Source of the DNA: Motilibacter rhizosphaerae
GTDB taxonomy: Bacteria; Actinomycetota; Actinomycetes; Motilibacterales; Motilibacteraceae
NCBI RefSeq assembly: GCF_004216915.1
Contig: NZ_SGXD01000003.1
Location: forward strand, 752,222-816,221
Direction of reading: 5' to 3'
DNA length: 64,000 bases
Shown here: one piece after another, positions 1 to 64,000 of the stretch
Layout: every line of letters begins with the position of its first letter
How positions within the stretch are numbered: position 1 is the first letter of the stretch
Position numbers and translations under genes: made by a program
Notes under the pieces: generated by a model
What the model was told of the DNA's origin: nothing
The model's database searches: none
The model's input: the letters and a program-made list of their open reading frames with translations, nothing else

Positions 1-591
1 GGCAAGGAGCGGCTGCGCGCGGAGCTGCGGGCCCGGCGCCGGGCCCGGTCCGCGGAGGAGCGCGCGGAGGCCGCGCGCGGGCTCGAGCGGGTCCTGCTGG
101 CCGCCTCCGCCGCGGCGGGCGCGGGCTGCGTCGCGGCGTACCTCCCGGTGCCCGGCGAGCCGGACGTCCTCCCCGCCCTGCGCGCCCTCGCCCCGCGGGG
201 CGTCCGCGTCCTCGTCCCGCTGCTGCGCCCCGACCTCGACCTGCACTGGGCCGAGCTCCCCCTGGGCGTCGCCGTCGTGGGCTCGCCGGTGCGCCCGCGC
301 CTGCTCGAGCCGGACTCCCCCGACCTCGGTCCCGCGGCCCTCGCGCTCGCCGACGTCGTGCTCGTCCCCGCGCTGGCCGTCGACCGGCGGGGGGTGCGCC
401 TCGGGCAGGGCGGCGGGTCCTACGACCGGGCGCTGCCCCGCGCCCGGCCGGGCGCCCTGCTCGCCGCCGTGGTCCACGCCGACGAGCTGGTGGACGGCCC
501 ACTGCCCGCGGAGGAGCACGACGTGCGCGTGACCGCCGCGCTCACCCCCACCGGGCTGGTGCGCCTCGCGACGGGACCGGACGGCCCGTGA
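1..591 (+). CDS. 5-formyltetrahydrofolate cyclo-ligase, 3' part only
   Basis: The enzyme converts 5-formyl-THF to 5,10-methenyl-THF using ATP, in cytosolic one-carbon metabolism. The window opens inside the gene, so the start is missing; the frame is open from base 1 and gives about 196 residues, close to the ~190-200 usual for the family, so only a few codons are probably lost. Support: the basic helical N-terminus rich in Arg (LRAELRARRRARS), the 'AYLPVPGEPD' segment, and the glycine-rich signature LGQGGGSYDRAL (family GxGGGYYDR) followed by a VVHADELVDGPLP stretch typical of the C-terminal nucleotide-binding half. The stop overlaps the GTG start of the next gene by 4 bp, so the antiporter gene is probably translationally coupled to it. 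Identification is secure; only the N-terminus is unknown. Confidence 0.9.
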   Translation, partial: GKERLRAELRARRRARSAEERAEAARGLERVLLAASAAAGAGCVAAYLPVPGEPDVLPALRALAPRGVRVLVPLLRPDLDLHWAELPLGVAVVGSPVRPRLLEPDSPDLGPAALALADVVLVPALAVDRRGVRLGQGGGSYDRALPRARPGALLAAVVHADELVDGPLPAEEHDVRVTAALTPTGLVRLATGPDGP

Positions 592-2111
592 CCGTCGGCC
601 AGCTCGACGCGGTGCTCCTCGTGGGCGCCCTCGTGCTCCTCCTCGCGATCGCGACCTCGCGGCTGTCCGCCGGCACCGGGCTGCCCTCGCTCGTGCTGTA
701 CGTCGGGCTCGGCATGCTCATCGGCGAGGACGGGCTGGGCGTGCGCTTCGACGACCCGCAGCTGGCGCAGGTGCTGGGCTACGCCGCGCTCGTCGTCATC
801 CTCGCCGAGGGCGGGCTCACGACCCGGTGGAGCTCCGTGCGCTCCTCGGTCGGGCTGGCGGCCTCGCTGTCGACCCTCGGCGTCGCCGTGTCGGTCCTCG
901 TCACGGCCCTGCTGGCCGAGCCGCTGCTCGGGCTCGACCTGCGCACGGCCGCCCTGCTCGGCGCCGTGCTGGCCTCGACCGACGCGGCCGCGGTCTTCAG
1001 CCTGCTGCGCCACGTCCCGCTGCCCGAGCGCCTCGCCGGCGCGCTGGAGGCCGAGTCCGGGTTCAACGACGCGCCGGTCGTCATCGTCGTCGCCGCCCTC
1101 GCGCAGGCGCCGCTGGAGCCGTCGGACGGCTGGCGGCTGCCGCTGCTGCTGCTCTGGGAGCTCGGGGCCGGATCGGCCGTCGGGCTCGGGGTCGGGGCGC
1201 TCGGCGCCTGGTCGCTGCGCCGCGTCGCGCTCCCGAGCGCCGGCGTCTTCCCGCTCGCGGTGGTCGCGGTCTGCGTGCTCGCGTACGCCGGGGCCGCCGT
1301 CCCGCACGCGAGCGGCTTCCTCGCGGTCTACGTCGCCGGGCTGGTGCTGGGCAACGGCCGGCTGCCGCACCGGCCGGCGACGCGCGGCTTCGTCGAGGGG
1401 CTCGGCTGGCTCGCCCAGATCGGCCTGTTCGTCATGCTGGGGCTGCTCGCGTCCCCGTCCCGGCTGCCCGGCGTCGTGCTGCCCGCGCTGGCGCTCTCGG
1501 CCGTGCTCCTCCTCGTCGCCCGACCGCTGGCGGTCGCCGTGGCGGTCGCGCCGTTCGCGCTGCTGCGCCGGTGGGGGCTGCGCGTGCAGCCGGTGCCGTG
1601 GCGCCACGGGGCCTTCCTCTCCTGGGCCGGGCTGCGCGGCGGCGTCCCCATCGTGCTGGCGACCGTGCCGGTGGTGGAGCACGTCCCCGGCGCGCAGCGG
1701 CTCTTCGGCGTCGTCCTCGTCCTCGTCGTGGTGAGCACGCTCGTGCAGGCCCCGACGCTCGGGAGGGCCGCGACCCTGCTCCGCCTCGCCGACCCGCTCG
1801 CCGCGCGGGAGATCGACGTCGAGGCCAGCCCGCTCGGCCTGCTCGGCGCGGACCTGCTCGAGGTGCGCGTCCCCGCCGGTTCGCAGATCGCCGGCGTCGA
1901 GGTCTTCGAGCTGCGGCTCCCGGCGGGCGCGTCGCTCGCCCTCGTCGTGCGCGAGGGGGTCGCCGAGGTCCCGACACCGCGGACGGTCCTGCGCGCCGGC
2001 GACGAGCTGCTGCTCGTCGTCACGCCGGAGGCCCGCACCCGCACCGAGCACCGGATCGCCGAGGTCTCCCGGCACGGCCGCCTCGGCCGCTGGACCGCAC
2101 CCCCCGCCTGA
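588..2111 (+). CDS. CPA1-type potassium/proton antiporter with C-terminal TrkA-C domain
   Basis: This is a membrane cation/H+ antiporter of 507 residues. About 12-13 hydrophobic segments run through residues 1-400, starting with LLVGALVLLLAIATSRL. The CPA1 transport motif is present as ESGFNDAP, with the ion-binding Asn160-Asp161 pair (family 'ND' type, as in electroneutral exchangers). Residues about 410-480 form a cytoplasmic RCK/TrkA-C domain (LLEVRVPAGSQIAGVEV ... GDELLLVV), the arrangement of the NhaP2/CvrA K+/H+ antiporters. The GTG start at 588 overlaps the stop of the upstream folate gene (GTGA). Substrate preference for K+ over Na+ is inferred from the TrkA-C domain, not proven. Confidence 0.9.
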   Translation: MTVGQLDAVLLVGALVLLLAIATSRLSAGTGLPSLVLYVGLGMLIGEDGLGVRFDDPQLAQVLGYAALVVILAEGGLTTRWSSVRSSVGLAASLSTLGVAVSVLVTALLAEPLLGLDLRTAALLGAVLASTDAAAVFSLLRHVPLPERLAGALEAESGFNDAPVVIVVAALAQAPLEPSDGWRLPLLLLWELGAGSAVGLGVGALGAWSLRRVALPSAGVFPLAVVAVCVLAYAGAAVPHASGFLAVYVAGLVLGNGRLPHRPATRGFVEGLGWLAQIGLFVMLGLLASPSRLPGVVLPALALSAVLLLVARPLAVAVAVAPFALLRRWGLRVQPVPWRHGAFLSWAGLRGGVPIVLATVPVVEHVPGAQRLFGVVLVLVVVSTLVQAPTLGRAATLLRLADPLAAREIDVEASPLGLLGADLLEVRVPAGSQIAGVEVFELRLPAGASLALVVREGVAEVPTPRTVLRAGDELLLVVTPEARTRTEHRIAEVSRHGRLGRWTAPPA

Positions 2112-2150
2112 GCACCGCCCGCCTGAGCACCGCCGGCCTGAGCACCGCCG
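2106..2150 (+). repeat. Three perfect 15-bp tandem repeats at the antiporter stop codon
   Basis: The unit GCCTGAGCACCGCC(C/G) occurs three times head to tail, and a fourth decayed unit follows. The first copy contains the antiporter TGA stop (2109-2111). Because the unit is 15 bp, every copy carries a TGA in the same frame, so it acts as a triple stop. It looks like slipped-strand duplication of the gene end. Confidence 0.75.
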
Positions 2151-2188
2151 GCCCGAGCGGTGCGGGTGGCAGGGCGCCGGCCACGGGG

Positions 2189-2194
2189 TATGCC
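2189..2194 (+). promoter_or_regulatory. -10 box (TATGCC) of a probable leaderless transcript
   Basis: TATGCC lies 6 nt ahead of the GTG at 2201, with no Shine-Dalgarno sequence between them. That spacing would place the transcription start at or next to the GTG. The same layout is seen at several other starts in this window. Confidence 0.4.
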
Positions 2195-2200
2195 GCCCCC

Positions 2201-3052
2201 GTGCGCATCGCGACCTTCAACCTGCTCTCCGGCCGCGCCATGGGGAGCGAGGACGCCGACCCCGAGCAGCTGCGCCGCGCCGTCCGCACCCTGGACGCCG
2301 ACGTCCTCGCGCTGCAGGAGGTCGACCGGCACCAGGAGCGCTCCGGCGGCGTGGACCAGACCGCCCTCGTGGCCGAGGCGGTCGGCGCCCGGGCCTGGCG
2401 CTTCGTGCCCGCGCTCGTCGGCACGCCCGGCGGCACGTGGCGCGCCGCCGGACCCGCGGACGAGGAGTGCGACGGGGTGGGGTCGCACGAGCCGGCGGCG
2501 TACGGCATCGCCCTGGTCTCCCGCCTGCCCGTCATCTCGTGGAAGGTCGTCCGGCTGCGCCCCGTGCCCGTCGTGACGCCGCTGCGGCTCGGCCACCCGG
2601 GCGAGCGCAAGCGCCTCGTGTGGGTGCGCGACGAGCCCCGGACCGCGGTCGTCGCCGTGGTCGAGGGGCCGGACGGGCCGGTGACCGTGGCCAACACGCA
2701 CCTGTCGTTCGTCCCGCGCTGGAACGTCGCGCAGCTGCGCCGGCTGGTCGGCGCGCTGGAGGACGAGCCGCGCCCGCAGGTGCTCGTCGGCGACCTCAAC
2801 ATGCCGGCCGGGCTGCCGCGCTGGCTGTGCCGCGAGTGGCGCCAGCTCGTCAGCGAGCGGACCTGGCCGGCGCACACCCCGCGGGTGCAGCTCGACCACG
2901 TGCTCGGCCGCGGCGGGGTGCCCGACGGCGCCACCGGGTACGCCGTGGAGCTCGAGCTCTCCGACCACCGCGCGCTCGTGGTGGACGTCCCCGACGGGGT
3001 GGGGGCGGGCGCCGATCACGGCGTACGCCTGACGGGGCACGCGGGCGGGTGA
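2201..3052 (+). CDS. Endonuclease/exonuclease/phosphatase (EEP) family hydrolase
   Basis: A 283-residue metal-dependent phosphoesterase of the DNase I/EEP fold. Motifs in order are: RIATFNLLSG at the N-terminus (metal-binding Asn), LALQEVDRHQ with the metal Glu near residue 44, ANTHLSF near residue 165, VGDLNMP near 198 (Asp/Asn pair), LDHVLG near 230, and the terminal catalytic SDHRALVVD. All canonical active-site positions are kept. No signal peptide is visible, so it probably acts in the cytoplasm. The GTG at 2201 was chosen because the conserved strand begins directly after it and a -10-like TATGCC sits 6 nt upstream. Substrate (nucleic acid, sugar phosphate or lipid phosphate) cannot be told from sequence. 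Confidence 0.85.
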   Translation: MRIATFNLLSGRAMGSEDADPEQLRRAVRTLDADVLALQEVDRHQERSGGVDQTALVAEAVGARAWRFVPALVGTPGGTWRAAGPADEECDGVGSHEPAAYGIALVSRLPVISWKVVRLRPVPVVTPLRLGHPGERKRLVWVRDEPRTAVVAVVEGPDGPVTVANTHLSFVPRWNVAQLRRLVGALEDEPRPQVLVGDLNMPAGLPRWLCREWRQLVSERTWPAHTPRVQLDHVLGRGGVPDGATGYAVELELSDHRALVVDVPDGVGAGADHGVRLTGHAGG

Positions 3053-3096
3053 GACGATCGGCGGGCCGGCAGCACGCGCACGAGGGGAGGGCGAGG

Positions 3097-3402
3097 GTGG
3101 AGCACGTCGATCTGGTCGTCCCCACCGTGCTCGTCCTCGAGGGCGAGATCGACCTGCACCGCAGCGAGGAGCTCCGCACCGCCGCCGTCGCCTTCGAGGC
3201 GTCGGGCGCGACCGTGCTCGTCGTCGACCTCTCTGCCGTGACCTTCCTCGACAGCGCCGGGCTCGCCTTCCTCGCGCGGGTGGCCCGCTGCGCCCAGCAG
3301 CGCGGCGGCCTCGTCCGCGTGCTGCGGCCGACGCCCATCGTGCGCCGCGCCCTCGAGGTGAGCGGCCTGCTCGCGCTGCTCCACGTCCTCGACGCCGAGT
3401 AG
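3097..3402 (+). CDS. STAS-domain anti-sigma-factor antagonist
   Basis: This 101-residue protein is a single STAS domain like SpoIIAA/RsbV. The key phosphorylatable serine lies in VTFLDSAGLAFLARV (family motif DSxGL), and the flanking strands (LEGEIDLH, VLVVDLS) match the fold. Such proteins bind an anti-sigma kinase and release a sigma factor when unphosphorylated. The GTG at 3097 has a strong purine-rich ribosome site (GAGGGGAGGGCGAGG) just upstream. No anti-sigma kinase or sigma factor gene is adjacent, so its partner is encoded elsewhere. Confidence 0.88.
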   Translation: MEHVDLVVPTVLVLEGEIDLHRSEELRTAAVAFEASGATVLVVDLSAVTFLDSAGLAFLARVARCAQQRGGLVRVLRPTPIVRRALEVSGLLALLHVLDAE

Positions 3403-3484
3403 CACCGAGGAGCACCGCTCCGCCTGACGGGTGGGCCGCGGCCCGAACCCTCAGGACCGGCCCCTCCGCGGGCGATGGAGTCGC

Positions 3485-4285
3485 ATGGGCCCCAGCACCC
3501 CGGACCCCGTCGCCCTGCTCGCTGAGCAGAGCCCCACGGGAGTCGCGGTCGTCGACAGCGACGGCACCGTCACCTACGCCAACCCCGCTCTCGCGCGGCT
3601 GCTCGGCCGGACCGCCGCCGGTCTCGTCGGCACGCCGCTCGAGGCGCTGCTGCACCGCGACGGGCCGCCGGCGGCGAGCCTGCTGCTGCCGGCGTACGGC
3701 GTGCAGGAGGCCGAGCGGCGCTTCCCGACCCCGCAGGGCGAGGTCGTCGGCCTCGTCACCGCCGCGGTCGTGCCCGGCGTCGCGGGCCGCGTGCTCTACG
3801 TCGAGGACGTCACCCGCGTCGCCTCACTCGAGCGCGAGGTCCACACCGGCCACCTCGCCGACCCGGAGACCGGGCTGGCCGGCGGCGCGCTGCTCCGCGA
3901 CCGGCTCGAGCACGCGCTCGCGCTCCGCGACCGGGACCCGTCCCGCGCGGTGAGCTGCTGCATCGTCGCCGTGCCCGACGAGGGCGACCTGGCGACGGTC
4001 GCGCGCGCCCTGGTCGAGACCGTCCGCTCGACCGACACGCTCGCCCGCGTCGACCGCACCCTCGTCGTCGTCTGCGAGGACACCAACGACCGCGGCATGC
4101 GGGCGCTGCGCCACCGGCTGCGCGGCCTCGCCGAGGTGCAGGAGCAGGGCGCGACGATCGGGGTCGCCACCGCGCGAGCCGGGCAGAGCGCGTTCGACCT
4201 GCTCAACACCGCCCGGCAGGGCGCCCGCGAGGACCTGGCGCGCCGCTGGGCCGACGATGCGCCGCTCGCCGAAGCGTCGGCCTGA
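3485..4285 (+). CDS. PAS-domain protein with degenerate GGDEF-like domain
   Basis: This is a 266-residue putative signalling protein. Residues about 8-110 form a PAS sensor domain (LLAEQSPTGVAVVDSDGTVTYANPAL then LLGRTAAGLVG). From about 125 a diguanylate-cyclase-like domain begins with DPETGLAGGALLRDRLEHAL, the equivalent of the DPLTGLxNR entry of GGDEF domains. The catalytic GGDEF itself is replaced by VDRTL in LARVDRTLVVVCED, so no cyclase activity is expected; it may bind nucleotide or act as a scaffold. ATG 3485 is preferred over an earlier in-frame GTG at 3431 because the PAS homology starts soon after and GATGGAG precedes it. The gene overlaps the next one by 29 bp. Confidence 0.75.
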   Translation: MGPSTPDPVALLAEQSPTGVAVVDSDGTVTYANPALARLLGRTAAGLVGTPLEALLHRDGPPAASLLLPAYGVQEAERRFPTPQGEVVGLVTAAVVPGVAGRVLYVEDVTRVASLEREVHTGHLADPETGLAGGALLRDRLEHALALRDRDPSRAVSCCIVAVPDEGDLATVARALVETVRSTDTLARVDRTLVVVCEDTNDRGMRALRHRLRGLAEVQEQGATIGVATARAGQSAFDLLNTARQGAREDLARRWADDAPLAEASA

Positions 4286-5744
4286 CTCCCGCGCGCTGCT
4301 CGCGCCCCTCCTGCTCGCGGGAGCGGTCGCGGCGGCACCCCCGGCGTCGGCGGGCGGTCCCGCCGGCGCGTACGCGGTGGTGGCCGACGGCGGCACGGTC
4401 TGGGCGGTGCCCCTCCAGGGCGCTCCCCGCCGCCTGCTCGACAACGCCGGGGCGGGCGCCGAGGTCGCGCTGAGCGCGGACGGCGCACTGCTCGCGGTCT
4501 TCGGGCCGGCCGGCGTGCTCGTCGCCGACACCCGGACCGGCGAGGCGCGCGAGGTGCTGGCTCACCGGGCGTACCCCGGGGCGTTCTCGCCCGACGACCG
4601 CACGCTCTACGTCGGCGAGCTCGACGCCTCGCAGCGCGACGGGGACGTGCGCGCCCTCGACCTCGCGACCGGCACGAGCACGGTCGTGGCCGACCCGCCG
4701 CTGCCCGTGCGCCACGTCGCGCTCGCCTCCGACGGGCGCACGCTGGGCTACACCACCGCCGCCGTGACGACGGGGGCGTGGGCCAACGGCGAGGCGCACG
4801 TCGTCGACCTCGCGACCGGCGCCGACAGCCGCGTCGGGCTGCCCGGGGACTTCTACGTCGGCATCGCCCTCGCGCCCGCCGGGCCGCTGCTCACCCGCCT
4901 CGAGCCCGCCGACACCGGGCGCACCCGCGTCTCCGTCGTGGACGCGGCTGGCCGGTCGCTCGTCCGCGGCGACGCGCTCCTCCTCTCGCCTGTCTCGACC
5001 CCCGCCGGCACGTACGCCGTCCGCGTGGTGCCGCCGCGCAGCGGCGACCCCGACCCGAGCGCCGAGCTCGACCTGGTCGCGCCCGGCGGCGCGCGCGCCC
5101 GGACCGTCGTCGCGCACCTGCCCGGCAGCGGCAGCAGCCTGGGCGTCGCGACCGGCCCGCCGCCGCACGCGCTGCGCCTGCGCAGCCGGGTGGTCGCGGC
5201 CTCGCTCGAGCTCGCCGGCGACCCGGTCGCGGGCGCACCGCTGGACGTCGCCGTCGACGCCCGCACCGACGGCCCGGGCAGCGCGAGCGCCACGCTCGAC
5301 GTCCGGCCCGTGGGCAGCAGCCGCTGGCGCGCGTACGCGACGGTGCCCGTCCGCGACGGCGCGGCGGACGTGCCGCTCGTGCTCGAGCGCTCGGCCGACG
5401 TGCGGCTGCGGGCCGGTGCCCGTGTCGTCAGCGCCGTGACCCGCGTCCCGGTCGCGTGGGCGGTGAGCGCGACCGGCCGGCGGGAGGGCGGCACCCTCGT
5501 GCTCGCGGGCCGCGTCCGCGGGGCCAGCGGCGGGCGCGTGCTCGTGCTGCGGCTCGTCGACGGGCGCTGGCAGCCCCTGCGGAGCGCGGCCGTCACCGGC
5601 GGCCGGTTCTCGCTCCGCCTGCGGCTGCCCGCCGCGGCACTGGTCGTCGTCGTGCGGCCCGCCGACGCGGCGCACGCCGCCGGGGCCTCCTCGCCGCTGT
5701 CGGGGACGGGCGCCAGCGCCGGCGGCGGGGCGGCGGGCGACTGA
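4257..5744 (+). CDS. Secreted beta-propeller (PD40-like) protein of unknown function
   Basis: A 495-residue exported protein. The N-terminus has a basic stretch (MRRSPKRRPDSR), then the hydrophobic ALLAPLLLAGAVAAAPPASA, a clear Sec signal peptide with likely cleavage after ASA. The mature part has repeated strand motifs such as GTVWAVPL, DGALLAVFG, DGRTLGY and FSPDDRTLYVGELD, typical of PD40/WD40-like propeller blades, up to about residue 290. An Ig-like or FN3-like beta domain follows. No catalytic motif was recognised. The ATG at 4257 overlaps the PAS gene by 29 bp in another frame, so the two are probably co-transcribed. Confidence 0.7.
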   Translation: MRRSPKRRPDSRALLAPLLLAGAVAAAPPASAGGPAGAYAVVADGGTVWAVPLQGAPRRLLDNAGAGAEVALSADGALLAVFGPAGVLVADTRTGEAREVLAHRAYPGAFSPDDRTLYVGELDASQRDGDVRALDLATGTSTVVADPPLPVRHVALASDGRTLGYTTAAVTTGAWANGEAHVVDLATGADSRVGLPGDFYVGIALAPAGPLLTRLEPADTGRTRVSVVDAAGRSLVRGDALLLSPVSTPAGTYAVRVVPPRSGDPDPSAELDLVAPGGARARTVVAHLPGSGSSLGVATGPPPHALRLRSRVVAASLELAGDPVAGAPLDVAVDARTDGPGSASATLDVRPVGSSRWRAYATVPVRDGAADVPLVLERSADVRLRAGARVVSAVTRVPVAWAVSATGRREGGTLVLAGRVRGASGGRVLVLRLVDGRWQPLRSAAVTGGRFSLRLRLPAAALVVVVRPADAAHAAGASSPLSGTGASAGGGAAGD

Positions 5745-5820
5745 ACCCGCCGCGCGGCACCGGGGACCTCCGGGAGAGGATGGTCGGCCACGAACCGGTG
5801 CTGGAGCGGAGGACGGGCGG

Positions 5821-8064
5821 ATGTCAGCGGAGCAGGCCACGGGGTCCAGCGAGCTCGCGCGCGAGCGCGAGCACGTCGCCCTGCTCTACGCCCGCCTCGA
5901 CGAGCTCCGGGAGCGGACCGCGGCGCAGCTCGACGCCGTACGCCGGCAGGAGGTCACCGGCACCCACCAGAACCGCTCCGAGCGCGACGCCTTCGCCACC
6001 CTGCACACCGACCGGCTCGCCCAGCTCTGGGCCGTCGAGAACGGCCTGTGCTTCGGCCGGCTCGACCGGGCCGAGGGCGACCGGCTCTACGTCGGGCGGC
6101 TCGGGCTCTCCGACGACCAGCAGGACCAGCTCCAGGTCGACTGGCGCACTCCTGCCGCGCAGGCGTTCTACCGCGCGACGGCCGCGCACCCGGAGGGCGT
6201 CGTGCGCCGCCGGCACATCTCCACCCGCGGCCGCGTCGTCACCGGGGTCGACGACGAGGTCCTCGACCTCGACGCGCTGAGCGAGGCGGACAAGGAGACG
6301 CTCAACGGCGAGGCCGCCCTGCTCGCGGCGCTCGCGGCACGGCGTACGGGCCGGATGGGCGACATCGTCGCGACCATCCAGGCCGAGCAGGACCGGATCA
6401 TCCGCGACGAGCTCGACGGGATCCTCGTCGTGCAGGGCGGCCCGGGCACCGGCAAGACCGCGGTCGCACTGCACCGCGCGGCGTACCTCCTCTACACCTA
6501 CCGCGACCGGCTGGCCCGCCGCGGCGTGCTCGTCATCGGGCCCAACCCGGCGTTCCTCCGCTACATCGAGCAGGTGCTGCCCTCGCTCGGCGAGACCGAC
6601 GTGCTGCTGACCTCGGCGGCCGGGCTCTTCCCCGGCGTCGAGGCGACCGCGGAGGACGAGCCGGAGGTCGCGCGGCTCAAGGGCGACCTGCGGATGGTGG
6701 ACGTGGTGGCCGCCGCCGTGCGCGACCGCCAGCGGCTCCCCCGCGGCGGTCGCCTCGAGCTCTCGGTCGACGGGGACGACGTCGTCCTCGACCGCCAGGT
6801 CGTCGACCGCGCCCGGCAGCGCGCCCGCCGCTCGCGCCGGCCGCACAACCTCGCTCGCCGCACCTTCGTCCGCGAGGTGGTCGCGGCCCTGAGCACGCAG
6901 ATCGTCGCGAAGCGCGGCGCGCACCTGCTCGACGACGAGGACCTCGCCGAGATCCGCGCCGAGCTGCGCACCGACCCCGACGTGCGCGAGGCGCTCGACG
7001 GGCTGTGGCCGCACCTCACGCCGCAGCGCCTGCTCGCCGAGCTCTACGCCGACCGCGGCGCGCTCTCCCGCGCCTGCCGCGACGTGCTCACGGCAGAGGA
7101 GACCGCCCTGCTCGCGCGCCCGTCCGGCAGCCCCTGGACCGTCGGTGACGTCGCGCTGCTCGACGAGGCCGCCGAGCTGCTCGGCAGCGACGCCGACCCC
7201 GACGAGGAGGAGGCGCTGCGCCGCGAGCAGGAGCGCCGCGAGCGGGCCTACGCCGAGGAGGTGCTGGGCGTGCTCGGGCTCGACGGCTACGTCTCGGCCG
7301 AGCAGCTGGCCAGCCGCTACGCCGCGGCCCCCGACTACCTCACCACCGCCGAGCGCGCTGCCGGCGACCGCGAGTGGGCCTTCGGCCACGTCGTCGTCGA
7401 CGAGGCGCAGGAGCTCTCCCCGATGGCCTGGCGGCTGGTCATGCGCCGCTGCCCCACGAAGTCGATGACCCTGGTCGGCGACGTCGCGCAGACCGCGGCG
7501 CTCGCGGGGGCCCGTTCCTGGCAGGAGGTGCTCGAGCCGCACGCGGGCACCCGCTGGCGGCAGGCCGAGCTCACCGTCAACTACCGCACGCCGGCCGAGG
7601 TGATGGAGCTGGCCAACCGCGTCCTGGCCGGGCTCGCACCCGGGGTCGAGCCCGCGCGGGCGGTGCGCGAGTCCGGCGAGCCGCCGGTCGTCGTCGCCGT
7701 ACCGGCGGGCGCGCTGGCCGAGCGGGTGGCGGTCGCCGCAGCGGAGGAGCAGGCGCTCGTCGGCGAGGGCAAGGTCGCGGTCCTCGCACCGGCCTCCCTG
7801 CTCCCCGCCGTCCGCGCCGCCGTCGCCGCCGCGGTGCCCGACGCCGTGGTCGAGGGCGGGCCCAAGGCGCTCGACGCCCCCGTCGCCGTGCTCAGCGTGC
7901 GCGAGTCGAAGGGCCTGGAGTTCGACAGCGTCGTCGTCGTGGAGCCGGCCGGGCTCGTCGCCGGGTCCGCCCGTGGCACCAGTGACCTCTACGTCGCGCT
8001 GACCCGCACCACGCGCCGCCTCACCGTCGTCCATGCGGAGCCCCTGCCGGACGCCCTGCGGTGA
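5821..8064 (+). CDS. HelD/HelR-like RNA polymerase-associated ATPase (UvrD-type fold)
   Basis: This 747-residue superfamily-1 ATPase resembles actinobacterial HelD/HelR proteins, which remodel or release stalled RNA polymerase and in some species protect it from rifamycins. The N-terminus is a charged coiled coil (residues 8-60, LAREREHVALLYARLDEL), the arm that enters the polymerase in known HelD structures. Walker A is GGPGTGKT at 206-213, followed by AVALHRAAYLLYTYR, a HelD hallmark. Walker B/DEAQ lies at 527-530 (VVVDEAQELSPMAWRLVM), VGDVAQT near 550, and the UvrD C-terminal motif DLYVALTRTTRRL near 722. The ATG has GGACGGGCGG upstream. The stop overlaps the RNase Z start by 4 bp. A rifamycin-resistance role is inference only. 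Confidence 0.85.
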   Translation: MSAEQATGSSELAREREHVALLYARLDELRERTAAQLDAVRRQEVTGTHQNRSERDAFATLHTDRLAQLWAVENGLCFGRLDRAEGDRLYVGRLGLSDDQQDQLQVDWRTPAAQAFYRATAAHPEGVVRRRHISTRGRVVTGVDDEVLDLDALSEADKETLNGEAALLAALAARRTGRMGDIVATIQAEQDRIIRDELDGILVVQGGPGTGKTAVALHRAAYLLYTYRDRLARRGVLVIGPNPAFLRYIEQVLPSLGETDVLLTSAAGLFPGVEATAEDEPEVARLKGDLRMVDVVAAAVRDRQRLPRGGRLELSVDGDDVVLDRQVVDRARQRARRSRRPHNLARRTFVREVVAALSTQIVAKRGAHLLDDEDLAEIRAELRTDPDVREALDGLWPHLTPQRLLAELYADRGALSRACRDVLTAEETALLARPSGSPWTVGDVALLDEAAELLGSDADPDEEEALRREQERRERAYAEEVLGVLGLDGYVSAEQLASRYAAAPDYLTTAERAAGDREWAFGHVVVDEAQELSPMAWRLVMRRCPTKSMTLVGDVAQTAALAGARSWQEVLEPHAGTRWRQAELTVNYRTPAEVMELANRVLAGLAPGVEPARAVRESGEPPVVVAVPAGALAERVAVAAAEEQALVGEGKVAVLAPASLLPAVRAAVAAAVPDAVVEGGPKALDAPVAVLSVRESKGLEFDSVVVVEPAGLVAGSARGTSDLYVALTRTTRRLTVVHAEPLPDALR

Positions 8065-8987
8065 GCGGGCGCGAGCTCGTGGTCCTCGGCACCGCCAGCC
8101 AGGTCCCCACGCGCACGCGCGCCCACAACGGCTACCTGCTCCGGTGGGACGGCGACCGGGTCCTCGTCGACCCGGGCGAGGGCACCCAGCGCCAGCTCCT
8201 CCTCGCCGGTCTGTCCGCCGCCCACGTCGACCGCGTCTGCCTCACCCACGGCCACGGCGACCACTGCCTCGGGCTGCCCGGCATCGTGCAGCGCCGCCTG
8301 CTCGACGGCGCGACGACCCCCCTCGACCTGCACTACCCCGCCGCCGCCGCGCCCGTCGTCGAGGGGCTGCTCGCCGCGACCGGGCCCGCGGCGCAGACCG
8401 TGCGCCGGCACCCCGTCGACCCGCCGCCGCCCGGAGGGACGGTCGTGGCCCGGACGCCCCGCTGGACGCTGAGCGCGCACGCGCTCGACCACCGCGTCCC
8501 CGCCGTGGCGTGGCGGTTCGCCGAACCCGACGGCGTCCGCTTCGACCCCGCCGCGCTCACGGCCGCCGGGATCTCCGGACCCGCGGTCGGCCGGCTGGCC
8601 GCCGAGGGGGTGCTCGAGGTCGCGGGGCGGCAGGTGCGCGTCGAGGAGGTGTCGGTCCGGCGCCGCGGGCAGGTCGTCGCCGTCGTCATGGACACCCGGC
8701 CCTGCGCCGGCGCGGTCGAGGCGGCGCGCGACGCCGACCTGCTCGTCTGCGAGGCGACGTTCCTCGCGCGGGACGCCGAGCTCGCCGACGCGTACGCCCA
8801 CTGCACGGCGGCGCAGGCCGCGGGCATCGCCCGCGACGCCGGCGCTCACCGGCTGCTGCTGACCCACTTCTCCCAGCGCTACGGCGACGACGGCGGTCCC
8901 TTCGAGGACGAGGCGCGGGCGGTCTTCCCGGACGCCGGCGCCGCCCGGGACCTCGACGTGGTCGCCCTGCCCGCCCGTCGCGGCTGA
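8061..8987 (+). CDS. rnz: Ribonuclease Z (tRNA 3' processing endonuclease)
   Basis: RNase Z cuts the 3' trailer from tRNA precursors. The 308-residue protein has the metallo-beta-lactamase signature HGHGDH at residues 63-68 (zinc ligands and catalytic Asp), preceded by LVDPGEGTQRQLL, the typical tRNase Z strand. Further ligands are in LLVCEATFL and LLLTHFSQRY near the end. VVLGTASQVPTRTRAHNGYLL at the N-terminus is also characteristic. The length fits the short bacterial form. GTG 8061 overlaps the stop of the HelR-like gene, giving translational coupling between a transcription factor and an RNA-processing enzyme. Confidence 0.93.
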   Translation: MSGRELVVLGTASQVPTRTRAHNGYLLRWDGDRVLVDPGEGTQRQLLLAGLSAAHVDRVCLTHGHGDHCLGLPGIVQRRLLDGATTPLDLHYPAAAAPVVEGLLAATGPAAQTVRRHPVDPPPPGGTVVARTPRWTLSAHALDHRVPAVAWRFAEPDGVRFDPAALTAAGISGPAVGRLAAEGVLEVAGRQVRVEEVSVRRRGQVVAVVMDTRPCAGAVEAARDADLLVCEATFLARDAELADAYAHCTAAQAAGIARDAGAHRLLLTHFSQRYGDDGGPFEDEARAVFPDAGAARDLDVVALPARRG

Positions 8988-9111
8988 GCGGCACCCCCTG
9001 CTGCTCCACCCGGGTCGCGCGGCGGGGCCGACCGGATGATCATGCCGACCCTGCGGTGGGGTCGTGGCCCTAGCGGCCGACAGGGAGGTGGAGCGATCGG
9101 GAGGAGGTGCG

Positions 9112-9390
9112 GTGCCGGGTACGCCGTCCCCCCTGCCTGCCGTGCCCCGGCCGTGCTGCGGGCACCCTGCGGGCAGCCCTCCGGCGGCGGGCACCGGCGC
9201 GTACCTCGACTGGGTGTCGCACGAGGTGCGCTCCCCGCTGACGGTCCTCGCGGGCTACCTCGAGGCGCTGCTCGACGGCGTCGGGGGCGAGCTGGGCGCC
9301 GAGCAGCGCGAGCTGCTGCTGCTGGCCCGCGGCGGCGCGGAGCGGCTGACGGGCTTCGCGGAGCACCTGCTGCACGGGCCGCGGACGTAG
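9112..9390 (+). CDS. Orphan histidine-kinase dimerisation (HisKA) domain protein
   Basis: A short protein of about 92 residues. Its only recognisable domain is a HisKA H-box, WVSHEVRSPLTVLAGYLEAL, with the phospho-accepting His, then a second helix (QRELLLLARGGAERLTGFAEHLL). No HATPase domain follows: a stop comes straight after LLHGPRT and the next gene is unrelated. It could be a stand-alone phosphotransfer or dimerisation protein, or the remnant of a deleted kinase. The GTG at 9112 has AGGAGG four bases upstream; in-frame GTGs at 9064 and 9088 are alternatives. The region before the H-box is proline-rich and low in complexity. Confidence 0.55.
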   Translation: MPGTPSPLPAVPRPCCGHPAGSPPAAGTGAYLDWVSHEVRSPLTVLAGYLEALLDGVGGELGAEQRELLLLARGGAERLTGFAEHLLHGPRT

Positions 9391-9423
9391 GCTGCCGAGC
9401 AGGCACCGGACTGGAGGCCCCGC

Positions 9424-10788
9424 GTGGCTGTCAGCGTCTTCGACCTGTTCACGATCGGCATCGGCCCGTCCAGCTCGCACACCGTCGGCCCGATGCGCGC
9501 GGCCCGGATGTTCGCCCGGCGGCTGCGCTCCGAGGGCCTGCTCCTCCAGACGGCCCGGGTCGAGGCCGAGCTGTTCGGCTCGCTCGGCGCGACCGGGCAC
9601 GGGCACGGGACGCCACGGGCCGTCGTCCTCGGGCTCGCCGGCCACTCCCCCCGCACGGTCGACGTCGCCGCTGCGGCCCTCGAGGCGGAGGAGGTGGCGC
9701 GGACGCACCGGCTGCTCCTGCTGCAGGAGCACGAGGTCGCCTTCGACCCGCAGGAGGACCTCGTCCTGCACCGGCGCCAGGCGCTGCCCTTCCACCCCAA
9801 CGGCATGCGGGTGCGCGCGCTCGACGCCGGCGGCGGGGTGCTCGCGGAGCGGACGTACTACTCGGTGGGCGGCGGCTTCGTCGTCGACGAGGCGGCCGTC
9901 GGCGCGGCACGGATCCAGCCCGACCCGACCGTGCTGCCGCACCCGTTCACCACCGGTGCGGAGCTGCTCGCGCACTGCCGGACCAGCGGGCTCGACATCG
10001 CCGGCGTCATGCTCGCGGACGAGCTCGCCTGGCGCAGCGAGGAGCAGGTGCGCGGCGGCCTGCTCGAGATCGCCGACGTCATGGACGCCTGCGTCGAGCG
10101 CGGCTGCACGACACCGGGGACGCTGCCCGGCGGGCTGCGGGTCTCGCGCCGCGCGCCCGCCCTCGCCGCCGCGCTGGCCGCGGAGCCGCCCGGGCCCGAG
10201 CGCGGCATGGAGGAGCTCACGCTGTGGGCCATGGCCGTCAACGAGGAGAACGCCTCCGGCGGCCGCGTCGTCACCGCGCCGACGAACGGCGCCGCGGGGG
10301 TCGTGCCCTCGGTGCTGCGCTACGCCGTACGCGCCACCGGGGAGCGGGAGGGCACGGTCGTGCGCTTCCTGCTCACGGCGGGCGCGGTGGGGCTGCTCTA
10401 CAAGGAGGGCGCGAGCATCTCCGGCGCCGAGGTCGGCTGCCAGGGCGAGGTGGGCTCGGCCTGCTCGATGGCCGCGGCCGGGCTCGCGGCGGTCCTCGGG
10501 GGTACGCCGGAGCAGGTGGAGAACGCCGCCGAGATCGGCATGGAGCACAACCTCGGGCTGACCTGCGACCCGGTGGGCGGGCTCGTCCAGATCCCGTGCA
10601 TCGAGCGCAACGGGATGGCGGCGGTGAAGGCCGTCGCCGCCGCGCGGATGGCGCTGCGCGGCGACGGGTCGCACAAGGTGAGCCTCGACAACGTCATCCG
10701 CACGATGCGGCAGACCGGCAAGGACATGAGCGTGAAGTACAAGGAGACGTCGCGCGGCGGCCTGGCCGTGAACGTCATCGAGTGCTGA
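9424..10788 (+). CDS. sdaA: L-serine ammonia-lyase (iron-sulfur type)
   Basis: This 454-residue single-chain enzyme deaminates L-serine to pyruvate and ammonia. The N-terminal beta domain begins with [23 protein letters not shown], a strict family signature. The C-terminal alpha domain holds the cluster ligands Cys339 ([13 protein letters not shown]), Cys381 (LTCDPVGG) and Cys392 (QIPCIERN); the 42 and 11 residue spacings equal those of characterised [4Fe-4S] serine dehydratases. [20 protein letters not shown] is also conserved. The GTG start has GGAGG about 6 nt upstream. TAGGCT at 9388-9393 could be its own -10 box. Confidence 0.95.
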
Positions 10789-10839
10789 GCGCTCCGCTGC
10801 CACTGGGTGCTGAGGCGCTCCGCGACCGCCGGGTGCTGA
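10782..10839 (+). repeat. Imperfect ~25-bp repeats at the sdaA stop codon
   Basis: GTGCTGAG recurs at 10782, 10807 and 10832; the first two copies continue as (G)CGCTCCGC. The first copy contains the sdaA TGA stop. Like the 15-bp array at 2106, it is a stop codon duplicated into a short tandem array. Confidence 0.5.
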
Positions 10840-10845
10840 GCAGGC

Positions 10846-13227
10846 TCAGACCGGGCGGGGCGCGGCAGCCAGCCAGTCGAGAGTGACGTCGCCCGGCATG
10901 GGGCGGGCGATGCCGAACCCCTGCAGCCGGGTCACCCCGTGCGCGGCGACCTGCGCGCGCTGCGAGGCGTCCTCGACGCCCTCGGCGACGACCTCGAGCC
11001 CGAGCGTACGGGCCATCTGCGCGACCGCGGCGACGATCGCCTCCGCCGCCGGGTCGTTGCCGAGCCGGGCGACGAACGAGGCGTCGATCTTCACCGCCTG
11101 CAGCGGGAACCGGTGGAGGTAGGCCAGGGAGCTGTGCCCGGTGCCGAAGTCGTCGAGCAGGATGTGCGCCCCGGCGTCGCCCAAGGCCGTCAGCGCCGCC
11201 GCGGCGGACTCGATGTCGTCTAGCAGCACGCCCTCGGTGACCTCCAGCCCGAGGCTGCCCGGCGCCAGCCCGCTGGTGTCGAGGACCGAGGCGACGAGCC
11301 GGGGGAGGTCGGGGTCGTCGAGCTGCACGGGGCTGAGGTTGACCGCGAGCCGCAGCGGCGCGCCGTCCGGGCCCTCGATGCCGGCGCGCTGCCAGGACGC
11401 GACGGTGCGGGAGGCCTCGCCGAGCACCCAGGCGCCGAGCGGCACGATGAGCCCGAGCCGCTCCGCCACGGGGATGAACTCGGTGGGACCGACGGTCCCC
11501 CGGGTCGGGCTGTGCCAGCGCAGCAGCGCCTCCACGCCGACGGGGATGCCGGAGGGCCCGTCCACCACGGGCTGGAAGTCGAGCGAGAACTCCCCGTTGC
11601 GCATCGCCCGGCGCAGGTCGTCCTCGAGGCCGACGCGCGCGACCGACCACGCGCGCATGCCGGCGTCGTACGCCGCCACCTGCCCCCGCCCGCGCTGCTT
11701 CGCGCGGGCGATCGCGGCTGCGGCCTCCCCGAGCAGCAGCGCCGCGGCCTCGTCCGGGGCGCTCGTCATCCGCCGCGGCAGGGCCACGCCGGCGCACGCG
11801 GTCAGGTAGTGCTTGCGCCCCCCGAGGTCGAACGGCTCGAGCCACGCGTCGCGCAGCCGGCTCGCGAGCGCCAGGCCCTCCCGCTCACCCTCCGGCCCCT
11901 GCGGCACGGTCGCGAGGACGACGAACGCGTCGCCGTCGACCCGGGCGAGGCTCTCCCCGGGCTGCAGGGCGCGGCTCAGCCGCTGCGCCGCCGCCCCCAG
12001 CAGCGAGTCGCCGGAGCCCGCGCCGAAGGCGTCGTTGACGTCCTTGAAGTCGTCGACGTCGAGCAGCACGACGCACGGCGCGTCGTCGCGGGCGGTGCGG
12101 GCGGCGAGCTCCTCCATCGCCCAGCGGCGGTTGGGCAGGCCGGTGAGCGCGTCGTGCAGAGCGGCGTGCGCCGAGCGCTCGACGATGCGGACCCGCTCGA
12201 GCGCGGCGGCCAGCAGGTTGGCGAGCCCCGTGAGGACCGCGGCCTCCTCGCTGGTGTACTCGCGGCGCACGTGGCTGTGGACCCGGAGCAGGCCCCAGGG
12301 CCCGTCGCTGCCGGGCACCGGCACGACGATGGCGCTCACCAGCGCCTCGTCCCAGGGCGGGGGGGTCGGGAACCGCGGGTCGGTGGTGCGGTCGGAGACG
12401 ACCAGCGGCTCGCCCGACTCCAGCACGTGCCAGGAGGGGCGCCCGGGCGCGACGGGGTAGGTGAAGCCCACCGGCGGCACCGACCCGGCGCGCTCGGAGC
12501 GGACCGACGCCGCGACGCGGACCAGGGCCTCGTCGCGGCGGTGCTCGAGCAGCATCCCGAGCTCGCCCGGCACCAGCTCGAGCGCCGTCGCCATCGCGTC
12601 CTCGAACAGCCGGGCGAGGTCGGTCTCGACGAGCGCGCGCCGCCCGAACTCCGCCAGCACCCGCTGCTGCGTGGCGCGCTCGGTCTCGCGGCGGTGCAGC
12701 CAGCCGGTGAGGACGGCGAGCGCCACCGCGCTGGCGTCGACGGCCGCGGCCGAGGAGACCGCGTCGCTCCAGCGCACGGCACCCACGACGGCGAGCGCGA
12801 GCAGCCCGACCGTCGCGCACAGCGACGACCACCCCGCGTGCACCCAGGCGCGGGCGCGCTCGACGGTCGCGAAGGCGACGGGGACGCCCCACGGCACGAA
12901 GCCGAAGCCGAACCACGGGGCGCCGCCGCGCACGCCGGCGTAGGCGCTCGCGGCCAGCACGGCCGGGTAGACGAGGAGGATCCGCTCGAGCAGCCCGCGC
13001 GAGGCGCGGTCCAGCCGGCCGGAGAGCAGGACGGCGGCGAGCAGGACCGCCATGACCGCCAGCGCGACGTCGGCGACGAGGTCGCTGCCGGGCGAGCGGG
13101 ACAGCGCGCTCCAGACGACGTACGTCGTCGGTCCCGCCGCGTAGAGCCAGCCGACCGCCCGGGCGAACCCCCGGTGGTCGGGCGGCGCCGGTGGGACCCG
13201 TGCGACGCTGCCGTCCCCCTCGCCCAC
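10846..13227 (-). CDS. Membrane GAF-GGDEF-EAL c-di-GMP phosphodiesterase
   Basis: A protein of about 793 residues for c-di-GMP turnover. Order: five or so membrane segments (about residues 18-165), a GAF sensor domain (about 180-330, from FGRRALVETDLARLFEDAM), a GGDEF domain (ALHDALTGLPNRRWAMEEL; LLDVDDFKDVNDAFG) and a C-terminal EAL domain. The GGDEF motif is degenerate (VDGDAF), so cyclase activity is doubtful. The EAL domain keeps EALLRW, DDFGTGHSS, LQAVKIDASFV and VAEGVED, so phosphodiesterase activity is likely. GTG 13227 was chosen because the upstream in-frame stretch is low-complexity repeat; the start is uncertain. The stop lies 57 bp from sdaA, tail to tail. Confidence 0.8.
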   Translation of the reverse strand: MGEGDGSVARVPPAPPDHRGFARAVGWLYAAGPTTYVVWSALSRSPGSDLVADVALAVMAVLLAAVLLSGRLDRASRGLLERILLVYPAVLAASAYAGVRGGAPWFGFGFVPWGVPVAFATVERARAWVHAGWSSLCATVGLLALAVVGAVRWSDAVSSAAAVDASAVALAVLTGWLHRRETERATQQRVLAEFGRRALVETDLARLFEDAMATALELVPGELGMLLEHRRDEALVRVAASVRSERAGSVPPVGFTYPVAPGRPSWHVLESGEPLVVSDRTTDPRFPTPPPWDEALVSAIVVPVPGSDGPWGLLRVHSHVRREYTSEEAAVLTGLANLLAAALERVRIVERSAHAALHDALTGLPNRRWAMEELAARTARDDAPCVVLLDVDDFKDVNDAFGAGSGDSLLGAAAQRLSRALQPGESLARVDGDAFVVLATVPQGPEGEREGLALASRLRDAWLEPFDLGGRKHYLTACAGVALPRRMTSAPDEAAALLLGEAAAAIARAKQRGRGQVAAYDAGMRAWSVARVGLEDDLRRAMRNGEFSLDFQPVVDGPSGIPVGVEALLRWHSPTRGTVGPTEFIPVAERLGLIVPLGAWVLGEASRTVASWQRAGIEGPDGAPLRLAVNLSPVQLDDPDLPRLVASVLDTSGLAPGSLGLEVTEGVLLDDIESAAAALTALGDAGAHILLDDFGTGHSSLAYLHRFPLQAVKIDASFVARLGNDPAAEAIVAAVAQMARTLGLEVVAEGVEDASQRAQVAAHGVTRLQGFGIARPMPGDVTLDWLAAAPRPV

Positions 13228-13575
13228 GCCCCGCCCGTCCTCGTCTCGCGCCCGTCGGCACGTGCCCGTCTGCTGGCGCCGGTCTGCCTGCTCGTGCCGG
13301 TCTGCCCTGCTGGTGCTCGTCCTGCTGTGCTGTGCTGCCCTGCTGTGCTGCCCTGCTGGTGCAGCCGTACGCGCGCGCGGCGGCAGGGCCTCCACCGGGT
13401 CGATCCGGTCGAGGACCTCCTCGCCGCCCTCGACACCATTGCCGAGCGTGACTGGTGCGGACGCTGCGCGAGCGCAGACCAGCCAAGCCCAGCTCGGCCG
13501 GTCAGGCAAGCCCAGCTGCCCGGCCTGTCCGCCTTGCGTGCAATGTCCCCACCAGCCGGGTGGGGTCGCCCGTGC
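13228..13575. other. 348-bp intergenic stretch with CTG/CAG-rich repeats
   Basis: This is the spacer between the GGDEF-EAL gene and the LLM oxidoreductase gene, both on the minus strand. It contains a low-complexity CTG-rich tract (about 13308-13365, units such as CTGCTGTGCTGCC), two direct copies of AGCTGGGCTTG on the minus strand (about 13485-13520), and the LLM terminator at 13547-13565. An open minus-strand frame runs through it into the GGDEF-EAL gene, but the residue composition looks non-coding. I see no other gene. Confidence 0.6.
13547..13565 (-). terminator. Hairpin downstream of the LLM oxidoreductase gene
   Basis: CCCCACC, 5-nt loop AGCCG, then GGTGGGG, a perfect 7-bp stem ending 10 bp past the minus-strand stop at 13576. 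No T-run follows, as is usual for actinobacterial terminators. Confidence 0.55.
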
Positions 13576-14454
13576 TCAGCCGGCACCGACGAGCGGCTGC
13601 ACCTCCTGCGCGGCGAAGCGCGCGAACTCCCGCGGGTCCGGGTCGTCCACGGTCGGCTGCAGGACGACGGTCGTCGCGCCCGCGTCGGCCAGCCGGCGCA
13701 CGCGCGCCGCGACCTGCTCGGCGTCCCCCGCGACCGCCACGTCGTCGCTGGGCGCGATCTCCCAGCGCGCGAGCTCGCCCCGGATGCGCTCCGCGGCACC
13801 CGGTCCCGTCGCGGTGAGCAGGCTGGCGACGACGCGCGGGGCACCGGGCCGACCGGACTCCGCCCGTCCGGTGGCGACGTGCCCGGTCGCCGCGGCGACG
13901 GCCGCGGGCGTCAGCCCGAAGACCAGCAGGGCGCCCTCCGACACCCGTCCGGCGAGCGCGAGCGTGCGCTTGCCGATGCCCCCGACGAGCAGCTCGGGCG
14001 GCGCGCTCGGCGGCCAGTCGAGCGCCACGCCGTCGAGCCGGACGTAGCGCCCCTGCCGCGTGACGCGCTCGCCCGCCAGCAGGTCGCGCAGGGCCTCGGC
14101 GTGCTCCTGCAGCAGCGTCATGGGCGACTCCACGCGGGCGCCGACCTGGCCCATCCAGTCCAGCACCCCGTGCCCGATCCCCAGCCGCAGCCGGCCGGGG
14201 AAGAGGCGCTCGAGCGTCGCCGCCTCCATCGCGGTGAGCGCGACGTTGCGGAGCGGCACGGGCAGCAGCCCCACGCCCACCCGCAGCCGGGAGGTCCACG
14301 CCAGCGCCGCGGCGGCCGCCGAGACCCCGGCCTCGCGGAAGCAGTCCTCCCAGAGCCACAGCTCCTCGAGGCCCGCCGCCTCGGCGGCCTCGGCCACCCT
14401 GCGCAGCTGCTCCGGCGGGAGGCCGGGGAGGAAGACCGTGCCGATGGTGGTCAC
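13576..14454 (-). CDS. LLM-class (luciferase-like) flavin/F420-dependent oxidoreductase
   Basis: A 292-residue TIM-barrel oxidoreductase of the luciferase-like family, many of whose actinobacterial members use coenzyme F420. Support comes from IGTVFLPGLPPEQLRRVAEAAE at the N-terminus, EELWLWEDCFREAG, a LRVGVGLLPVPLRNVALTAM strand-helix pair, RLRLGIGHGVLDWM, and PELLVGGIGKRTLALAGRVSEG. The C-terminal AGATTVVLQPT strand completes the barrel. The ATG at 14454 lies in a divergent region shared with fmdB. Cofactor and substrate cannot be assigned from sequence; FMN is an alternative to F420. Confidence 0.85.
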   Translation of the reverse strand: MTTIGTVFLPGLPPEQLRRVAEAAEAAGLEELWLWEDCFREAGVSAAAAALAWTSRLRVGVGLLPVPLRNVALTAMEAATLERLFPGRLRLGIGHGVLDWMGQVGARVESPMTLLQEHAEALRDLLAGERVTRQGRYVRLDGVALDWPPSAPPELLVGGIGKRTLALAGRVSEGALLVFGLTPAAVAAATGHVATGRAESGRPGAPRVVASLLTATGPGAAERIRGELARWEIAPSDDVAVAGDAEQVAARVRRLADAGATTVVLQPTVDDPDPREFARFAAQEVQPLVGAG

Positions 14455-14664
14455 GCGGGCTCCTGTCTCGTCATGGTGGGTCGTCCGGGTGGTGGTCGGG
14501 GTGGTGGTCGGGGCGGCGCTCAGGTCCTACCACGGCCGCCCGACAGTGCTGGTGGCCCCCCGGCGTGCGACGGAGGACGTCGAGGTGGACGCAGGCCGCA
14601 GGTCTCGCGCATCATTGGCACTCGATGCGCAGGAGTGCCAGCGCACCCGAGGAGGAGGAACACC

Positions 14665-15093
14665 GTGCCGACCTACCAGTACGCCTGCACGGCGTGCGAG
14701 CACCGCTTCGAGGCCGTCCAGTCGTTCAGCGACGACGCGCTGACCGAGTGCCCCGCGTGCGGGGGGCGGCTGCGCAAGGTCTACTCCGCGGTCGGCGTCG
14801 TGTTCAAGGGCTCGGGGTTCTACCGCAACGACAGCCGCACGAGCGGGGCCGGGAGCGGCTCCTCGTCGAGCAGCGACGCCGCGTCGTCGGCGACCGCCAG
14901 CACGGGCTCGTCGGACTCCAGCAGCACCGGGTCCGCCGGCGGCACGGGCGGCTCGGGCGCGAGCAGCACCGGCACCGGCTCCACCGCCGGCGGGTCGGCC
15001 GGCACGTCGGGGAGCAGCACGTCCTCGGGCGGCTCCTCCAGTCCGGCTCCCGCGGGCGGCTCGTCCAGCTCGGGCTCCTCCTCCGCCGCCTGA
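14665..15093 (+). CDS. FmdB-type zinc-ribbon protein with long Ser/Gly tail
   Basis: A 142-residue small regulatory-type protein. The first ~55 residues are a classic FmdB/CxxC zinc ribbon: PTYQYACTACEHRFE, then TECPACGGRLRKVYSAVGVVFKGSGFYRND, with four Cys zinc ligands. The remaining ~85 residues are almost only Ser, Gly, Ala and Thr, an unusually long disordered tail for this family (members typically have 60-110 residues). The GTG start was chosen for the strong site AGGAGGAGGA 5 nt upstream. It is probably a cytosolic nucleic-acid or metal-associated factor; the exact role is unknown. Confidence 0.88.
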   Translation: MPTYQYACTACEHRFEAVQSFSDDALTECPACGGRLRKVYSAVGVVFKGSGFYRNDSRTSGAGSGSSSSSDAASSATASTGSSDSSSTGSAGGTGGSGASSTGTGSTAGGSAGTSGSSTSSGGSSSPAPAGGSSSSGSSSAA

Positions 15094-15101
15094 CGCGGCC
15101 G

Positions 15102-15119
15102 GCGCCCTCCCTCGGGCGC
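15102..15119 (+). terminator. Hairpin downstream of fmdB
   Basis: GCGCCC, loop TCCCTC, GGGCGC, 8 bp after the fmdB stop. The 6-bp stem is extended imperfectly by flanking GGCC/GGCC. Probable terminator without a T-run. Confidence 0.5.
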
Positions 15120-15208
15120 GGACGCGGCCTGTGGACGGCGCGGCGTGCTCGTACGCCGGGTCGTCCACAGCCCTCCGCGACCCCCTCCTCGCGGCCGCTG
15201 CCGCCGCC

Positions 15209-15214
15209 TAGCGT
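15209..15214 (+). promoter_or_regulatory. -10 box (TAGCGT) of a probable leaderless transcript
   Basis: TAGCGT ends 6 nt before the GTG at 15221, with no ribosome site between. This places the transcript start at the start codon. A second TAGCGT at about 15923 may serve mscL. Confidence 0.45.
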
Positions 15215-15220
15215 GCCGGG

Positions 15221-15925
15221 GTGCCGCCTCCCGCCCCCCGCTCTCGTGGCCTGCTCCCGCTGCGGGCCCGCCTCGCCCGGCTGCGGCGCCGCGCGCGGTG
15301 GCACCGGCGCCCGCTCCTCGCCCTGCTGACGGGCGTCGCGGTCGCCAGCGCCCTGCTCGCGCTGCGCCCCGCGCCCGCCCCCTCCCGGGCGGTCACGGTC
15401 GCCGCCCGCGACCTGCGGGCCGGTGAGGTCGTGCGCGGGAGCGTCCTGCGCGACGTGCGGATCCCGCCGGGCGCGGTGCCGTCCGCGGCACTCCCCCGTG
15501 CCCGGCTGCTCGGGCGCACGCTCGCGACGCCGGTCCACCGCGGCGAGGTGCTCACCGACCTCCGGCTCGTGGGCGCGGGCCTGGCCGGCGGGCTGCGGCG
15601 GGGCGAGGCCCTCGTCCCCGTGCGCCTGGCGGACCCGCAGGTCGCGCGGCTGCTGCGGGCCGGCGACGTCGTCGACCTCGTCGCGCTCGCGAGCGGCTCC
15701 GCTGGGCTCGACGGCGGGCTCGAGGGCGGGGCGTCCCTCGACGGGACACCCGGCCCGGGCGCGCTGCGCGCGCGCGTCGTGGCGGTGCCGCCCGCGCCGA
15801 CCGCGGCGCTGGGTGCGGGCGGCACCGGGGCGCTCGTCCTCGTCGCCGTCCCCTCGGCCGCGTCCGTCGCCGCCGCCCGCGCGTCGGCGTACGCGGTCGT
15901 CGTGCGGCCGCCCGACGACCGGTAG
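15221..15925 (+). CDS. SAF-domain / CpaB-like membrane protein
   Basis: A 234-residue protein with a cytoplasmic basic N-terminus (about 30 residues, very Arg-rich), one transmembrane helix (PLLALLTGVAVASALLAL, about 31-48), and an extracytoplasmic SAF domain (VTVAARDLRAGEVVRGSVLRDVRIPPGAVP, about 57-120). It ends in a second small beta domain. This is the architecture of CpaB/RcpC proteins of Flp pilus machines. No other pilus gene (cpaF, tadB/C, flp) lies nearby, so it is an orphan here, as often seen in actinobacteria. A leaderless -10 box precedes the GTG. Confidence 0.75.
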   Translation: MPPPAPRSRGLLPLRARLARLRRRARWHRRPLLALLTGVAVASALLALRPAPAPSRAVTVAARDLRAGEVVRGSVLRDVRIPPGAVPSAALPRARLLGRTLATPVHRGEVLTDLRLVGAGLAGGLRRGEALVPVRLADPQVARLLRAGDVVDLVALASGSAGLDGGLEGGASLDGTPGPGALRARVVAVPPAPTAALGAGGTGALVLVAVPSAASVAAARASAYAVVVRPPDDR

Positions 15926-15999
15926 CGTGCCGTGCAGGACCGACGTCGAGCTCCCGGCGCCCTCCCGGCCCGGGCTCTCCCGACCAGGAGGAGACCTCC

Positions 16000-16434
16000 G
16001 TGCTCAAGGGCTTCCGCGACTTCATCCTGCGCGGCAACATCATCGACCTCGCGATCGCCGTCGTCATCGGCACCGCGTTCACCGCCCTCGTGGCCTCCGT
16101 GACCGACGCCCTGCTCAAGCCGCTCATCGGGCTGTTCCTGGGCGGCGCCTCGACGAGCGGCGGCACCCTCACGATCAGCGACCAGCAGTTCAAGTTCGGC
16201 CAGGTGATCAACGCGGGGATCACGTTCCTCATCACCGCCGCGGTCGTCTACTTCCTCGTCGTGGTGCCCACGCGGGAGATCCTCGAGCGGCTGAACCGCG
16301 GCGACGTCGCGCCCCCGGTGGCCGTGCCCGAGGACATCGTGCTGCTGCGCGAGATCCGCGACGCCCTGCTCTCCGAGCGCGGCGTCGGCGGGACGGCGAC
16401 CGCTCCCGAGCCCGGCGTGCCGCCCGTCGGCTGA
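16000..16434 (+). CDS. mscL: Large-conductance mechanosensitive channel MscL
   Basis: MscL is a homopentameric membrane pore that opens under hypo-osmotic shock. The 144-residue protein has the family-defining N-terminus LKGFRDFILRGNIIDLAIAVVIGTAF (amphipathic helix plus TM1 with the gate glycine-alanine pattern), a short periplasmic loop, TM2 (GITFLITAAVVYFLVVV) and a charged C-terminal helix bundle (EDIVLLREIRDALL). The GTG start has a strong AGGAGGAGACC ribosome site. It is a normal-length, probably functional gene. Confidence 0.96.
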   Translation: MLKGFRDFILRGNIIDLAIAVVIGTAFTALVASVTDALLKPLIGLFLGGASTSGGTLTISDQQFKFGQVINAGITFLITAAVVYFLVVVPTREILERLNRGDVAPPVAVPEDIVLLREIRDALLSERGVGGTATAPEPGVPPVG

Positions 16435-16493
16435 GCGCCCGGCAGGCGTCGCACGCCAACCGGCACCCGGCAGGGCGCCGCGACCCGCGTCCG

Positions 16494-16679
16494 CTACCCG
16501 CCGTGGTGCGGCGGCACCTCGCGGAGCAACCGGTCGTCGTCCGAGCCGTGCTGCTCGTCGCCCCACCCGCGGTCGCGCTCGTCGCTCGTCACGTCGGGCA
16601 GCAGCTGGTCCGCGACGTCCTCGCTCGACGAGGCGGAGGAGCGGCGGGCCGGGGGGTGGGGCGGAGGCTGACCGGGCAC
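16494..16679 (-). CDS. Small conserved acidic protein (hypothetical)
   Basis: A possible 61-residue protein on the minus strand. After a proline-rich start (VPGQPPPHPPARRSS) it carries a strikingly acidic, Asp/Glu-rich end: SEDVADQLLPDVTSDERDRGWGDE followed by DDDRLLREVPPHHGG. To my recollection this TSDExDxGWGD ... RLLxExPPHxG pattern occurs in short hypothetical proteins of many actinobacteria, which supports it as real. It starts with a GTG divergent from the phosphatase gene. No function is known, and the start is uncertain. Confidence 0.5.
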   Translation of the reverse strand: MPGQPPPHPPARRSSASSSEDVADQLLPDVTSDERDRGWGDEQHGSDDDRLLREVPPHHGG

Positions 16680-16720
16680 GCTGCCCAGCGTACGGACCCC
16701 CACGCTCCCGAGGAGGCACG

Positions 16721-17302
16721 GTGGCGACGCTCGTCCTGCTGCGGCACGGCCAGACCGAGTGGTCGAGGGACGGCAGGCACACCTCGCGCACGGACCTGCC
16801 GCTGACGCCGGTCGGCGAGGACCAGGCGCGGGCGCTCGCGCCCGCCGTGCGCTCGTTCGCCTTCGGGCTGGTCCTCGCCAGCCCGCGGCAGCGGGCGGTC
16901 GCGACCGCACGGCTGGCGGGGCTCGACCCCCAGCTCGACGACGACCTGGTCGAGTGGGACTACGGCCGCTACGAGGGCGTCACCACTGACGAGATCGTCG
17001 AGCGCGACGGCCCCTGGAACATGTGGCAGGACGGCGCCCCGGGCGGCGAGGACGCCGCCGCGGTGGGCGCCCGCGTGGACCGCGCCCTCGCTCGTGTCCG
17101 GCCCGTCCTCGACGAGGGCCACGACGCCTGCGTGGTGGCCCACGGGCACGTGCTGCGCGTGCTGGCCGCGCGCTACCTCGCGCTGCCGCCGAGCGAGGGA
17201 GCGCACCTGCGGCTCGACACGGGGACGGTCTGCACGCTCGGCACCGAGCACGGCCGGCCCGTGCTCACCGGGTGGAACGTCCCCGCCTGCGCCTGGGGCT
17301 GA
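16721..17302 (+). CDS. Histidine phosphatase family protein (phosphoglycerate-mutase-like)
   Basis: A 193-residue enzyme of the histidine phosphatase superfamily. The catalytic RHG motif is at residues 8-10 (VLLRHGQTEWSRDGRHTSRTDLPL), with the second catalytic His in VVAHGHVLRVLAARYL and the acid/base region LVEWDYGRYEGVTT. The protein matches the GpmB/CobC-like phosphatase branch more than true glycolytic mutases. The GTG start has AGGAGGCACG upstream. The substrate is unknown; sugar phosphates or small phospho-compounds are plausible. Confidence 0.88.
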   Translation: MATLVLLRHGQTEWSRDGRHTSRTDLPLTPVGEDQARALAPAVRSFAFGLVLASPRQRAVATARLAGLDPQLDDDLVEWDYGRYEGVTTDEIVERDGPWNMWQDGAPGGEDAAAVGARVDRALARVRPVLDEGHDACVVAHGHVLRVLAARYLALPPSEGAHLRLDTGTVCTLGTEHGRPVLTGWNVPACAWG

Positions 17303-17342
17303 CCCCCGGCAGGGACGCCTGCGCAGCCCCGGAGACGCGCTC

Positions 17343-17374
17343 GCCCCCTGCCGGAAGGGGGGCCGGCAGGGGGC
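17343..17374. terminator. Strong bidirectional terminator between convergent genes
   Basis: A perfect 12-bp stem, GCCCCCTGCCGG / CCGGCAGGGGGC, with an 8-nt loop. It lies between the plus-strand phosphatase stop (17302) and the minus-strand NlpC/P60 stop (17435), so it can end both transcripts. Confidence 0.8.
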
Positions 17375-17434
17375 GGGGGCGGGTCCTGAGGAGGAGCCGC
17401 GGACGCAGGCGCGCAGGGAGCGCGCTGACGACGA

Positions 17435-18343
17435 CTAGGCCACGCGGCCGTACGAGACCGAGCTCGTCCAGGCCTTGTGCAGCCCGACGCGGGTGCCCGG
17501 GTGCTGCGCCTCGTACCAGTAGCCGCCGCCCGCGTAGATCGCGACGTGGCTGACCCGGCCGCCGCGGCTGACGAAGACGAGGTCGCCGGGGCGCACCTGC
17601 GAGCGGCTGATCCGCTGGACGCGGCTGCGCATCGCGGCCGACGAGTGCGGCAGCGCGATGCCGAGCTGGCGGTAGACGTAGCTGACGTAGCCCGAGCAGT
17701 CGAAGCCGCTGCGGGGCGAGGTGCCGCCGTAGCGGTAGCGGCCGCCGGCGTTGGCGCGGGCCGCGGCGAGGACCAGCTTGCCGAACGCGAGCGAGCCGGG
17801 CGTGCCGTCGAGGCTGACGCTGCGGATGCTCGCGCGCTTCGCCCCGGCGACGCCGAGCGCCCGCCACGTCGCCTGCGTCACCGTGCCGGTGACCTGGAGG
17901 CCCGACGCGCGCTGGAAGCGGCGCACGGCCGACGCGGTGGCCGCGCCGTAGGTGCCGCTCGGGCGCACACCGAGGCGGCGCTGCACGAAGCGGACCGCGC
18001 CGCCGCGCGAGCGGGTGTCGAGGAGGGGGTGCGCGGCGACGACCGGGGTGACGGTCGGCCGGGCGCGCAGGAGGCTCGCGGCCGTGGCGCGGACCGCGGC
18101 GTGCGCCGGGGTCGCGTGCTCCACGTGGGCGGAGCGGGAGCTCGCGGCGGAGGCGGTGCCGGTGCTGCCGACGGTGCCGGCGATCGCCGCAGCCGCGACG
18201 GGCAGGGCCGCGACGCGCGCGGCGGTGCGGCTCGGGGCAGCGGGCCGGCGGTGGGCGCCCGGCCCGCGGCGCTGCGCAGGGACGGTGGCACGTGCGGCGT
18301 CCAGGGTCGACGAGGGCACGTCGAGGTCCAGGGCAGCGTTCAA
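17435..18343 (-). CDS. Secreted NlpC/P60 peptidoglycan endopeptidase with PG-binding domain
   Basis: A 302-residue cell-wall hydrolase. A long basic N-region (about 40 residues) leads into a signal sequence (VAALPVAAAAIAGTVGSTGTASA). Residues about 115-165 form a PG_binding_1 domain (SRGGAVRFVQRRLGV; YGAATASAVRRFQRASGL), and about 185-302 the NlpC/P60 domain. The catalytic Cys is in RSGFDCSGYVSYVYRQLG and the His in GRVSHVAIYAGGG. It cuts peptide stems of peptidoglycan outside the membrane. The start is a TTG (18341-18343) 6 nt after AAGGA; the nearby ATG at 18346-18348 is out of frame. The gene is preceded by a c-di-AMP riboswitch. Confidence 0.9.
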   Translation of the reverse strand: MNAALDLDVPSSTLDAARATVPAQRRGPGAHRRPAAPSRTAARVAALPVAAAAIAGTVGSTGTASAASSRSAHVEHATPAHAAVRATAASLLRARPTVTPVVAAHPLLDTRSRGGAVRFVQRRLGVRPSGTYGAATASAVRRFQRASGLQVTGTVTQATWRALGVAGAKRASIRSVSLDGTPGSLAFGKLVLAAARANAGGRYRYGGTSPRSGFDCSGYVSYVYRQLGIALPHSSAAMRSRVQRISRSQVRPGDLVFVSRGGRVSHVAIYAGGGYWYEAQHPGTRVGLHKAWTSSVSYGRVA

Positions 18344-18360
18344 CGCATGTCCTTCTCCGA

Positions 18361-18500
18361 CGCCTGCGAGGTGAGCTGTCGGGTTCGGACGGGGAAGTCG
18401 CCCGGCTGCAGAAGCAGCTTCACCCCTAGGACGCTGTCGCCAGCGCCCGCCACACCTTGGGTCCCCCGCTCCTGCCGTGCGGTCGTCGAGACGGCCACGT
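18361..18500 (-). ncRNA. c-di-AMP (ydaO/yuaA) riboswitch
   Basis: Reading on the minus strand, the leader of the NlpC/P60 gene holds the conserved blocks of the ydaO class: GGAGCGGGGGACCCAAGG, then GGGGTGAAGC followed by a GCTGC/GCAGC hairpin and CCGGGCGAC, then CCGAACCCGACAGCTCACC with CTCGCAGGCG closing the element. In actinobacteria this riboswitch commonly sits before rpf and NlpC/P60 wall hydrolase genes and turns them off when c-di-AMP is high. The 3' block ends 13 nt before the TTG start region. The 5' boundary is approximate. Confidence 0.92.
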
Positions 18501-18640
18501 CCCCTAGGCCAGGGCAGGACTCGGCGTCCGACCGGGGACGCCTCCCCCGGGAGGAGGAGGCGAACCGGAGATTACGAGAAAGTCACGATCGGCGCTACCC
18601 CTTCGAGGCCTGAGCCGCGCACGGAGTGGCGTACGTCACG

Positions 18641-19411
18641 TCACCCGGCCGGCGCAGGGTCGATCGTCCGCGCGTAGGAGGCGACCTCCTCCGCAGGGAG
18701 GACGACGTCGGGCCGGGTCTCGCCGGGGACGGCGACGAACACGTGCAGCCCGTCGGCGCGGTCGAGCTCGGCGCTCTCGCCCCCCGACCCGACGAGGAAC
18801 CCCTCGCCGGTGGCGCGCACGGTGACGACCGCTCCGGGGCGCAGCCCGATGCGCCGCATGGTGGCGAGCAGGTCGGGGTCGGTCTGCACGGGCTCGCCGA
18901 TGCGGCGCACGACCACCGAGACGGTCTCGCCCTCCACCGCGGCTGCGGGCAGCGGCACCACGCCCTGGCGGAACTCCTCGTGCGGGTCCTGCTCCCCGAG
19001 CTCCTCGAGCCCCGGGATCGGGTTGCCGTACGGCGAGTGCGTCGGGTGCTCGAGCAGGTCGAGCAGGCGCCGCTCGACCGCCTCGCTCATGACGTGCTCC
19101 CAGCGGCACGCCTCCTCGTGGACGTGCTCCCAGTCCAGGCCGATGACGGAGACGAGCAGGCACTCGGCCAGCCGGTGCTTGCGCATGACGCGCACGGCGG
19201 CGGAGCGGCCGACGTCGGTGAGCACGAGCCGGTTGCCCTCCCCGAGGCCGACGAGCCCGCCGCGCTGCATGCGCGCGACCGTCTGGCTCACGGTCGGTCC
19301 GCTCTGCCCCAGGCGCTCGGCGATGCGGGCGCGCATGGGGGGCACGCCCTCCTCCTCGAGCTCGTAGATCGTGCGGAGGTACATCTCGGTCGTGTCGATG
19401 AGATCGCTCAC
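18641..19411 (-). CDS. ideR: Iron-dependent repressor, DtxR/IdeR family
   Basis: A 256-residue metalloregulator. Residues 1-70 are the winged helix (LIDTTEMYLRTIYELEEEG ... ERLGQSGPTVSQTVARMQRGGLV), followed by the metal-binding dimerisation domain with the ligand cluster CRWEHVMSEAVERRL and HEEACRWEH (His/Cys/Glu ligands). A C-terminal FeoA/SH3-like domain (LRPGAVVTVRATGEGFLVG) completes it. With Fe2+ bound it represses iron uptake genes. GTG 19411 was chosen because the family's conserved start (VSDLIDTTEMYL) follows at once. It is divergent from the photolyase gene. Confidence 0.92.
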   Translation of the reverse strand: MSDLIDTTEMYLRTIYELEEEGVPPMRARIAERLGQSGPTVSQTVARMQRGGLVGLGEGNRLVLTDVGRSAAVRVMRKHRLAECLLVSVIGLDWEHVHEEACRWEHVMSEAVERRLLDLLEHPTHSPYGNPIPGLEELGEQDPHEEFRQGVVPLPAAAVEGETVSVVVRRIGEPVQTDPDLLATMRRIGLRPGAVVTVRATGEGFLVGSGGESAELDRADGLHVFVAVPGETRPDVVLPAEEVASYARTIDPAPAG

Positions 19412-19523
19412 CCCTCGATTGTCCCTGCCGGCGCAAGGCGGGCGGTAGCCGAGCGCGCGGGCGGCCCCGGAGCGGCGCACGGACGGCCGGCGGGGTCGGG
19501 GTGCCGCGCCCGTCGCCCGGCCG

Positions 19524-19529
19524 TACGGT
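19524..19529 (+). promoter_or_regulatory. -10 box (TACGGT) for the photolyase gene
   Basis: TACGGT lies 7 nt before GTG 19537 with no ribosome site between, so the photolyase message is probably leaderless. Confidence 0.4.
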
Positions 19530-19536
19530 CGGGGGC

Positions 19537-20907
19537 GTGAGCGCTGCAGCAGCCCGCCCCGGCGTCCTGTGGTTCCGCCGCGACCTGCGGCTGCACGACC
19601 ACCCGGCCCTGGTGGCGGCCGCCGCGGGAGGGCCGGTCCTCCCGCTGTTCGTGCTCGACCCCCTGCTCTGGGGTCCCAGCGGCGACGTGCGGCGCGCCTG
19701 GCTCGTCCGCTCCCTGGAGCACCTCGACGCCTCGCTCGGTGGCCGCCTCGTCGTGCGCCACGGCGACCCGGTCGAGGTCGTGCCCCGCGTCGCCGCGGAG
19801 CTCGAGGCCGCCGCGGTCCACGTCACGGCCGACGCCGGTGTCTACGGCCGGCACCGCGACGCCGCCGTCGAGGCCGCGCTCGCCGCCGCTCCGGGCGCAG
19901 TCCCCTTCGTCCGCAGCTCCACGCCGTACGCCGTCGCCCCCGGGACGCTCAAGAACGGCTCCGGCAGCCCGTTCCAGGTCTTCTCGCCCTTCCAGCGCGC
20001 CTGGCTGCGCGAGGGGTGGCCCGCGCCGGCCCCGCGGCCGCGTACCCGCTGGGTCGAGAGCGTCGCGTCCGAGGGGCTGCCACCCGCGCCCGACCTCGGC
20101 GGCGTCGAGCTCCCGGAGCCCGGGGAGCGCGCGGCCCTCCGCCGGTGGGAGGCCTTCCGCGAGGAGCTGCTGCCGGCGTACGCGGGGGCGCGCGACCGCC
20201 CGGACAAGCCGGGCACGAGCGCGCTCTCGGTGCACCTGAAGTACGGCGAGGTGCACCCGCGCACGCTGCTCGCGGGGCTGGCGGACGTGCCCGGCGAGGG
20301 TGCGGAGCGCTTCCGCAGCGAGCTGTGCTGGCGCGACTTCTACGCCGACGTGCTGTGGAACCGCCCGGACAGCGCGTGGCACCCCCTCAAGCCGGAGGCC
20401 GAGGTCCCGTCCGACACCGGCCACCTCGCCGACGAGCGGTACGCCGCGTGGGCGGAGGGGCGCACCGGCTTCCCGATCGTCGACGCCGGGATGCGCCAGC
20501 TGCTGCGCGAGGGCTGGGTGCACAACCGGGTGCGGATGGTCGTCGCGTCGTTCCTCGTCAAGGACCTGCACCTCCCGTGGCAGCGCGGGGCGCGGCACTT
20601 CCTGCACCACCTGCGCGACGGGGACCCCGCGAGCAACAACCAGGGCTGGCAGTGGGTGGCGGGGACGGGGACCGACGCCGCGCCGTACTTCCGCGTCTTC
20701 AACCCCGTCACCCAGGGCAAGGAGCACGACCCCCAGGGCGACTACGTGCGGCGCTACGTCCCCGAGCTGCGCGGGGTCGCCGGCAAGGCCGTGCACGAGC
20801 CGTGGCTGCTGCCGGGCGGCGTCCCCGAGGGCTACCCCGAGCGGATCGTCGACCACGCCGCCGAGCGGCAGGAGGCGCTGGCGCGCTACGCCCGGCTGCG
20901 TGGCTAG
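19537..20907 (+). CDS. phr: Deoxyribodipyrimidine photolyase
   Basis: This flavoenzyme repairs UV-induced cyclobutane pyrimidine dimers using blue light. The 456-residue protein begins with the photolyase N-domain strand GVLWFRRDLRLHDHPAL. The C-terminal FAD domain contains the signature ELCWRDFYADVLWNRPD, then FPIVDAGMRQLLREGWVHNRVRM, the NNQGWQWVAGTGTDAAPYFRVFNP motif and EHDPQGDYVRRYVPEL, all hallmarks of class I CPD photolyases. GTG 19537 is the last start ahead of the conserved strand. It may be followed in the same transcription direction by the parA cluster. Confidence 0.95.
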   Translation: MSAAAARPGVLWFRRDLRLHDHPALVAAAAGGPVLPLFVLDPLLWGPSGDVRRAWLVRSLEHLDASLGGRLVVRHGDPVEVVPRVAAELEAAAVHVTADAGVYGRHRDAAVEAALAAAPGAVPFVRSSTPYAVAPGTLKNGSGSPFQVFSPFQRAWLREGWPAPAPRPRTRWVESVASEGLPPAPDLGGVELPEPGERAALRRWEAFREELLPAYAGARDRPDKPGTSALSVHLKYGEVHPRTLLAGLADVPGEGAERFRSELCWRDFYADVLWNRPDSAWHPLKPEAEVPSDTGHLADERYAAWAEGRTGFPIVDAGMRQLLREGWVHNRVRMVVASFLVKDLHLPWQRGARHFLHHLRDGDPASNNQGWQWVAGTGTDAAPYFRVFNPVTQGKEHDPQGDYVRRYVPELRGVAGKAVHEPWLLPGGVPEGYPERIVDHAAERQEALARYARLRG

Positions 20908-20931
20908 CCTGCTGCGTTCACCTTCGTGGCG

Positions 20932-20937
20932 TAGTGT
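20932..20937 (+). promoter_or_regulatory. -10 box (TAGTGT) upstream of parA
   Basis: TAGTGT lies 9 nt before the ATG at 20947 in the 39-bp gap after the photolyase gene. No ribosome site is visible, which suggests a short-leader or leaderless transcript for the parA cluster. Confidence 0.35.
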
Positions 20938-20946
20938 GCCGGGTCC

Positions 20947-21774
20947 ATGATCACCGTCGCCGTCGTCAGCCTCAAGGGGGGCGTCGGCAAGACGACGGTC
21001 ACCCTGGGCCTGGCCGGTGCGGCGGCCCGCCGCGGCGTCGGGGTCCTCGTCGCCGACCTCGACGCGCAGGCCAACGCGACCACGGTGCTCGACCCCCCGC
21101 CCTCGCCCTCCACGGTCGTGGACGCGCTCGAGGGCCGCTCCGGCAGCGCGGCGCGGATGGCCGCGCCGACCGGCTGGGGCGACCTGGTCCGGGTGCTCGC
21201 CGCGGAGCCGGGGCTCGCCCGGCAGGAGACGGCGGGCGCGACCGACCCGCTGCGGCTGCGCCGCGCGCTGCTCCACCTCGAGGACGGCTACGCCGACGGC
21301 GCGCCCGCGCCCGGCATCGTCCTGCTCGACTGCCCGCCGGCCCTCGGGCACCTCACCCGCGCCGCGCTGGCCGCGGCGGACCGCGCGCTCGTCGTGACCG
21401 AGCCGTCGCTGTTCGCGCTGCACGGCGCGGCCCAGGCGCTCGACGCGGTCGAGGGCGTGCGCCAGTCCGCCAACCTGCGCCTCGCGGCGGCGGGCATCGT
21501 CGTCAACCGGGTGCGCCCGCGCGCGGCCGAGCACCGCTACCGCCTCGACGAGCTGCGCAGGGCGTTCCCCGGCCTGCTGCTCGACCCGCCCGTGCTCGAC
21601 CGCGGCTCCATCCAGCAGGCCGCCGGGGCGTACGCGCCGGTGCACGCCCTGCGCACGCCGGGCGCCCGCGAGGCGGCCCGCGCCTTCGACGCGCACCTCG
21701 CCCACCTGCTGGCGACCGACCTCGACTCCGGCCCGCTGGCGAAGCGCGGCCGCGACCGGAAGGGCCGCCGATGA
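20947..21774 (+). CDS. ParA-family (MinD/ParA) P-loop ATPase
   Basis: A 275-residue deviant-Walker ATPase. The N-terminal motif VSLKGGVGKTTVTLGLAGAAARRG has the KGGVGKT form with the signature lysine, VADLDAQANATTVL is Walker A', and IVLLDCPPALGHLTRAAL is Walker B. This family positions DNA or protein cargo by dimer-driven patterning. It is not beside parB or the chromosome origin genes; instead it overlaps a 99-residue DNA-binding-like partner by 4 bp (ATGA), the layout of orphan ParA plus small-adaptor systems. Its cargo is unknown. Confidence 0.88.
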   Translation: MITVAVVSLKGGVGKTTVTLGLAGAAARRGVGVLVADLDAQANATTVLDPPPSPSTVVDALEGRSGSAARMAAPTGWGDLVRVLAAEPGLARQETAGATDPLRLRRALLHLEDGYADGAPAPGIVLLDCPPALGHLTRAALAAADRALVVTEPSLFALHGAAQALDAVEGVRQSANLRLAAAGIVVNRVRPRAAEHRYRLDELRRAFPGLLLDPPVLDRGSIQQAAGAYAPVHALRTPGAREAARAFDAHLAHLLATDLDSGPLAKRGRDRKGRR

Positions 21775-22070
21775 GCAGCTCCCCCGACCCGCTGGCGCCG
21801 CGACCCGCCCTGCGCCCCGGCGCCCGTGGCGGCACCGCGCGGCCCGCACCAGTGCGGCTCACGTCGTTCCACGCCCAGCTGCAGGAGCTGCGTCCCGGCG
21901 AGCAGGCGGGCGGCGCGCGGCGCGAGGCCCGCAAGAAGGACGAGATCGTCACCGTCAAGGTCGAGATGCCGAAGTCCATGCGCAAGCAGCTGCGCATGCG
22001 CGCCGAGGAGGCCGGGTACTCCGCCGAGGACGCTGTCTACCACCTGGTGAGGAGCTGGCTGCAGGCATGA
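21771..22070 (+). CDS. Small ribbon-helix-helix-like partner of ParA
   Basis: A 99-residue protein. The first ~55 residues are proline/arginine-rich and probably disordered; the C-terminal ~40 residues (DEIVTVKVEMPKSMRKQLRM then EEAGYSAEDAVYHLVRSWL) have the strand-helix-helix pattern of ribbon-helix-helix DNA-binding proteins. It overlaps the ParA stop and the UdgX start by 4 bp on either side, so the three are made together. A disordered N-terminus that stimulates ParA, with a DNA-binding C-terminus, would mirror ParB/ParG-type partners; that role is inferred. Confidence 0.65.
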   Translation: MSSSPDPLAPRPALRPGARGGTARPAPVRLTSFHAQLQELRPGEQAGGARREARKKDEIVTVKVEMPKSMRKQLRMRAEEAGYSAEDAVYHLVRSWLQA

Positions 22071-22768
22071 GCGCCCCCGCCGCCACCCCTCCTGCCGAGC
22101 GTCCCGGAGCCCAGCAGTGGGTGCCGCCGGGGTCGGGGCTGGACGGGCTGCGGGCCGCTGCCCCCGCGTGCCACGGGTGCGAGCTGTGGGAGCCGGCCAC
22201 CCAGGTGGTCTTCTCGGCGGGCTCCGCGACCGCGCGGGTCGCGCTGGTCGGCGAGCAGCCCGGCGACCAGGAGGACCGCGCCGGAGAGCCGTTCGTCGGC
22301 CCCGCCGGGAGGCTGCTCGACCAGGCCCTGGAGGCCGCGGGCATCGCGCGGGGCGACGCGTACGTCACCAACGCGGTCAAGCACTTCCGCTTCACCCAGA
22401 CCGCGCCCGGCAAGCGGCGCATCCACCAGACCCCCGACCGCGTGCACGTCGAGGCGTGCAAGCCGTGGCTCGTCTCGGAGCTCGCCGTCGTGGACCCCGA
22501 GGTCGTCGTCTGCCTCGGCGCGACGGCGGCGAAGGCCCTGCTGGGCCCGGCGTTCCGCGTCACGAAGTCGCGCGGGCAGCTCTTCCCGCGGCTCGTCGCC
22601 GACCAGAGCGACGAGGCGGCGGTCCAGGCCGGCTGGCTGATGGCGACGATCCACCCGTCCGCCGTGCTGCACGCCGGCACGGGCACGGACGACGCGGAGG
22701 CCGCGCGCGACGCGGCGTTCGCCGGGCTCGTCGAGGACCTCAAGGTGGCGGCCGCCGCGCTCGCCTAG
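22067..22768 (+). CDS. udgX: UdgX-type uracil-DNA glycosylase
   Basis: A 233-residue uracil-DNA glycosylase of the UdgX branch. Motif A is VGEQPGDQEDRAGEPFVGPAG. The diagnostic insertion KRRIHQTP follows KHFRF, and His120 lies in it; in characterised UdgX the equivalent His becomes covalently linked to the abasic site. Iron-sulfur Cys residues are ACHGCELWEP at the N-terminus, EACKPWL and others. Motif CLGATAAKALLG and the terminal IHPSAVLH (motif B) are present. The ATG overlaps the stop of the small ParA partner (ATGA), linking DNA repair to a partition-like module. Confidence 0.92.
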   Translation: MSAPAATPPAERPGAQQWVPPGSGLDGLRAAAPACHGCELWEPATQVVFSAGSATARVALVGEQPGDQEDRAGEPFVGPAGRLLDQALEAAGIARGDAYVTNAVKHFRFTQTAPGKRRIHQTPDRVHVEACKPWLVSELAVVDPEVVVCLGATAAKALLGPAFRVTKSRGQLFPRLVADQSDEAAVQAGWLMATIHPSAVLHAGTGTDDAEAARDAAFAGLVEDLKVAAAALA

Positions 22769-22937
22769 GAAAACCCGTTGTGCGGCAGCCGCCGCCGGCG
22801 CACGCTGGAGACGTCGGTGCCGGTCGAGAGCGGAGCGAGGTGCGCGGTGGAGATGGACGAGCGTCCCGCGTCCCCGCGCTGATGCGTACCGCCCGCCGCG
22901 GTCCGTCAGCGTCCCCGCTGACTCCCGAGGACCGCCG

Positions 22938-24590
22938 GTGCCCGTCCCTCCGTCCATCGTCCTGACCGACGCCGGCTTCGCCTGGCCCGACGGCACGCCC
23001 GTGCTCGAGCACGTGAGCGCGAGCCTCGGCCCGGGGCGTACGGGCCTCGTCGGGCTCAACGGCTCCGGCAAGTCCACCCTGCTGCGCCTCGTCGCCGGCG
23101 AGCTCGCTCCCACCTCCGGCTCGGTGACCACCGCGGGCGAGGTCGCCCGCCTGCCGCAGGGCCTCCCCCTGCGCACCCGGGAGCGGGTGCTCGACCTGCT
23201 GGGGGTCGGCGCTGCGGTGGACGCCGTCCGCGCCATCGCCGCGGGGGACGCCTCTCCGCGCCACTTCGACGCCGTCGGCGAGGACTGGGACGCCGAGGCG
23301 CGCGCTGCCGCCGTGCTCGCCGAGGCGGGGCTGCCGCCCGACGTCCTCGACCGCCGCGTCGGCGAGCTCTCCGGCGGCGAGGCGGTGCTGGTGGCCGTCG
23401 CGGGGCTGCGGCTGCGGGCGGCCCCCGTGACGCTGCTCGACGAGCCGACCAACGACCTCGACCGCGAGGCCCGCGCCCGCCTGCGCGAGCTCGTGCGCAC
23501 CTGGCGCGGGGCGCTCGTCCTGGTCAGCCACGACACCGCGCTGCTGGAGGAGGTGGACGAGACCGCGGAGCTGCACGACGGCCGGCTGACGGTGGTCTCG
23601 GGGGCGTACTCCACGTACGTCGCGCACGTCGAGGCGGAGCAGAGCGCGGCGCTCCAGGCGGAGCGGACGGCCGAGCAGGCGCTGCGCCGCGAGCAGCGCC
23701 AGCGCGTCGAGGCCGAGACGGTGCTCGCCCGCCGGCAGCGCTACGCCGCGAGCGACTGGGCCAACAAGCGGCGGCCGCGGATCGTCATGAACCAGCGGCG
23801 GACCGAGGCGCAGGTCTCGGCCGGCAAGCTGCGCGCGAGGCTCGACGCCGACGTGGCGCGCGCGCGGACGGCGCTCCAGGAGGCGAGCGCCCGCGTCCGC
23901 GACGACGCGGCGGTCCGCCCCGTCCTCCCCGACCCCGGACTGAGCGCCGGGCGCCGGCTGGTCGACCTGCACGACGGCGAGCGCACGTGGGAGCTGCGCG
24001 GGCCCGAGCGCGTCGCGCTCACGGGCCGCAACGGCGTCGGGAAGACCACCCTGCTCGCGGCGCTCGTGACCGGCTCGCGCCCGGCGTACGGCCCGTGGGC
24101 GGTCGCGCGGACCGAGCGCGTGGGCTACCTCCCGCAGCGCAGCGACGGGCTCGACCCGGCGGCCACCGTGCTCGAGGTCGTGCGGGAGGCGGCGCCCTCG
24201 CGCACGCCGCAGGAGGTGCGGTACGCCCTGGCGCGCTTCCTGCTCCGCGCAGACGCCGTGGCGCGGACCGTGGGCACGCTGTCGGGCGGCGAGCGCTTCC
24301 GGGTGGCGCTCGCGCGGCTGCTGCTCGCCGACCCCGCCCCCCAGCTGCTCGTGCTCGACGAGCCGACCAACGACCTGGACACGCAGACCGTCGACCAGCT
24401 GGTCGCGGCGCTCCGCGCCTACCGCGGCGGGCTGCTCGTCGTCAGCCACGACGACGGCTTCCTCGCGCGGCTGGAGCTCGACCGGCGCCTCGAGCTCGAC
24501 CGGGACGGCCGGCTCAGCGAGCTGCCCGCCCCGGGTCCTGCCCCTGTGCCAGCGGCTGCAGGAGGACGGCCAGCTCGGCGACCGCGCTGA
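22938..24590 (+). CDS. ABC-F family duplicated ATPase
   Basis: A 550-residue soluble protein with two ABC ATPase domains and no membrane segments. Domain 1 has Walker A GLNGSGKSTLLRL (about residue 38), signature ELSGGEAVL and Walker B VTLLDEPTNDLD. A charged linker (about 235-320, EQSAALQAERTAEQALRREQ) is the ABC-F ribosome-contact arm. Domain 2 has GRNGVGKTTLLAAL, LSGGERFRVAL and LVLDEPTNDLD. ABC-F proteins act on the ribosome, some giving antibiotic resistance. The GTG start follows a 169-bp gap in which I see no gene. The 3' end overlaps the convergent GNAT gene by 77 bp. Confidence 0.9.
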   Translation: MPVPPSIVLTDAGFAWPDGTPVLEHVSASLGPGRTGLVGLNGSGKSTLLRLVAGELAPTSGSVTTAGEVARLPQGLPLRTRERVLDLLGVGAAVDAVRAIAAGDASPRHFDAVGEDWDAEARAAAVLAEAGLPPDVLDRRVGELSGGEAVLVAVAGLRLRAAPVTLLDEPTNDLDREARARLRELVRTWRGALVLVSHDTALLEEVDETAELHDGRLTVVSGAYSTYVAHVEAEQSAALQAERTAEQALRREQRQRVEAETVLARRQRYAASDWANKRRPRIVMNQRRTEAQVSAGKLRARLDADVARARTALQEASARVRDDAAVRPVLPDPGLSAGRRLVDLHDGERTWELRGPERVALTGRNGVGKTTLLAALVTGSRPAYGPWAVARTERVGYLPQRSDGLDPAATVLEVVREAAPSRTPQEVRYALARFLLRADAVARTVGTLSGGERFRVALARLLLADPAPQLLVLDEPTNDLDTQTVDQLVAALRAYRGGLLVVSHDDGFLARLELDRRLELDRDGRLSELPAPGPAPVPAAAGGRPARRPR

Positions 24591-25344
24591 AGCCGAGCCC
24601 GGCGAGCACCGGGCGCGACATCGGCGAGGCCTGGACGGCGAGGGCCTCGAGCCCGAGCGAGCGCGCGACCTGCCAGCGGTGGTGCACGAGCCTGCGGTAG
24701 CAGCCGAGGCCACGCGCGGCAGGGGCCGTCGCCCCGCCCGTGAGCACGCCGAAGCCGTGCTCGGTGACGCCCAGGCCCCCGGCGGCGACCGGCTCCCCGT
24801 CGACCTCGACGAGGTAGTGCCGGCGCGTCCGTGCCGTGCGCTGCGCGTCCCGCCACGCCTCGGGGTTGCTGCGGGCGAGCTCGGCGCGCACCTCCTCCCC
24901 CACCTCGCCGGAGCCGCCGGCGAGCGCGAGCAGCGTGCGGTACGCCAGCAACCGCTCGGGGCCGTCGACCTCGACGACCCGCAGCGCCCGCGCGGCCCCG
25001 GCGGCTGTGCCCGGCCCCGCGTCGGGCTCGGAGTCCAGCAGCATGGCGCTGGCCGTGGCGACCTCGTCCATCCCCCCGGCGAGCAGGCGGTCGCGAAGTC
25101 CGGTCGGACGCGTCGACGGCCCCAGCCACCAGGTGCAGGCCGTCGCGCCCCGCTCGCGGAACCACGCGGGCGCCTCGGCGAGCAGGCGGTCGACGTCGTC
25201 CGCGCGGACCGCGGACACGCTCGCGAGGAACGGCAGGGGCCCGCGCTGCCAGGTGAGGACCGCGTCGGGCAGCACCCGCCGGGCGCCGCTGGGAGGCAGC
25301 GGGACGTACGCCATCAGGTCCTCGACCGCCTCGCGTGCGCGCAT
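24514..25344 (-). CDS. GNAT-family N-acetyltransferase
   Basis: A 276-residue protein whose C-terminal half (about 115-265) is a GNAT fold: RHYLVEVDGEPVAAGGLGVTEHG forms strands 3-4, and GGATAPAARGLGCYRRLVHHRW is the acetyl-CoA pyrophosphate-binding loop (variant of RxxGxG/A) and helix. LGFSAVAELAVLLQPL ends the domain. The N-terminal half is a diverged GNAT-like or unassigned region. The gene overlaps the convergent ABC-F gene by 77 bp. The acceptor substrate cannot be predicted. Confidence 0.8.
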   Translation of the reverse strand: MRAREAVEDLMAYVPLPPSGARRVLPDAVLTWQRGPLPFLASVSAVRADDVDRLLAEAPAWFRERGATACTWWLGPSTRPTGLRDRLLAGGMDEVATASAMLLDSEPDAGPGTAAGAARALRVVEVDGPERLLAYRTLLALAGGSGEVGEEVRAELARSNPEAWRDAQRTARTRRHYLVEVDGEPVAAGGLGVTEHGFGVLTGGATAPAARGLGCYRRLVHHRWQVARSLGLEALAVQASPMSRPVLAGLGFSAVAELAVLLQPLAQGQDPGRAAR

Positions 25345-25434
25345 GCCGCACCTCCCGCTGGCAGCGTGCCACGACCAGGCGAGAACCCAGTAGCGCGAGC
25401 GGTTGCGGCGACGTACGCTCGACGTACACGGGAA

Positions 25435-25650
25435 GGGAGGTGGTCCGCGACTTTGGATAGTTCAAGGACTCGTGAGGTGGCTGCCAGCTAGCCACGACTC
25501 CCGGGCGACCGGTCGTAGACGCGGCCGGCTACACCCAGGCAGTCACCGGGACCCGCGGGCGCTGAGGACCTAGTCCCCTCGGCACATGGTCGTGATACGA
25601 CCGCCCGCGGGTCCTTCCATGTCCGCGTACGGGCCAGGTCTCCTCCCTCG
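25435..25650 (+). ncRNA. Candidate structured RNA (uncharacterised), strand tentative
   Basis: The 414-bp gap between the GNAT and gltA genes has no convincing ORF but dense nested inverted repeats. GGGAGG (25435-25440) can close against CCTCCC (25642-25647). GTGGCT/AGCCAC forms a hairpin at 25477-25495. A perfect 12-bp stem, GACCCGCGGGCG (25550-25561) with CGCCCGCGGGTC (25602-25613), encloses two smaller hairpins, GAGGAC/GTCCCCTC (imperfect) and GTCGT-GAT-ACGAC, giving a three-way junction. On the plus strand, TTGCGG (25403) and TACACG (25425) could be a promoter and the hairpin at 25681-25735 a terminator, for an RNA of about 300 nt. It matches no RNA family I can identify; tmRNA, RNase P RNA and tRNA signatures are absent. 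Confidence 0.4.
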
Positions 25651-25680
25651 TGGGAACACGCCCGCCCGCCCTCCCCCTGC

Positions 25681-25735
25681 ATCGAACAAGGGCACCCAGT
25701 CGGCGTCGGAACGCCACTGGGTGCCCTTGTTCGAT
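25681..25735. terminator. Very strong hairpin downstream of gltA
   Basis: A perfect 20-bp inverted repeat, ATCGAACAAGGGCACCCAGT at 25681-25700 with its complement at 25716-25735. The 15-nt interior can itself pair (GGCGT/ACGCC). It starts 24 bp past the gltA stop on the minus strand, and the A/T-rich outer arms give T-runs in both directions, so it can also end a plus-strand RNA. Confidence 0.9.
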
Positions 25736-25758
25736 CCCGCGGGGCGCGCCCCCGCGCG

Positions 25759-27066
<1,308 letters not shown>

Positions 27067-27132
27067 GCGTGGACCTCTCGTCGGAACCCGTCTGCCCTCC
27101 GACCTTACTGACCGTCGCACGTGCGCCCGACT

Positions 27133-27774
27133 TCAGGGGGACAGGCGCTCTGTCCGCCAGGGAGCGGTGACGTCCTCGCGGACGAAGCGCAGGCGGTCGT
27201 GCAGGCGGCTGGGCCGGCCCTGCCAGAACTCCACCGTCAGCGGCACCACCCGGAAGCCGCCCCAGAACCCCGGGAGCGCGATGTCGTCGCCGAGCGTCGC
27301 GTCCAGCTCGGCGTACCGCTCGTCGAGGGCCTCGCGCGCCACCGGCTCCGACTGCCGGCTCGCCCAGGCGCCGACCCGGGAACCGCGCGGACGGGAGGCG
27401 AAGTACGCCGCGGCCTCCTCGCGCGGCACCTGCACCACGTCGCCGGTCACCGTGACCTGCCGCTCGAGCGGGAGCCACGCGAAGACCAGTGCTGCACGGG
27501 GGTTCGCGAGCAGCTCGCGCCCCTTGCGCGACCCGTGGTTCGTGTAGAACGCGAACCCGCGCTCGTCGACGCCCTTCAGCAGGACCGTGCGCGCGCTCGG
27601 CCTGCCGGTGGCGTCGGCGGTCGCGAGCGTCATCGCGTTGGGCTCGAGCACACCGGCCTCGACCGCGACGGCGAGCCAGGCCGCGAACTGCGTGAAGGGG
27701 TCGGCCGCGAGGTCCCCCTCGTGCAGCGCCCCGCGCTCGTACGACCGGCGCAGCACAGCAGGATCGACGTCCAC
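27133..27774 (-). CDS. pdxH: Pyridoxamine 5'-phosphate oxidase
   Basis: This FMN enzyme oxidises PNP/PMP to PLP. The 213-residue protein carries the family motifs RRSYERGALHEGDLAADPF, EPNAMTLATADATGRPSARTVLLKGVDERGF (FMN binding), TNHGSRKGRELLANPRAALVF, WLPLERQVTVTGDVVQVP, SRPRGSRVGAWASRQS, and the C-terminal PPE substrate segment replaced by GFWGGFRVVPLTVEFWQGRPSRLHDRLRF. GTG 27774 is supported by GGAAGG 8 nt upstream and by homology starting at VDVDPAVLRRSY. It is divergent from the second citrate synthase, with only 44 bp between the start codons. Confidence 0.95.
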   Translation of the reverse strand: MDVDPAVLRRSYERGALHEGDLAADPFTQFAAWLAVAVEAGVLEPNAMTLATADATGRPSARTVLLKGVDERGFAFYTNHGSRKGRELLANPRAALVFAWLPLERQVTVTGDVVQVPREEAAAYFASRPRGSRVGAWASRQSEPVAREALDERYAELDATLGDDIALPGFWGGFRVVPLTVEFWQGRPSRLHDRLRFVREDVTAPWRTERLSP

Positions 27775-27806
27775 GGGGGAAGCCTTCCACGGCGGCGGCC
27801 GCCCGG

Positions 27807-27812
27807 CATCAT
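27807..27812 (+). promoter_or_regulatory. -10-like CATCAT before the second citrate synthase
   Basis: CATCAT ends 6 nt before ATG 27819 with no ribosome site. The minus strand reads CATGAT just beside it (27810-27815), which could be the -10 of pdxH, so the 44-bp gap may carry two back-to-back promoters. Confidence 0.35.
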
Positions 27813-27818
27813 GCGGGG

Positions 27819-28895
27819 ATGGCTGCGTACTTCCCCGGGCTCGAGGGCGTCGTCGGCTTCGAGACGGCGATCTGCGAGCCGGGGCCCGACGACGTCGACC
27901 TGCGCTACCGCGGGCTCGACGTGGACGAGCTCGTCGGGGTGGTGCCGTGGGAGCGGGTGTGGTCGCTGCTGGTGGACGGGAGGGTGGGCGCCCCCCTGCC
28001 CGCGGTCGGGGCGCCGCTGCTGCCCGGCGGCCTGCAGGCCGGTCTCGCCGCACTGGCGGGGGCGTGGGGGCTGCGCCCCGTGCTCGACCTCTCCCCGGAC
28101 GAGGTGCGCACCGACCTCGCGCGGGTGTCGGCCGCCGCGCTCGACCTGGTGGCGCGTACCGCGCGGCAGGGTCCGGCCGTCCCGGACGCCGTCGTCGAGG
28201 GCTGGTCCGGCGCGGCCGAGCGCTTCCTCGCCCGCTGGCACGGCGAGGTGGACCCGGTGGCGGCGCGGGCGCTCGACGCGTACTGGGTGGTCGCGGCGGA
28301 GCACGGGCTGACGACCTCGACGCTCGTCGCGCGCGTCGTCGCCTCGACGGGAGCCGACGTCGCCGCGGCGCTGAGCGCCGCGGTCGGGGCGATGTCCGGC
28401 CCGCTGCACGGCGGGGCACCGGAGCGCGTGCTCGCGATGGTGCAGGAGGTGGAGCGCTCGGGCGACCCCGCGGCCTGGGTACGCGCGGCCCTCGACCGCG
28501 GGCAGCGGCTCATGGGCTTCGGGCACCGGGTCTACCGCGGCGTCGACCCGCGGGCCCGTACGCTCCGGCGCGTCGCGCTCGAGCTCGGCGCCCCGCTCGC
28601 CGAGGTGGCGGCCGCGCTGGAGGACGCCGCGCTCGCCGAGCTGCGCGAGCGCCGGCCGGACCGGGTGCTCGCGACCAACGTGGACTTCTGGGCTGCGGTG
28701 CTGCTCGACGGCGCGGGCGTCCCCGGCCCGCTGCTCCCGGCGGTGTTCAGCTGCGGGCGCACCGCCGGCTGGTCGGCGCACGTCCTCGAGCAGCGGCGTA
28801 CGGGCCGGCTGATCCGCGTGGGCGCGCGCTACGTCGGGCCGGGCCCCCGCGGGCCGGGTCACGGGGGGCCTGGCCCGGATGGCGGAACGGGCTGA
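27819..28895 (+). CDS. Second citrate synthase (CitA/2-methylcitrate-synthase-like)
   Basis: A 358-residue citrate synthase family protein, shorter and diverged from GltA. It keeps VGFETAICEPGPDDVDLRYRG at the N-terminus, the substrate-binding SGPLHGGAPERVLAM, GFGHRVYRGVDPRARTL with catalytic His, and the catalytic Asp in TNVDFWAAVLLDGAGVP. The first ~10 residues are short relative to GltA, as in mycobacterial CitA. It may act as citrate or 2-methylcitrate synthase. It is divergent from pdxH and lies 33 bp ahead of serC. The gltA/pdxH/citA/serC neighbourhood is conserved in many actinobacteria. Confidence 0.9.
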   Translation: MAAYFPGLEGVVGFETAICEPGPDDVDLRYRGLDVDELVGVVPWERVWSLLVDGRVGAPLPAVGAPLLPGGLQAGLAALAGAWGLRPVLDLSPDEVRTDLARVSAAALDLVARTARQGPAVPDAVVEGWSGAAERFLARWHGEVDPVAARALDAYWVVAAEHGLTTSTLVARVVASTGADVAAALSAAVGAMSGPLHGGAPERVLAMVQEVERSGDPAAWVRAALDRGQRLMGFGHRVYRGVDPRARTLRRVALELGAPLAEVAAALEDAALAELRERRPDRVLATNVDFWAAVLLDGAGVPGPLLPAVFSCGRTAGWSAHVLEQRRTGRLIRVGARYVGPGPRGPGHGGPGPDGGTG

Positions 28896-30056
<1,161 letters not shown>

Positions 30057-30066
30057 GGAGCGCACC

Positions 30067-30354
30067 GTGCTCGGCTTCGGGCTGGCCTTCAGCATCGCGT
30101 TCCTCGTCGCGGTGGTCATCGCCGTCGTGGTGTTCGCGGTGCTGCTGCTGTCGCTCGTCGGCAGCCTGCGGACCCTGCGGCGGGGCGGGATCGACCCGCT
30201 CACCGTGCCATCCCAGCTGGCCGTCCGCTACGTCGCGGGCCCGGACCCCGTGGGCCGGATCGAGGCGCGGCTGCACGAACTGGACGACCTGCGCGAGCGC
30301 GGGGTCATCAGCGAGGACGAGTGGCGGGCCGCGCGCGGGAGCGCGCTGGGCTGA
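30067..30354 (+). CDS. Small membrane protein with SHOCT-like C-terminus
   Basis: A 95-residue protein. The first ~35 residues form one transmembrane helix (AFSIAFLVAVVIAVVVFAVLLLSLVGSL). The C-terminus RLHELDDLRERGVISEDEWRAARGSALG is a SHOCT-type short helical module (pattern LxxLxxLRxxGxISxEEF). SHOCT proteins are membrane-associated and poorly understood. GTG 30067 follows GGGAGCGC and is 10 bp after serC, so it is likely co-transcribed with it. Confidence 0.75.
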   Translation: MLGFGLAFSIAFLVAVVIAVVVFAVLLLSLVGSLRTLRRGGIDPLTVPSQLAVRYVAGPDPVGRIEARLHELDDLRERGVISEDEWRAARGSALG

Positions 30355-30372
30355 GCGGCTCCGCCGCTCAGC
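30350..30372. terminator. Bidirectional terminator overlapping two stop codons
   Basis: A perfect 10-bp stem GCTGAGCGGC / GCCGCTCAGC with a 3-nt loop TCC. The left arm contains the TGA of the plus-strand SHOCT gene and the right arm the TCA (TGA on the minus strand) of the convergent gene, so one palindrome gives both stops and ends both transcripts. Confidence 0.75.
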
Positions 30373-30769
30373 CGCAGAGGTCCCAGCCGGTCGCGTCGCC
30401 GCCGAGCCGCTGGGCGAGACCGGCCATCCGCGTACGCTCCCGGGCCAGCGCCAGCCCGCTCGGCACCTCCACCCGGCTGGCGCGTGCGCCGCCGTCGGTG
30501 GCCACCAGCGCGTACCCCTCCTCCGCGACGACCGCCCGCACCTGCTCGACGGCGGAGGCGTCCGGCAGCAGCAGGTGGTGCCGGACGAGCAGCGGGCGCG
30601 TGACGTCCACCCCGCTCTCGGCCAGGGCGGCGAGGACACCGGAGTCCGAGGCGGCCGGGTCGCTGCTGCCGCCGAGGACGGGGAGCGTCCCGTCGTCGAC
30701 GTACGCCGGCAGCGGCTCCTCCTTGCGGCGACGCAGCAGGGCGCGGGCGCGGTCGCCGAGGGAGGCCAT
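30368..30769 (-). CDS. RraB-like (ribonuclease regulator) family protein
   Basis: A 133-residue protein. Residues about 40-125 resemble the RraB/'regulator of RNase E inhibitor' fold seen in many small actinobacterial proteins: SDSGVLAALAESGVDVTRPLLVRHHLLLPDASAVEQVRAVVAEEGYALVATD, then a segment of GLALARERTRMAGLAQRLGG. ATG 30769 follows a good purine-rich site; the Arg-rich N-terminus (RARALLRRRKEEP) is basic. The RraB assignment is by pattern only; the target ribonuclease and function in this organism are unknown. Confidence 0.6.
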   Translation of the reverse strand: MASLGDRARALLRRRKEEPLPAYVDDGTLPVLGGSSDPAASDSGVLAALAESGVDVTRPLLVRHHLLLPDASAVEQVRAVVAEEGYALVATDGGARASRVEVPSGLALARERTRMAGLAQRLGGDATGWDLCG

Positions 30770-30907
30770 GGCTCCAGCGTGCCAGGGCGGGACGTCGGCT
30801 CCCTCGACGGTTGAGCAACGACTGCTCAGGCGCGGTCCCCCGCGCCGCGGCGAGAGTCGTGGCACAGGCCTCCGACCCGGCGGCCCGCGCCCGATTGGAG
30901 ACCTCCC

Positions 30908-31045
30908 ATGCTCGACCTGCTCGCCGCCCTCGGGACCGGGGGCGTCCTGGCCGCGGCCCTGCGCCACCCGCCGGAGGCCCGCCGGGCGCACCCGGGCTCC
31001 CACGACGTCACGGCGGTCGTCCACCTGCTGGGCGCCTGCCGGTGA
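30908..31045 (+). CDS. 45-residue small protein coupled to the globin gene
   Basis: A short ORF with a good ribosome site (GGAG, 9 nt before the ATG). The protein has a short hydrophobic N-terminus (MLDLLAALGTGGVLAAAL) then HPPEARRAHPGSHDVTAVVHLLGACR. Its TGA overlaps the globin GTG in a GTGA arrangement, so at least it will couple translation to the globin. It may be a leader peptide or a small membrane-associated protein. No homology was recognised. Confidence 0.5.
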   Translation: MLDLLAALGTGGVLAAALRHPPEARRAHPGSHDVTAVVHLLGACR

Positions 31046-31461
31046 CGCCGCACCAGGTCGAGCTCGTCGAGCAGACGATGGAGCGGGCCGCGCAGGACCT
31101 CGACGCCGTCGTCGTCGACTTCTACGACCGGCTCTTCCGCGCCCACCCCGAGGTGCGCGGCATGTTCCCCGAGGACATGGGCGAGCAGCGGCACAAGCTC
31201 GAGGCCATGCTCCGCACGGTCGTCGCGAGCATCCGCGACCACGGCCGCTTCGAGCAGGCCTGCGCCCGCCTCGGTGCCCGCCACGAGGGGTACGGCGCGC
31301 GGGCCGCCCACTACGAGGCGGTGGGGAGCGCGCTGCTCGCCGCTCTCGGGGCCGCCCTGGGCGACGCGTGGCACGAGGAGGAGCGGTGCGCGTGGCAGGC
31401 GGCGCTCGAGCTCGTGAGCGAGGTCATGCAGGGCGGGCAGCGGGCCGCCGTCACGGCATGA
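31042..31461 (+). CDS. Single-domain globin (flavohemoglobin-type haem domain)
   Basis: A 139-residue globin resembling the haem domain of flavohaemoglobins without the reductase. Haem-site residues line up with E. coli Hmp: Tyr28 at B10 (FYDRLFRAHPEVRGMF), Gln49 at E7 (GEQRHKLEAML), and the proximal His81 at F8 (CARLGARHEGYGA). Such globins bind O2 or NO. GTG 31042 overlaps the preceding mini-ORF. The downstream SARP regulator begins 38 bp after the stop (or overlaps it by ATGA at 31458), so a signalling link is suggested. Confidence 0.9.
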   Translation: MTPHQVELVEQTMERAAQDLDAVVVDFYDRLFRAHPEVRGMFPEDMGEQRHKLEAMLRTVVASIRDHGRFEQACARLGARHEGYGARAAHYEAVGSALLAALGAALGDAWHEEERCAWQAALELVSEVMQGGQRAAVTA

Positions 31462-31486
31462 GCCCTCCGCGGGCGCGGCCCGGTGG

Positions 31487-31492
31487 CATCAT
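31487..31492 (+). promoter_or_regulatory. -10-like CATCAT before the SARP-STAND gene
   Basis: CATCAT is 7 nt ahead of ATG 31500, the same layout as before the second citrate synthase. It supports a leaderless start at 31500 in addition to read-through from the globin. Confidence 0.3.
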
Positions 31493-31499
31493 GTGCCGC

Positions 31500-34400
31500 A
31501 TGCGGGGGCAGGCGTCCGGACCCGACTGCCTGGTCCGCGTGCTCGGGCCGGTGTCCGCGGTGGTCGACGGGGAGCCCTGCACCGTGAGCTCGCCCGTGCA
31601 GCGCGCGCTGCTCGCCCTGCTCGCGACCAGCCCCGGTCGGGTCGTGCCCGTCGACCGCCTCATCAGCGAGCTGTGGGCCGAGACGCCCCCGGACTCGGCG
31701 GCCTCGACGGTGCGGGTCTACGTGTCGCGCCTGCGCCGTGCGCTGGGTGACGCCGTCGACGTCGAGGACGGCCCCGGAGCACCCGCGCTGCGGATCCGGC
31801 GGCGGGCGCCGGGCTACCTGCTCGAGCTCCCGGACGGGGCTCTCGACGCGGTGCAGCTGGGACGGCTGCTCGACGCCGCCCGCGGGCGCACCGCGACGGA
31901 CCCGGCAGCGGCCCTGCAGATGCTCGACGAGGGGCTGGCCCTCGTCACCGGTGAGCCGCTCGCCGACGTCGTGCACGTGCTGGGGCCCGTGGGCCAGGCC
32001 GAGGCGCGCCGGCTCTCGGAGCTCGTCCTCACGGCGCAGGAGGCGCGGCTCCAGGCCCTGCTCGCCCTCGGGCGCCCCGCCGACGTCGTCGCCGAGGTGC
32101 AGCGCCTGCTCGCGGCGCACCCGCTGCGCGAGAGCCTGCACGGCCTCGGCATGCTCGCGCTCTACCGCTCCGGGCGCCAGGCCGAGGCGCTCGCGGCGTA
32201 CGAGGCCGTGCGCCGCCTGCTCCTCGAGGACCTCGGCGTGGACCCGGGGACGGCGCTGCGCCGGCTGCACGCGCAGATGCTCGACCAGGACCCCGCGCTG
32301 GAGGCGCCGGCACCGGAGGCTCCGGTCGGCCCTGCGGGCGGCTCGTCGACCGCGGCGGTCGACGGCACCGGGATGATCGGCCGCGCGGAGGCCCTGGCCG
32401 ACCTGCTCGGGGCGCTGCACGCGGCCCGCGCCGGGAGCGGCGGGACGTGGGTCGTCTCGGGCGAGGCCGGCATCGGCAAGACGCGGCTGCTGCAGGAGCT
32501 GGTGCGGGCGGCGGTCGCGGGCGGGACCACGGTCGCCCTCGGGCGGGCCCGGGAGACCGTGGACGCGACGCCGTACTGGCTGTGGGGCCAGGTCTTCCGC
32601 GACCTCCCGGACGTCCCGCGCGACACGGCCCTCGGCGTCCTGCTCGGGGAGGCGGACAGCTCGGCGGCGCTGACGAGGGCGGCGCTGCACGACTCGGTCG
32701 CGCGGTCCCTCGTGCGGCGCGCCCAGGAGGGACCGGTGCTCCTGCTGCTCGAGGACGTCCACTGGGCGGACGAGCCGAGCCTGGCCCTGCTGGCCCTGGT
32801 CGCCGAGCACGCTCCCGCGGTGCCCCTCCTCGTCGTCTGCAGCTTCCGCGTCGAGGACGCGCCGCCCGGCGGGCACGTGGGCGCCCTGCTGGCCCGGCTC
32901 GCGCGCACCCCGGGGGTCGGGCGCACCACGCTGGTCGGCCTCGGGGACGCCGAGACGCGCGACCTGCTCACCGCGCGGCTCGGCCGCCCCCCGAGCGCCG
33001 AGGTCGCGTCCGCCGTCCGCGACCTCACCGCGGGCAACCCCTTCTTCCTGCAGGAGATCGCCCGGCTGGTGCGGGAGTCCGACGACCCCGAGCGCGCGTG
33101 GCGCAGGGTCCCGAGGACGGTGTCCGACGTCCTGCTGCACCGCGTCGCCCGGCTCCCCCGGAACGCCCGGCGGCTGCTCGACGTGGCCTCGGTGCTCGGC
33201 CGCGAGTGCGACCTCGGACTCCTCGAGGACGTGTCCGGCATCGGCGGCGAGGAGGTCGACGAGGGCCTGGCCGCGGCCGTGCAGTCCGGCCTGGTGGCCG
33301 AGGTCGACGGGGTCCGGCCGCTGCTGAGGTTCCCGCACGCCCTGGTCCGGGAGACGCTGTACGCGGAGCTCGGCACCCGGTCGCGCATGCGGCTGCACGC
33401 GGAGGCCGGGCGCGTGCTGGCAGCGCGCCCGGACAGCGACGTCGACGACCTCGCCTGGCACCTGCTCGCGGGCGGTGACCTCGTGGACCGGGAGGTGGCG
33501 GTGGCGGCCGTCGTCGCGGCCGCCGGCCGGGCGATGGGACAGCTCGCGCTCGAGCACGCGCAGGACCTGCTGGACCGCTCCTTGCCGCTGGTCGCCCAGC
33601 TGCCGGCGAGCGAGGCGCGCGAGCGGCTCGAGCTCGCGGTGCAGACGCGCCGCGGCACGGTGCTCGCGACCCGCCTGGGCTTCGCGGCGCCGGAGGCGCG
33701 GGCCGCGCTCGAGCGCGCCCAGGAGCTCGCCCTGCAGCTGGGCACCGGCAGCGACGTGCTCCCGGCGCTCTACCGGCGCTACCTCTGGCTGCTCATGTCC
33801 GGGGACCTCCCCGGCGTCTTCGCCTTCGCCGAGGCCCTGGTCGCCCGCTCCTCCACGCTGGAGGACGTCGCGGCCCGCGACCGGTTCGGCATGCTGGAGC
33901 ACCTCGCCCGCGGCTCGGCGCTGTGGTGCCTTGGGGACGCCGTCGCCGCCGTCCCCGAGCTGAGCCGGGCGCTCGAGCTGGGGGCCAGTTCCCGCGTCGG
34001 CATGCCGGTCGACGCCTTCGGGGACCCCGCCGTCCGGGCCCGGATGTTCCTCTGCCACGCGCTGGCCTCGTGCGGACGGACCGCGGAGGCGAAGGAGGTG
34101 GCCGACCGCATGGTGGGCGAGGCCCACCAGTCCGGTCCCGGTGACGCGAGCGACGCGCTGGCCACGCGCGGCATGATGCACGTCGCGCTCGGGGAGCCGG
34201 AGCACGCGCTCGCCGACGGCGTGGAGGGGCGCCGGCTGGGACGGCTCGCGGGGGCGCCGCTCCTGGAGCTGTTCGCGGCGCTCAACGAGGGATGGGGGGC
34301 CGGCCAGCTCGGCGGCCAGCGGGCGGACGGCGCGGTGGAGATGGTCCGCGCGGCCGTGGCGGGCTACGAGGCCACGGGCACGCACATGCACGACCCGATC

Positions 34401-34553
34401 GTCTACACGATGCTCGCGGAGACCGAGCAGGCCGCCGGCGAGAGCGGACGCGCCGCGGACGCGGCCGCCGCCGGGCTCGCTGCGCTGGCGCGGGCGGGCA
34501 GCCGGCTGTGGCGCGACCGGCTCGAGGCGCTCGCCGGGACGCGCACGACGTAG
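31500..34553 (+). CDS. SARP-type regulator with STAND ATPase and TPR-like domains
   Basis: A very large (about 1017 residues) transcription regulator. Residues about 5-100 form an OmpR-type winged helix (VRVLGPVSAVVDGEPCTVSS ... STVRVYVSRLRRALG), and about 105-260 the BTAD helical domain (RLLAAHPLRESLHGLGMLALYRSGRQAEALAAYEAVRR), together a SARP module. A STAND ATPase follows with Walker A GEAGIGKT at 321-328 and Walker B VLLLLEDVHWADEPS near 415. The C-terminal ~450 residues are TPR-like repeats. Starts at 31458 (ATGA overlap with globin) and 31491 are in frame; 31500 is chosen for the -10-like box. It probably senses a ligand through the repeats and activates a local or distant target. Confidence 0.85.
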   Translation: MRGQASGPDCLVRVLGPVSAVVDGEPCTVSSPVQRALLALLATSPGRVVPVDRLISELWAETPPDSAASTVRVYVSRLRRALGDAVDVEDGPGAPALRIRRRAPGYLLELPDGALDAVQLGRLLDAARGRTATDPAAALQMLDEGLALVTGEPLADVVHVLGPVGQAEARRLSELVLTAQEARLQALLALGRPADVVAEVQRLLAAHPLRESLHGLGMLALYRSGRQAEALAAYEAVRRLLLEDLGVDPGTALRRLHAQMLDQDPALEAPAPEAPVGPAGGSSTAAVDGTGMIGRAEALADLLGALHAARAGSGGTWVVSGEAGIGKTRLLQELVRAAVAGGTTVALGRARETVDATPYWLWGQVFRDLPDVPRDTALGVLLGEADSSAALTRAALHDSVARSLVRRAQEGPVLLLLEDVHWADEPSLALLALVAEHAPAVPLLVVCSFRVEDAPPGGHVGALLARLARTPGVGRTTLVGLGDAETRDLLTARLGRPPSAEVASAVRDLTAGNPFFLQEIARLVRESDDPERAWRRVPRTVSDVLLHRVARLPRNARRLLDVASVLGRECDLGLLEDVSGIGGEEVDEGLAAAVQSGLVAEVDGVRPLLRFPHALVRETLYAELGTRSRMRLHAEAGRVLAARPDSDVDDLAWHLLAGGDLVDREVAVAAVVAAAGRAMGQLALEHAQDLLDRSLPLVAQLPASEARERLELAVQTRRGTVLATRLGFAAPEARAALERAQELALQLGTGSDVLPALYRRYLWLLMSGDLPGVFAFAEALVARSSTLEDVAARDRFGMLEHLARGSALWCLGDAVAAVPELSRALELGASSRVGMPVDAFGDPAVRARMFLCHALASCGRTAEAKEVADRMVGEAHQSGPGDASDALATRGMMHVALGEPEHALADGVEGRRLGRLAGAPLLELFAALNEGWGAGQLGGQRADGAVEMVRAAVAGYEATGTHMHDPIVYTMLAETEQAAGESGRAADAAAAGLAALARAGSRLWRDRLEALAGTRTT

Positions 34554-34660
34554 CCCGCCCCCTGCCTCGTGCCGGTGTTGCGCGGGCGTGCAGGTCCCCG
34601 CAACGCGTGCTCGCCACCGTCGTCACCGGCGTCATCGGGCAGCGGCGGAGGGCGGAGCGG

Positions 34661-35056
34661 ATGAGCGGGTCAGCAGCGGGTCTGCGTCTCGGTGGGGCGA
34701 CGGCGCTCGCCCAGGCCGTGGACGCCCTCTACCGGCAGCTCGTGGACGACCCGGTCCTGCTGCCGGTGTTCGACCAGCCGCACTTCGCGCGGCTGCGCGA
34801 GGTCCTGGTCGACGTGCTGGTCGACGGGCTGGTCGACGGGCTCGTCGACGGGCCGGAGAGGGCACCTGGGAGCACGCGGCCGAGAGCCGACGGCGCGGGC
34901 ACCGGGCTGACCGACGACGCCTTCGACCGCGCCGCCGTGCACCTGCTGACGGTGCTCGAGGCGTTCGCGCCCGACCCTGCCGCAGGGGACGACGCGGCGC
35001 GGCGCCTCGGACCGCTGCGCGCGCAGGCGTGCCCCTCGTACGAGGAGCGGCTGTGA
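34661..35056 (+). CDS. Degenerate truncated-haemoglobin-like protein
   Basis: A 131-residue protein with the group I truncated haemoglobin start (LRLGGATALAQAVDALYRQLVDDPVLLPVFDQP) and the terminal helix pattern (LTDDAFDRAAVHLLTVLEAF). The middle is abnormal: the E-helix is replaced by a 12-bp tandem repeat encoding LVDV-LVDG-LVDG-LVDG, and the segment matching the F8 'AHAGLGIT' reads ADGAGTGLT, so the proximal His is missing. Haem binding by the usual residue is therefore doubtful. ATG 34661 has GGCGGAG upstream. The stop overlaps the next regulator's GTG by 4 bp. Confidence 0.65.
   Translation: MSGSAAGLRLGGATALAQAVDALYRQLVDDPVLLPVFDQPHFARLREVLVDVLVDGLVDGLVDGPERAPGSTRPRADGAGTGLTDDAFDRAAVHLLTVLEAFAPDPAAGDDAARRLGPLRAQACPSYEERL
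34805..34852 (+). repeat. 12-bp tandem repeat inside the truncated-haemoglobin-like gene
   Basis: Four units of CTGGTCGACG(G/T)G (CTCGTC in the last) start at 34805, 34817, 34829 and 34841. They encode Leu-Val-Asp-Gly/Val four times in the place of the globin E-helix. In-frame units mean that expansion or contraction would not break the gene. Confidence 0.85.
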
Positions 35057-37767
35057 GGACGCGACCGGCCGGAGCCCCCCAGGACCCCACGCGGGGCGCC
35101 GACGCCTCCTTCCTGCTGCGCACGCTGGCGGCGCACTGGCCCCTGGTCGGGCGGCAGGCCGAGCTCGAGGTCGCCATGGACGCGCTCGCCGACCCCCGCG
35201 TGCGCGTCAACGTCGCCGTCGGGCTCCCGGGGACCGGCAAGACCCGCTTCGCCGAGGAGGTCCTGGCCCTCGCCGGGGGCCGGGGCCACCCGGTGGCCCG
35301 CGTGACGGCCAGCCCCGGCTCCCGCGAGGTCCCGCTCAGTGCGCTCGCGCACCTCGCGCCCGCTCCGGCGGGCACCGGCGCGGACCCGCTCCAGGTGCAC
35401 CGCGCCGCCGCCGCCCACGCCCGGCAGCGGGTCCGCGCCGCCCAGGGCCGCCGTCTCGTCGTCCTCGTCGACGACCTCCACCTGCTCGACGCGGCGTCGC
35501 TCGCGGTGCTCACCCGGCTGCTCGACGACGGCCTGGCCTTCGTGCTCGGGACGGTCCGGTCCGGGGAGCCCCGGGACCCCGCGCTGCAGGCCCTCGTGCA
35601 CGGGGACTCGGCGCTGCTCACGGAGATCGGCGACCTCGGCAGGGCTGCCTCGCGGACGCTGCTCCACCTGGCCCTGCGCGGACCGGTCGAGGCCGGGACG
35701 GTGGAGGACCTGTGGGCGGCGAGCCTCGGCAACCCGTTCTACCTGCGCGAGCTCGTGCTCCACGGCATACGGACCGGTTCGCTGGTGCAGACGGCCGGGG
35801 TGTGGCGCGCGACCGGCCGGCTCGCCGCCCCCGCGCGGCTGACCGAGCTCATGCGGCTGCGCCTCGACGGCATGCCCGCGGCCGAGCGGGCGGTCCTGGA
35901 CCTGCTCGCCGTCCAGGACGGCCTGTCCCCCGACGACGTGCTCGCCCTGGCAGGCACGCCCGACCACGTCGGTGCGGCGCTGGAGTCGCTGGAGCGCAGC
36001 GGCCTCATCCGCTCCGAGCTGCAGCAGCGCCGGGTGGTGCTGCACCTCGCGCACCCGGTCTACGCGGACACGCTGCGCGCGACGACCTCGGAGCTCACGG
36101 CGCGGCGGCTCGGCACGGCGCTGGCGCGGCGCATCCAGGCGCTCGGCGCCCGCCGCCCGGACGACCCGGTCCGCGTCGCCGGCCTCCTGCTCGACGCCAC
36201 GGGGACGGCCGACCCGCACCTGCTGCTGGAGGCGGCACGGCTCGCGCGCGCCGCTCACGACCTGGACGGCGTGGCCCGCTTCGCGGGGGCGGCGCTCGCG
36301 CACGGCGACCTCGGCGAGGCGGCGCTGCTGCTCGGTGGGGCGCTGTACGAGTTGGGACGGTTCGCCGAGGCCGACGACGCCCTGCTCCGTGCGCAGCGGA
36401 CGTCCACGAGCGAGGCGCAGACCGTCGACATGGTGCAGGTGCGCGCGCGGCTGCTCCTCTTCGGCCGGGTCCAGCCCGACGACGCGCTCGACGTGGTGCG
36501 CTCCGCAGCGGCCGGCGTGCGGGGCCCCGGCCTCGCGGACGAGCTGCGCGCGCTGGAGGCGGCCGTCCTCGTCCAGGCGGGCAGGCCGGGGGACGCCCTG
36601 CCCCTGGCGCAGGAGCTCTCCTCGGCGGCGCGCTCGCCCCGGGCCGCCGTGCTGGCCGGCCTCGCGCACGCCGCCGCGCTGACCTTGACCGGGGACCCCG
36701 CCGCCGCGCTGGCGCAGGCCCGCCGCGGCTACGCCGAGCACCAGCGGCTCGGCGACCTGCCCGCCCTCCACCCGTCGCTGCACCAGGCCGAGGAGGTCCT
36801 GGCGCTGCAGGAGGCCGGCCGTCTCGCCGCGGCGCGCGAGGTGGGCGAGCGCGCCTACGCCGGCGCCACCGCCGACCGGGCACCGTTCGCCCGGCTGCGC
36901 CTCGCGCGCCTGCTGGGCCGCGGCGCCGTGCTCGAGGGTGCTCCGCGCACCGCCCTGCGCTGGTACCTCGAGGCGCTCTCGCTCTGCCGGGCGTACGGCT
37001 TCGACGGGCCACGCCGCGTCGTGCTCGACCACCTGGCCGTGGCGCACGCGCTGCTCGGGGACCCGCGCGCGGCCGAGGCGGCGCTGGCGGAGCGCGACTC
37101 GCTGCCGACCCAGTTGCAGCCCTACCCCGAGCAGGCCCTGGGGAGCGCCTGGGCCTCCGCCGCGGCGGCCGACCTCCCCGGCGCCCGCCGCACCGTCGAG
37201 CTCGCGGTCGCGTGCGCGGCACGGACGGGCGACGTGAGCTCGGAGCGCCGGCTGCTGCACGACCTCGCCCGCCTGGGGGCTCCGGCCGAGGCTGCCACCC
37301 GGCTGCTCGAGCTGCAGAGCCGGGGCGACAGCGCCCTGGCCACCGCGTACCTGCTCAGCGCCACGGCGCTGCAGTCGCGGTCGGCTCCGGCCCTGCGCGA
37401 GGCGGCCGAGGCCTTCGAGGAGCTCGGCGCGCGGCTGTACGCGGCGGAGGCCTGGACGTCGGCCGGCGTCGAGCACCGTCGGGCCGGCCAGCCGCGGGAG
37501 GCGGCCTGGGCGGTGACGCGTGCAGCTCGCGCGCTCGAGCACTGCGAGGGGGCTCGCACCCCGCTGCTGCTCGTCGCCGACAGCCACGTGCCCCTGACGG
37601 CGCGGGAGCGCGAGGTGGCCCTGCTGGCCGCCCGCGGCCGCCCGAGCCGGGAGATCGCCGAGCAGCTGTGCCTGTCGGTGCGCACGGTGGACAACCACCT
37701 CCAGAACGTCTACGGCAAGCTCGGCATCAAGGGCAGGGCGGACATCGGCGCCGCGCTCGCCCGCTGA
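35053..37767 (+). CDS. LuxR-family STAND ATPase regulator
   Basis: A 904-residue regulator of the LAL/MalT-like class. Walker A is GLPGTGKT at residues 57-64 after WPLVGRQAELEVAMDAL, and Walker B is RLVVLVDDLHLLDAAS near 138. Residues about 350-830 are TPR-like helical repeats. The C-terminal LuxR HTH is PLTAREREVALLAARGRPSR then SVRTVDNHLQNVYGKLG. Such proteins act as ligand-gated activators. GTG 35053 overlaps the truncated-haemoglobin-like gene's stop (GTGA), so the pair is translationally coupled; the mirror image of the globin-SARP pair directly upstream. A strong terminator follows. Confidence 0.88.
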   Translation: MRTRPAGAPQDPTRGADASFLLRTLAAHWPLVGRQAELEVAMDALADPRVRVNVAVGLPGTGKTRFAEEVLALAGGRGHPVARVTASPGSREVPLSALAHLAPAPAGTGADPLQVHRAAAAHARQRVRAAQGRRLVVLVDDLHLLDAASLAVLTRLLDDGLAFVLGTVRSGEPRDPALQALVHGDSALLTEIGDLGRAASRTLLHLALRGPVEAGTVEDLWAASLGNPFYLRELVLHGIRTGSLVQTAGVWRATGRLAAPARLTELMRLRLDGMPAAERAVLDLLAVQDGLSPDDVLALAGTPDHVGAALESLERSGLIRSELQQRRVVLHLAHPVYADTLRATTSELTARRLGTALARRIQALGARRPDDPVRVAGLLLDATGTADPHLLLEAARLARAAHDLDGVARFAGAALAHGDLGEAALLLGGALYELGRFAEADDALLRAQRTSTSEAQTVDMVQVRARLLLFGRVQPDDALDVVRSAAAGVRGPGLADELRALEAAVLVQAGRPGDALPLAQELSSAARSPRAAVLAGLAHAAALTLTGDPAAALAQARRGYAEHQRLGDLPALHPSLHQAEEVLALQEAGRLAAAREVGERAYAGATADRAPFARLRLARLLGRGAVLEGAPRTALRWYLEALSLCRAYGFDGPRRVVLDHLAVAHALLGDPRAAEAALAERDSLPTQLQPYPEQALGSAWASAAAADLPGARRTVELAVACAARTGDVSSERRLLHDLARLGAPAEAATRLLELQSRGDSALATAYLLSATALQSRSAPALREAAEAFEELGARLYAAEAWTSAGVEHRRAGQPREAAWAVTRAARALEHCEGARTPLLLVADSHVPLTAREREVALLAARGRPSREIAEQLCLSVRTVDNHLQNVYGKLGIKGRADIGAALAR

Positions 37768-37807
37768 GACCACCTCCCCCGCGAGCAGCAGCACGGGACG
37801 AGGAACA

Positions 37808-37841
37808 GGGGCGCGACCGCGGCATCCCGCGGTCGCGCCCC
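37808..37841. terminator. Terminator between the LuxR regulator and the convergent propeller gene
   Basis: A perfect 15-bp stem (GGGGCGCGACCGCGG / CCGCGGTCGCGCCCC) with a CATC loop, 41 bp after the LuxR stop and 27 bp before the convergent gene's stop, so it can serve both. Confidence 0.85.
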
Positions 37842-37867
37842 GTCCGTCGCCCCGCTGGACGTGGAGC

Positions 37868-39916
37868 TCAGGCCTCGGTCTTGGTGTCACCCTCCGCACT
37901 GCTGAAGTCGGTGACCTTGTTGGTGCCCGCGCCCCCGCGGAAGACGTCCGCTCCCGTCCCGCCGGTCAGGGTGTCGTCGCCGGCACCGCCGGAGACCAGG
38001 TCGTCGCCGCCCGCGCCGCGCAGCGTGTCGTTGCCGCCCTGCCCGAACAGGACGTCGGGGAGCTCGGTGCCGTTGAGCGTGCCGGCGCCGTTCCCGTCCA
38101 CCTGCACCCGCACGGACAGGCTGGCCACGACGGCCGTGCCGGACCGGACCCAGACGGTGATGGTCGCCGTGCCGGTCCTCCCCGCGACCGTGCGCAGGCT
38201 CATCGTCCGGTCGGACTGCTGGCCGCCGAACGTGATCGCGCTGGACGGCAGCAGATCGCCGTCGTCCGAGGTGGCGCTGAGGCTGAGGGTGCCGAGGTCG
38301 GTGTCGGCGTCGGCGAGCCGCAGCCCGACCGTCGCGCTGTGCCCGTCCGCGCCGAGGCTCCCGCCGTGCACGGCGATGGTGGTCGGGGCCTCCACCTGCA
38401 GCGTCACCGTCGCCGGGTCGGACGCCCAGATGCTGTGCAGCGCGCGGTAGGTGAAGGAGTCGCGGCCGTGGAACCCCGGGTCCGGCGTGTAGGTGAACCC
38501 CCCGTCGGAGCCCAGGGTGAGGTGGCCGTGCGCGGGCTGGGAGGCCGGGTACGCCGTCAGCACGTCGCCCTGGGCGTCCTTGTCGTTGGCGAGGACACCC
38601 GGCGCGGCAATGCTCAGCGTCCTGCCCTGGCCCGTGGCGTACGCGTCGGCGCCCGCCGTCGGGATCCGCGACGCGACCACCGTCATGGACACGGTGGCGG
38701 GCGGCGTGGGCACGCCGTAGAGGTCGGACGCCTGGTAGGTGAACGTGTCGGTGCCGACGAAGCCCGCGGCCGCGACGTACGAGAACGAGCCGTCCGGGCG
38801 GAAGGTCAACTGGCCGTGCTGCGGTCCCGCGACCAGGCGGGCCCCCGTGAGCGGGCGGCCGGCGGGGTCCCGGTCGTTGGCGAGCACGCCGTACGCCGCT
38901 GGCTCGGCCTTCGGCCCGACGTTCGTCGTCTTGTAGGCGTCCGGCGTCGCCGTCGCCCGCACCGGGATGGTGGGGACGCCCGCGACCGCGATGTCGTTCG
39001 CCTCCGTCCAGCCGAGGCCGGGGAGCACGTCCTGCTGCGTGTGGTGCACCAGGTCGAGCCGCACGATGACGAGCGGTCCCTCCGACACCTCGCTGCGCTC
39101 GCTCGAGACGAGCCGTCCGTCGGCCTCGACGGCCAGTCCCTGGCTCTCCTGCATCTCGCCGCCGGTCATCAGCACGGTGACGCCGCCGTTGTCCGGGCGC
39201 ACCGCCACGAGCTGGCGCTCGCCGGTCGACTGCTTGGCGGTACGGGCGAGGATCGTCCCGTCCTTCGCCAGGGCGATGCTCTCGAACCTGGTGTCCGCCA
39301 GGTTCGCGACGACGTCGGGCGCGGACGCCCCCGGGGCGAGGCGCCAGAGCAGGCCGGCGGTGGTGCCGAGGATCCCGCCCTGGCTGTCGACCGCGAGGTC
39401 GGAGGCGTAGTCGAGCCACGAGTGCTGGAGGAGCGTCTCCTCTGCGCCGTCCGGGGTCTGGCGCACCAGGACCGCGTCGCCGTAGCGGTTGTTGACCACC
39501 GCGAGCAGTCGTCCCTGGGCGTCGGACGTGATGGCGGACACGCCGTCGCTCGCCCCTTCCGCGACGAGCACCCGCTTGCGCTGCCCGGTCACGTGGTCGA
39601 CGAGGTACACGTCCCCGTAGAGCAGCCCGACGTACAGGTCCCCGGAGGGCGTCACCGCTTCGCGGGTGGCGGCGGCGTTGATCCAGAGGGTGTGGGCGCG
39701 GCGCCGGTCGCCCGTGCCGGGACTGATCGCGTCGATGCCGGAGCCGCCGTCGAAGAAGCCGCCGAAGGTGGGGACGAGCAGGTCGCCCGCCTGCCAGGGC
39801 GCTGTCTGGGCGGCCGCGGTACCCGCGTCGACCCCGAGCGCCGCGGTGGCGAGCAGGCAGCCGATGGCGGCGAGACCGGCGGTACGGCGGAGGCGACCAG
39901 GAGTGGAGGGGGGCAT
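37868..39916 (-). CDS. Secreted propeller protein with cadherin-like and RTX repeats
   Basis: A 682-residue exported protein. The signal peptide is RRTAGLAAIGCLLATAALGVDAGTAAAQ. Residues about 40-310 look like a beta-propeller (DLYVGLLYGDVYLVDHVTG, DGRLVSSERSEV). Two Ig/cadherin-like repeats follow (about 325-410 and 420-510), each with NDRDP / NDKDAQGD calcium-type loops and DTFTYQA or DSFTYRA ends. The C-terminus (about 615-670) has RTX nonapeptides (GGNDTL, GGDDLV, GAGDDTLTGGTGADVF), calcium-binding repeats usual in type I secreted proteins, yet here with a Sec signal and no type I exporter genes nearby. The function is probably adhesive; I cannot say more. Confidence 0.8.
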   Translation of the reverse strand: MPPSTPGRLRRTAGLAAIGCLLATAALGVDAGTAAAQTAPWQAGDLLVPTFGGFFDGGSGIDAISPGTGDRRRAHTLWINAAATREAVTPSGDLYVGLLYGDVYLVDHVTGQRKRVLVAEGASDGVSAITSDAQGRLLAVVNNRYGDAVLVRQTPDGAEETLLQHSWLDYASDLAVDSQGGILGTTAGLLWRLAPGASAPDVVANLADTRFESIALAKDGTILARTAKQSTGERQLVAVRPDNGGVTVLMTGGEMQESQGLAVEADGRLVSSERSEVSEGPLVIVRLDLVHHTQQDVLPGLGWTEANDIAVAGVPTIPVRATATPDAYKTTNVGPKAEPAAYGVLANDRDPAGRPLTGARLVAGPQHGQLTFRPDGSFSYVAAAGFVGTDTFTYQASDLYGVPTPPATVSMTVVASRIPTAGADAYATGQGRTLSIAAPGVLANDKDAQGDVLTAYPASQPAHGHLTLGSDGGFTYTPDPGFHGRDSFTYRALHSIWASDPATVTLQVEAPTTIAVHGGSLGADGHSATVGLRLADADTDLGTLSLSATSDDGDLLPSSAITFGGQQSDRTMSLRTVAGRTGTATITVWVRSGTAVVASLSVRVQVDGNGAGTLNGTELPDVLFGQGGNDTLRGAGGDDLVSGGAGDDTLTGGTGADVFRGGAGTNKVTDFSSAEGDTKTEA

Positions 39917-40023
39917 GAGGACCGCTTTCTGCGTGGGAGGAGCCCTTGCGCTCCTTCATGTCCTCGAGACTCGCTGGCCAGGATCCCCTGCGCCTGAGTA
40001 GGTGCTGCTCAACCGCAGAGGGA

Positions 40024-40066
40024 CCGCACGGGCCGGCCACCGGTCCACTCCGACCGGCCCGTGCGG
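40024..40066 (-). terminator. Terminator for the hydrolase/SnoaL operon
   Basis: A perfect 13-bp stem CCGCACGGGCCGG / CCGGCCCGTGCGG with a 17-nt loop, 11 bp past the minus-strand hydrolase stop at 40077. Confidence 0.75.
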
Positions 40067-40076
40067 CGAAGCGCCG

Positions 40077-40901
40077 TCAGGAGCGGATGAACTCCAGCAG
40101 GTCCGCGTTGATGGTCTCGGCCTGCGTGGTCGGCATGCCGTGCGGGAAGCCGGCGTACGTCTTGAGCGTGCCGTTCTGCAGCAGCGCGGCCGAGAGGGGG
40201 CCGGAGTCGGCGTACGGCACCACCTGGTCGTCGTCGCCGTGCATGACGAGCACCGGCACCGTGATCGCCTTGAGGTCGTCGGTGAAGTCGGTCTGCGAGA
40301 AGGCGACGATGCCGTCGTAGTGCGCCTTCGCGCTGCCCATCATGCCCTGGCGCCACCAGTTGGCGATGATGGCCTCGGAGGGCTCCACGCCGTCGCGGTT
40401 GAACCCGTAGAACGGCCCCGACGGCAGCGCGCGGTAGAACTCGGAACGGTTCTTCGCCACCTCGGCCTGCAGGCCGTCGAAGACGCTCTTGGGCAGCCCA
40501 CCGGGGTTCGCCTCGGTCTGCAGCATCAGCGGCGGGACCGCGGCGATGAGGACCGCCTTGGCGACGCGGCTCTCGCCGTGCCGCGCGATGTAGTGCACGA
40601 CCTCGCCGCCACCGGTGGAGTGCCCCACGTGCACGGCGTCGTGCAGGTCGAGGTGCGCGACGAGGGCGGCCAGGTCGTCGGCGTAGTGGTCCATGTCGTG
40701 GCCGTCGGCGACCTGCGCGGAGCGGCCGTGCCCGCGGCGGTCGTGGGCGATGACGCGGTAGCCGTGCTGCAGGAAGAACAGCAGCTGGGCGTCCCAGTCG
40801 TCGCTGGACAGCGGCCAGCCGTGGCTGAAGACGATGGGCTGGCCGGAACCCCAGTCCTTGTAGTAGATGTCCACGCCGTCGGGCGTCGTGATCGTCCCCA
40901 T
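40077..40901 (-). CDS. Alpha/beta hydrolase (non-haem chloroperoxidase-like)
   Basis: A 274-residue alpha/beta-hydrolase of the perhydrolase/chloroperoxidase group. The oxyanion region is [19 protein letters not shown], the nucleophile is Ser in [13 protein letters not shown], the catalytic Asp is in [14 protein letters not shown] and the His in [11 protein letters not shown]. The helical cap ([17 protein letters not shown]) matches esterase/perhydrolases. No signal peptide is seen. ATG 40901 has AGGAGG upstream (GGAACCTCCT region). It lies 15 bp after a SnoaL-like gene and is likely co-transcribed with it. Confidence 0.88.
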
Positions 40902-40916
40902 GGGGAACCTCCTGGG

Positions 40917-41273
40917 TCAGTCGAGGAACGTGAGCATGCGCGTGATGCGGCCCTCGGCGGTGAAGGCGATGTCGGTGCCCGTGACGGCCGCTGGACCGGC
41001 CGGCGGGCCGAAGCTCCAGGAGATGCGCGCGACGTCGCCCAGGGCCTGAGCGGCGCCGCGTACCTGGAAGATCCAGTCGCCCGGTGCGGAAGCGAACAGC
41101 CCCGCGATCTTCTGCTCGCGCCGCTCGCGGCCGGAGACCTCGCCCTCCGCGTCGCGGAACTGCACGTCGGCCGAGAAGACCGCGGCCACGGCAGCGTGGC
41201 GGGCGTCGGCGTCCCGCTCCCCGAAGACGTGCAGCAGCGAAGCGGTGACGAGCTCAGTGGGGGTGTCTGCCAT
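40917..41273 (-). CDS. SnoaL/NTF2-like small protein
   Basis: A 118-residue protein with the cone-like NTF2/SnoaL fold pattern: HAAVAAVFSADVQFRDAEGEVSGRERREQKIAGLFASAPGDWIFQ, then strands ARISWSFGPPAGPAAVTGTDIAFT and RITRMLTFLD. This family includes polyketide cyclases, isomerases and many small-ligand-binding proteins. It overlaps no gene but lies just before the hydrolase on the same strand, and divergent from a MarR gene by 124 bp; MarR is a candidate regulator. Its ligand is unknown. Confidence 0.8.
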   Translation of the reverse strand: MADTPTELVTASLLHVFGERDADARHAAVAAVFSADVQFRDAEGEVSGRERREQKIAGLFASAPGDWIFQVRGAAQALGDVARISWSFGPPAGPAAVTGTDIAFTAEGRITRMLTFLD

Positions 41274-41397
41274 GGTGCTCTCCCCTTGGTTCGTCAGGAC
41301 CTGCGTGTCGCCGGACCCGACGGTGGGTCGTGGAGCTCACGGGACCCCTCATGCTGGGCACTACCAGCACTCCGGTCTCCCGCTCGCGAAGGATGGC

Positions 41398-41904
41398 ATG
41401 TCACGGAAGCGCACGCGCAGCCGCCCCCCGAGCGGATGGTTGTCGGCCGAGCAGCAGCGGGTGTGGCTGGCGTGGATGCGGGTGTCGCTGCGGCTGGACT
41501 ACGAGATCGGCCGCGGGCTGCAGGAGGACAGCGGGCTGTCGCTCCCGGACTACCACGTGCTCGTCGCGCTGGGTAGCGCGCCGGACGGCCGGGTCCAGCT
41601 GTCCGAGCTCGCGCGGACCATCGGCTGGGAGCGCAGCCGGCTCTCGCACCACCTGCAGCGCATGACCGTCCGCGGGCTCGTGGTGCGCACGCCGTCGACG
41701 ACCGACGGCCGCGCCACCGACGCGGTGCTCACCGCGGCGGGCCGGGAGGCGCTCGACGGGGCCGCGCCCGCGCACGTCGAGCACGTGCGCCGGCTGTTCT
41801 TCGGCACGCTGGCCGATGACGACCTGCCGGTCCTCGCCGAGCTCCTCGAGCGCGTCTACAGCGGGGTGCTCGAGCACGGGACGCTCCCGCCGCCGCCGGC
41901 CTAG
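41398..41904 (+). CDS. MarR-family transcriptional regulator
   Basis: A 168-residue winged-helix regulator. The recognition region RVQLSELARTIGWERSRLSHHLQRMTVRGLVVRTPSTTDGRATDAVLTAAG is typical of MarR, with the wing Arg-Ala-Thr-Asp. Long dimerisation helices flank it. ATG 41398 has AAGGA about 5 nt upstream. Its position between the hydrolase/SnoaL pair and the SDR gene fits a local repressor of one or both. The stop overlaps the convergent SDR stop by 4 bp. Confidence 0.9.
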   Translation: MSRKRTRSRPPSGWLSAEQQRVWLAWMRVSLRLDYEIGRGLQEDSGLSLPDYHVLVALGSAPDGRVQLSELARTIGWERSRLSHHLQRMTVRGLVVRTPSTTDGRATDAVLTAAGREALDGAAPAHVEHVRRLFFGTLADDDLPVLAELLERVYSGVLEHGTLPPPPA

Positions 41905-42650
41905 ACCTGGCTGGCGCCGCCGTCGACGTAGATCTCCGAGCCCGTGACGAAGCGGCTCTGGTCCGAGGCCAGGAACAGCGCGGCCGCGGCGATCTCCTCG
42001 GGCTGGCCCAGCCGGCCCATCGGCACCTCCGCCGCGAGCGCCTGCAGCAGCTGCTCGGCACCCTCGTCGTCGTCCGCCAGGCCGCGCAGGCCCGGGGTGG
42101 CGATCGGTCCGGGTGCCAGGCTGTTCACGCGGATCCCGCGGGGCAGGAGCTCCACCGCCCAGCTGCGCGCGAACGACCGGATGGCGGCCTTGGTGGCCGC
42201 GTAGACGCTGAACGACGGGTTGGCCTTGATGTCGCTGTTCGAGCCGGCGAGGATCACCGAGGCGCCGTCGTTGAGCAGCGGCAGCACCTTCTGCACGGTG
42301 AACAGCGTCCCGCCCACGTTGCCGTCGAACGTCTGCCGGTAGTGCTCCACGGTGATGTCCTGCAGCGCCGCGAACTCGCCACCGCCCGCGTTGGCGTAGA
42401 GCACGTCGAGGCCGGCGCCACGGGCGCGTACGGCGTCGACGACGCGGTCGAGGTCGGCATGGTCGGTGATGTCGCTGCGCACACCCGTCGCACTGTCACC
42501 GAGGGTCGCGAGCGCGGCGTCCAGGGCCTCCTGGCGGCGACCGGTGATGACCACGTGCGCGCCCTCCGCCGCGAAGCGCTGCGCCGCCGCGAGCCCGATC
42601 CCCGACGTCGCGCCGGTCACGAGTGCGGTCTTGCCCTCGAGCTGGCCCAT
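41901..42650 (-). CDS. Short-chain dehydrogenase/reductase (SDR)
   Basis: A 249-residue classical SDR. The Rossmann glycine motif is TGATSGIGLAAAQ (about residues 12-18), followed by NAGGGEF, the catalytic Ser of AGSNSD, the catalytic Tyr-x-x-x-Lys of YAATKAAIRSFARS, and PGPIATP after it. It uses NAD(P)H on an unknown carbonyl or alcohol. Its end meets the MarR gene tail to tail with a 4-bp overlap, and a large nested palindrome lies upstream of its ATG (42661-42698), so it is likely under specific repression. Confidence 0.93.
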   Translation of the reverse strand: MGQLEGKTALVTGATSGIGLAAAQRFAAEGAHVVITGRRQEALDAALATLGDSATGVRSDITDHADLDRVVDAVRARGAGLDVLYANAGGGEFAALQDITVEHYRQTFDGNVGGTLFTVQKVLPLLNDGASVILAGSNSDIKANPSFSVYAATKAAIRSFARSWAVELLPRGIRVNSLAPGPIATPGLRGLADDDEGAEQLLQALAAEVPMGRLGQPEEIAAAALFLASDQSRFVTGSEIYVDGGASQV

Positions 42651-42660
42651 GGTGTCCTCC

Positions 42661-42698
42661 TGAGTGACCTGTCACGCGGTCGCGTGATGTGTCACTCA
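42661..42698 (-). promoter_or_regulatory. 38-bp nested-palindrome operator upstream of the SDR gene
   Basis: Outer arms TGAGTGAC (42661-42668) and GTCACTCA (42691-42698) surround inner arms TCACGCG (42672-42678) and CGCGTGA (42681-42687). Each half also reads as a palindrome, GTGAC-CT-GTCAC and GTGA-TGT-(G)TCAC, so two repressor dimers could bind side by side, TetR-style. It lies 11 bp before the SDR ATG. No TetR gene is adjacent; the nearby MarR is an alternative. Confidence 0.7.
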
Positions 42699-42736
42699 AT
42701 GCAGCAGGACGCGGCGGCATTCCCGTCCCCGCCGAC

Positions 42737-43891
42737 CTACTGCCCCCGCAGTGCCCGCGCGAGCACCTCGCGCAGTGGCAGGCCGGTGGCGCGAGCCGCG
42801 GCCTCCGCGTCGGCGTACTCCGGTGTCGCGGTCACCACCTCCCCGTCGAGCCAGCCGCGCTTCACCCGCACCGACTGCCCGTCGACGCTCACCTCCGTGA
42901 CGTCGCGCTCGAGGGCCGTCCGGGAGACGAGTAGGCGGCGGACCCCGAGCGTCGTCGTCTCGACGAAGACGAGGCGCTGCAGAGCGTCCGCGTGCGACTC
43001 GGCGCAGAGCACCGCGAGCGTGTGCGCGGGCCGGCCCTTCTTCATGACGATGGGCACGAGCCACGCGTCGAGCGCGCCCGCATCGAGCAGGCGCGCCAGG
43101 ACGTACGGCCAGACGCGCGGGTCGAGGTCGTCGACGTTGGCCTCCAGCTGCACGAGCGTGCCGGCCGAGGTGCCGTCGAGGACGACGGCGCGCACGACGT
43201 TCGCGACGCCCGGCACCTCCTTGCCCCCGGCTCCGGCACCGGTCCCGCGGACCACGCCTGCGGGCAGCCCACCCCACGCGGTTACGTACGCGGAGAGCAG
43301 CGCGGCGCCCGTCGGCGTGCACATCTCCCCGGCACCGGGGCCGGACTCGACCGGAAGCCCGTGCTGCGCGGCGATCTGCAGCACGGCGGGTACGGGGACG
43401 GGCAGCGCGCCGTGGGCGGTGCGCACGCTGCCCGAGCCCACGCCCACCGGGGTCGCGACGACGCTCGAGGGGGCGAGGTCGTGGATCGCGGCGCTCACGC
43501 CGACGACGTCGGCGAGCGAGTCCAGCGCCCCCACCTCGTGGAAGTGCACGTCGTCGACGGGCACGCCGTGCACGGCCGCCTCCGCCTCGGCGAGCAGGGC
43601 GAAGGTCCGCAGCGCCGCTCCGCGTACGGCGGCGTCGAGGTCGGCGGAGGCCAGCAGCAGCTGGACGTCGGGCCACGTACGCCGGTGCGCCGACGGCGGG
43701 CAGTCGACGACCGCTCGCGTGGCGACCAGCCCGGCGCGGGTGACCTGCTCGACGCCGATGCGCACGGGCTCGACGTCGAGCGCCGCGACCGCGCGCTGCA
43801 CCGCGTCGAGGGAGGCGCCGGCCCCGAGCAGGGCGCCCAGCAGCATGTCTCCGCTGGCGCCCACGGAGACGTCGAGCCAGAGCGTGCTCAC
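42737..43891 (-). CDS. larC: Nickel-pincer cofactor nickel insertase LarC
   Basis: LarC inserts nickel into the pincer nucleotide cofactor of lactate racemase and related enzymes, using CTP. The 384-residue protein starts with LWLDVSVGASGDMLLGALLGAG, then DDVHFHEVGALDSLADVVG, the family's His/Asp-rich metal region, GSGSVRTAHGALPVPVPAVL, and the C-terminal domain with ANVDDLDPRVWPYVLARLLDAGALDAWL and IVMKKGRPAHTLAVLC. It is one continuous frame, unlike Lactobacillus larC, which is made by frameshifting. It overlaps larB by 4 bp. larE and larA are not in the window. Confidence 0.93.
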   Translation of the reverse strand: MSTLWLDVSVGASGDMLLGALLGAGASLDAVQRAVAALDVEPVRIGVEQVTRAGLVATRAVVDCPPSAHRRTWPDVQLLLASADLDAAVRGAALRTFALLAEAEAAVHGVPVDDVHFHEVGALDSLADVVGVSAAIHDLAPSSVVATPVGVGSGSVRTAHGALPVPVPAVLQIAAQHGLPVESGPGAGEMCTPTGAALLSAYVTAWGGLPAGVVRGTGAGAGGKEVPGVANVVRAVVLDGTSAGTLVQLEANVDDLDPRVWPYVLARLLDAGALDAWLVPIVMKKGRPAHTLAVLCAESHADALQRLVFVETTTLGVRRLLVSRTALERDVTEVSVDGQSVRVKRGWLDGEVVTATPEYADAEAAARATGLPLREVLARALRGQ

Positions 43892-44562
43892 CGCTGGCTC
43901 GTACGCCGCGCCACGCGGGCGGCGAAGACGCCTGCGCCGTAGCCGTTGTCGATGTTGCAGACGACCACTCCGGGGGCGCAGCTGTTGAGCATCCCCAGCA
44001 GCGCCGACAGTCCTCCGAAGGACGCGCCGTAGCCGACACTGGTCGGCACCGCGACGACGGGCACGCCCGTCAGCCCGCCGACGACGCTCGGCAGCGCCCC
44101 CTCCATCCCGGCCACCACGATGAGGCAGTCCGCGGCGTCAAGCTGGTCGCGTACGGACAGGATGCGGTGCAGGCCAGCCACTCCGACATCGCGGACCTCC
44201 TCGACGCCGGCGCCGTGCACCCGCGCCACCAGGGCCGCCTCGGCCGCGACCGCCTGGTCCGAGGTCCCCGCCGAGACGACGCAGACCGTGCCGAGGGCCT
44301 CAGGAAGTGCGCCCAGCACGGCACACCGTGCCGTGTCGTCGACCACGGCGTCGGGCAGCTGCTCGCGCACGAGCTGGCGCGCCTCGTCCGAGAGCCGGGT
44401 GGCGAGCGCCGGGCGGCCGGTGTCCTGCTCCGCGAGCACGCGCAGCAGGTCGACCACCTGCTGCGGGGTCTTGCCCTGCCCGAAGACCACCTCGGGGTCG
44501 CCGGTGCGCGCGGCGCGGTCGGTGTCGAGGCGGGCGAAGCCGAGGTCGACGTAGTCGCTCAT
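43888..44562 (-). CDS. larB: Pyridinium-3,5-dicarboxylic acid mononucleotide synthase LarB
   Basis: LarB carboxylates nicotinic acid adenine dinucleotide, the first step to the nickel-pincer cofactor. The 224-residue protein has a short N-terminal domain (FARLDTDRAARTGDPEVVFGQGKTPQQVVDLLRVL) and a PurE-like C-terminal domain: VCVVSAGTSDQAVAAEAALVAR, DVGVAGLHRILSVRDQL, IVVAGMEGALPSVVGGL and VAVPTSVGYGASFGGLSALLGMLNSCAPGVVVCNIDNGYGAG. It overlaps larC (4 bp) and the upstream secreted-propeller gene (4 bp), so the operon is translated as a unit. Confidence 0.93.
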   Translation of the reverse strand: MSDYVDLGFARLDTDRAARTGDPEVVFGQGKTPQQVVDLLRVLAEQDTGRPALATRLSDEARQLVREQLPDAVVDDTARCAVLGALPEALGTVCVVSAGTSDQAVAAEAALVARVHGAGVEEVRDVGVAGLHRILSVRDQLDAADCLIVVAGMEGALPSVVGGLTGVPVVAVPTSVGYGASFGGLSALLGMLNSCAPGVVVCNIDNGYGAGVFAARVARRTSQR

Positions 44563-45521
44563 CTGCGGATCCTCCGGCGGCTGGCGAGCAGGGCGAGCAG
44601 TCCCAGTGCGATCGGCACTCCTGCCGCGACCGCAATCGTCCGCATCCGGTGGTCCGCCTGCGCCGGAGGGTTCGATCCCGGGCCTGCCTGCGCCGAGGGC
44701 GACGCGCTCCTCGTCGTCGGCCGGGGCAGCGCCGACAGCGGCACCCTCCACACCGGTGTGCGGACGCCCTCACTGCTCACGAGGACCTCCTTCGCCCCCG
44801 GCAGGACGGCGATCGACTCACCCTGCGGCTGCTGCGGGAGCGGGACCGTCTCCAGCTCGTCCCCCTTCGCGGAGTAGACGTAGGCCTGGGAGTAGTCGCG
44901 CAGCAGGTAGTTCCCACCGGGCAGCTCGGCGCCGTCGGTGACGAGCGGCGGCGCTCCGATCCCCGTATCGCGCAGCAGGTTCGGCCGCGTCGCCGACAGC
45001 GTGGCCGGAGCGACGTACATCTCGCCGCCGAGCAGCAGTCCCTTCGTGACGATGCGCAGCCGCCCGTCCGCCCCGAAGAACATCGTCTCCGCGTCGTGCG
45101 GGCCGTCGGGGTAGCGCAGCCGGTACGACGTCGCCCGCAGCGTGCCGCCGCCCGTCAGCGTCCGCGGCTCCGCGACGCGGTGCACGAGGATGCCGTTGGT
45201 GCGCACGGCATCGTTGTCCCCGATGTCGCCGACCCACAGGTCGTCGCCGCGCGCGGTGATCGTCTCCCAGTCGCGCGCCTGCACGCCGGCGAGGCGCCAG
45301 ACCCCGACGGTCCGCCCCTTGCCGTCGAGCGCGAACAGCCGCGCGGTGTCACCGCTGTCGTTGTGCGTCCACACGTAGCCCGGGTGGCGGGGGCTCGCGA
45401 CCAGCCCGCTGGACTCCGTGATCCGCTTGTCCTGCAGGGTGAACGCCACCACGGGCGCGTGCAGCGGAGCCGCCGCGAGGAGCAGCGGGGCCGCGAGGCC
45501 GGCCGCCACCGCGCGGGTCAC
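44559..45521 (-). CDS. Membrane-anchored secreted beta-propeller-like protein
   Basis: A 320-residue protein. N-terminal hydrophobic signal (AVAAGLAAPLLLAAAPLHAP), then a propeller-like or phytase-like region: SSGLVASPRHPGYVWTHNDSGDTARLFAL, WETITARGDDLWVGDIGDND, GPHDAETMFFGADGRLRIVTK and PGGNYLLRDYSQAYVY. Near the C-terminus, after a Pro/Ala/Ser linker, is one TM helix (IAVAAGVPIALGLLALLA) followed by SRRRIRR, so the domain is tethered outside the membrane. The function is unknown. GTG 45521 overlaps the methyltransferase stop, and its end overlaps larB. Confidence 0.7.
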   Translation of the reverse strand: MTRAVAAGLAAPLLLAAAPLHAPVVAFTLQDKRITESSGLVASPRHPGYVWTHNDSGDTARLFALDGKGRTVGVWRLAGVQARDWETITARGDDLWVGDIGDNDAVRTNGILVHRVAEPRTLTGGGTLRATSYRLRYPDGPHDAETMFFGADGRLRIVTKGLLLGGEMYVAPATLSATRPNLLRDTGIGAPPLVTDGAELPGGNYLLRDYSQAYVYSAKGDELETVPLPQQPQGESIAVLPGAKEVLVSSEGVRTPVWRVPLSALPRPTTRSASPSAQAGPGSNPPAQADHRMRTIAVAAGVPIALGLLALLASRRRIRR

Positions 45522-46684
45522 CCCGGCACCGCGGCTGCGGCGAGCTCGGGAGCCAGCCGCTCGGCCAGCGCGGGACACAGGCCCCAGGCGGCGATGAGGT
45601 CGGCGTACTGCCGGCGCAGCTCCTCCGTCGGCGGTGCGCCGGTGCGGACGGCCCGCAGGAGCACGTTGCGGGGGGTGTCCTCCGCGGCGGTGAACTCCAC
45701 GACGTCGACGCGGTAGCCGACCAGCCGCAGCACCGCCGCGCGCAGGGCGTCCGTCAGCACGTCGCCGAAGCGCTCCCGCAGGATCCCGTGCCGGGTCAGC
45801 AGCGCGTACGGGTCGGGCGGGGCGCCCTCGCGCAGCTGGCGCTGGAGGTCGTGGTGGCAGCAGGGGGCGGCGAGGACGAGGCGGGCACCGGCCCGCACGG
45901 CGGCGGCGAGGGCGTCGTCGGTGGCGGTGTCGCAGGCGTGCAGGGCCAGGACGACGTCGACGTCGCTGAGCGGCGCGTCGGCGATCGGGGCCTCGACGAA
46001 GCGCACGGCGTCCTCGACCCCGAGCCGGCGGGCGACGTCGCTGCCGTGCTCGCGCGACTGGGCCTTGCTGTCGACGCCGACGAGCTGCACCTCCCGGCTG
46101 CGGGAGAGGTAGCGGTGCACGGCGAAGGTGAGGTAGGCGTTGCCGCACCCGAGGTCGACGACCCGCAGCGGGCCGTCGGGCAGCTCGGCCTCGACGCCGG
46201 CGAGCACGCGGAGGAACGAGTCCACCTGCCGCCGCTTGGCCGCTCCGGCGCCGAGCACGCCGAACAGCGGGTCGTCGGGCGCGAGCAGGTGCTCGACGGG
46301 GCGGTCGTTGGAGCGGGTGGTCGCGGACCCGGTGGGCGCCGAGCGGGAGAGCAGGGCGTCGCCCTTCTTGGTCACGCGCAGCTGCAGCGTGGACTGGTCG
46401 GTCTCCACGTGCCAGTGCGCGAACGGCTCGGCGGTCAGCTCGTCGACCGCGGTAGCGGCCTCCTCGGGCCACGCGGCGTTGGCGGTGAAGGCCTGCCGCT
46501 CGTCGTAGCGCACGACCTGCAGCCGCTCCCCCGCCTTGAGCTGCACGGGGCGTACCTCCACCCGCCGCCAGGCCGGTGTCGTCCCCCGGCGCGCCCCGCT
46601 GGCGACCGCGCGGCGCAGCCCGCCGCGGTCGAGGAGGGCGGCGCGCACCTCCGCGAGGGCGTCGTCGAGCGCGAGCTGGGGCAC
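45518..46684 (-). CDS. SAM-dependent methyltransferase (GSTCD/METTL25-like)
   Basis: A 388-residue class I methyltransferase. The SAM-binding glycine motif is VVDLGCGNAYLTFAVHRYL (about residues 180-198), followed by LVGVDSKAQSREH. The diagnostic LHACDTATDDALAAAV and APCCHHDLQRQL segments characterise a family shared with eukaryotic GSTCD/METTL25-type proteins. The N-terminal ~150 residues form a separate domain. The substrate is unknown; RNA is a possibility in the eukaryotic relatives. It is the first gene of a four-gene overlapped operon that ends in larC. Confidence 0.8.
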   Translation of the reverse strand: MPQLALDDALAEVRAALLDRGGLRRAVASGARRGTTPAWRRVEVRPVQLKAGERLQVVRYDERQAFTANAAWPEEAATAVDELTAEPFAHWHVETDQSTLQLRVTKKGDALLSRSAPTGSATTRSNDRPVEHLLAPDDPLFGVLGAGAAKRRQVDSFLRVLAGVEAELPDGPLRVVDLGCGNAYLTFAVHRYLSRSREVQLVGVDSKAQSREHGSDVARRLGVEDAVRFVEAPIADAPLSDVDVVLALHACDTATDDALAAAVRAGARLVLAAPCCHHDLQRQLREGAPPDPYALLTRHGILRERFGDVLTDALRAAVLRLVGYRVDVVEFTAAEDTPRNVLLRAVRTGAPPTEELRRQYADLIAAWGLCPALAERLAPELAAAAVPG

Positions 46685-46706
46685 GCCTCGATCCTACGTT
46701 CGGCCC

Positions 46707-46790
46707 TCAGACCAGCCGGCCGAGCAGGACGACCGCGACGAGCAGCACCAGGGCGCCCAGGACGACCCACCGGCGCTCGCGAGGACCCAT
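46707..46790 (-). CDS. 27-residue single-pass membrane peptide (tentative)
   Basis: A very short ORF encoding a basic start MGPRERRW and one hydrophobic helix (VVLGALVLLVAVVLLGRLV). It follows the minus-strand MFS gene by 26 bp and precedes the methyltransferase start by 22 bp. The ribosome site is weak (GCGGG). Tiny one-helix proteins of this form are frequent in actinobacteria, but this one rests on composition only. Confidence 0.35.
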   Translation of the reverse strand: MGPRERRWVVLGALVLLVAVVLLGRLV

Positions 46791-46816
46791 CCCGCGACTC
46801 TAGCGAGCCGCGGCGC

Positions 46817-48058
46817 TCAGGCCGCGCTCGCCGCCACCGGCTCGGGCTCGACGGCCGCGACCGGGACTGTGCGCTGCCGGCCGAGGTAGACCGCCCCCGC
46901 CACGCCCCCGACCAGGGACAGCACCCCGCCGCCGCTGAGGCTCCAGCGGGCGCCGAACTCCTCGCCGACCCAGCCGATGAGCGGCGAGACGAGCGGGGCC
47001 GTACCGAACACCACGAGGACGTGGAGGGACAGCACTCGCCCGCGCATCACCGGGTCGGACCTCGTCTGCAGCAGGGCGTTGGCGGTGTTGAGCGCGGTGA
47101 TCGAGGTGAGCCCGAGCGGGACGAGCACGACGGCGAACGACACGTACGACGGCATGAGGCCGGAGACCGACTCGAGCACGCCGAACGCGATCACGGCGGC
47201 GAGGAACACCTTGAGCTGCGGAGCCTCGCGGCGCGCGGCGAGCAGCGCCCCCGTGAGCGAGCCCACGGCCATGACGGTGCCGAGGAGGCCGTAGCCGCCG
47301 GCGCCCTTGCCGTAGACGTCCTTCGCCATGAGCGCGGTGGTGATGGAGAAGTTCATGCCGAACGTGCCGAAGCAGGCCGTGACCAGCAGGATCGTGCGCA
47401 CCTCGCGGTTGGACCGGACGTAGCGCAGGCCCTCCCGCAGCGCCCCCTTCCCTGCGGAGCGCCGGGGGCTCGCCTCGAGCTCGCTCTCGCGCATCCTGCC
47501 GAGCGCCACGAGGATCGCGAGGAACGACGCCGCGTTGATGAGGAAGACCGGGCCGGTGTGCTGGTGGGACGCGGAGATGAGCAGGCCGGCGACTGCCGGC
47601 CCGACGACGCGGCCCATGTTGAAGGCCGTGGCGTTGAGCCCGATCGCGTTGGAGAGGTCCTCCTTGCCGACCATCTCGATGACGAAGGACTGCCGGGCCG
47701 GGTTGTCGAAGGCCGCGCCGAGGCCGAGGACGGCGGCGAGCAGGTAGACGTGCCAGACCTGCACGACGCCGGCGACCTCGAGCAGACCGAGCACCAGCGC
47801 GGCGAGGCCCATGACGGTCTGCGTGACGAGGAGGATCTGCCGCTTGGGAAGCCGGTCGGCGAGCACACCGCCCTGGAGCCCGAAGAGCAGCACGGGCAGG
47901 AACTGCAGTGCGGTCGTGATGCCGAGGGCCGTGCCGCTGGAGGTCAGCTGCAGCACCAGCCAGTCCTGGGCGATCCGCTGCATCCAGGTGCCGGTGTTGG
48001 AGACCACCGAGCCGTACCAGAAGAGCCGGTAGTTGCGGTTGCGCAGGGCGTGGAACAT
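46817..48058 (-). CDS. MFS transporter (DHA3/EntS-like exporter)
   Basis: A 413-residue major facilitator protein with about 12 helices. It starts with FHALRNRNYRLFWYGSVVSNTGTWMQRIAQDWLVL, a DHA3-type N-terminus, with the loop 2-3 motif GGVLADRLPKRQILLVTQ. The profile fits exporters such as EntS or macrolide/multidrug pumps. Its ATG overlaps the stop of the upstream MarR gene (ATGA), a typical repressor/efflux-pump pair, so substrate or drug probably lifts MarR repression of both. The exported compound is unknown. Confidence 0.88.
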   Translation of the reverse strand: MFHALRNRNYRLFWYGSVVSNTGTWMQRIAQDWLVLQLTSSGTALGITTALQFLPVLLFGLQGGVLADRLPKRQILLVTQTVMGLAALVLGLLEVAGVVQVWHVYLLAAVLGLGAAFDNPARQSFVIEMVGKEDLSNAIGLNATAFNMGRVVGPAVAGLLISASHQHTGPVFLINAASFLAILVALGRMRESELEASPRRSAGKGALREGLRYVRSNREVRTILLVTACFGTFGMNFSITTALMAKDVYGKGAGGYGLLGTVMAVGSLTGALLAARREAPQLKVFLAAVIAFGVLESVSGLMPSYVSFAVVLVPLGLTSITALNTANALLQTRSDPVMRGRVLSLHVLVVFGTAPLVSPLIGWVGEEFGARWSLSGGGVLSLVGGVAGAVYLGRQRTVPVAAVEPEPVAASAA

Positions 48059-48474
48059 CAGCCACCAGCCAGCTTGGCGAGGACGGGGACGGCAGCCGCG
48101 AGGACGGCCCGCTCGTCGCGGGTGAGGTCGGCGAGCGCCTCCGTCAGCAGCGCGTCGCGCCGCTTCCGGTCGGCCTCGAGCATCGCGTGCGCGTCCGGGG
48201 TGACGGCGAGGATCTGCTGCCGGCGGTCGGTCGGGTGCGGCGAGCGCGTCAGCAGGCCCTGCTCCTCCAGTGCCGCGATCGTGCGGGTCATGGAGGGCGG
48301 CGACACGTGCTCGTGCTCGGCGAGCTCGCCCGGCGTCATCGGGCCGTGCCGGTCGAGGCTCGCCAGCGCCATGAGCTTGCCGACCGGAAGGTCGGACTCG
48401 CGGGCGTTGCGCAGCCGCCGCGCCAGCCGCATCACGGCGGGCCGCAGCTGCAGGGACAGGTCGTCGGTCTCCAT
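48058..48474 (-). CDS. MarR-family repressor of the MFS pump
   Basis: A 138-residue MarR protein. Its winged helix is MTPGELAEHEHVSPPSMTRTIAALEEQGLLTRSPHPTDRRQQILAVTPDAHAML, with the wing DRRQ. GKLMALASLDRHG precedes it. ATG 48474 lies right after inverted half-sites (GTTAGC/GCTAAC) that probably form its operator, and it is translated with the MFS gene, so it is likely an autorepressor of that pair. Confidence 0.9.
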   Translation of the reverse strand: METDDLSLQLRPAVMRLARRLRNARESDLPVGKLMALASLDRHGPMTPGELAEHEHVSPPSMTRTIAALEEQGLLTRSPHPTDRRQQILAVTPDAHAMLEADRKRRDALLTEALADLTRDERAVLAAAVPVLAKLAGG

Positions 48475-48479
48475 CAGTC

Positions 48480-48510
48480 GTTAGCATACCTAATGGTTAG
48501 CCCCGCTAAC
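48480..48510 (-). promoter_or_regulatory. Probable MarR operator with GTTAGC/GCTAAC half-sites
   Basis: On the minus strand the order is GTTAGC, GGG, GCTAAC, ten bases, GCTAAC, then GACTG and the marR ATG. The first two half-sites form a palindrome at 48496-48510, and the third lies at 48480-48485. TATGCT between them may be the -10 box, so binding would block the promoter. Confidence 0.6.
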
Positions 48511-48515
48511 AACTC

Positions 48516-48534
48516 GAGATCATGCACATCCTGG
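48516..48534 (+). repeat. TGATCATGCAC repeat, copy A
   Basis: 17 of 19 bases match GTGATCATGCACATCCTGG. It faces copy B, and together they form a hairpin (ATCATGCACATC with GATGGGCATGAT) in the gap between the permease 3' end and the marR operator. Confidence 0.7.
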
Positions 48535-48537
48535 GGC

Positions 48538-48556
48538 TCGAGATGGGCATGATCAC
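48538..48556 (-). repeat. TGATCATGCAC repeat, copy B
   Basis: 15 of 19 bases match the consensus on the minus strand. It lies 15 bp past the minus-strand permease stop, in the sense orientation of that gene, and pairs with copy A. Confidence 0.65.
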
Positions 48557-48570
48557 GGGGAGGGCGTGGG

Positions 48571-50043
48571 TCACCGCACCCCGAGCAGCTCCTCCACGGG
48601 GACGATCGCGAAGTAGAGCACGAAGAGCGCCGCGACGACCCAGAGCAGCGGGTGCACCTGGCGGCCGCGGCCGGAGACCAGCTTGATCAGCGCGTACGAC
48701 ACGAAGCCGGCGCCGATGCCGTTGGTGATCGAGTACGTGAACGGCATCACGACGATCGTGAGGAACGCCGGGATGCCGATCTCCACGTCGGAGAAGTCGA
48801 TCGAGCGCACCTGCTGCAGCATGAAGAACCCGACCACGACGAGCGCGGGGGTCGCCGCCTCGAAGGGCACGACCTGCACCAGCGGCGTGAAGAACATCGC
48901 CAGCAGGAACAGCACGCCGGTCACGACCGACGCCAGGCCCGTCCGCGCGCCCTCGCCGACGCCCGCCGCCGACTCGACGTACGTCGTGGCCGAGCTGGTG
49001 GAGGCCGCACCGCCGGCGATCGCCGCGACACTGTCGACGAGGAGCACGCGCTCGATGCCGGGGAGCTGACCGTCCTCGTCGAGCAGGCCGCCCTCGGCGC
49101 CGACGCCGACGACCGTGCCCATCGTGTCGAAGAAGTCGGCCAGCAGCAGGGTGAAGACCAGCAGCAGCGCGGCGACGACCCCGATCTTGCCGAAGCCGCC
49201 GAAGAGGCTGAAGTGCCCCAGCAGCGAGAGGTCGGGCAGGTCGAACAGCGTGTGAGGGACCTTCGGGTCGACGAGGCTCCAGCCCGTCGGGTTCTTGTCG
49301 GTCCGCGCGCCGATCCCCCCGATCGCCTCGACCACGACCGCGAGCACGGTGGTGATGACGATGCCGAGCAGGATCGCGCCGCGTACGCGCTTGGCGACGA
49401 GCACGACGGTCAGCAGCAGGCCGACGACGAACACCGTGGTCGGCCAGCCCTGCAGGTTGCCGCCGACGCCGAGCTGGAGCGGGGTGCCGGAGCCGGCGCG
49501 CACGAAACCGCTGTCCACGAAGCCGATCAGCGCGATGAACAGGCCGATGCCCACGCCGATCGCGGTCTTGAGCTCCGCGGGGATCGCGTGGAACACCGCG
49601 GTCCGGAAGCCCGTGAGCACGAGCAGGGTGATGACGACGCCCTCGAGGACGATGAGTCCCATCGCATCGGCCCACGACATCTCGGAGGCGATGCTGAAGG
49701 CGACGAAGGCGTTGAGCCCGAGCCCCGTCGCCAGCGCGTACGGGTAGCGGCCGACGACCCCCATGAGCAGCGTCACCACCCCCGCGACGAGCGCGGTCGC
49801 GGCGGCGACCAGGACGATCGCGTGGCCGGAGTCGCGCCCGCCGAGGAAGTGCTTGTCGGCGTCCTGGACGGTGCCGAGGATGAGCGGGTTCAGCACGACG
49901 ATGTACGCCATGGTGAAGAACGTCGCCAGGCCACCGCGTACCTCGCGCTGCCAGGACGAGCCGCGCTCGGTGATCGAGAAGTACGCGTCCAGCCGCGCGA
50001 GCATCGAGCCGGGTGCGGCGGGCGGACGGGTGGTGGTGGCCAT
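48571..50043 (-). CDS. NCS2-family purine permease (AzgA type)
   Basis: A 490-residue nucleobase transporter of the AzgA/PbuG group. The N-terminus REVRGGLATFFTMAYIVVLNPLIL and GVVGRYPYALATGLGLNAFVAFS are family signatures, as are the substrate-site ADFFDTMGTVVGVG and SATTYVESAAGVGEGARTGL. About 12-14 membrane segments are present. It imports hypoxanthine/guanine/adenine with a proton. The ATG is divergent from DUF2530 gene with 57 bp between. Copies A and B of the intergenic repeat follow its stop. Confidence 0.93.
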   Translation of the reverse strand: MATTTRPPAAPGSMLARLDAYFSITERGSSWQREVRGGLATFFTMAYIVVLNPLILGTVQDADKHFLGGRDSGHAIVLVAAATALVAGVVTLLMGVVGRYPYALATGLGLNAFVAFSIASEMSWADAMGLIVLEGVVITLLVLTGFRTAVFHAIPAELKTAIGVGIGLFIALIGFVDSGFVRAGSGTPLQLGVGGNLQGWPTTVFVVGLLLTVVLVAKRVRGAILLGIVITTVLAVVVEAIGGIGARTDKNPTGWSLVDPKVPHTLFDLPDLSLLGHFSLFGGFGKIGVVAALLLVFTLLLADFFDTMGTVVGVGAEGGLLDEDGQLPGIERVLLVDSVAAIAGGAASTSSATTYVESAAGVGEGARTGLASVVTGVLFLLAMFFTPLVQVVPFEAATPALVVVGFFMLQQVRSIDFSDVEIGIPAFLTIVVMPFTYSITNGIGAGFVSYALIKLVSGRGRQVHPLLWVVAALFVLYFAIVPVEELLGVR

Positions 50044-50085
50044 GCGGCGGCTCCTGCTGGTGCTCCGGGGGTCGCGCGACCGCAC

Positions 50086-50091
50086 TACGCT
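50086..50091 (+). promoter_or_regulatory. -10 box (TACGCT) for the DUF2530 gene
   Basis: TACGCT lies 9 nt before ATG 50101 in the 57-bp divergent gap, again without a ribosome site. Confidence 0.4.
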
Positions 50092-50100
50092 GGCCGCGCC

Positions 50101-50361
50101 ATGACCCTGCCCGAGCCGCCCCCCGCAGACACGTCCGCCACGCCGGGACTGCTCCCGCTCGACGTCGACGGGGTCGGCGTCGTCACCGCCGGCACCGTGC
50201 TGTGGGCCGTGGCGCTGGTCGTCCTGCTGCCGTTCAGCCGCACCCTCGTGCACCACGGGCACGGCTGGTGGATCGGCATGTGCGCCGCCGGGACGGTGCT
50301 GGGGTGCTTCGGGATCTGGTACTGCCGCCGCCGGCGCGTACGCGGCTGGGCCGGCCGCTGA
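50101..50361 (+). CDS. DUF2530 small membrane protein
   Basis: An 86-residue protein with two transmembrane helices (GTVLWAVALVVLLPF and WWIGMCAAGTVLGCFGIWYC) and a basic tail (RRRRVRGWAGR). The pattern LDVDGVGVVTAGTVLWAVALV ... GIWYCRRRR is the DUF2530 family, confined to actinobacteria. It is divergent from the purine permease. The function is unknown. Three same-strand copies of the TGATCATGCAC repeat follow its stop. Confidence 0.85.
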   Translation: MTLPEPPPADTSATPGLLPLDVDGVGVVTAGTVLWAVALVVLLPFSRTLVHHGHGWWIGMCAAGTVLGCFGIWYCRRRRVRGWAGR

Positions 50362-50375
50362 CCTCCCCCTCCCCC

Positions 50376-50394
50376 GTGATCATGCACATCCTGG
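50376..50394 (+). repeat. TGATCATGCAC repeat, copy C
   Basis: Perfect match to GTGATCATGCACATCCTGG, flanked by C-rich (5') and GAG (3') bases. First of three plus-strand copies after the DUF2530 stop, 15 bp from it. Confidence 0.9.
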
Positions 50395-50408
50395 AGCACC
50401 CCCTCCCC

Positions 50409-50427
50409 GTGATCATGCACATCTCGG
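50409..50427 (+). repeat. TGATCATGCAC repeat, copy D
   Basis: 17 of 19 bases match; the 3' end reads TCGG instead of CTGG. Starts 33 bp after copy C. Confidence 0.88.
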
Positions 50428-50443
50428 GGGACCCCACTTCCCC

Positions 50444-50462
50444 GTGATCATGCACATCCTGG
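50444..50462 (+). repeat. TGATCATGCAC repeat, copy E
   Basis: Perfect match to the 19-base consensus, 35 bp after copy D. Confidence 0.9.
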
Positions 50463-50467
50463 GGCGT

Positions 50468-50486
50468 CCAGGACGTGCATGATCAC
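50468..50486 (-). repeat. TGATCATGCAC repeat, copy F
   Basis: 18 of 19 bases match on the minus strand. Its TGATCA core contains the stop codon of the epimerase gene (50483-50485). Confidence 0.88.
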
Positions 50487-51325
50487 GAAGAGCGGGCGCC
50501 CCGCCAGGAGTGCTGCGGCTCGTAGCCCAGCTCCGCGCGCGCCCGGTCGATCGAGAGCAGCGTCTCGAACTCCTCCAGCGGGCGGCGTACCTCGACCCCG
50601 GGGAAGACCTCGGCGGTCAGCTCGGCCGAGGGCCGGTCGAGGATCGTGTCCGCGGCGGCGATGACGTAGCTGCGCGCCCCGGTGATCTCCGCGGTCAGGG
50701 CGAGCCGGCAGGCCAGCGCCACGTCCCGCACGTCCACGTAGCCCCAGGCGTTCCACAGCCGCGACTGCGCGGTGAAGGACGGCTGATCCGCGTAGTCCTG
50801 CTCGGTGAAGACGTTGCTCAGCCGCAGGCCGATGAAGGGGATGCCGGACCAGGCGCTGATGTGCTCGGCCATGGTCTCGCCGACGACCTTCGACAGGGCG
50901 TACGTGCTGGTGGGCAGCGGGTAGTGGTCCTCGTCGACCGGCAGGTAGCGCGGAGGGGTGTCCTCGTACGACAGGCCGAGGGTCGTCTCGCTGGACGCCC
51001 ACACCACGCGCTCGAGCCCGAGCGCGGCTGCGGCGAGGAAGATGTTGCTGTTCATGGCGGTGTTGACCGTGAAGGTCCGTGCCGGCGTCGCGAGCCCGGG
51101 CGCCGGGATGTTCGCCATGTGCACCACGGCCGAGCACCCGGTGAGCGCCTCGACGGCCGCGCCGTACTCGGTGAGGTCGGCCTGGACCACGGGGGCGAGG
51201 TCGTTGTGCCAGGCGAAGGGGCCGGCCAGGTCCGTCGCGAGCACCTCGTGGCCCGCGTCGAGCAGGTCGGCGACCACCGCCCGTCCCGCCTTGCCGTTGG
51301 CTCCGGTCACAGCGATGCGCGTCAT
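50483..51325 (-). CDS. NAD-dependent epimerase/dehydratase (extended SDR)
   Basis: A 280-residue extended SDR. The Rossmann motif is RIAVTGANGKAGRAVVADLL (GxxGxxG near residues 8-14). The active-site YALSKVVGE (Tyr-x-x-x-Lys) is near residue 146, with the catalytic Ser just before in WASSETTLG. It probably acts on a sugar or uronate; the small size and the WGYVDVRDVA motif suit the uronate dehydrogenase/epimerase side. The gene is bracketed by two arrays of the TGATCATGCAC repeat, and its stop codon lies inside copy F. Confidence 0.85.
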   Translation of the reverse strand: MTRIAVTGANGKAGRAVVADLLDAGHEVLATDLAGPFAWHNDLAPVVQADLTEYGAAVEALTGCSAVVHMANIPAPGLATPARTFTVNTAMNSNIFLAAAALGLERVVWASSETTLGLSYEDTPPRYLPVDEDHYPLPTSTYALSKVVGETMAEHISAWSGIPFIGLRLSNVFTEQDYADQPSFTAQSRLWNAWGYVDVRDVALACRLALTAEITGARSYVIAAADTILDRPSAELTAEVFPGVEVRRPLEEFETLLSIDRARAELGYEPQHSWRGARSS

Positions 51326-51373
51326 GCGGCCATCCTGCCCCTCCCGCCGTGGCGCACACGGCGGGGCCCGCGC

Positions 51374-51392
51374 CCAGGACGTGCATGATCAC
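51374..51392 (-). repeat. TGATCATGCAC repeat, copy G
   Basis: 18 of 19 bases match on the minus strand. Lies 49 bp upstream of the epimerase start. Confidence 0.88.
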
Positions 51393-51407
51393 GGGGAAGA
51401 GGGGTGC

Positions 51408-51426
51408 CCAGGACGTGCATGATCAC
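51408..51426 (-). repeat. TGATCATGCAC repeat, copy H
   Basis: 18 of 19 bases match on the minus strand, 34 bp from copy G, with the same CCCC/GGGG flanks. Confidence 0.88.
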
Positions 51427-51441
51427 GGGGAGAGGTGGGGC

Positions 51442-51460
51442 CCGGGATGTGCATGATCAC
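51442..51460 (-). repeat. TGATCATGCAC repeat, copy I
   Basis: 18 of 19 bases match on the minus strand, 34 bp from copy H. Its TGATCA core holds the stop codon of the ROK gene (51457-51459). Confidence 0.88.
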
Positions 51461-52638
51461 GACGCGGGGACGGCGAACAGCTCGTCGCTCGCACTGACCA
51501 GCGCCCCGAGGACGCCCGCGCGGTCGTCGAGCTCGCTCAGCACGATCGGCAGACTGCTCGTCGCCAGGGGCGTGGACAGCCGGTAGACGGTCTGCCGGAT
51601 CTCGGCGAGCAGCGGGTGCCCCAGCCGCGCGACGCCGCCGGCGAGCACGAGCATCGAGGGGTTCATGAAGTTCACGAGCTCGGCCAGGACCTTGCCGAGC
51701 TCGCGCCCGCCCGTACGGACCAGCGCCATCGCAGCGGGATCACCTTCCGCGGCCGCCACGCCGACGTCGCGGGCGGTGAGCACCGCCGACGACGCGAGCC
51801 GGGCGGCGAGCGCAGGGGACTCGCCCGTACGCGCCAGGCGCAGCGCGTCCCGAGCGAGCGCGGCGCCGCCGAAGACCGTCTCCAGGCACCCGTCCCCGCC
51901 ACACGCGCAGGGTGGCCCGTCGGCCACGCGGATGTGCCCGATGTCGCCGGCCGAGCCCGCCACCCCGCGGAAGACACTGCCGCCGATGACAGGCGCGGCG
52001 CCGATGCCCGTGCCGACCTTGACGAGGAGGAACGTGTCCATGCCCTTGGCGACGCCGCCCCACCGCTCCCCCGCGGCCATGATGTTGACGTCGTTGTCGA
52101 CCGTCACAGGGCAGCGGTAGCGGCGGGCGAGCTCGTCACGCACGGGGTAGCGGTTCCACCCGGGCAGCAGCGGCGGGCTCACCGGCACGCCCTCGAGGAA
52201 GCTCACGGGGCCAGGCACTCCGACGCCGAGAGCCGCCGTGCCCCGGCCGTCGGTGACCTCGTCGACCAGGTCGACGATGCGGTCGAGCACCGGCTCGGGC
52301 CCCTCCCGCGGGTCGCAGTCCTCCTCGACCACGTCGAGCAGGTCGAGCCGGCTGTCGCCCACCGCGACCGCGAGGGAGGTGGCGCCGAGGTCGACGCCCA
52401 CGAAGCGCAGGTCGCCGCGCAGCGCCACCAGGGGCGAGGGCCTGCCCCCGCGCGAGACCGCGACGCCCCCGTCCTCGACCAGCGCGGCGGCGACGAGCTC
52501 GTCGAGCTCCGCCGCGACCCGCGCCCGCCCTGCGCCGAGCGCGTCGACGAGGGCCGCCCGGGAGAGCGGGCCCTCGTCGCGCAGCAGGCGGAGAGCGGCA
52601 GCCTGCAGCGGCGTACGCGGCCGAGGAGCCCGCCCCAC
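51457..52638 (-). CDS. ROK-family transcriptional repressor
   Basis: A 393-residue ROK (NagC/XylR-type) regulator. The N-terminal winged helix covers about residues 10-65 (LRLLRDEGPLSRAALVDALGAGRARVAAELDEL). A sugar-kinase-like ROK domain follows: VGVDLGATSLAVAVGD (phosphate site), VDNDVNIMAAGE, GTGIGAAPVIGGSVFRG, GDIGHIRVADGPPCACGGDGCLE with the zinc ligands CxCGxxGCxE. It probably senses a sugar released by the adjacent pathway. Start GTG 52638 is 2 bp after the isomerase stop. Its stop lies inside repeat copy I. Confidence 0.9.
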   Translation of the reverse strand: MGRAPRPRTPLQAAALRLLRDEGPLSRAALVDALGAGRARVAAELDELVAAALVEDGGVAVSRGGRPSPLVALRGDLRFVGVDLGATSLAVAVGDSRLDLLDVVEEDCDPREGPEPVLDRIVDLVDEVTDGRGTAALGVGVPGPVSFLEGVPVSPPLLPGWNRYPVRDELARRYRCPVTVDNDVNIMAAGERWGGVAKGMDTFLLVKVGTGIGAAPVIGGSVFRGVAGSAGDIGHIRVADGPPCACGGDGCLETVFGGAALARDALRLARTGESPALAARLASSAVLTARDVGVAAAEGDPAAMALVRTGGRELGKVLAELVNFMNPSMLVLAGGVARLGHPLLAEIRQTVYRLSTPLATSSLPIVLSELDDRAGVLGALVSASDELFAVPAS

Positions 52639-52640
52639 CG

Positions 52641-53648
52641 TCAGGACTGCGAGCTGAACGCCGCGTCGAAGGACTGCGCCGGGGGCTCGATCTCGGTCAG
52701 CTTGCGGATGAACGCGAGCGCGTCCGGGCCGCCGACGAGGCGGTCCATCCCCGCGTCCTCCCACTCGATGGAGATGGGGCCGTCGTAGCCGATCGAGTTG
52801 AGCATGCGGAAGCACTGCTCCCACGGCACGTCGCCGTGCCCGGTGGAGACGAAGTCCCAGCCGCGCCGCGGGTCCGCCCAGGCGAGGTGCGAGCCGAGCC
52901 GGCCGTTGCGGCCGTTGAACCGCTTGACCGACTCCTTGCAGTCCACGTGGTAGATGCGGTCCTTGAAGTCCCAGAGGAAGCCCACCGGGTCGAGGTCCTG
53001 CCAGACGAAGTGGCTCGGGTCGAAGTTCAGCCCGAACGCCTCGCGGTGCCCGATCGCCTCCAGCGTGCGCACCGTCGTCCAGTAGTCGTAGGCGATCTCG
53101 CTCGGGTGCACCTCGTGCGCGAAGCGGACGCCCACCTCGTCGAAGACGTCGAGGATCGGGTTCCACCGGTCGGCGAAGTCCTGGTAGCCCTGCTCGATGA
53201 GGTGCGGCGGCACGGGCGGGAACATCGCGACGTAGTGCCAGATGCTCGAGCCGGTGAAGCCCACGACGGTCTTCACGCCCAGCTTCGCCGCGGCGCGCGC
53301 CGTCGTCTTGAGCTCCTCCGCAGCCCGCTGGCGCACCCCCTCGGCGTCGCCGTCGCCCCAGATGCGCGGCAGCAGGATGCCCTGGTGGCGCTCGTCGATC
53401 GGGTTGTCGCACACCGCCTGGCCGGCGAGGTGGTTGGAGATCGCGAAGACCTGCAGGCCGTTCTTCTCCAGGATGGCGCGCCGGTCGGCGACGTACGCGT
53501 CGTCCTCCACCGCGCGCTGGACGTCGAAGTGGTCGCCCCAGCAGGCGATCTCGAGACCGTCGTAGCCCCACTCGCCGGCGAGCCGGGCCACCTCCTCGAA
53601 CGGCAGGTCGGCCCACTGGCCGGTGAACAGCGTGACAGGACGCGGCAT
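52641..53648 (-). CDS. Sugar phosphate isomerase/epimerase (xylose-isomerase-like TIM barrel)
   Basis: A 335-residue TIM-barrel protein of the AP-endonuclease-2 superfamily. Metal-binding and active-site motifs include [20 protein letters not shown] near the N-terminus, [44 protein letters not shown] and [15 protein letters not shown], ending with [12 protein letters not shown]. Relatives isomerise hexoses or inositol derivatives. It lies between a ROK repressor and a Gfo/Idh/MocA oxidoreductase on the same strand, a common sugar or inositol catabolic trio. Confidence 0.88.
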
Positions 53649-53658
53649 GGCGGTCTCC

Positions 53659-54852
53659 TCAGTCTCCGGTCGGGGTCCAGCGGCTCTCCGCCGCCGCGCT
53701 GGTCTCCACGGCGTCGAGCACGCGCTGCACCTGCAGCCCGTCCGCGAACGACGGCGTGGGCTGCTGCCCGGTGCCGACCGCTTCGAGGAAGTCCCTGACC
53801 TCGTGGGTGAACGAGTGCTCGTAGCCGATGATGTGGCCCGGCGGCCACCACGCCGCCATGTACGGGTGCTCCGGCTCCGTGACGAGCAGCCGCCGGAACC
53901 CCGCCGACACGGCCGGCTCGGTGTGGTCGTGGAACTGCAGCTCGTTGAGGCTCTCCATGTCGAAGGCGATGCTGCCCTTCGAGCCCTCGATCTCCAGCCG
54001 CAGCCCGTTCTTGTGGCCAGCGGCGAAACGGGTCGCCTCGAAGGTCCCGATCGCCCCGCCGCTGAAGCGCGCCAGGAACAGCGCGGCGTCGTCGACGGTG
54101 ACCGGCCCGCGCTCGCTGCTGCCGGTGGCGCCGAGACCGCCCTCCAGGCTGGCCAGCAGCGGACGCTCCTTGATGAAGGTCTCGGTCAGGGCGCTGACGC
54201 CCGAGATCCTCTGGCCGGTGACGTACTGCGCCATGTCGACGATGTGCGCGCCGATGTCGCCGAGGGCGCCCGAGCCCGCCTTGTCCTTCTGCAGCCGCCA
54301 CACCAGGGGGAACTCGGGGTCCGTGATCCAGTCCTGCAGGTACGTCGCCCGGACGTGCCGGATCTCGCCGAGCCGGCCCTCCTCCACCAGCTGGCGCGCC
54401 AGGGTCACGGCGGGCACGCGGCGGTAGTTGAAGGCCACCATTGCGAGGACGCCGTGCTCGGCCGCGTGAGCAGCGGCGTCGACCATCTGCGTCGCCTCGT
54501 AGACCGTGTTGGCCAGCGGCTTCTCGCACAGCACGTGCTTCCCGGCCTCGAGCGCGGCGATGGCGATCTCGGCGTGGCTGTCGCCCGGCGTGCACACGTC
54601 GACGATGTCGATGTCGTCGCGCGCGATGACCTCGCGCCAGTCGGTGGCCGACTCCGCCCAACCCAGCCGGTCGGCGGCGGCCGCCACCTTGTCCGCGTCG
54701 CGGCCGACGACCACCTGCATCCGGGCGTCGACGGGGAGGTCGAAGACCCTGCCCACCGTGCGCCAGGCCTGCGAGTGGGCCTCGCCCATGAACGCGTAGC
54801 CGATCATCGCGACGCCCAGTGAGCGCCTGCCCGCACCCGTCCCCGCTGCCAC
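53659..54852 (-). CDS. Gfo/Idh/MocA-family NAD(P)-dependent oxidoreductase
   Basis: A 397-residue sugar dehydrogenase. The N-terminal Rossmann segment is [17 protein letters not shown] (GxGxxG-like), followed by [35 protein letters not shown], the family signature with the EKP motif near residue 112. A second domain includes [28 protein letters not shown], where the catalytic His lies. GTG 54852 has a good GGGAGG site 7 nt upstream. It sits upstream of the isomerase in the ROK operon, ten bases apart, and likely oxidises the sugar the isomerase then converts. Confidence 0.9.
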
Positions 54853-54927
54853 CGTGCTGCCTCCCGTCGGTCCCGCTGCTCCGCGGGCCAGGGGCGACGC
54901 TAGCCGCTTCCGCCGCGAGGGGGAAGA

Positions 54928-54951
54928 CCTTTCGCTGCTGCGAGCGAAAGG
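54928..54951. promoter_or_regulatory. Palindrome CCTTTCGCT-N6-AGCGAAAGG
   Basis: A perfect 9-bp inverted repeat with a 6-nt spacer, right after the alpha-galactosidase stop and 76 bp upstream of the oxidoreductase start. The A/T-rich TTTCG...CGAAA arms and short spacer fit a LacI/ROK-type operator for the downstream ROK operon; a galactosidase terminator is the alternative. Confidence 0.5.
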
Positions 54952-54952
54952 A

Positions 54953-57088
54953 TCAGACGCGCTCCACCTCCAGCACCCACGCATGCTCCGGGTGGAGCTC
55001 CGGCACGGTCACTCCTACCGTCGTCAGCACCCGCCCCGGCAGCACGACGCCCTCCGGAGCGGTGACCGGCAGCGCGAACCGCTCGCGCCGGCGCGGCCAG
55101 GGCTGCGGGTTCGCCAGCACGACGCGGTACGCCGCCGCCGGGTCCAGCCCCGGCAGCGGCAGCGGGCCCACGGCGTCGGTGACGGACGTCGCGCGGCGCA
55201 CCACGGCGTACGCCGCAGCGGACCCGTCGTGCGCCACCACGCCGTGCAGCCACAGCGCGTCCTCCGGCGAGTCGGCGCGCACGACCCGGCCGGAGTGGAG
55301 CAGACCGCGCAGCTCCTTGTGCAGCGCGATCCAGGCCGCGAGCTCGGTCCGCTCCTCGGGGCTCGCCGAGGTGATGTCCCACTCGACGCCCATGTGCCCG
55401 AACAGCGCCGTCGCCGCGCGGAACGACAGGTCGTGCGTCCGGTCGGTAGTGTGCGAGCGCGTCGGCCCGACGTGCGTGCCCATGAGCTCGGGAGCCAGCA
55501 GCACGCCGGTCCACCGCTGGATCTGCTGGCGCTCGAGCGCGTCGTTGCAGTCGCTGGTCCACACCCGGTCGGTCCGCTCGAGGATCCCCAGGTCGATGCG
55601 CGCACCGCCGGACGCGCACGACTCGATCTCCAGGCCGGGGTGCCGGCGCTTGAGCTCCTCGAGCAGCGCGTAGAGCGCCAGCGTCTGCCGGTGCACCCCC
55701 GCGCGACCCGAGGCGCCCGACGCGGCGACGAGGTGGCGGTTGTGGTCCCACTTGACGTACGAGATCGGGTAGTCGCTGAGGACCGCGTCGATGCGCTCGA
55801 GCAGGTAGTCCCACACCGGCTGCTGCCCGAGGTCGAGGACCTGCTGGTGGCGCTGGTCCGCGGGCAGCCCGGACGACGCCCCGAGCAGCCAGTCGGGGTG
55901 CTCCCGCGCCAGGTCGGAGTCGGGGTTCACCATCTCCGGCTCGAACCACAGCCCGAACTGCATCCCCCGCGACGTGACGACCTCGGCGAGCGGCCCGAGC
56001 CCCTGCGGCCACACGCCCTCGTCGACGTACCAGTCACCGAGACCCGCGGTGTCGTCGCGGCGGTGGCGGAACCAGCCGTCGTCGAGCACGAAGCGCTCGA
56101 TGCCCACCTCGGCGGCGGCGTCCGCGAGCCGGGTCAGCTGCTCGAGGTCGTGGTCGAAGTAGACCGCCTCCCACACGTTGAGCGTCACCGGCCGAGGGGA
56201 CGACGGGTGCTGCGGGCGCGCCCGCTCCCAGCGGTGCAGCGCGTCGCTGATCCCGTCGACGCCCGCAGCGCTGTACGCCGCCAGCACCCACGGCGTCTCG
56301 TAGGACTCCCCCGCTGCCAGCACGATCTCGCCCGGCTGCAGCAGCTCGCCGGCGGCGAGGACCTGCGCACCCGTCCCGAGCCGCTCGGCGCTGTGCGACG
56401 TCCCGCCGCTCCACGCCAGGTGCAGGCCCCACACCTCTCCGCTGCGGAACGAGAACCCCGCGGTCCCGGCCATGAGCACCGTCGGCGACTCGAACCCCGG
56501 CCGGCCCCCGCGGGTCTCGCGCAGCCACGTCCCGATCCCGAAGGTGTGGCGCTGGGGCGAGCGCTCACGCGCCCACCGGCCTGCCATGTCGAGCAGCTCC
56601 AACGCCCGCGTCGGCACCGGCAGGGCGACACCCAGCCCGTCGACGGCGTACGCCGCCGGCCCCTCGTTGGTGAGGACGTGGCGCAGCCGGAGGAGCCCGG
56701 AGGGCGTGAGCTCCACCTCGGTGCGCACGGCGAGGCCCGCGTCGGAGCGGCTCAGCAGCACGGCACGCGCGTCCTCGATGCTCGCGGACTCGAGGACGAA
56801 GCGGGGCGCCCACGCCGTACCGTCCGGACGGGCGCCGACGAGCCCCGGCCGCCCGAGCCAGCCCCGGGCGTGCTCCGGGAGCAGCCCGGGGCGGACGGGG
56901 ACGTCGGGGCCGTTGCCGACGGGCGCCGGCATGGTCTGGTCGAGCAGGGCGAGCAGGTCGCCCTCGACGAGGTCGCCGAGCGGCGCCCCCCAGTGCGCGA
57001 CCCCGGGGAAGCCGGGGCCGCGCAGGTCGAGCACGAGGCTGACCCTGTCGTTGCCGAGGTGGACCGCCTGCTGTGCAGCGCTCGCCAT
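54953..57088 (-). CDS. Alpha-galactosidase, glycoside hydrolase family 36
   Basis: A 711-residue GH36 enzyme that removes alpha-galactose from melibiose/raffinose-type sugars. It has the N-terminal beta-sandwich domain and TIM barrel, with NVWEAVYFDHDLEQLTRLADAAAEVGIERFVLDDGWF, GLWFEPEMVNPDSDL, the nucleophile Asp448 in YVKWDHNRH, CASGGARIDLGIL, and the predicted acid/base Asp513 in TSDCNDALERQQIQRW. No signal peptide is present, so it acts inside the cell on imported sugar. It ends the same strand operon as the ABC importer genes, 13 bp after the second permease gene. Confidence 0.94.
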   Translation of the reverse strand: MASAAQQAVHLGNDRVSLVLDLRGPGFPGVAHWGAPLGDLVEGDLLALLDQTMPAPVGNGPDVPVRPGLLPEHARGWLGRPGLVGARPDGTAWAPRFVLESASIEDARAVLLSRSDAGLAVRTEVELTPSGLLRLRHVLTNEGPAAYAVDGLGVALPVPTRALELLDMAGRWARERSPQRHTFGIGTWLRETRGGRPGFESPTVLMAGTAGFSFRSGEVWGLHLAWSGGTSHSAERLGTGAQVLAAGELLQPGEIVLAAGESYETPWVLAAYSAAGVDGISDALHRWERARPQHPSSPRPVTLNVWEAVYFDHDLEQLTRLADAAAEVGIERFVLDDGWFRHRRDDTAGLGDWYVDEGVWPQGLGPLAEVVTSRGMQFGLWFEPEMVNPDSDLAREHPDWLLGASSGLPADQRHQQVLDLGQQPVWDYLLERIDAVLSDYPISYVKWDHNRHLVAASGASGRAGVHRQTLALYALLEELKRRHPGLEIESCASGGARIDLGILERTDRVWTSDCNDALERQQIQRWTGVLLAPELMGTHVGPTRSHTTDRTHDLSFRAATALFGHMGVEWDITSASPEERTELAAWIALHKELRGLLHSGRVVRADSPEDALWLHGVVAHDGSAAAYAVVRRATSVTDAVGPLPLPGLDPAAAYRVVLANPQPWPRRRERFALPVTAPEGVVLPGRVLTTVGVTVPELHPEHAWVLEVERV

Positions 57089-57101
57089 GGAGGAGTACCC
57101 G

Positions 57102-58031
57102 TCAGCCCTTCGTCGCTCCCACCGTCAACCCGCCGACGAACTGCTTCTGCAGGACGAAGTAGACGATGAGGGTGGGGATCGCCGTGAGCAGGGAGCCCGC
57201 GGCGATGAGGTTGTTGTTGGTGAAGTACTGGCCCTGCAGGTTCGACAGGGCCGCGGTGATCGGACGCTTCTCCCCCGTGTGGATGAGCACGAGTGCCCAG
57301 AAGAAGTCGTTGTAGATCCAGGTGAACTCCAGCGTGGCGAGCGCCGCGAACGGTGCCCGGCACAGCGGGAGGATGATGCGGGAGTACTGCTGCCAGACCG
57401 ACGCGCCGTCGACGAGCGCGGCCTCGGTGAGCTCACCGGGCAGCGTCTTCATGTAGTTGCTCAGCACGAACGAGCAGAAGCCGATTTGGAACGCGATGTG
57501 GATGAGGATGATGCCCCAGTAGGAGTCGTAGAGCGACCCCGAGTCGCTCATCCACATCGGCAACGGGATCTTCAGGTACAGCCGGTAGAGCGGCAGGATC
57601 ATGACCTGCTGCGGGAGCAGGTTGCCGGCCGTGAAGAGCATGAGCAGGCCGACGTTGCCCTTCCAGCTGAAGCGGCTGACACCGAACGCCACCATCGAGG
57701 CGAGCAGCAGCGTGACGACCAGCGCCGGGACCGTGATGAGGATCGTGTTGAGGTAGTAGTGCGGCAGGTCCGCCTGGCTCCACGCATCGGTGAAGTTCTT
57801 GAAGTTGTAGTGCCCGCCGATGGAGACGTAGCCGAGCCGGTTGGTGTCGTCGTAGGGCCGCAGCGCGGTGTAGACGGCCCACAGCAGCGGCAGCAGCCAG
57901 AGCAGGCTGGTGGCGATGAGGAAGGCGTGCAGGACGACGCGCGCCGGGCGCAGCGGAGGCTTCCGGTCCATGCCCGCGACGGCCTGCCCCCGTGCCCCGG
58001 CACGCGTCCGGACGCCGACGGTCGCGCTCAT
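57102..58031 (-). CDS. Sugar ABC transporter permease (inner, MalG type)
   Basis: A 309-residue integral membrane permease with six helices. The EAA loop is ELTEAALVDGASVWQQYSRIILPLCRAPFAAL, the coupling helix to the ATPase. It has the MalG-like C-terminal QKQFVGGLTVGATKG, the typical end of carbohydrate uptake permeases of the CUT1 class. The ATG overlaps the upstream permease's stop (ATGA). It pairs with the adjacent permease and the lipoprotein to import an oligosaccharide, inferred to be a galactoside from the enzymes nearby. Confidence 0.93.
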   Translation of the reverse strand: MSATVGVRTRAGARGQAVAGMDRKPPLRPARVVLHAFLIATSLLWLLPLLWAVYTALRPYDDTNRLGYVSIGGHYNFKNFTDAWSQADLPHYYLNTILITVPALVVTLLLASMVAFGVSRFSWKGNVGLLMLFTAGNLLPQQVMILPLYRLYLKIPLPMWMSDSGSLYDSYWGIILIHIAFQIGFCSFVLSNYMKTLPGELTEAALVDGASVWQQYSRIILPLCRAPFAALATLEFTWIYNDFFWALVLIHTGEKRPITAALSNLQGQYFTNNNLIAAGSLLTAIPTLIVYFVLQKQFVGGLTVGATKG

Positions 58032-58960
58032 GACTTGAACTCCTTGCCGAAGACCACCGTGAGGTACGGGACGATGAACGCCAGGGAGATCACGAGCAGG
58101 ATGACCGCGATCGCCGAGCCGAAGCCGATCCGGCTGGCCTCGCCGATGATGTTGTCGGTGATGAGGACGGAGAGCAGCTCGAGGCCGTTGCGCCCCTTGT
58201 TGATGATGTAGACGATGTCGAACGCGCGCAGCGCCTCGATGACCGTCACCACGAGCACGACGATGTTGATCGGGCGCAGCGACGGGAAGACCACGCTGCG
58301 GAAGGTCTGCACCTCGGTGGCGCCGTCCATCGACGCGGCCTCGCGCAGCGAGGTGTCGACGGCCTTCAGGCCGGCGAGGTACAGCACCATGATGTAGCCG
58401 ACGTGCTTCCAGAGCGCGGCCACGATGATGGCCCAGATGTTGACGCTGGGGTCGCCGAGCCAGTCGACGTCGGTGTGGAAGACGTTGTTGATGAGGCCCT
58501 GGTCGGGGCTGTAGATGAGCTGCCAGATGAAGCCCACGAGCGCCAGCGAGAGCACGACCGGCAGGTAGATCGCCGACTGGTAGAGCCGGCTGCCCTTCAT
58601 CTCCTTGTCCAGCAGGATCGCGAGGAAGAGCCCGAGCGGGGTGCCGACGATGAGCAGCGCGCCCAGCCAGAACAGGTTGTGGTGCACCGCCGGCCAGAAC
58701 GACGGGTAGTTCGTCGTGATCTGGTGGTAGTTGTCGAACCCGACCCACTTGATGGTGCCGAGGCCGCCCACGCCGTTCCACCGCGCGAACGACAGGGCGA
58801 CGCTGGCGATCGCGGGGAACCAGACGAAGGCGATGTGGATGAGGGCGGGGACGCCCATCATCAGGCCGAGGACGACCTTGTCCCGGGTGGAGAAGCGGCG
58901 GCCGCCGCGCCGACGGGGCTTGCCCGTCGGCGCGGCGGCGTCCTGCAGGGTGGTGGCCAT
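58028..58960 (-). CDS. Sugar ABC transporter permease (MalF type)
   Basis: A 310-residue permease with a longer cytoplasmic N-terminus (about 25 residues, RRRGGRRFSTRD) and six helices. The EAA motif is LREAASMDGATEVQTFRSVVFPSLRPINI. It fits the MalF/UgpA side of CUT1 importers. It overlaps the next permease by 4 bp, and the lipoprotein gene lies 6 bp upstream. The ATP-hydrolysing subunit is not encoded here; actinobacteria often share one MsiK-like ATPase between sugar importers. Confidence 0.93.
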   Translation of the reverse strand: MATTLQDAAAPTGKPRRRGGRRFSTRDKVVLGLMMGVPALIHIAFVWFPAIASVALSFARWNGVGGLGTIKWVGFDNYHQITTNYPSFWPAVHHNLFWLGALLIVGTPLGLFLAILLDKEMKGSRLYQSAIYLPVVLSLALVGFIWQLIYSPDQGLINNVFHTDVDWLGDPSVNIWAIIVAALWKHVGYIMVLYLAGLKAVDTSLREAASMDGATEVQTFRSVVFPSLRPINIVVLVVTVIEALRAFDIVYIINKGRNGLELLSVLITDNIIGEASRIGFGSAIAVILLVISLAFIVPYLTVVFGKEFKS

Positions 58961-58966
58961 CAGACC

Positions 58967-60391
58967 TCAGCCGGTGAAGATGGACTTGGCCTGGCTCTCG
59001 ATCTTCTTCGTGAGCCCGTCGATGTCCTTCGGGTTCTTGATGAAGTCCTGGAGCGACGGGATCATGACCGTGGAGGCGAAGTCGGGGCGGGTGTCGCGGT
59101 CCATGAACTGCGCGATGTTCTTGGTGCTCGCGATGATCTCCTGCGACTTCTTCTGCAGGGCGTTGTAGTTCGCGGTCGAGGCCTGCTTGTTGGCGGCGAC
59201 GTCGTTGCTGTCGGTCTTGAGGTACGCCTCGATGCCCTCCGGCGAGCCGAAGAACTCCAGCAGCGCCTTGGCGCCGGCCTCGTTCTTGGGCTTCTTCGCC
59301 ATCATCACGCCGTCGATGGGGGCGTCGATCGAGTCCTGGCCGTACTGCGAGTTGATCTCGGGGAACGGGAAGAAGTCGAGGTCGTCGAGCTGAGCGCCCT
59401 TGTACTGCTGGCCGACGAACGAGCCGAGGAGGTACATCGCCGACTTGCCGCCGCCGAGGTTCTGCGCGGCCTCCTGCCAGGTGCGGCCGAGGGGGTTCGA
59501 CTCGGTGTAGGGCAGCAGCTCGGCCCAGTGGCTGAAGACGTCCTTGGTCTTGGGGTCGTCCCAGGTGTTCTTGTGGGCCATGAGGTCCACGTGGTACTGG
59601 TAGCCGTTCACGCGCATGTTGATGATGTCGAACCAGCCCATGACGGGCCAGCCGTCCTTGTCGGCGAAGCCGATCGGGCTCATGCCCTTGGCCTTGATCT
59701 TGGGCAGCAGGGCCTTGAAGTCGTCCCAGGTCTTGGGGACCTCCCAGCCGTTCTTCTGCCAGACGCTCTTGAAGTAGAAGACGCCCCAGGGGTAGTTGTA
59801 CATCGGCACGAAGTACTGCTTGCCGTCGTCGCCGGTGGACGCCTGCTTGAACGCGTCGGTGTACTGCGAGCCGATCTTCTGCCAGACGTCGCTGATGTCG
59901 CCGACGAGGCCCTGCGCGGCGAAGAAGCGCATGCGGTAGCCGGCGAACCAGGTGAACACGTCCTCCGGCTTGCCCTGGAGGTAGGAGTTGATCTGCTCCT
60001 GGAAGGTGTTGTGGTCGACGGTGTTGACCTTGACCGTCGCGCCCGAGTTCTTCGCCTGGAAGGCGTCGAAGAGCGCCTGGTAAGCCGCCTTCGGGACCGG
60101 GTCCGAGCCGTTGGAGCCGAAGCTGATCGTGCCCGACGCGGCACCGCCGCCGCCCCCCGACGCGGCCGAGCCCGCGGGCGCTGCGCTGCCCGCGGCGGCG
60201 GACGCGCCACCACCGGTGCTGGCGCTGCCCGAGCTCTTGCTGCTCCCGCCGCAGGCGGCGAGGCCCGGGACGGCTGCGGCCGCCCCCACCCCCGCGATGC
60301 CCTTGAGCAGAGTGCGGCGCTCGATGGGGAAGCCGACCTCGCGCGGCGACGGCGACATCCAGCGCGGGGTGGACGGGGAACGACGAGGCAT
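58967..60391 (-). CDS. Sugar-binding lipoprotein of ABC transporter (Tat signal)
   Basis: A 474-residue extracellular solute-binding protein (family 1). The N-terminus carries twin arginines (ERRTLLKGIAG) and a lipobox VPGLAACGG, a Tat-type lipoprotein signal; the cysteine is the lipid anchor. A long Ser/Gly/Ala linker (about residues 50-90) precedes the mature domain, which has ISFGSNGSDPVPKAAYQALFDAF and PEDVFTWFAGYRMRFFAAQGL. It binds sugar outside the membrane and passes it to the two permeases downstream. ATG 60391 has GGAGAC upstream. It is divergent from beta-galactosidase. Confidence 0.92.
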   Translation of the reverse strand: MPRRSPSTPRWMSPSPREVGFPIERRTLLKGIAGVGAAAAVPGLAACGGSSKSSGSASTGGGASAAAGSAAPAGSAASGGGGGAASGTISFGSNGSDPVPKAAYQALFDAFQAKNSGATVKVNTVDHNTFQEQINSYLQGKPEDVFTWFAGYRMRFFAAQGLVGDISDVWQKIGSQYTDAFKQASTGDDGKQYFVPMYNYPWGVFYFKSVWQKNGWEVPKTWDDFKALLPKIKAKGMSPIGFADKDGWPVMGWFDIINMRVNGYQYHVDLMAHKNTWDDPKTKDVFSHWAELLPYTESNPLGRTWQEAAQNLGGGKSAMYLLGSFVGQQYKGAQLDDLDFFPFPEINSQYGQDSIDAPIDGVMMAKKPKNEAGAKALLEFFGSPEGIEAYLKTDSNDVAANKQASTANYNALQKKSQEIIASTKNIAQFMDRDTRPDFASTVMIPSLQDFIKNPKDIDGLTKKIESQAKSIFTG

Positions 60392-60736
60392 GCAGGTCTC
60401 CTTCGGCCTTCCGGAGCAGGGCTGCCCCGGGGCGTCCTGTCCGGACCGCTCCGAACCGAACGCAAGTCAACACAAGCGATCGTCATTCCAGACCGCAGGG
60501 CCCCCGCCGTCAAGATCTGATCGATAACGGATCGGACACGATCGCGCGTCGCCGAGCACGCCCGTCAGCGGCGTGTGTGCGCCTGCTCGGCGCTCGAACT
60601 CGCCTGCTCAGCACCTGCAGGCGCGTGCGGTGCCACCGCCGCGTACGGGACGAACCGGACACAGCGGGGCGAGGCGCGGCGCATCGGCTGTTGGAGTGCG
60701 TTGACTTCTGTGGACGGCTGGGGCACTCTGCGTCGC
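60392..60736. promoter_or_regulatory. 345-bp divergent control region of the galactoside genes
   Basis: The gap between the lipoprotein and beta-galactosidase genes. It holds two copies of an 11-bp motif in opposite orientation: AAGTCAACACA at 60464-60474 (plus) and AAGTCAACGCA on the minus strand at 60697-60707, 10 of 11 bases the same. The second overlaps the -35 box of the beta-galactosidase promoter. A less GC-rich patch with repeated GATC/GATCG (60514-60544) lies between. A repressor such as the DeoR protein encoded at 62752 could bind both motifs. No gene is seen. Confidence 0.55.
60701..60729 (+). promoter_or_regulatory. Promoter of beta-galactosidase (TTGACT-17-CACTCT)
   Basis: TTGACT at 60701-60706 is close to the consensus -35, and CACTCT at 60724-60729, 17 bp later, is the -10. 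The GTG start at 60737 is 7 nt from the -10, so the message probably starts at the GTG (leaderless). Confidence 0.55.
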
Positions 60737-62755
60737 GTGACCGCGCACGACTCCGCTGCCGACGCCCCGCTGCCGAGGCGCATCTCCTTCGGCGGCGACT
60801 ACAACCCCGAGCAGTGGCCCGAGGAGGTCTGGCACGAGGACGTGCGCCTCATGCAGCAGGCCGGCGTCGACCTCGTCAGCGTCGGCGTCTTCTCCTGGGC
60901 CTGGCTCGAGCCCGAGGAGGGGCGCTACGAGTTCGGCTGGCTCGACCGCGTCCTCGACCTCCTGCACGAGGGGGGCATCGGCGTGGACCTCGCCACCGCC
61001 ACCGCCTCCCCGCCGCCGTGGCTGTCTACGCGCTACCCCGAGACGCTCCCGCAGACCGCCGACGGCGCGCGGATGTGGCCGGGCGGTCGGCAGGCGTTCT
61101 GCCCGAGCTCGCCCGTCGTGCGCGAGCGCGGCCTCGCTCTCGTGGAGCAGCTGGCGAAGCGCTACTCCTCGCACCCTGCGGTCCGCCTGTGGCACGTCAG
61201 CAACGAGCTCGGCTGCCACAACGCCCACTGCTACTGCGATGTCAGCGCGGCTGCCTTCCGCGGGTGGCTCGAGCGGCGCTACGGCAGCCTCGACGCGCTG
61301 AACGACGCGTGGGGCACGGCGTTCTGGAGCCAGCGCTACACCGCGTGGGAGCAGATCCTCCCGCCGCGACTGGCCCCCACGTTCCCGAACCCCACGCAGC
61401 AGCTGGACTTCCGGCGCTTCAGCTCCGACCAGCTGCTGGAGAACTACCTGGCGGAGCAGGAGCTCCTGCACGAGCTCTCCCCCGCCATCCCGGTCACCAC
61501 GAACCTCATGGTGATGCAGCAGACGAAGGACATGGACTACTTCTCGTGGGGCCCGCGGATGGACGTGGTCAGCAACGACCACTACCTCACCCGCTTCGGC
61601 ACCCTGCCGGTGCACGTCGAGCTGGCCTTCTCCGCCGACCTCACGCGCGGCGTCGCCGGCGCACGGCCCTGGCTGCTCATGGAGCACAGCACCAGCGCGG
61701 TCAACTGGCAGCCGGTCAACGTCGCCAAGCTGCCCGGCGAGATGACCCGCAACAGCCTCTCCCACGTCGCCCGCGGCGCGGACGGCGTGCTGTTCTTCCA
61801 GTGGCGCCAGTCCCGCGCAGGTGCGGAGAAGTTCCACTCGGCGCTGGTCCCCCACGGCGGCGAGGACACCAAGGTGTGGCGCGAGGTCGTCGAGCTGGGC
61901 GCGACACTGGACCGCCTGGACGAGGTCGCCGGCAGCACGGTCCGCTCCGACGTCGCGTTCCTCCTGGACTGGAACGCCTGGTGGGGCGTGGAGCTCGACT
62001 CGCGGCCGAGCTCGCTCGTGACCTACCTCGACCGCGCGCACGCGTTCTACGCCGCCCTCTGGGAGCGTGGCACCGGGGTGGACTTCCTGCCGCCGGACGG
62101 CGACCTCTCGGGCTACCGGCTGCTCGTGGTGCCGACGCTCTACCTCTGCGACACCGCGACGGCGGACCGCGTACGCGCCTACGCCGAGGCCGGCGGAACG
62201 GTCGTGGTCACGTACTTCTCCGGCATCGTCGACGAGCACGACGCGGTGCACCTCGGCGGCTACCCCGGGGCCTTCCGCGACCTGCTCGGCATCAGCGTCG
62301 AGGAGTTCTTCCCCCTGCTCCCGGGCGAGTCCGTGCAGCTCGACGACGGCACCACGGCCGACACCTGGACCGAGCTGCTGCACCTGCGTGGCGCCGAGGC
62401 GCTCGTGCGCTACGCGGACGGTCCCCTGGCCGGGGTCCCCGCCCTCACCCGCGCGCAGGCGGGCAGCGGCACGGCGTACTACGTCGCGACGCGCACCGAC
62501 GCGCAGGGCGTGGGGGCGCTCGTCGACCGGCTGCTCGCGGAGACCGGCGTCGTCCCTGTCGCCCAGGTGCCCGCGGGGGTCGAGGCCGTGCGGCGTACGA
62601 GCGAGGACGGCAGCTGGCTGTTCCTGCTCAACCACAGCGCTTCCGAGGCGAGCGTGCCCGCCGCCGGCACCGAGCTCGTGACCGGGCGCAGCGTCGAGGG
62701 GACCGTCACGGTGCCCGCAGGCGGGGTCGCGGTGGTCCGCGAGGCGAGGGGGTGA
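60737..62755 (+). CDS. Beta-galactosidase, glycoside hydrolase family 42
   Basis: A 672-residue GH42 enzyme that cleaves beta-galactosides. The TIM barrel starts with ISFGGDYNPEQWPEEVWHEDVRLMQQAGVDLVSVGVFSWAWLEP. The acid/base is Glu157 in HVSNELGCHNAH and the nucleophile Glu316 in LLMEHSTSAVNWQ. A Cys cluster (Cys122, 160, 165, 167) matches the structural zinc site of the family. A trimerisation domain follows and a C-terminal beta domain ends it. No signal peptide. It starts at GTG 60737, from a probable leaderless promoter, and overlaps the DeoR gene by 4 bp. Confidence 0.94.
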   Translation: MTAHDSAADAPLPRRISFGGDYNPEQWPEEVWHEDVRLMQQAGVDLVSVGVFSWAWLEPEEGRYEFGWLDRVLDLLHEGGIGVDLATATASPPPWLSTRYPETLPQTADGARMWPGGRQAFCPSSPVVRERGLALVEQLAKRYSSHPAVRLWHVSNELGCHNAHCYCDVSAAAFRGWLERRYGSLDALNDAWGTAFWSQRYTAWEQILPPRLAPTFPNPTQQLDFRRFSSDQLLENYLAEQELLHELSPAIPVTTNLMVMQQTKDMDYFSWGPRMDVVSNDHYLTRFGTLPVHVELAFSADLTRGVAGARPWLLMEHSTSAVNWQPVNVAKLPGEMTRNSLSHVARGADGVLFFQWRQSRAGAEKFHSALVPHGGEDTKVWREVVELGATLDRLDEVAGSTVRSDVAFLLDWNAWWGVELDSRPSSLVTYLDRAHAFYAALWERGTGVDFLPPDGDLSGYRLLVVPTLYLCDTATADRVRAYAEAGGTVVVTYFSGIVDEHDAVHLGGYPGAFRDLLGISVEEFFPLLPGESVQLDDGTTADTWTELLHLRGAEALVRYADGPLAGVPALTRAQAGSGTAYYVATRTDAQGVGALVDRLLAETGVVPVAQVPAGVEAVRRTSEDGSWLFLLNHSASEASVPAAGTELVTGRSVEGTVTVPAGGVAVVREARG

Positions 62756-63582
62756 GCGTGCTCGCACCCCAGCGCCAAGCGCAGATCCTCACCGACCTGC
62801 AGAGCAGCGGCGGCGTCCGCGTCAGCGACCTCGTTCGCAAGCTCGGCGTCTCCGACATGACGATCCGGCGCGACCTCGAGGCGCTGGCCCGCCGCGGCCT
62901 GCTCGAGAAGGTCCACGGCGGCGCCACCCTCCCGGTCCAGCCGGTGTCCGAGGAGCCGGGCTTCGTCGCGAAGTCCGCCCGCGAGCTGCAGGAGAAGGAC
63001 TCCATCGGCCGGGCGGCCGCCCGGCTGGTCGAGCCGGGCGCCACGGTCGCCATCAGCGCGGGCACGACGACGTGGGCGCTCGCCAAGCACCTGGGTACGG
63101 TCCCCGGCCTCACCGTCGTCACCAACTCGGTGCCGGTGGCCGACGCCCTCAGCGCCGCAGAGGCGTCGGACCGCACGGTGATCCTCACCGGCGGCGTCCG
63201 CACGCCGTCCAACGGCCTGGTCGGCTCGGTCGCCGTCGCCTCGCTGCGCTCCCTCCACGTCGACGTCGTCTTCATGGGCGTGCACGGCATGGACGAGCGG
63301 GCCGGGCTCACCACCCCCAACCTCGCCGAGGCCGACACCAACCGGGCGATGATCGAGTCGGGCCGGCGCCTCGTCGTCGTCGCCGACCACACCAAGTGGG
63401 GCACGGTCGCGCTGGCGCGGTTCGCGCAGGTGGACGACATCGACGTCGTCGTCAGCGACCGCCGCCTGCCGGGCCGTGCCGTCGAGGTGCTCGGCGAGGC
63501 CGCGGAGGTGGTCCTCGCCGGTTCGGAGGACGCCGACGCGGGCACGAGCGGCGCTGACGGCGTCGCGGAAGGAGTCTCGTGA
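62752..63582 (+). CDS. DeoR/GlpR-family sugar repressor
   Basis: A 276-residue regulator. The N-terminal DeoR winged helix is RQAQILTDLQSSGGVRVSDLVRKLGVSDMTIRRDLEALARRGLLEKVHGGAT (about residues 7-58). The sugar-phosphate-binding domain follows: VAISAGTTTWALAKHL, LTVVTNSVPVADAL, VILTGGVRTPSNGLVG and VVVADHTKWGTVALARFAQVDDIDVVVSD. It overlaps both beta-galactosidase and galT by 4 bp, so all three are co-translated. It probably represses this operon, and perhaps the divergent importer, until a galactose-derived phosphate is present. Confidence 0.92.
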   Translation: MSVLAPQRQAQILTDLQSSGGVRVSDLVRKLGVSDMTIRRDLEALARRGLLEKVHGGATLPVQPVSEEPGFVAKSARELQEKDSIGRAAARLVEPGATVAISAGTTTWALAKHLGTVPGLTVVTNSVPVADALSAAEASDRTVILTGGVRTPSNGLVGSVAVASLRSLHVDVVFMGVHGMDERAGLTTPNLAEADTNRAMIESGRRLVVVADHTKWGTVALARFAQVDDIDVVVSDRRLPGRAVEVLGEAAEVVLAGSEDADAGTSGADGVAEGVS

Positions 63583-64000
63583 AGGTCACCTCGACCCGGA
63601 TGGCCGACGGCCGGGAGCTGCTCTACTTCGACGAGCGCGACGACGCCGCGCGCGTGCTCGTCGACCGGCGCGACCTGGCCCGCCCGGAGATCCAGTCCGA
63701 GATGCGCCACGACCCGGTGCTCGACGAGTGGGTCGCCATCGCCGGGCACCGGCAGACGCGCATCTTCCAGCCGACCGGGACTGCGGCCGAGTGCCCGCTG
63801 TGCCCCACGCGGGACGACGACCACCTCACCGAGATCCCGTCGTCGGACTACGACGTGGTGGTGTTCGAGAACCGCTTCCCGTCGTTCGCGCTGGACGCGC
63901 TGGAGCCGGACACGGACGACGCGGCCGGCGGCCTCGTCCCGCGCCGGCCCGCGAAGGGGCGCTGCGAGGTGGTCTGCTTCACGAGCGACCACGACTCCTC
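63579..64000 (+). CDS. galT: Galactose-1-phosphate uridylyltransferase, 5' part
   Basis: GalT exchanges UMP between UDP-glucose and galactose-1-phosphate in the Leloir pathway. The window ends within the gene after about 140 of ~350 residues. Family motifs present are LARPEIQSEMRHDPVLDEWVAIAGHRQTR, the zinc-ligand pair ECPLCPTRDD, and VVVFENRFPSFAL. GTG 63579 overlaps the DeoR stop (GTGA) and follows GAAGGAG. galK usually follows in such operons but lies outside the window. Confidence 0.92.
   Translation, partial: MKVTSTRMADGRELLYFDERDDAARVLVDRRDLARPEIQSEMRHDPVLDEWVAIAGHRQTRIFQPTGTAAECPLCPTRDDDHLTEIPSSDYDVVVFENRFPSFALDALEPDTDDAAGGLVPRRPAKGRCEVVCFTSDHDS

Follow-up and report, generated by a model that had tools for sequence, protein, structure and literature searches.

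We know of no described input for most LuxR-STAND (LAL) regulators. MalT and other LAL regulators combine an NTPase, a superhelical TPR sensor and a C-terminal GerE HTH in one chain, as does the LuxR-STAND of the locus studied here (P0003). MalT uses repeated asymmetric boxes, whereas the candidate operator at our locus is a palindrome. MalT is kept inactive by the partner proteins MalY, Aes and MalK (PMC10427625, PMC6468293), while here a haem globin, in most cases encoded next to the STAND, would take the partner's role. Stand-alone H-NOX proteins are small haem proteins whose genes lie beside the signalling protein on which they act in trans (PMC8738867). Pairs of H-NOX with adjacent histidine kinases or cyclases thus resemble our locus in having a small haem protein encoded beside a signalling protein, but here the fold is that of a globin, the haem protein is paired with a STAND transcription factor rather than a kinase or cyclase, and the action in trans is putative. 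Globin-coupled sensors also tie a globin to a regulatory output, carrying both in one polypeptide with a globin of the S lineage (PMC1457004, PMC4648194); the locus differs from them in its separate chains and its flavohaemoglobin-like or truncated globins. AfsR/PimR-type SARP-STANDs share the domain order Trans_reg_C, BTAD and AAA_16 with a second large regulator at the locus (P0008), but have no known globin link, and the heptameric direct repeats bound by PimR (PMC5930380) differ from the palindrome found here. Single-domain (SD) globins of the Vitreoscilla/Campylobacter type are similar to globin 1 of the locus in sequence family, haem pocket residues and the absence of a reductase domain, but globin 1 falls in a separate clade tied to STAND regulators. 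The initial annotation knew of no described system of this form, and as far as we found there is no published description of a globin/LuxR-STAND module.

The analysis was computational throughout and started from a window, a stretch of 64,000 nucleotides from Motilibacter rhizosphaerae, with the following features:

30812..30828, no strand assigned: candidate operator 1, the perfect palindrome TGAGCA-ACGAC-TGCTCA
30908..31045, forward strand: mini-ORF, 45 aa, the first reading frame downstream of candidate operator 1
31042..31461, forward strand: globin 1 (P0001), single-domain 3/3 globin, 139 aa
31500..34553, forward strand: SARP-STAND (P0008), Trans_reg_C, BTAD, AAA_16 and a C-terminal region
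34661..35056, forward strand: globin 2, degenerate group-1 truncated globin, 131 aa
34805..34853, forward strand: 12-bp tandem repeat (CTGGTCGACGGG x4.1) inside globin 2, E-F region
35053..37767, forward strand: LuxR-STAND (LAL; P0003), 904 aa, AAA_16 and GerE
37868..39916, reverse strand: RTX/cadherin gene, encoding a secreted Big_9/cadherin and RTX calcium-binding repeat protein, candidate target
39995..40011, no strand assigned: candidate operator 2, TGAGTA-GGTGC-TGCTCA, 79 bp before the RTX/cadherin gene

Candidate operator 1 precedes the mini-ORF by 79 bp and globin 1 by 213 bp, and the stop codon of the mini-ORF shares a GTGA overlap with the start codon of globin 1. The congener G001 has a mini-ORF homologue of 44 aa (40% identity) with the same operator 83 bp upstream and no globin alongside. 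Globin 1 is separated by 38 bp from the SARP-STAND (1017 aa counted from ATG; alternative start at 31491), and globin 2 shares a 4-base GTGA overlap with the LuxR-STAND (spacing -4 bp). Scans for sigma-70 promoters and terminators, which are uninformative at this GC, found none. Every gene named in the initial annotation is present where it had been placed. Its description of two copies of one layout did not hold: the globins differ in family, one being a 3/3 single-domain and the other a 2/2 truncated globin, the STANDs carry different DNA-binding heads, and globin 2 is without the F8 His. Two equal globin/STAND units are thus not the best reading of the locus.

Globin 1 scores 61 bits against PF00042 (cutoff 22) in the profile search and is a stand-alone globin domain without an FAD/NAD domain, i.e. 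a single-domain globin of the M lineage. Alignment to flavohaemoglobin places F42 (CD1), Y28 (B10), Q49 (E7), H81 (F8) and Y91 (G5) in its pocket, which bears out the B10 Tyr, E7 Gln and F8 His previously noted as intact; globin 1 is therefore a predicted haem globin. The tree resolves the STAND-linked SD globins, globin 1 among them, as a separate clade with support of 91/96. The F8 His is retained in all nine SD globins of this clade, with B10/E7 drift in two, and none has a reductase domain; the collection scan for SD globins used a narrow SD-globin alignment. Seven of the nine adjoin, or share an operon with, a LuxR-STAND. Moreover, the divergence of the SD globins is correlated with that of the LuxR-STANDs (Mantel r 0.80, 4/720 permutations). 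Because of this phylogeny, globin 1 is assigned by sequence ancestry to the LuxR-STAND and not to the neighbouring SARP-STAND.

P0003 contains an NTPase with Walker A/B motifs, a winged helix, a TPR superhelix and a C-terminal GerE/LuxR HTH, the architecture of LAL regulators. Its structural model reads NTPase-WHD-TPR-HTH, and the best PDB match is a TPR-STAND, with MalT also listed. A globin lies beside 10 of the 21 members of one LuxR-STAND clade (local support 98-99), and the globin-paired LuxR-STANDs span actinobacterial families and two classes. Outside the clade, a globin is next to 2 of about 85 LuxR-STANDs; the simple chance expectation is 0.1-0.3 globin neighbours in about 100. The pairing also clusters on the STAND tree, where none of 500 shuffles was as low. 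The deepest branches of the clade have SD globins alongside; in G002, G004 and G048, truncated globins appear as replacements next to the same STANDs. Globin and STAND are separate reading frames in every pair read, and a haem-protein gene adjoins the gene of a signalling partner, the gene-level arrangement of a trans-acting haem sensor pair. Overlaps of 4 bp occur in the order STAND-globin in G012 and L216 and in the order globin-STAND in the window; the remaining pairs are 4-118 bp apart or tail to tail. Two pairs are convergent, which makes a shared transcript impossible there. The proposed association of a small globin and a large STAND is thus real: it is found again in unrelated genomes, where the globin type and the order of the genes are swapped.

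A phylum-wide globin search gave one more candidate, G601, which was afterwards confirmed as a pair. Family-level searches for further copies yielded no new globin pair, and the distribution is therefore patchy. Since one Streptomyces-like subclade has no globin nearby, with the palindrome retained at some of its loci, the globin is not obligatory. A plasmid-borne module was dropped from consideration, as the LuxR-STAND relatives on Streptomyces plasmids are without an annotated globin. A Mycobacterium-like trHbO whose neighbours are a LuxR-STAND and one catalase-like gene (L118, L122) was likewise set aside, lying outside the clade and having no palindrome.

Most paired loci have a palindrome with the consensus TGAGYA-N5-TRCTCA before globin, STAND or secreted-protein genes, and exact copies of operator 1 stand upstream of such genes in other paired loci. 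The clade loci, 0.18 Mb in all, contain 17 sites; 60 Markov simulations gave 0 palindromes, against 15 observed. The palindrome is specific to these loci: none occurred in 1.19 Mb of the host genome outside the window (a scan covering 29% of that genome), in SARP-STAND loci or in flavohaemoglobin loci. The RTX/cadherin orthologue in G001 (L052 2013-4070) has its own operator copy. For the G012 pair itself, no adjacent operator was found. The LuxR-STAND P0003 is the likely binder of the palindrome.

With roughly even confidence, we propose that the locus is a local regulon of a MalT-type LuxR-STAND bound to the palindrome, with the haem globin as a regulon member that feeds back on the STAND. 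The LuxR-STAND, as an activator bound to TGAGYA-N5-TRCTCA, would drive an operon of mini-ORF, SD globin, SARP-STAND, truncated globin and LuxR-STAND, presumably one transcript, and therefore also its own gene; the neighbouring secreted RTX/cadherin gene would be driven as well. The haem globin, a co-evolved regulon member, would most likely be a haem modulator that binds the NTPase or TPR sensor depending on its bound gas or oxidation state, and so holds or releases the ADP-bound resting state. This feedback is modelled on the action of MalY, Aes and MalK on MalT, and on that of stand-alone H-NOX proteins on adjacent kinases; the globin-STAND contact, the ligand (O2, NO or redox) and the sign of the effect are all parts that we infer. 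Globin 1 would be the working haem partner in the window, and the SARP-STAND would have entered the operon later and added a second output. Counting against this proposal are the convergent pairs, the subclade that lacks a nearby globin, the missing operator at the G012 pair and the loss of the haem ligand in globin 2.

The palindrome lies directly before globin genes in G110, G601, G001b and G012b, an arrangement suggesting that the regulator has the globin among its targets, and perhaps that the globin is nothing more than a target. As two of these globins are not STAND-adjacent, the globin could be mere output: the STAND would sense something else via its TPR domain, make no contact with the globin, and switch on a haem globin for O2 supply or NO or peroxide protection together with secreted proteins. 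NO detoxification is indeed a role known from SD globins, for example the Campylobacter one (PMC1457004), and STAND relatives occur without an adjacent globin. On the other hand, a dedicated globin clade co-diverges with the STANDs, STAND and globin genes overlap, an unrelated globin type has been swapped in at the same place, the locus has no reductase partner, and a haemless truncated globin is retained in the window. We therefore consider a globin that is output only to be possible, at limited probability.

P0008 has the domain order Trans_reg_C, BTAD, AAA_16 NTPase and is thus a SARP-STAND of the AfsR type. Of the 30 nearest homologues across 395 genomes of the class, the one in the window is accompanied by a globin and none of the other 29 is. 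The SARP-STAND was thus rejected as a general globin partner, and its place between two globins is, on this comparison of sequences, a local addition. The recurrence suggested initially was accordingly found far above chance for LuxR-STANDs and, within the class, was absent for SARP-STANDs. Two equivalent globin/regulator units are contradicted both by this lack of a recurrent partner and by the globin 1 phylogeny. Two independent switches, with globin 1 acting on the SARP-STAND and globin 2 on the LuxR-STAND as first proposed, would fit the gene order and tight spacing of the window, as well as the tail-to-tail arrangement of SD globins and SARP-type STANDs on a Deinococcus plasmid and in an Anaerolineaceae MAG. 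However, those globins belong to a different SD-globin group from globin 1, whose own relatives adjoin LuxR-STANDs, so we regard this reading as improbable. Chance neighbourhood or joint transfer with no functional link, to which the patchy distribution (in most families a single genome) and the commonness of globins and STANDs might point, is largely refuted and very unlikely given the clustering on the STAND tree, the proximity that survives globin-type swaps and order changes, and the palindrome common to globin and neighbouring genes.

Returning to the LuxR-STAND regulon with globin feedback, we tentatively suggest, with less than even confidence, a previously undescribed class of two-protein gas/redox switch. 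Globins of a dedicated haem clade would work in trans as the allosteric input to a LuxR-STAND that has a palindromic operator of its own and controls secreted proteins of calcium-binding and cadherin-like kinds. Another globin fold could take the globin's place, and in the window a haem-free adaptor would accompany it as a second globin. Oxygen, nitric oxide and redox state are candidate signals for the module. If the globin does act in trans, it would be, as far as we found, the first globin gating a STAND ATPase, and would extend the idea of a trans-acting haem sensor from H-NOX to ordinary globins. The module supplies a candidate globin partner, operator and nearby targets in one small locus. 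Even with the globin as output only, TGAGYA-N5-TRCTCA offers a handle on what the orphan regulators of this large family control.

Globin 2 scores just under the PF01152 cutoff (20.2 versus 21 bits) in the profile search. Its predicted fold is that of a 2/2 truncated globin (Foldseek to trHbN, probability 1.00, TM about 0.62), in a model with a mean pLDDT of 73.7 and a disordered F-helix region. The F8 His haem ligand is replaced, in agreement with the haem-free adaptor suggested initially; the paired truncated globins in G002, G004 and G048 have it. Globin 2 thus looks like a decayed, haem-free group-1 truncated globin, and could be a decayed second partner or a haem-free adaptor. The haem ligand has been lost in exactly the globin whose gene overlaps the LuxR-STAND.

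The window lies at G000:C3:752222-816221 in an actinobacterial genome of 4.3 Mb, and the evidence throughout is computational. Every gene named in the initial annotation was found there, in the following row.

30908-31045, + strand, mini-ORF, first gene
31042-31461, + strand, globin 1, second gene
31500-34553, + strand, SARP-STAND, third gene
34661-35056, + strand, globin 2, fourth gene
35053-37767, + strand, LuxR-STAND, fifth gene

The mini-ORF and globin 1, and likewise globin 2 and the LuxR-STAND, share 4-base GTGA overlaps, and 38 bp separate globin 1 from the SARP-STAND. Globin 1 is a single-domain (SD) flavohaemoglobin-type globin (PF00042, 61 bits) with 3wfw as its closest solved structure; CD1 Phe, B10 Tyr, E7 Gln, F8 His and G5 Tyr are all present. 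Globin 2 scores slightly under the cutoff of the truncated-globin model (20.2 versus 21 bits). Its structural model retains the truncated-globin helices except for a disordered F region (mean pLDDT 73.7) and has M. tuberculosis trHbN as a structural match (Foldseek probability 1.00); it lacks F8 His, and its E-F region contains a 12-bp tandem repeat that has expanded. The two units had been described as copies of the same layout; they differ from each other, one containing an SD globin and the other a degenerate truncated globin. Predicted to be haem-free though its gene overlaps the STAND gene, globin 2 may act as an adaptor, or it may be a second partner in the course of decay.

The LuxR-STAND/globin pairing recurs elsewhere (G, other genomes; L, loci cut from genomes). 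The congener G001 encodes a LuxR-STAND 51% identical to that of the window and, 4 bp downstream, an SD globin that shares 51% identity with globin 1. A truncated globin precedes the LuxR-STAND in G002 and G004 and is tail to tail with it in G048, and the LuxR-STAND overlaps an SD globin in G012. Scanning the flanks of ~100 LuxR-STAND homologues from 395 class genomes added globin loci in G110 and G288, together with two mycobacterium-like trHbO loci. An Acidimicrobiales MAG has the order SD globin, LuxR-STAND, SD globin, with the first globin frameshifted, and the G601 pair comes from a further class of the phylum. The proposed check on recurrence was thus positive for the LuxR-STAND, with the pairs above versus 0.1 to 0.3 per 100 expected by simple chance. 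It failed for the SARP-STAND: among its 30 nearest homologues in the class genomes, only the window's own adjoins a globin. SARP-type STANDs are encoded tail to tail with SD globins from a different group on a Deinococcus plasmid (L274 3986-8085, BTAD-AAA_16-TPR, 95 bp) and in an Anaerolineaceae MAG (L223 643-5217, BTAD-protein kinase-NB-ARC-TPR, 12 bp), which may be parallel cases or chance. As the initial annotation had supposed, no published account of a globin/LuxR-STAND module was found in the literature searched, which was largely that outside subscription journals.

In the STAND trees, one clade (local support 98-99) takes in every globin-adjacent member but the mycobacterium-like pair; 10 of its 21 members are globin-adjacent. 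Because SD globins adjoin its deepest branches (G601 and L216/G012) as well as L074 in G288, the SD globin is likely the ancestral partner of the clade's STANDs. Truncated globins take its place in the window as well as the G002/G004/G048 group, and the globin has been lost from two subclades. SD globins of paired loci form their own clade (91/96), and 7 of 9 adjoin a LuxR-STAND; this count includes globin 1, with the SARP-STAND and globin 2 lying between it and its LuxR-STAND. The globins of this clade diverge in step with the STANDs (Mantel r 0.80; 4 of 720 permutations). Judged by this clade and co-divergence, the LuxR-STAND is therefore the ancestral partner of globin 1 in the window.

Comparison of the regions upstream of the mini-ORF in the window and G001 revealed a common perfect palindrome, TGAGCA-N5-TGCTCA, generalised as TGAGYA-N5-TRCTCA. 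The window contains two candidate operators of the generalised form.

30812-30828, candidate operator 1, 79 bp before the mini-ORF
39995-40011, candidate operator 2, 79 bp before the convergent RTX/cadherin gene 37868-39916

No copy was found in 1.19 Mb of G000 scanned outside the window (host genome coverage 29%). The consensus was widened after variants were seen in the same loci, so the counts are somewhat biased in its favour: 17 sites in 20 clade loci (0.18 Mb; one site is common to two loci, and L053/L054 are orthologues), none in 29 SARP-STAND and 43 flavohaemoglobin loci, and, in a less redundant set, 15 sites versus none in 60 Markov simulations. The exact form is restricted in the same way. 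Listed per locus, the palindrome lies 30-125 bp upstream of SD globins (G110, G601, G001b), truncated globins (G002/G004), the second globin of G012, the G001 RTX/cadherin orthologue, secreted peptidase-S9-like proteins (G001/G002/G004) and the secreted protein heading the L216 cluster. It is 401 bp before the STAND in G288; G048 has only weaker, 2-mismatch sites, ahead of the STAND and of the truncated globin, and the G012 pair itself has none. LuxR-STAND relatives without a globin have 11 sites in 0.58 Mb, each outside predicted genes, and the occurrence of the palindrome therefore goes with the LuxR-STAND, not with the globin or SARP. The SARP is also disfavoured as its binder because the binding sites of SARP-LAL regulators are heptameric direct repeats (PMC5930380). 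We infer that the LuxR-STAND binds the palindrome, which may serve a much larger LuxR-STAND family.

Several minor observations concern these loci. Intergenic copies near globin-less relatives occur in L068, L088, L089, L111, L114, L147, L157 and L280. The mini-ORF (44-45 aa) is kept in the congeners (window 30908-31045, L052 11421-11555) with the palindrome ~80 bp upstream in both, and is coupled to a globin in the window only; a 50-aa ORF at a comparable place in L255 is unrelated. An RraB-family gene (30368-30769) diverges from the window's operon, starting 43 bp from operator 1, and the two may be controlled in common. The peptidase-S9-like proteins (L052 15319-16677, L053 12132-13487; ~450 aa) have the palindrome in their promoters and, in G001, diverge from a globin. 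The STAND/truncated globin pair of G048 lies between genes for two secreted proteins, one of them Big_9/cadherin (L058 647-3046, 6368-8236), a placement like that of the RTX/cadherin protein in the window. The mycobacterium-like LuxR-STANDs (L118 1557-5797, L122 806-5099), which fall outside the globin-linked clade and lack the palindrome, are flanked by a catalase-like gene and the trHbO gene.

The LuxR-STAND model comprises an NTPase, a winged helix, a long TPR superhelix and a C-terminal HTH; its best PDB match is a TPR-sensor STAND, and MalT is among the matches. The protein partners MalY, Aes and MalK hold MalT in its ADP state (PMC10427625, PMC6468293), and adjacent kinases are the targets of stand-alone H-NOX proteins (PMC8738867). 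By analogy with both, we propose that the globin, a product of the same regulon, would signal gas or redox state to the LuxR-STAND. A serious rival is that the globin is only an output of the LuxR-STAND, as the palindrome lies directly upstream of globin genes, including two that do not adjoin a STAND. The reporter role is favoured because the globin clade co-diverges with the STANDs, genes overlap, the globin type has been exchanged, a reductase is absent and F8 His is conserved.
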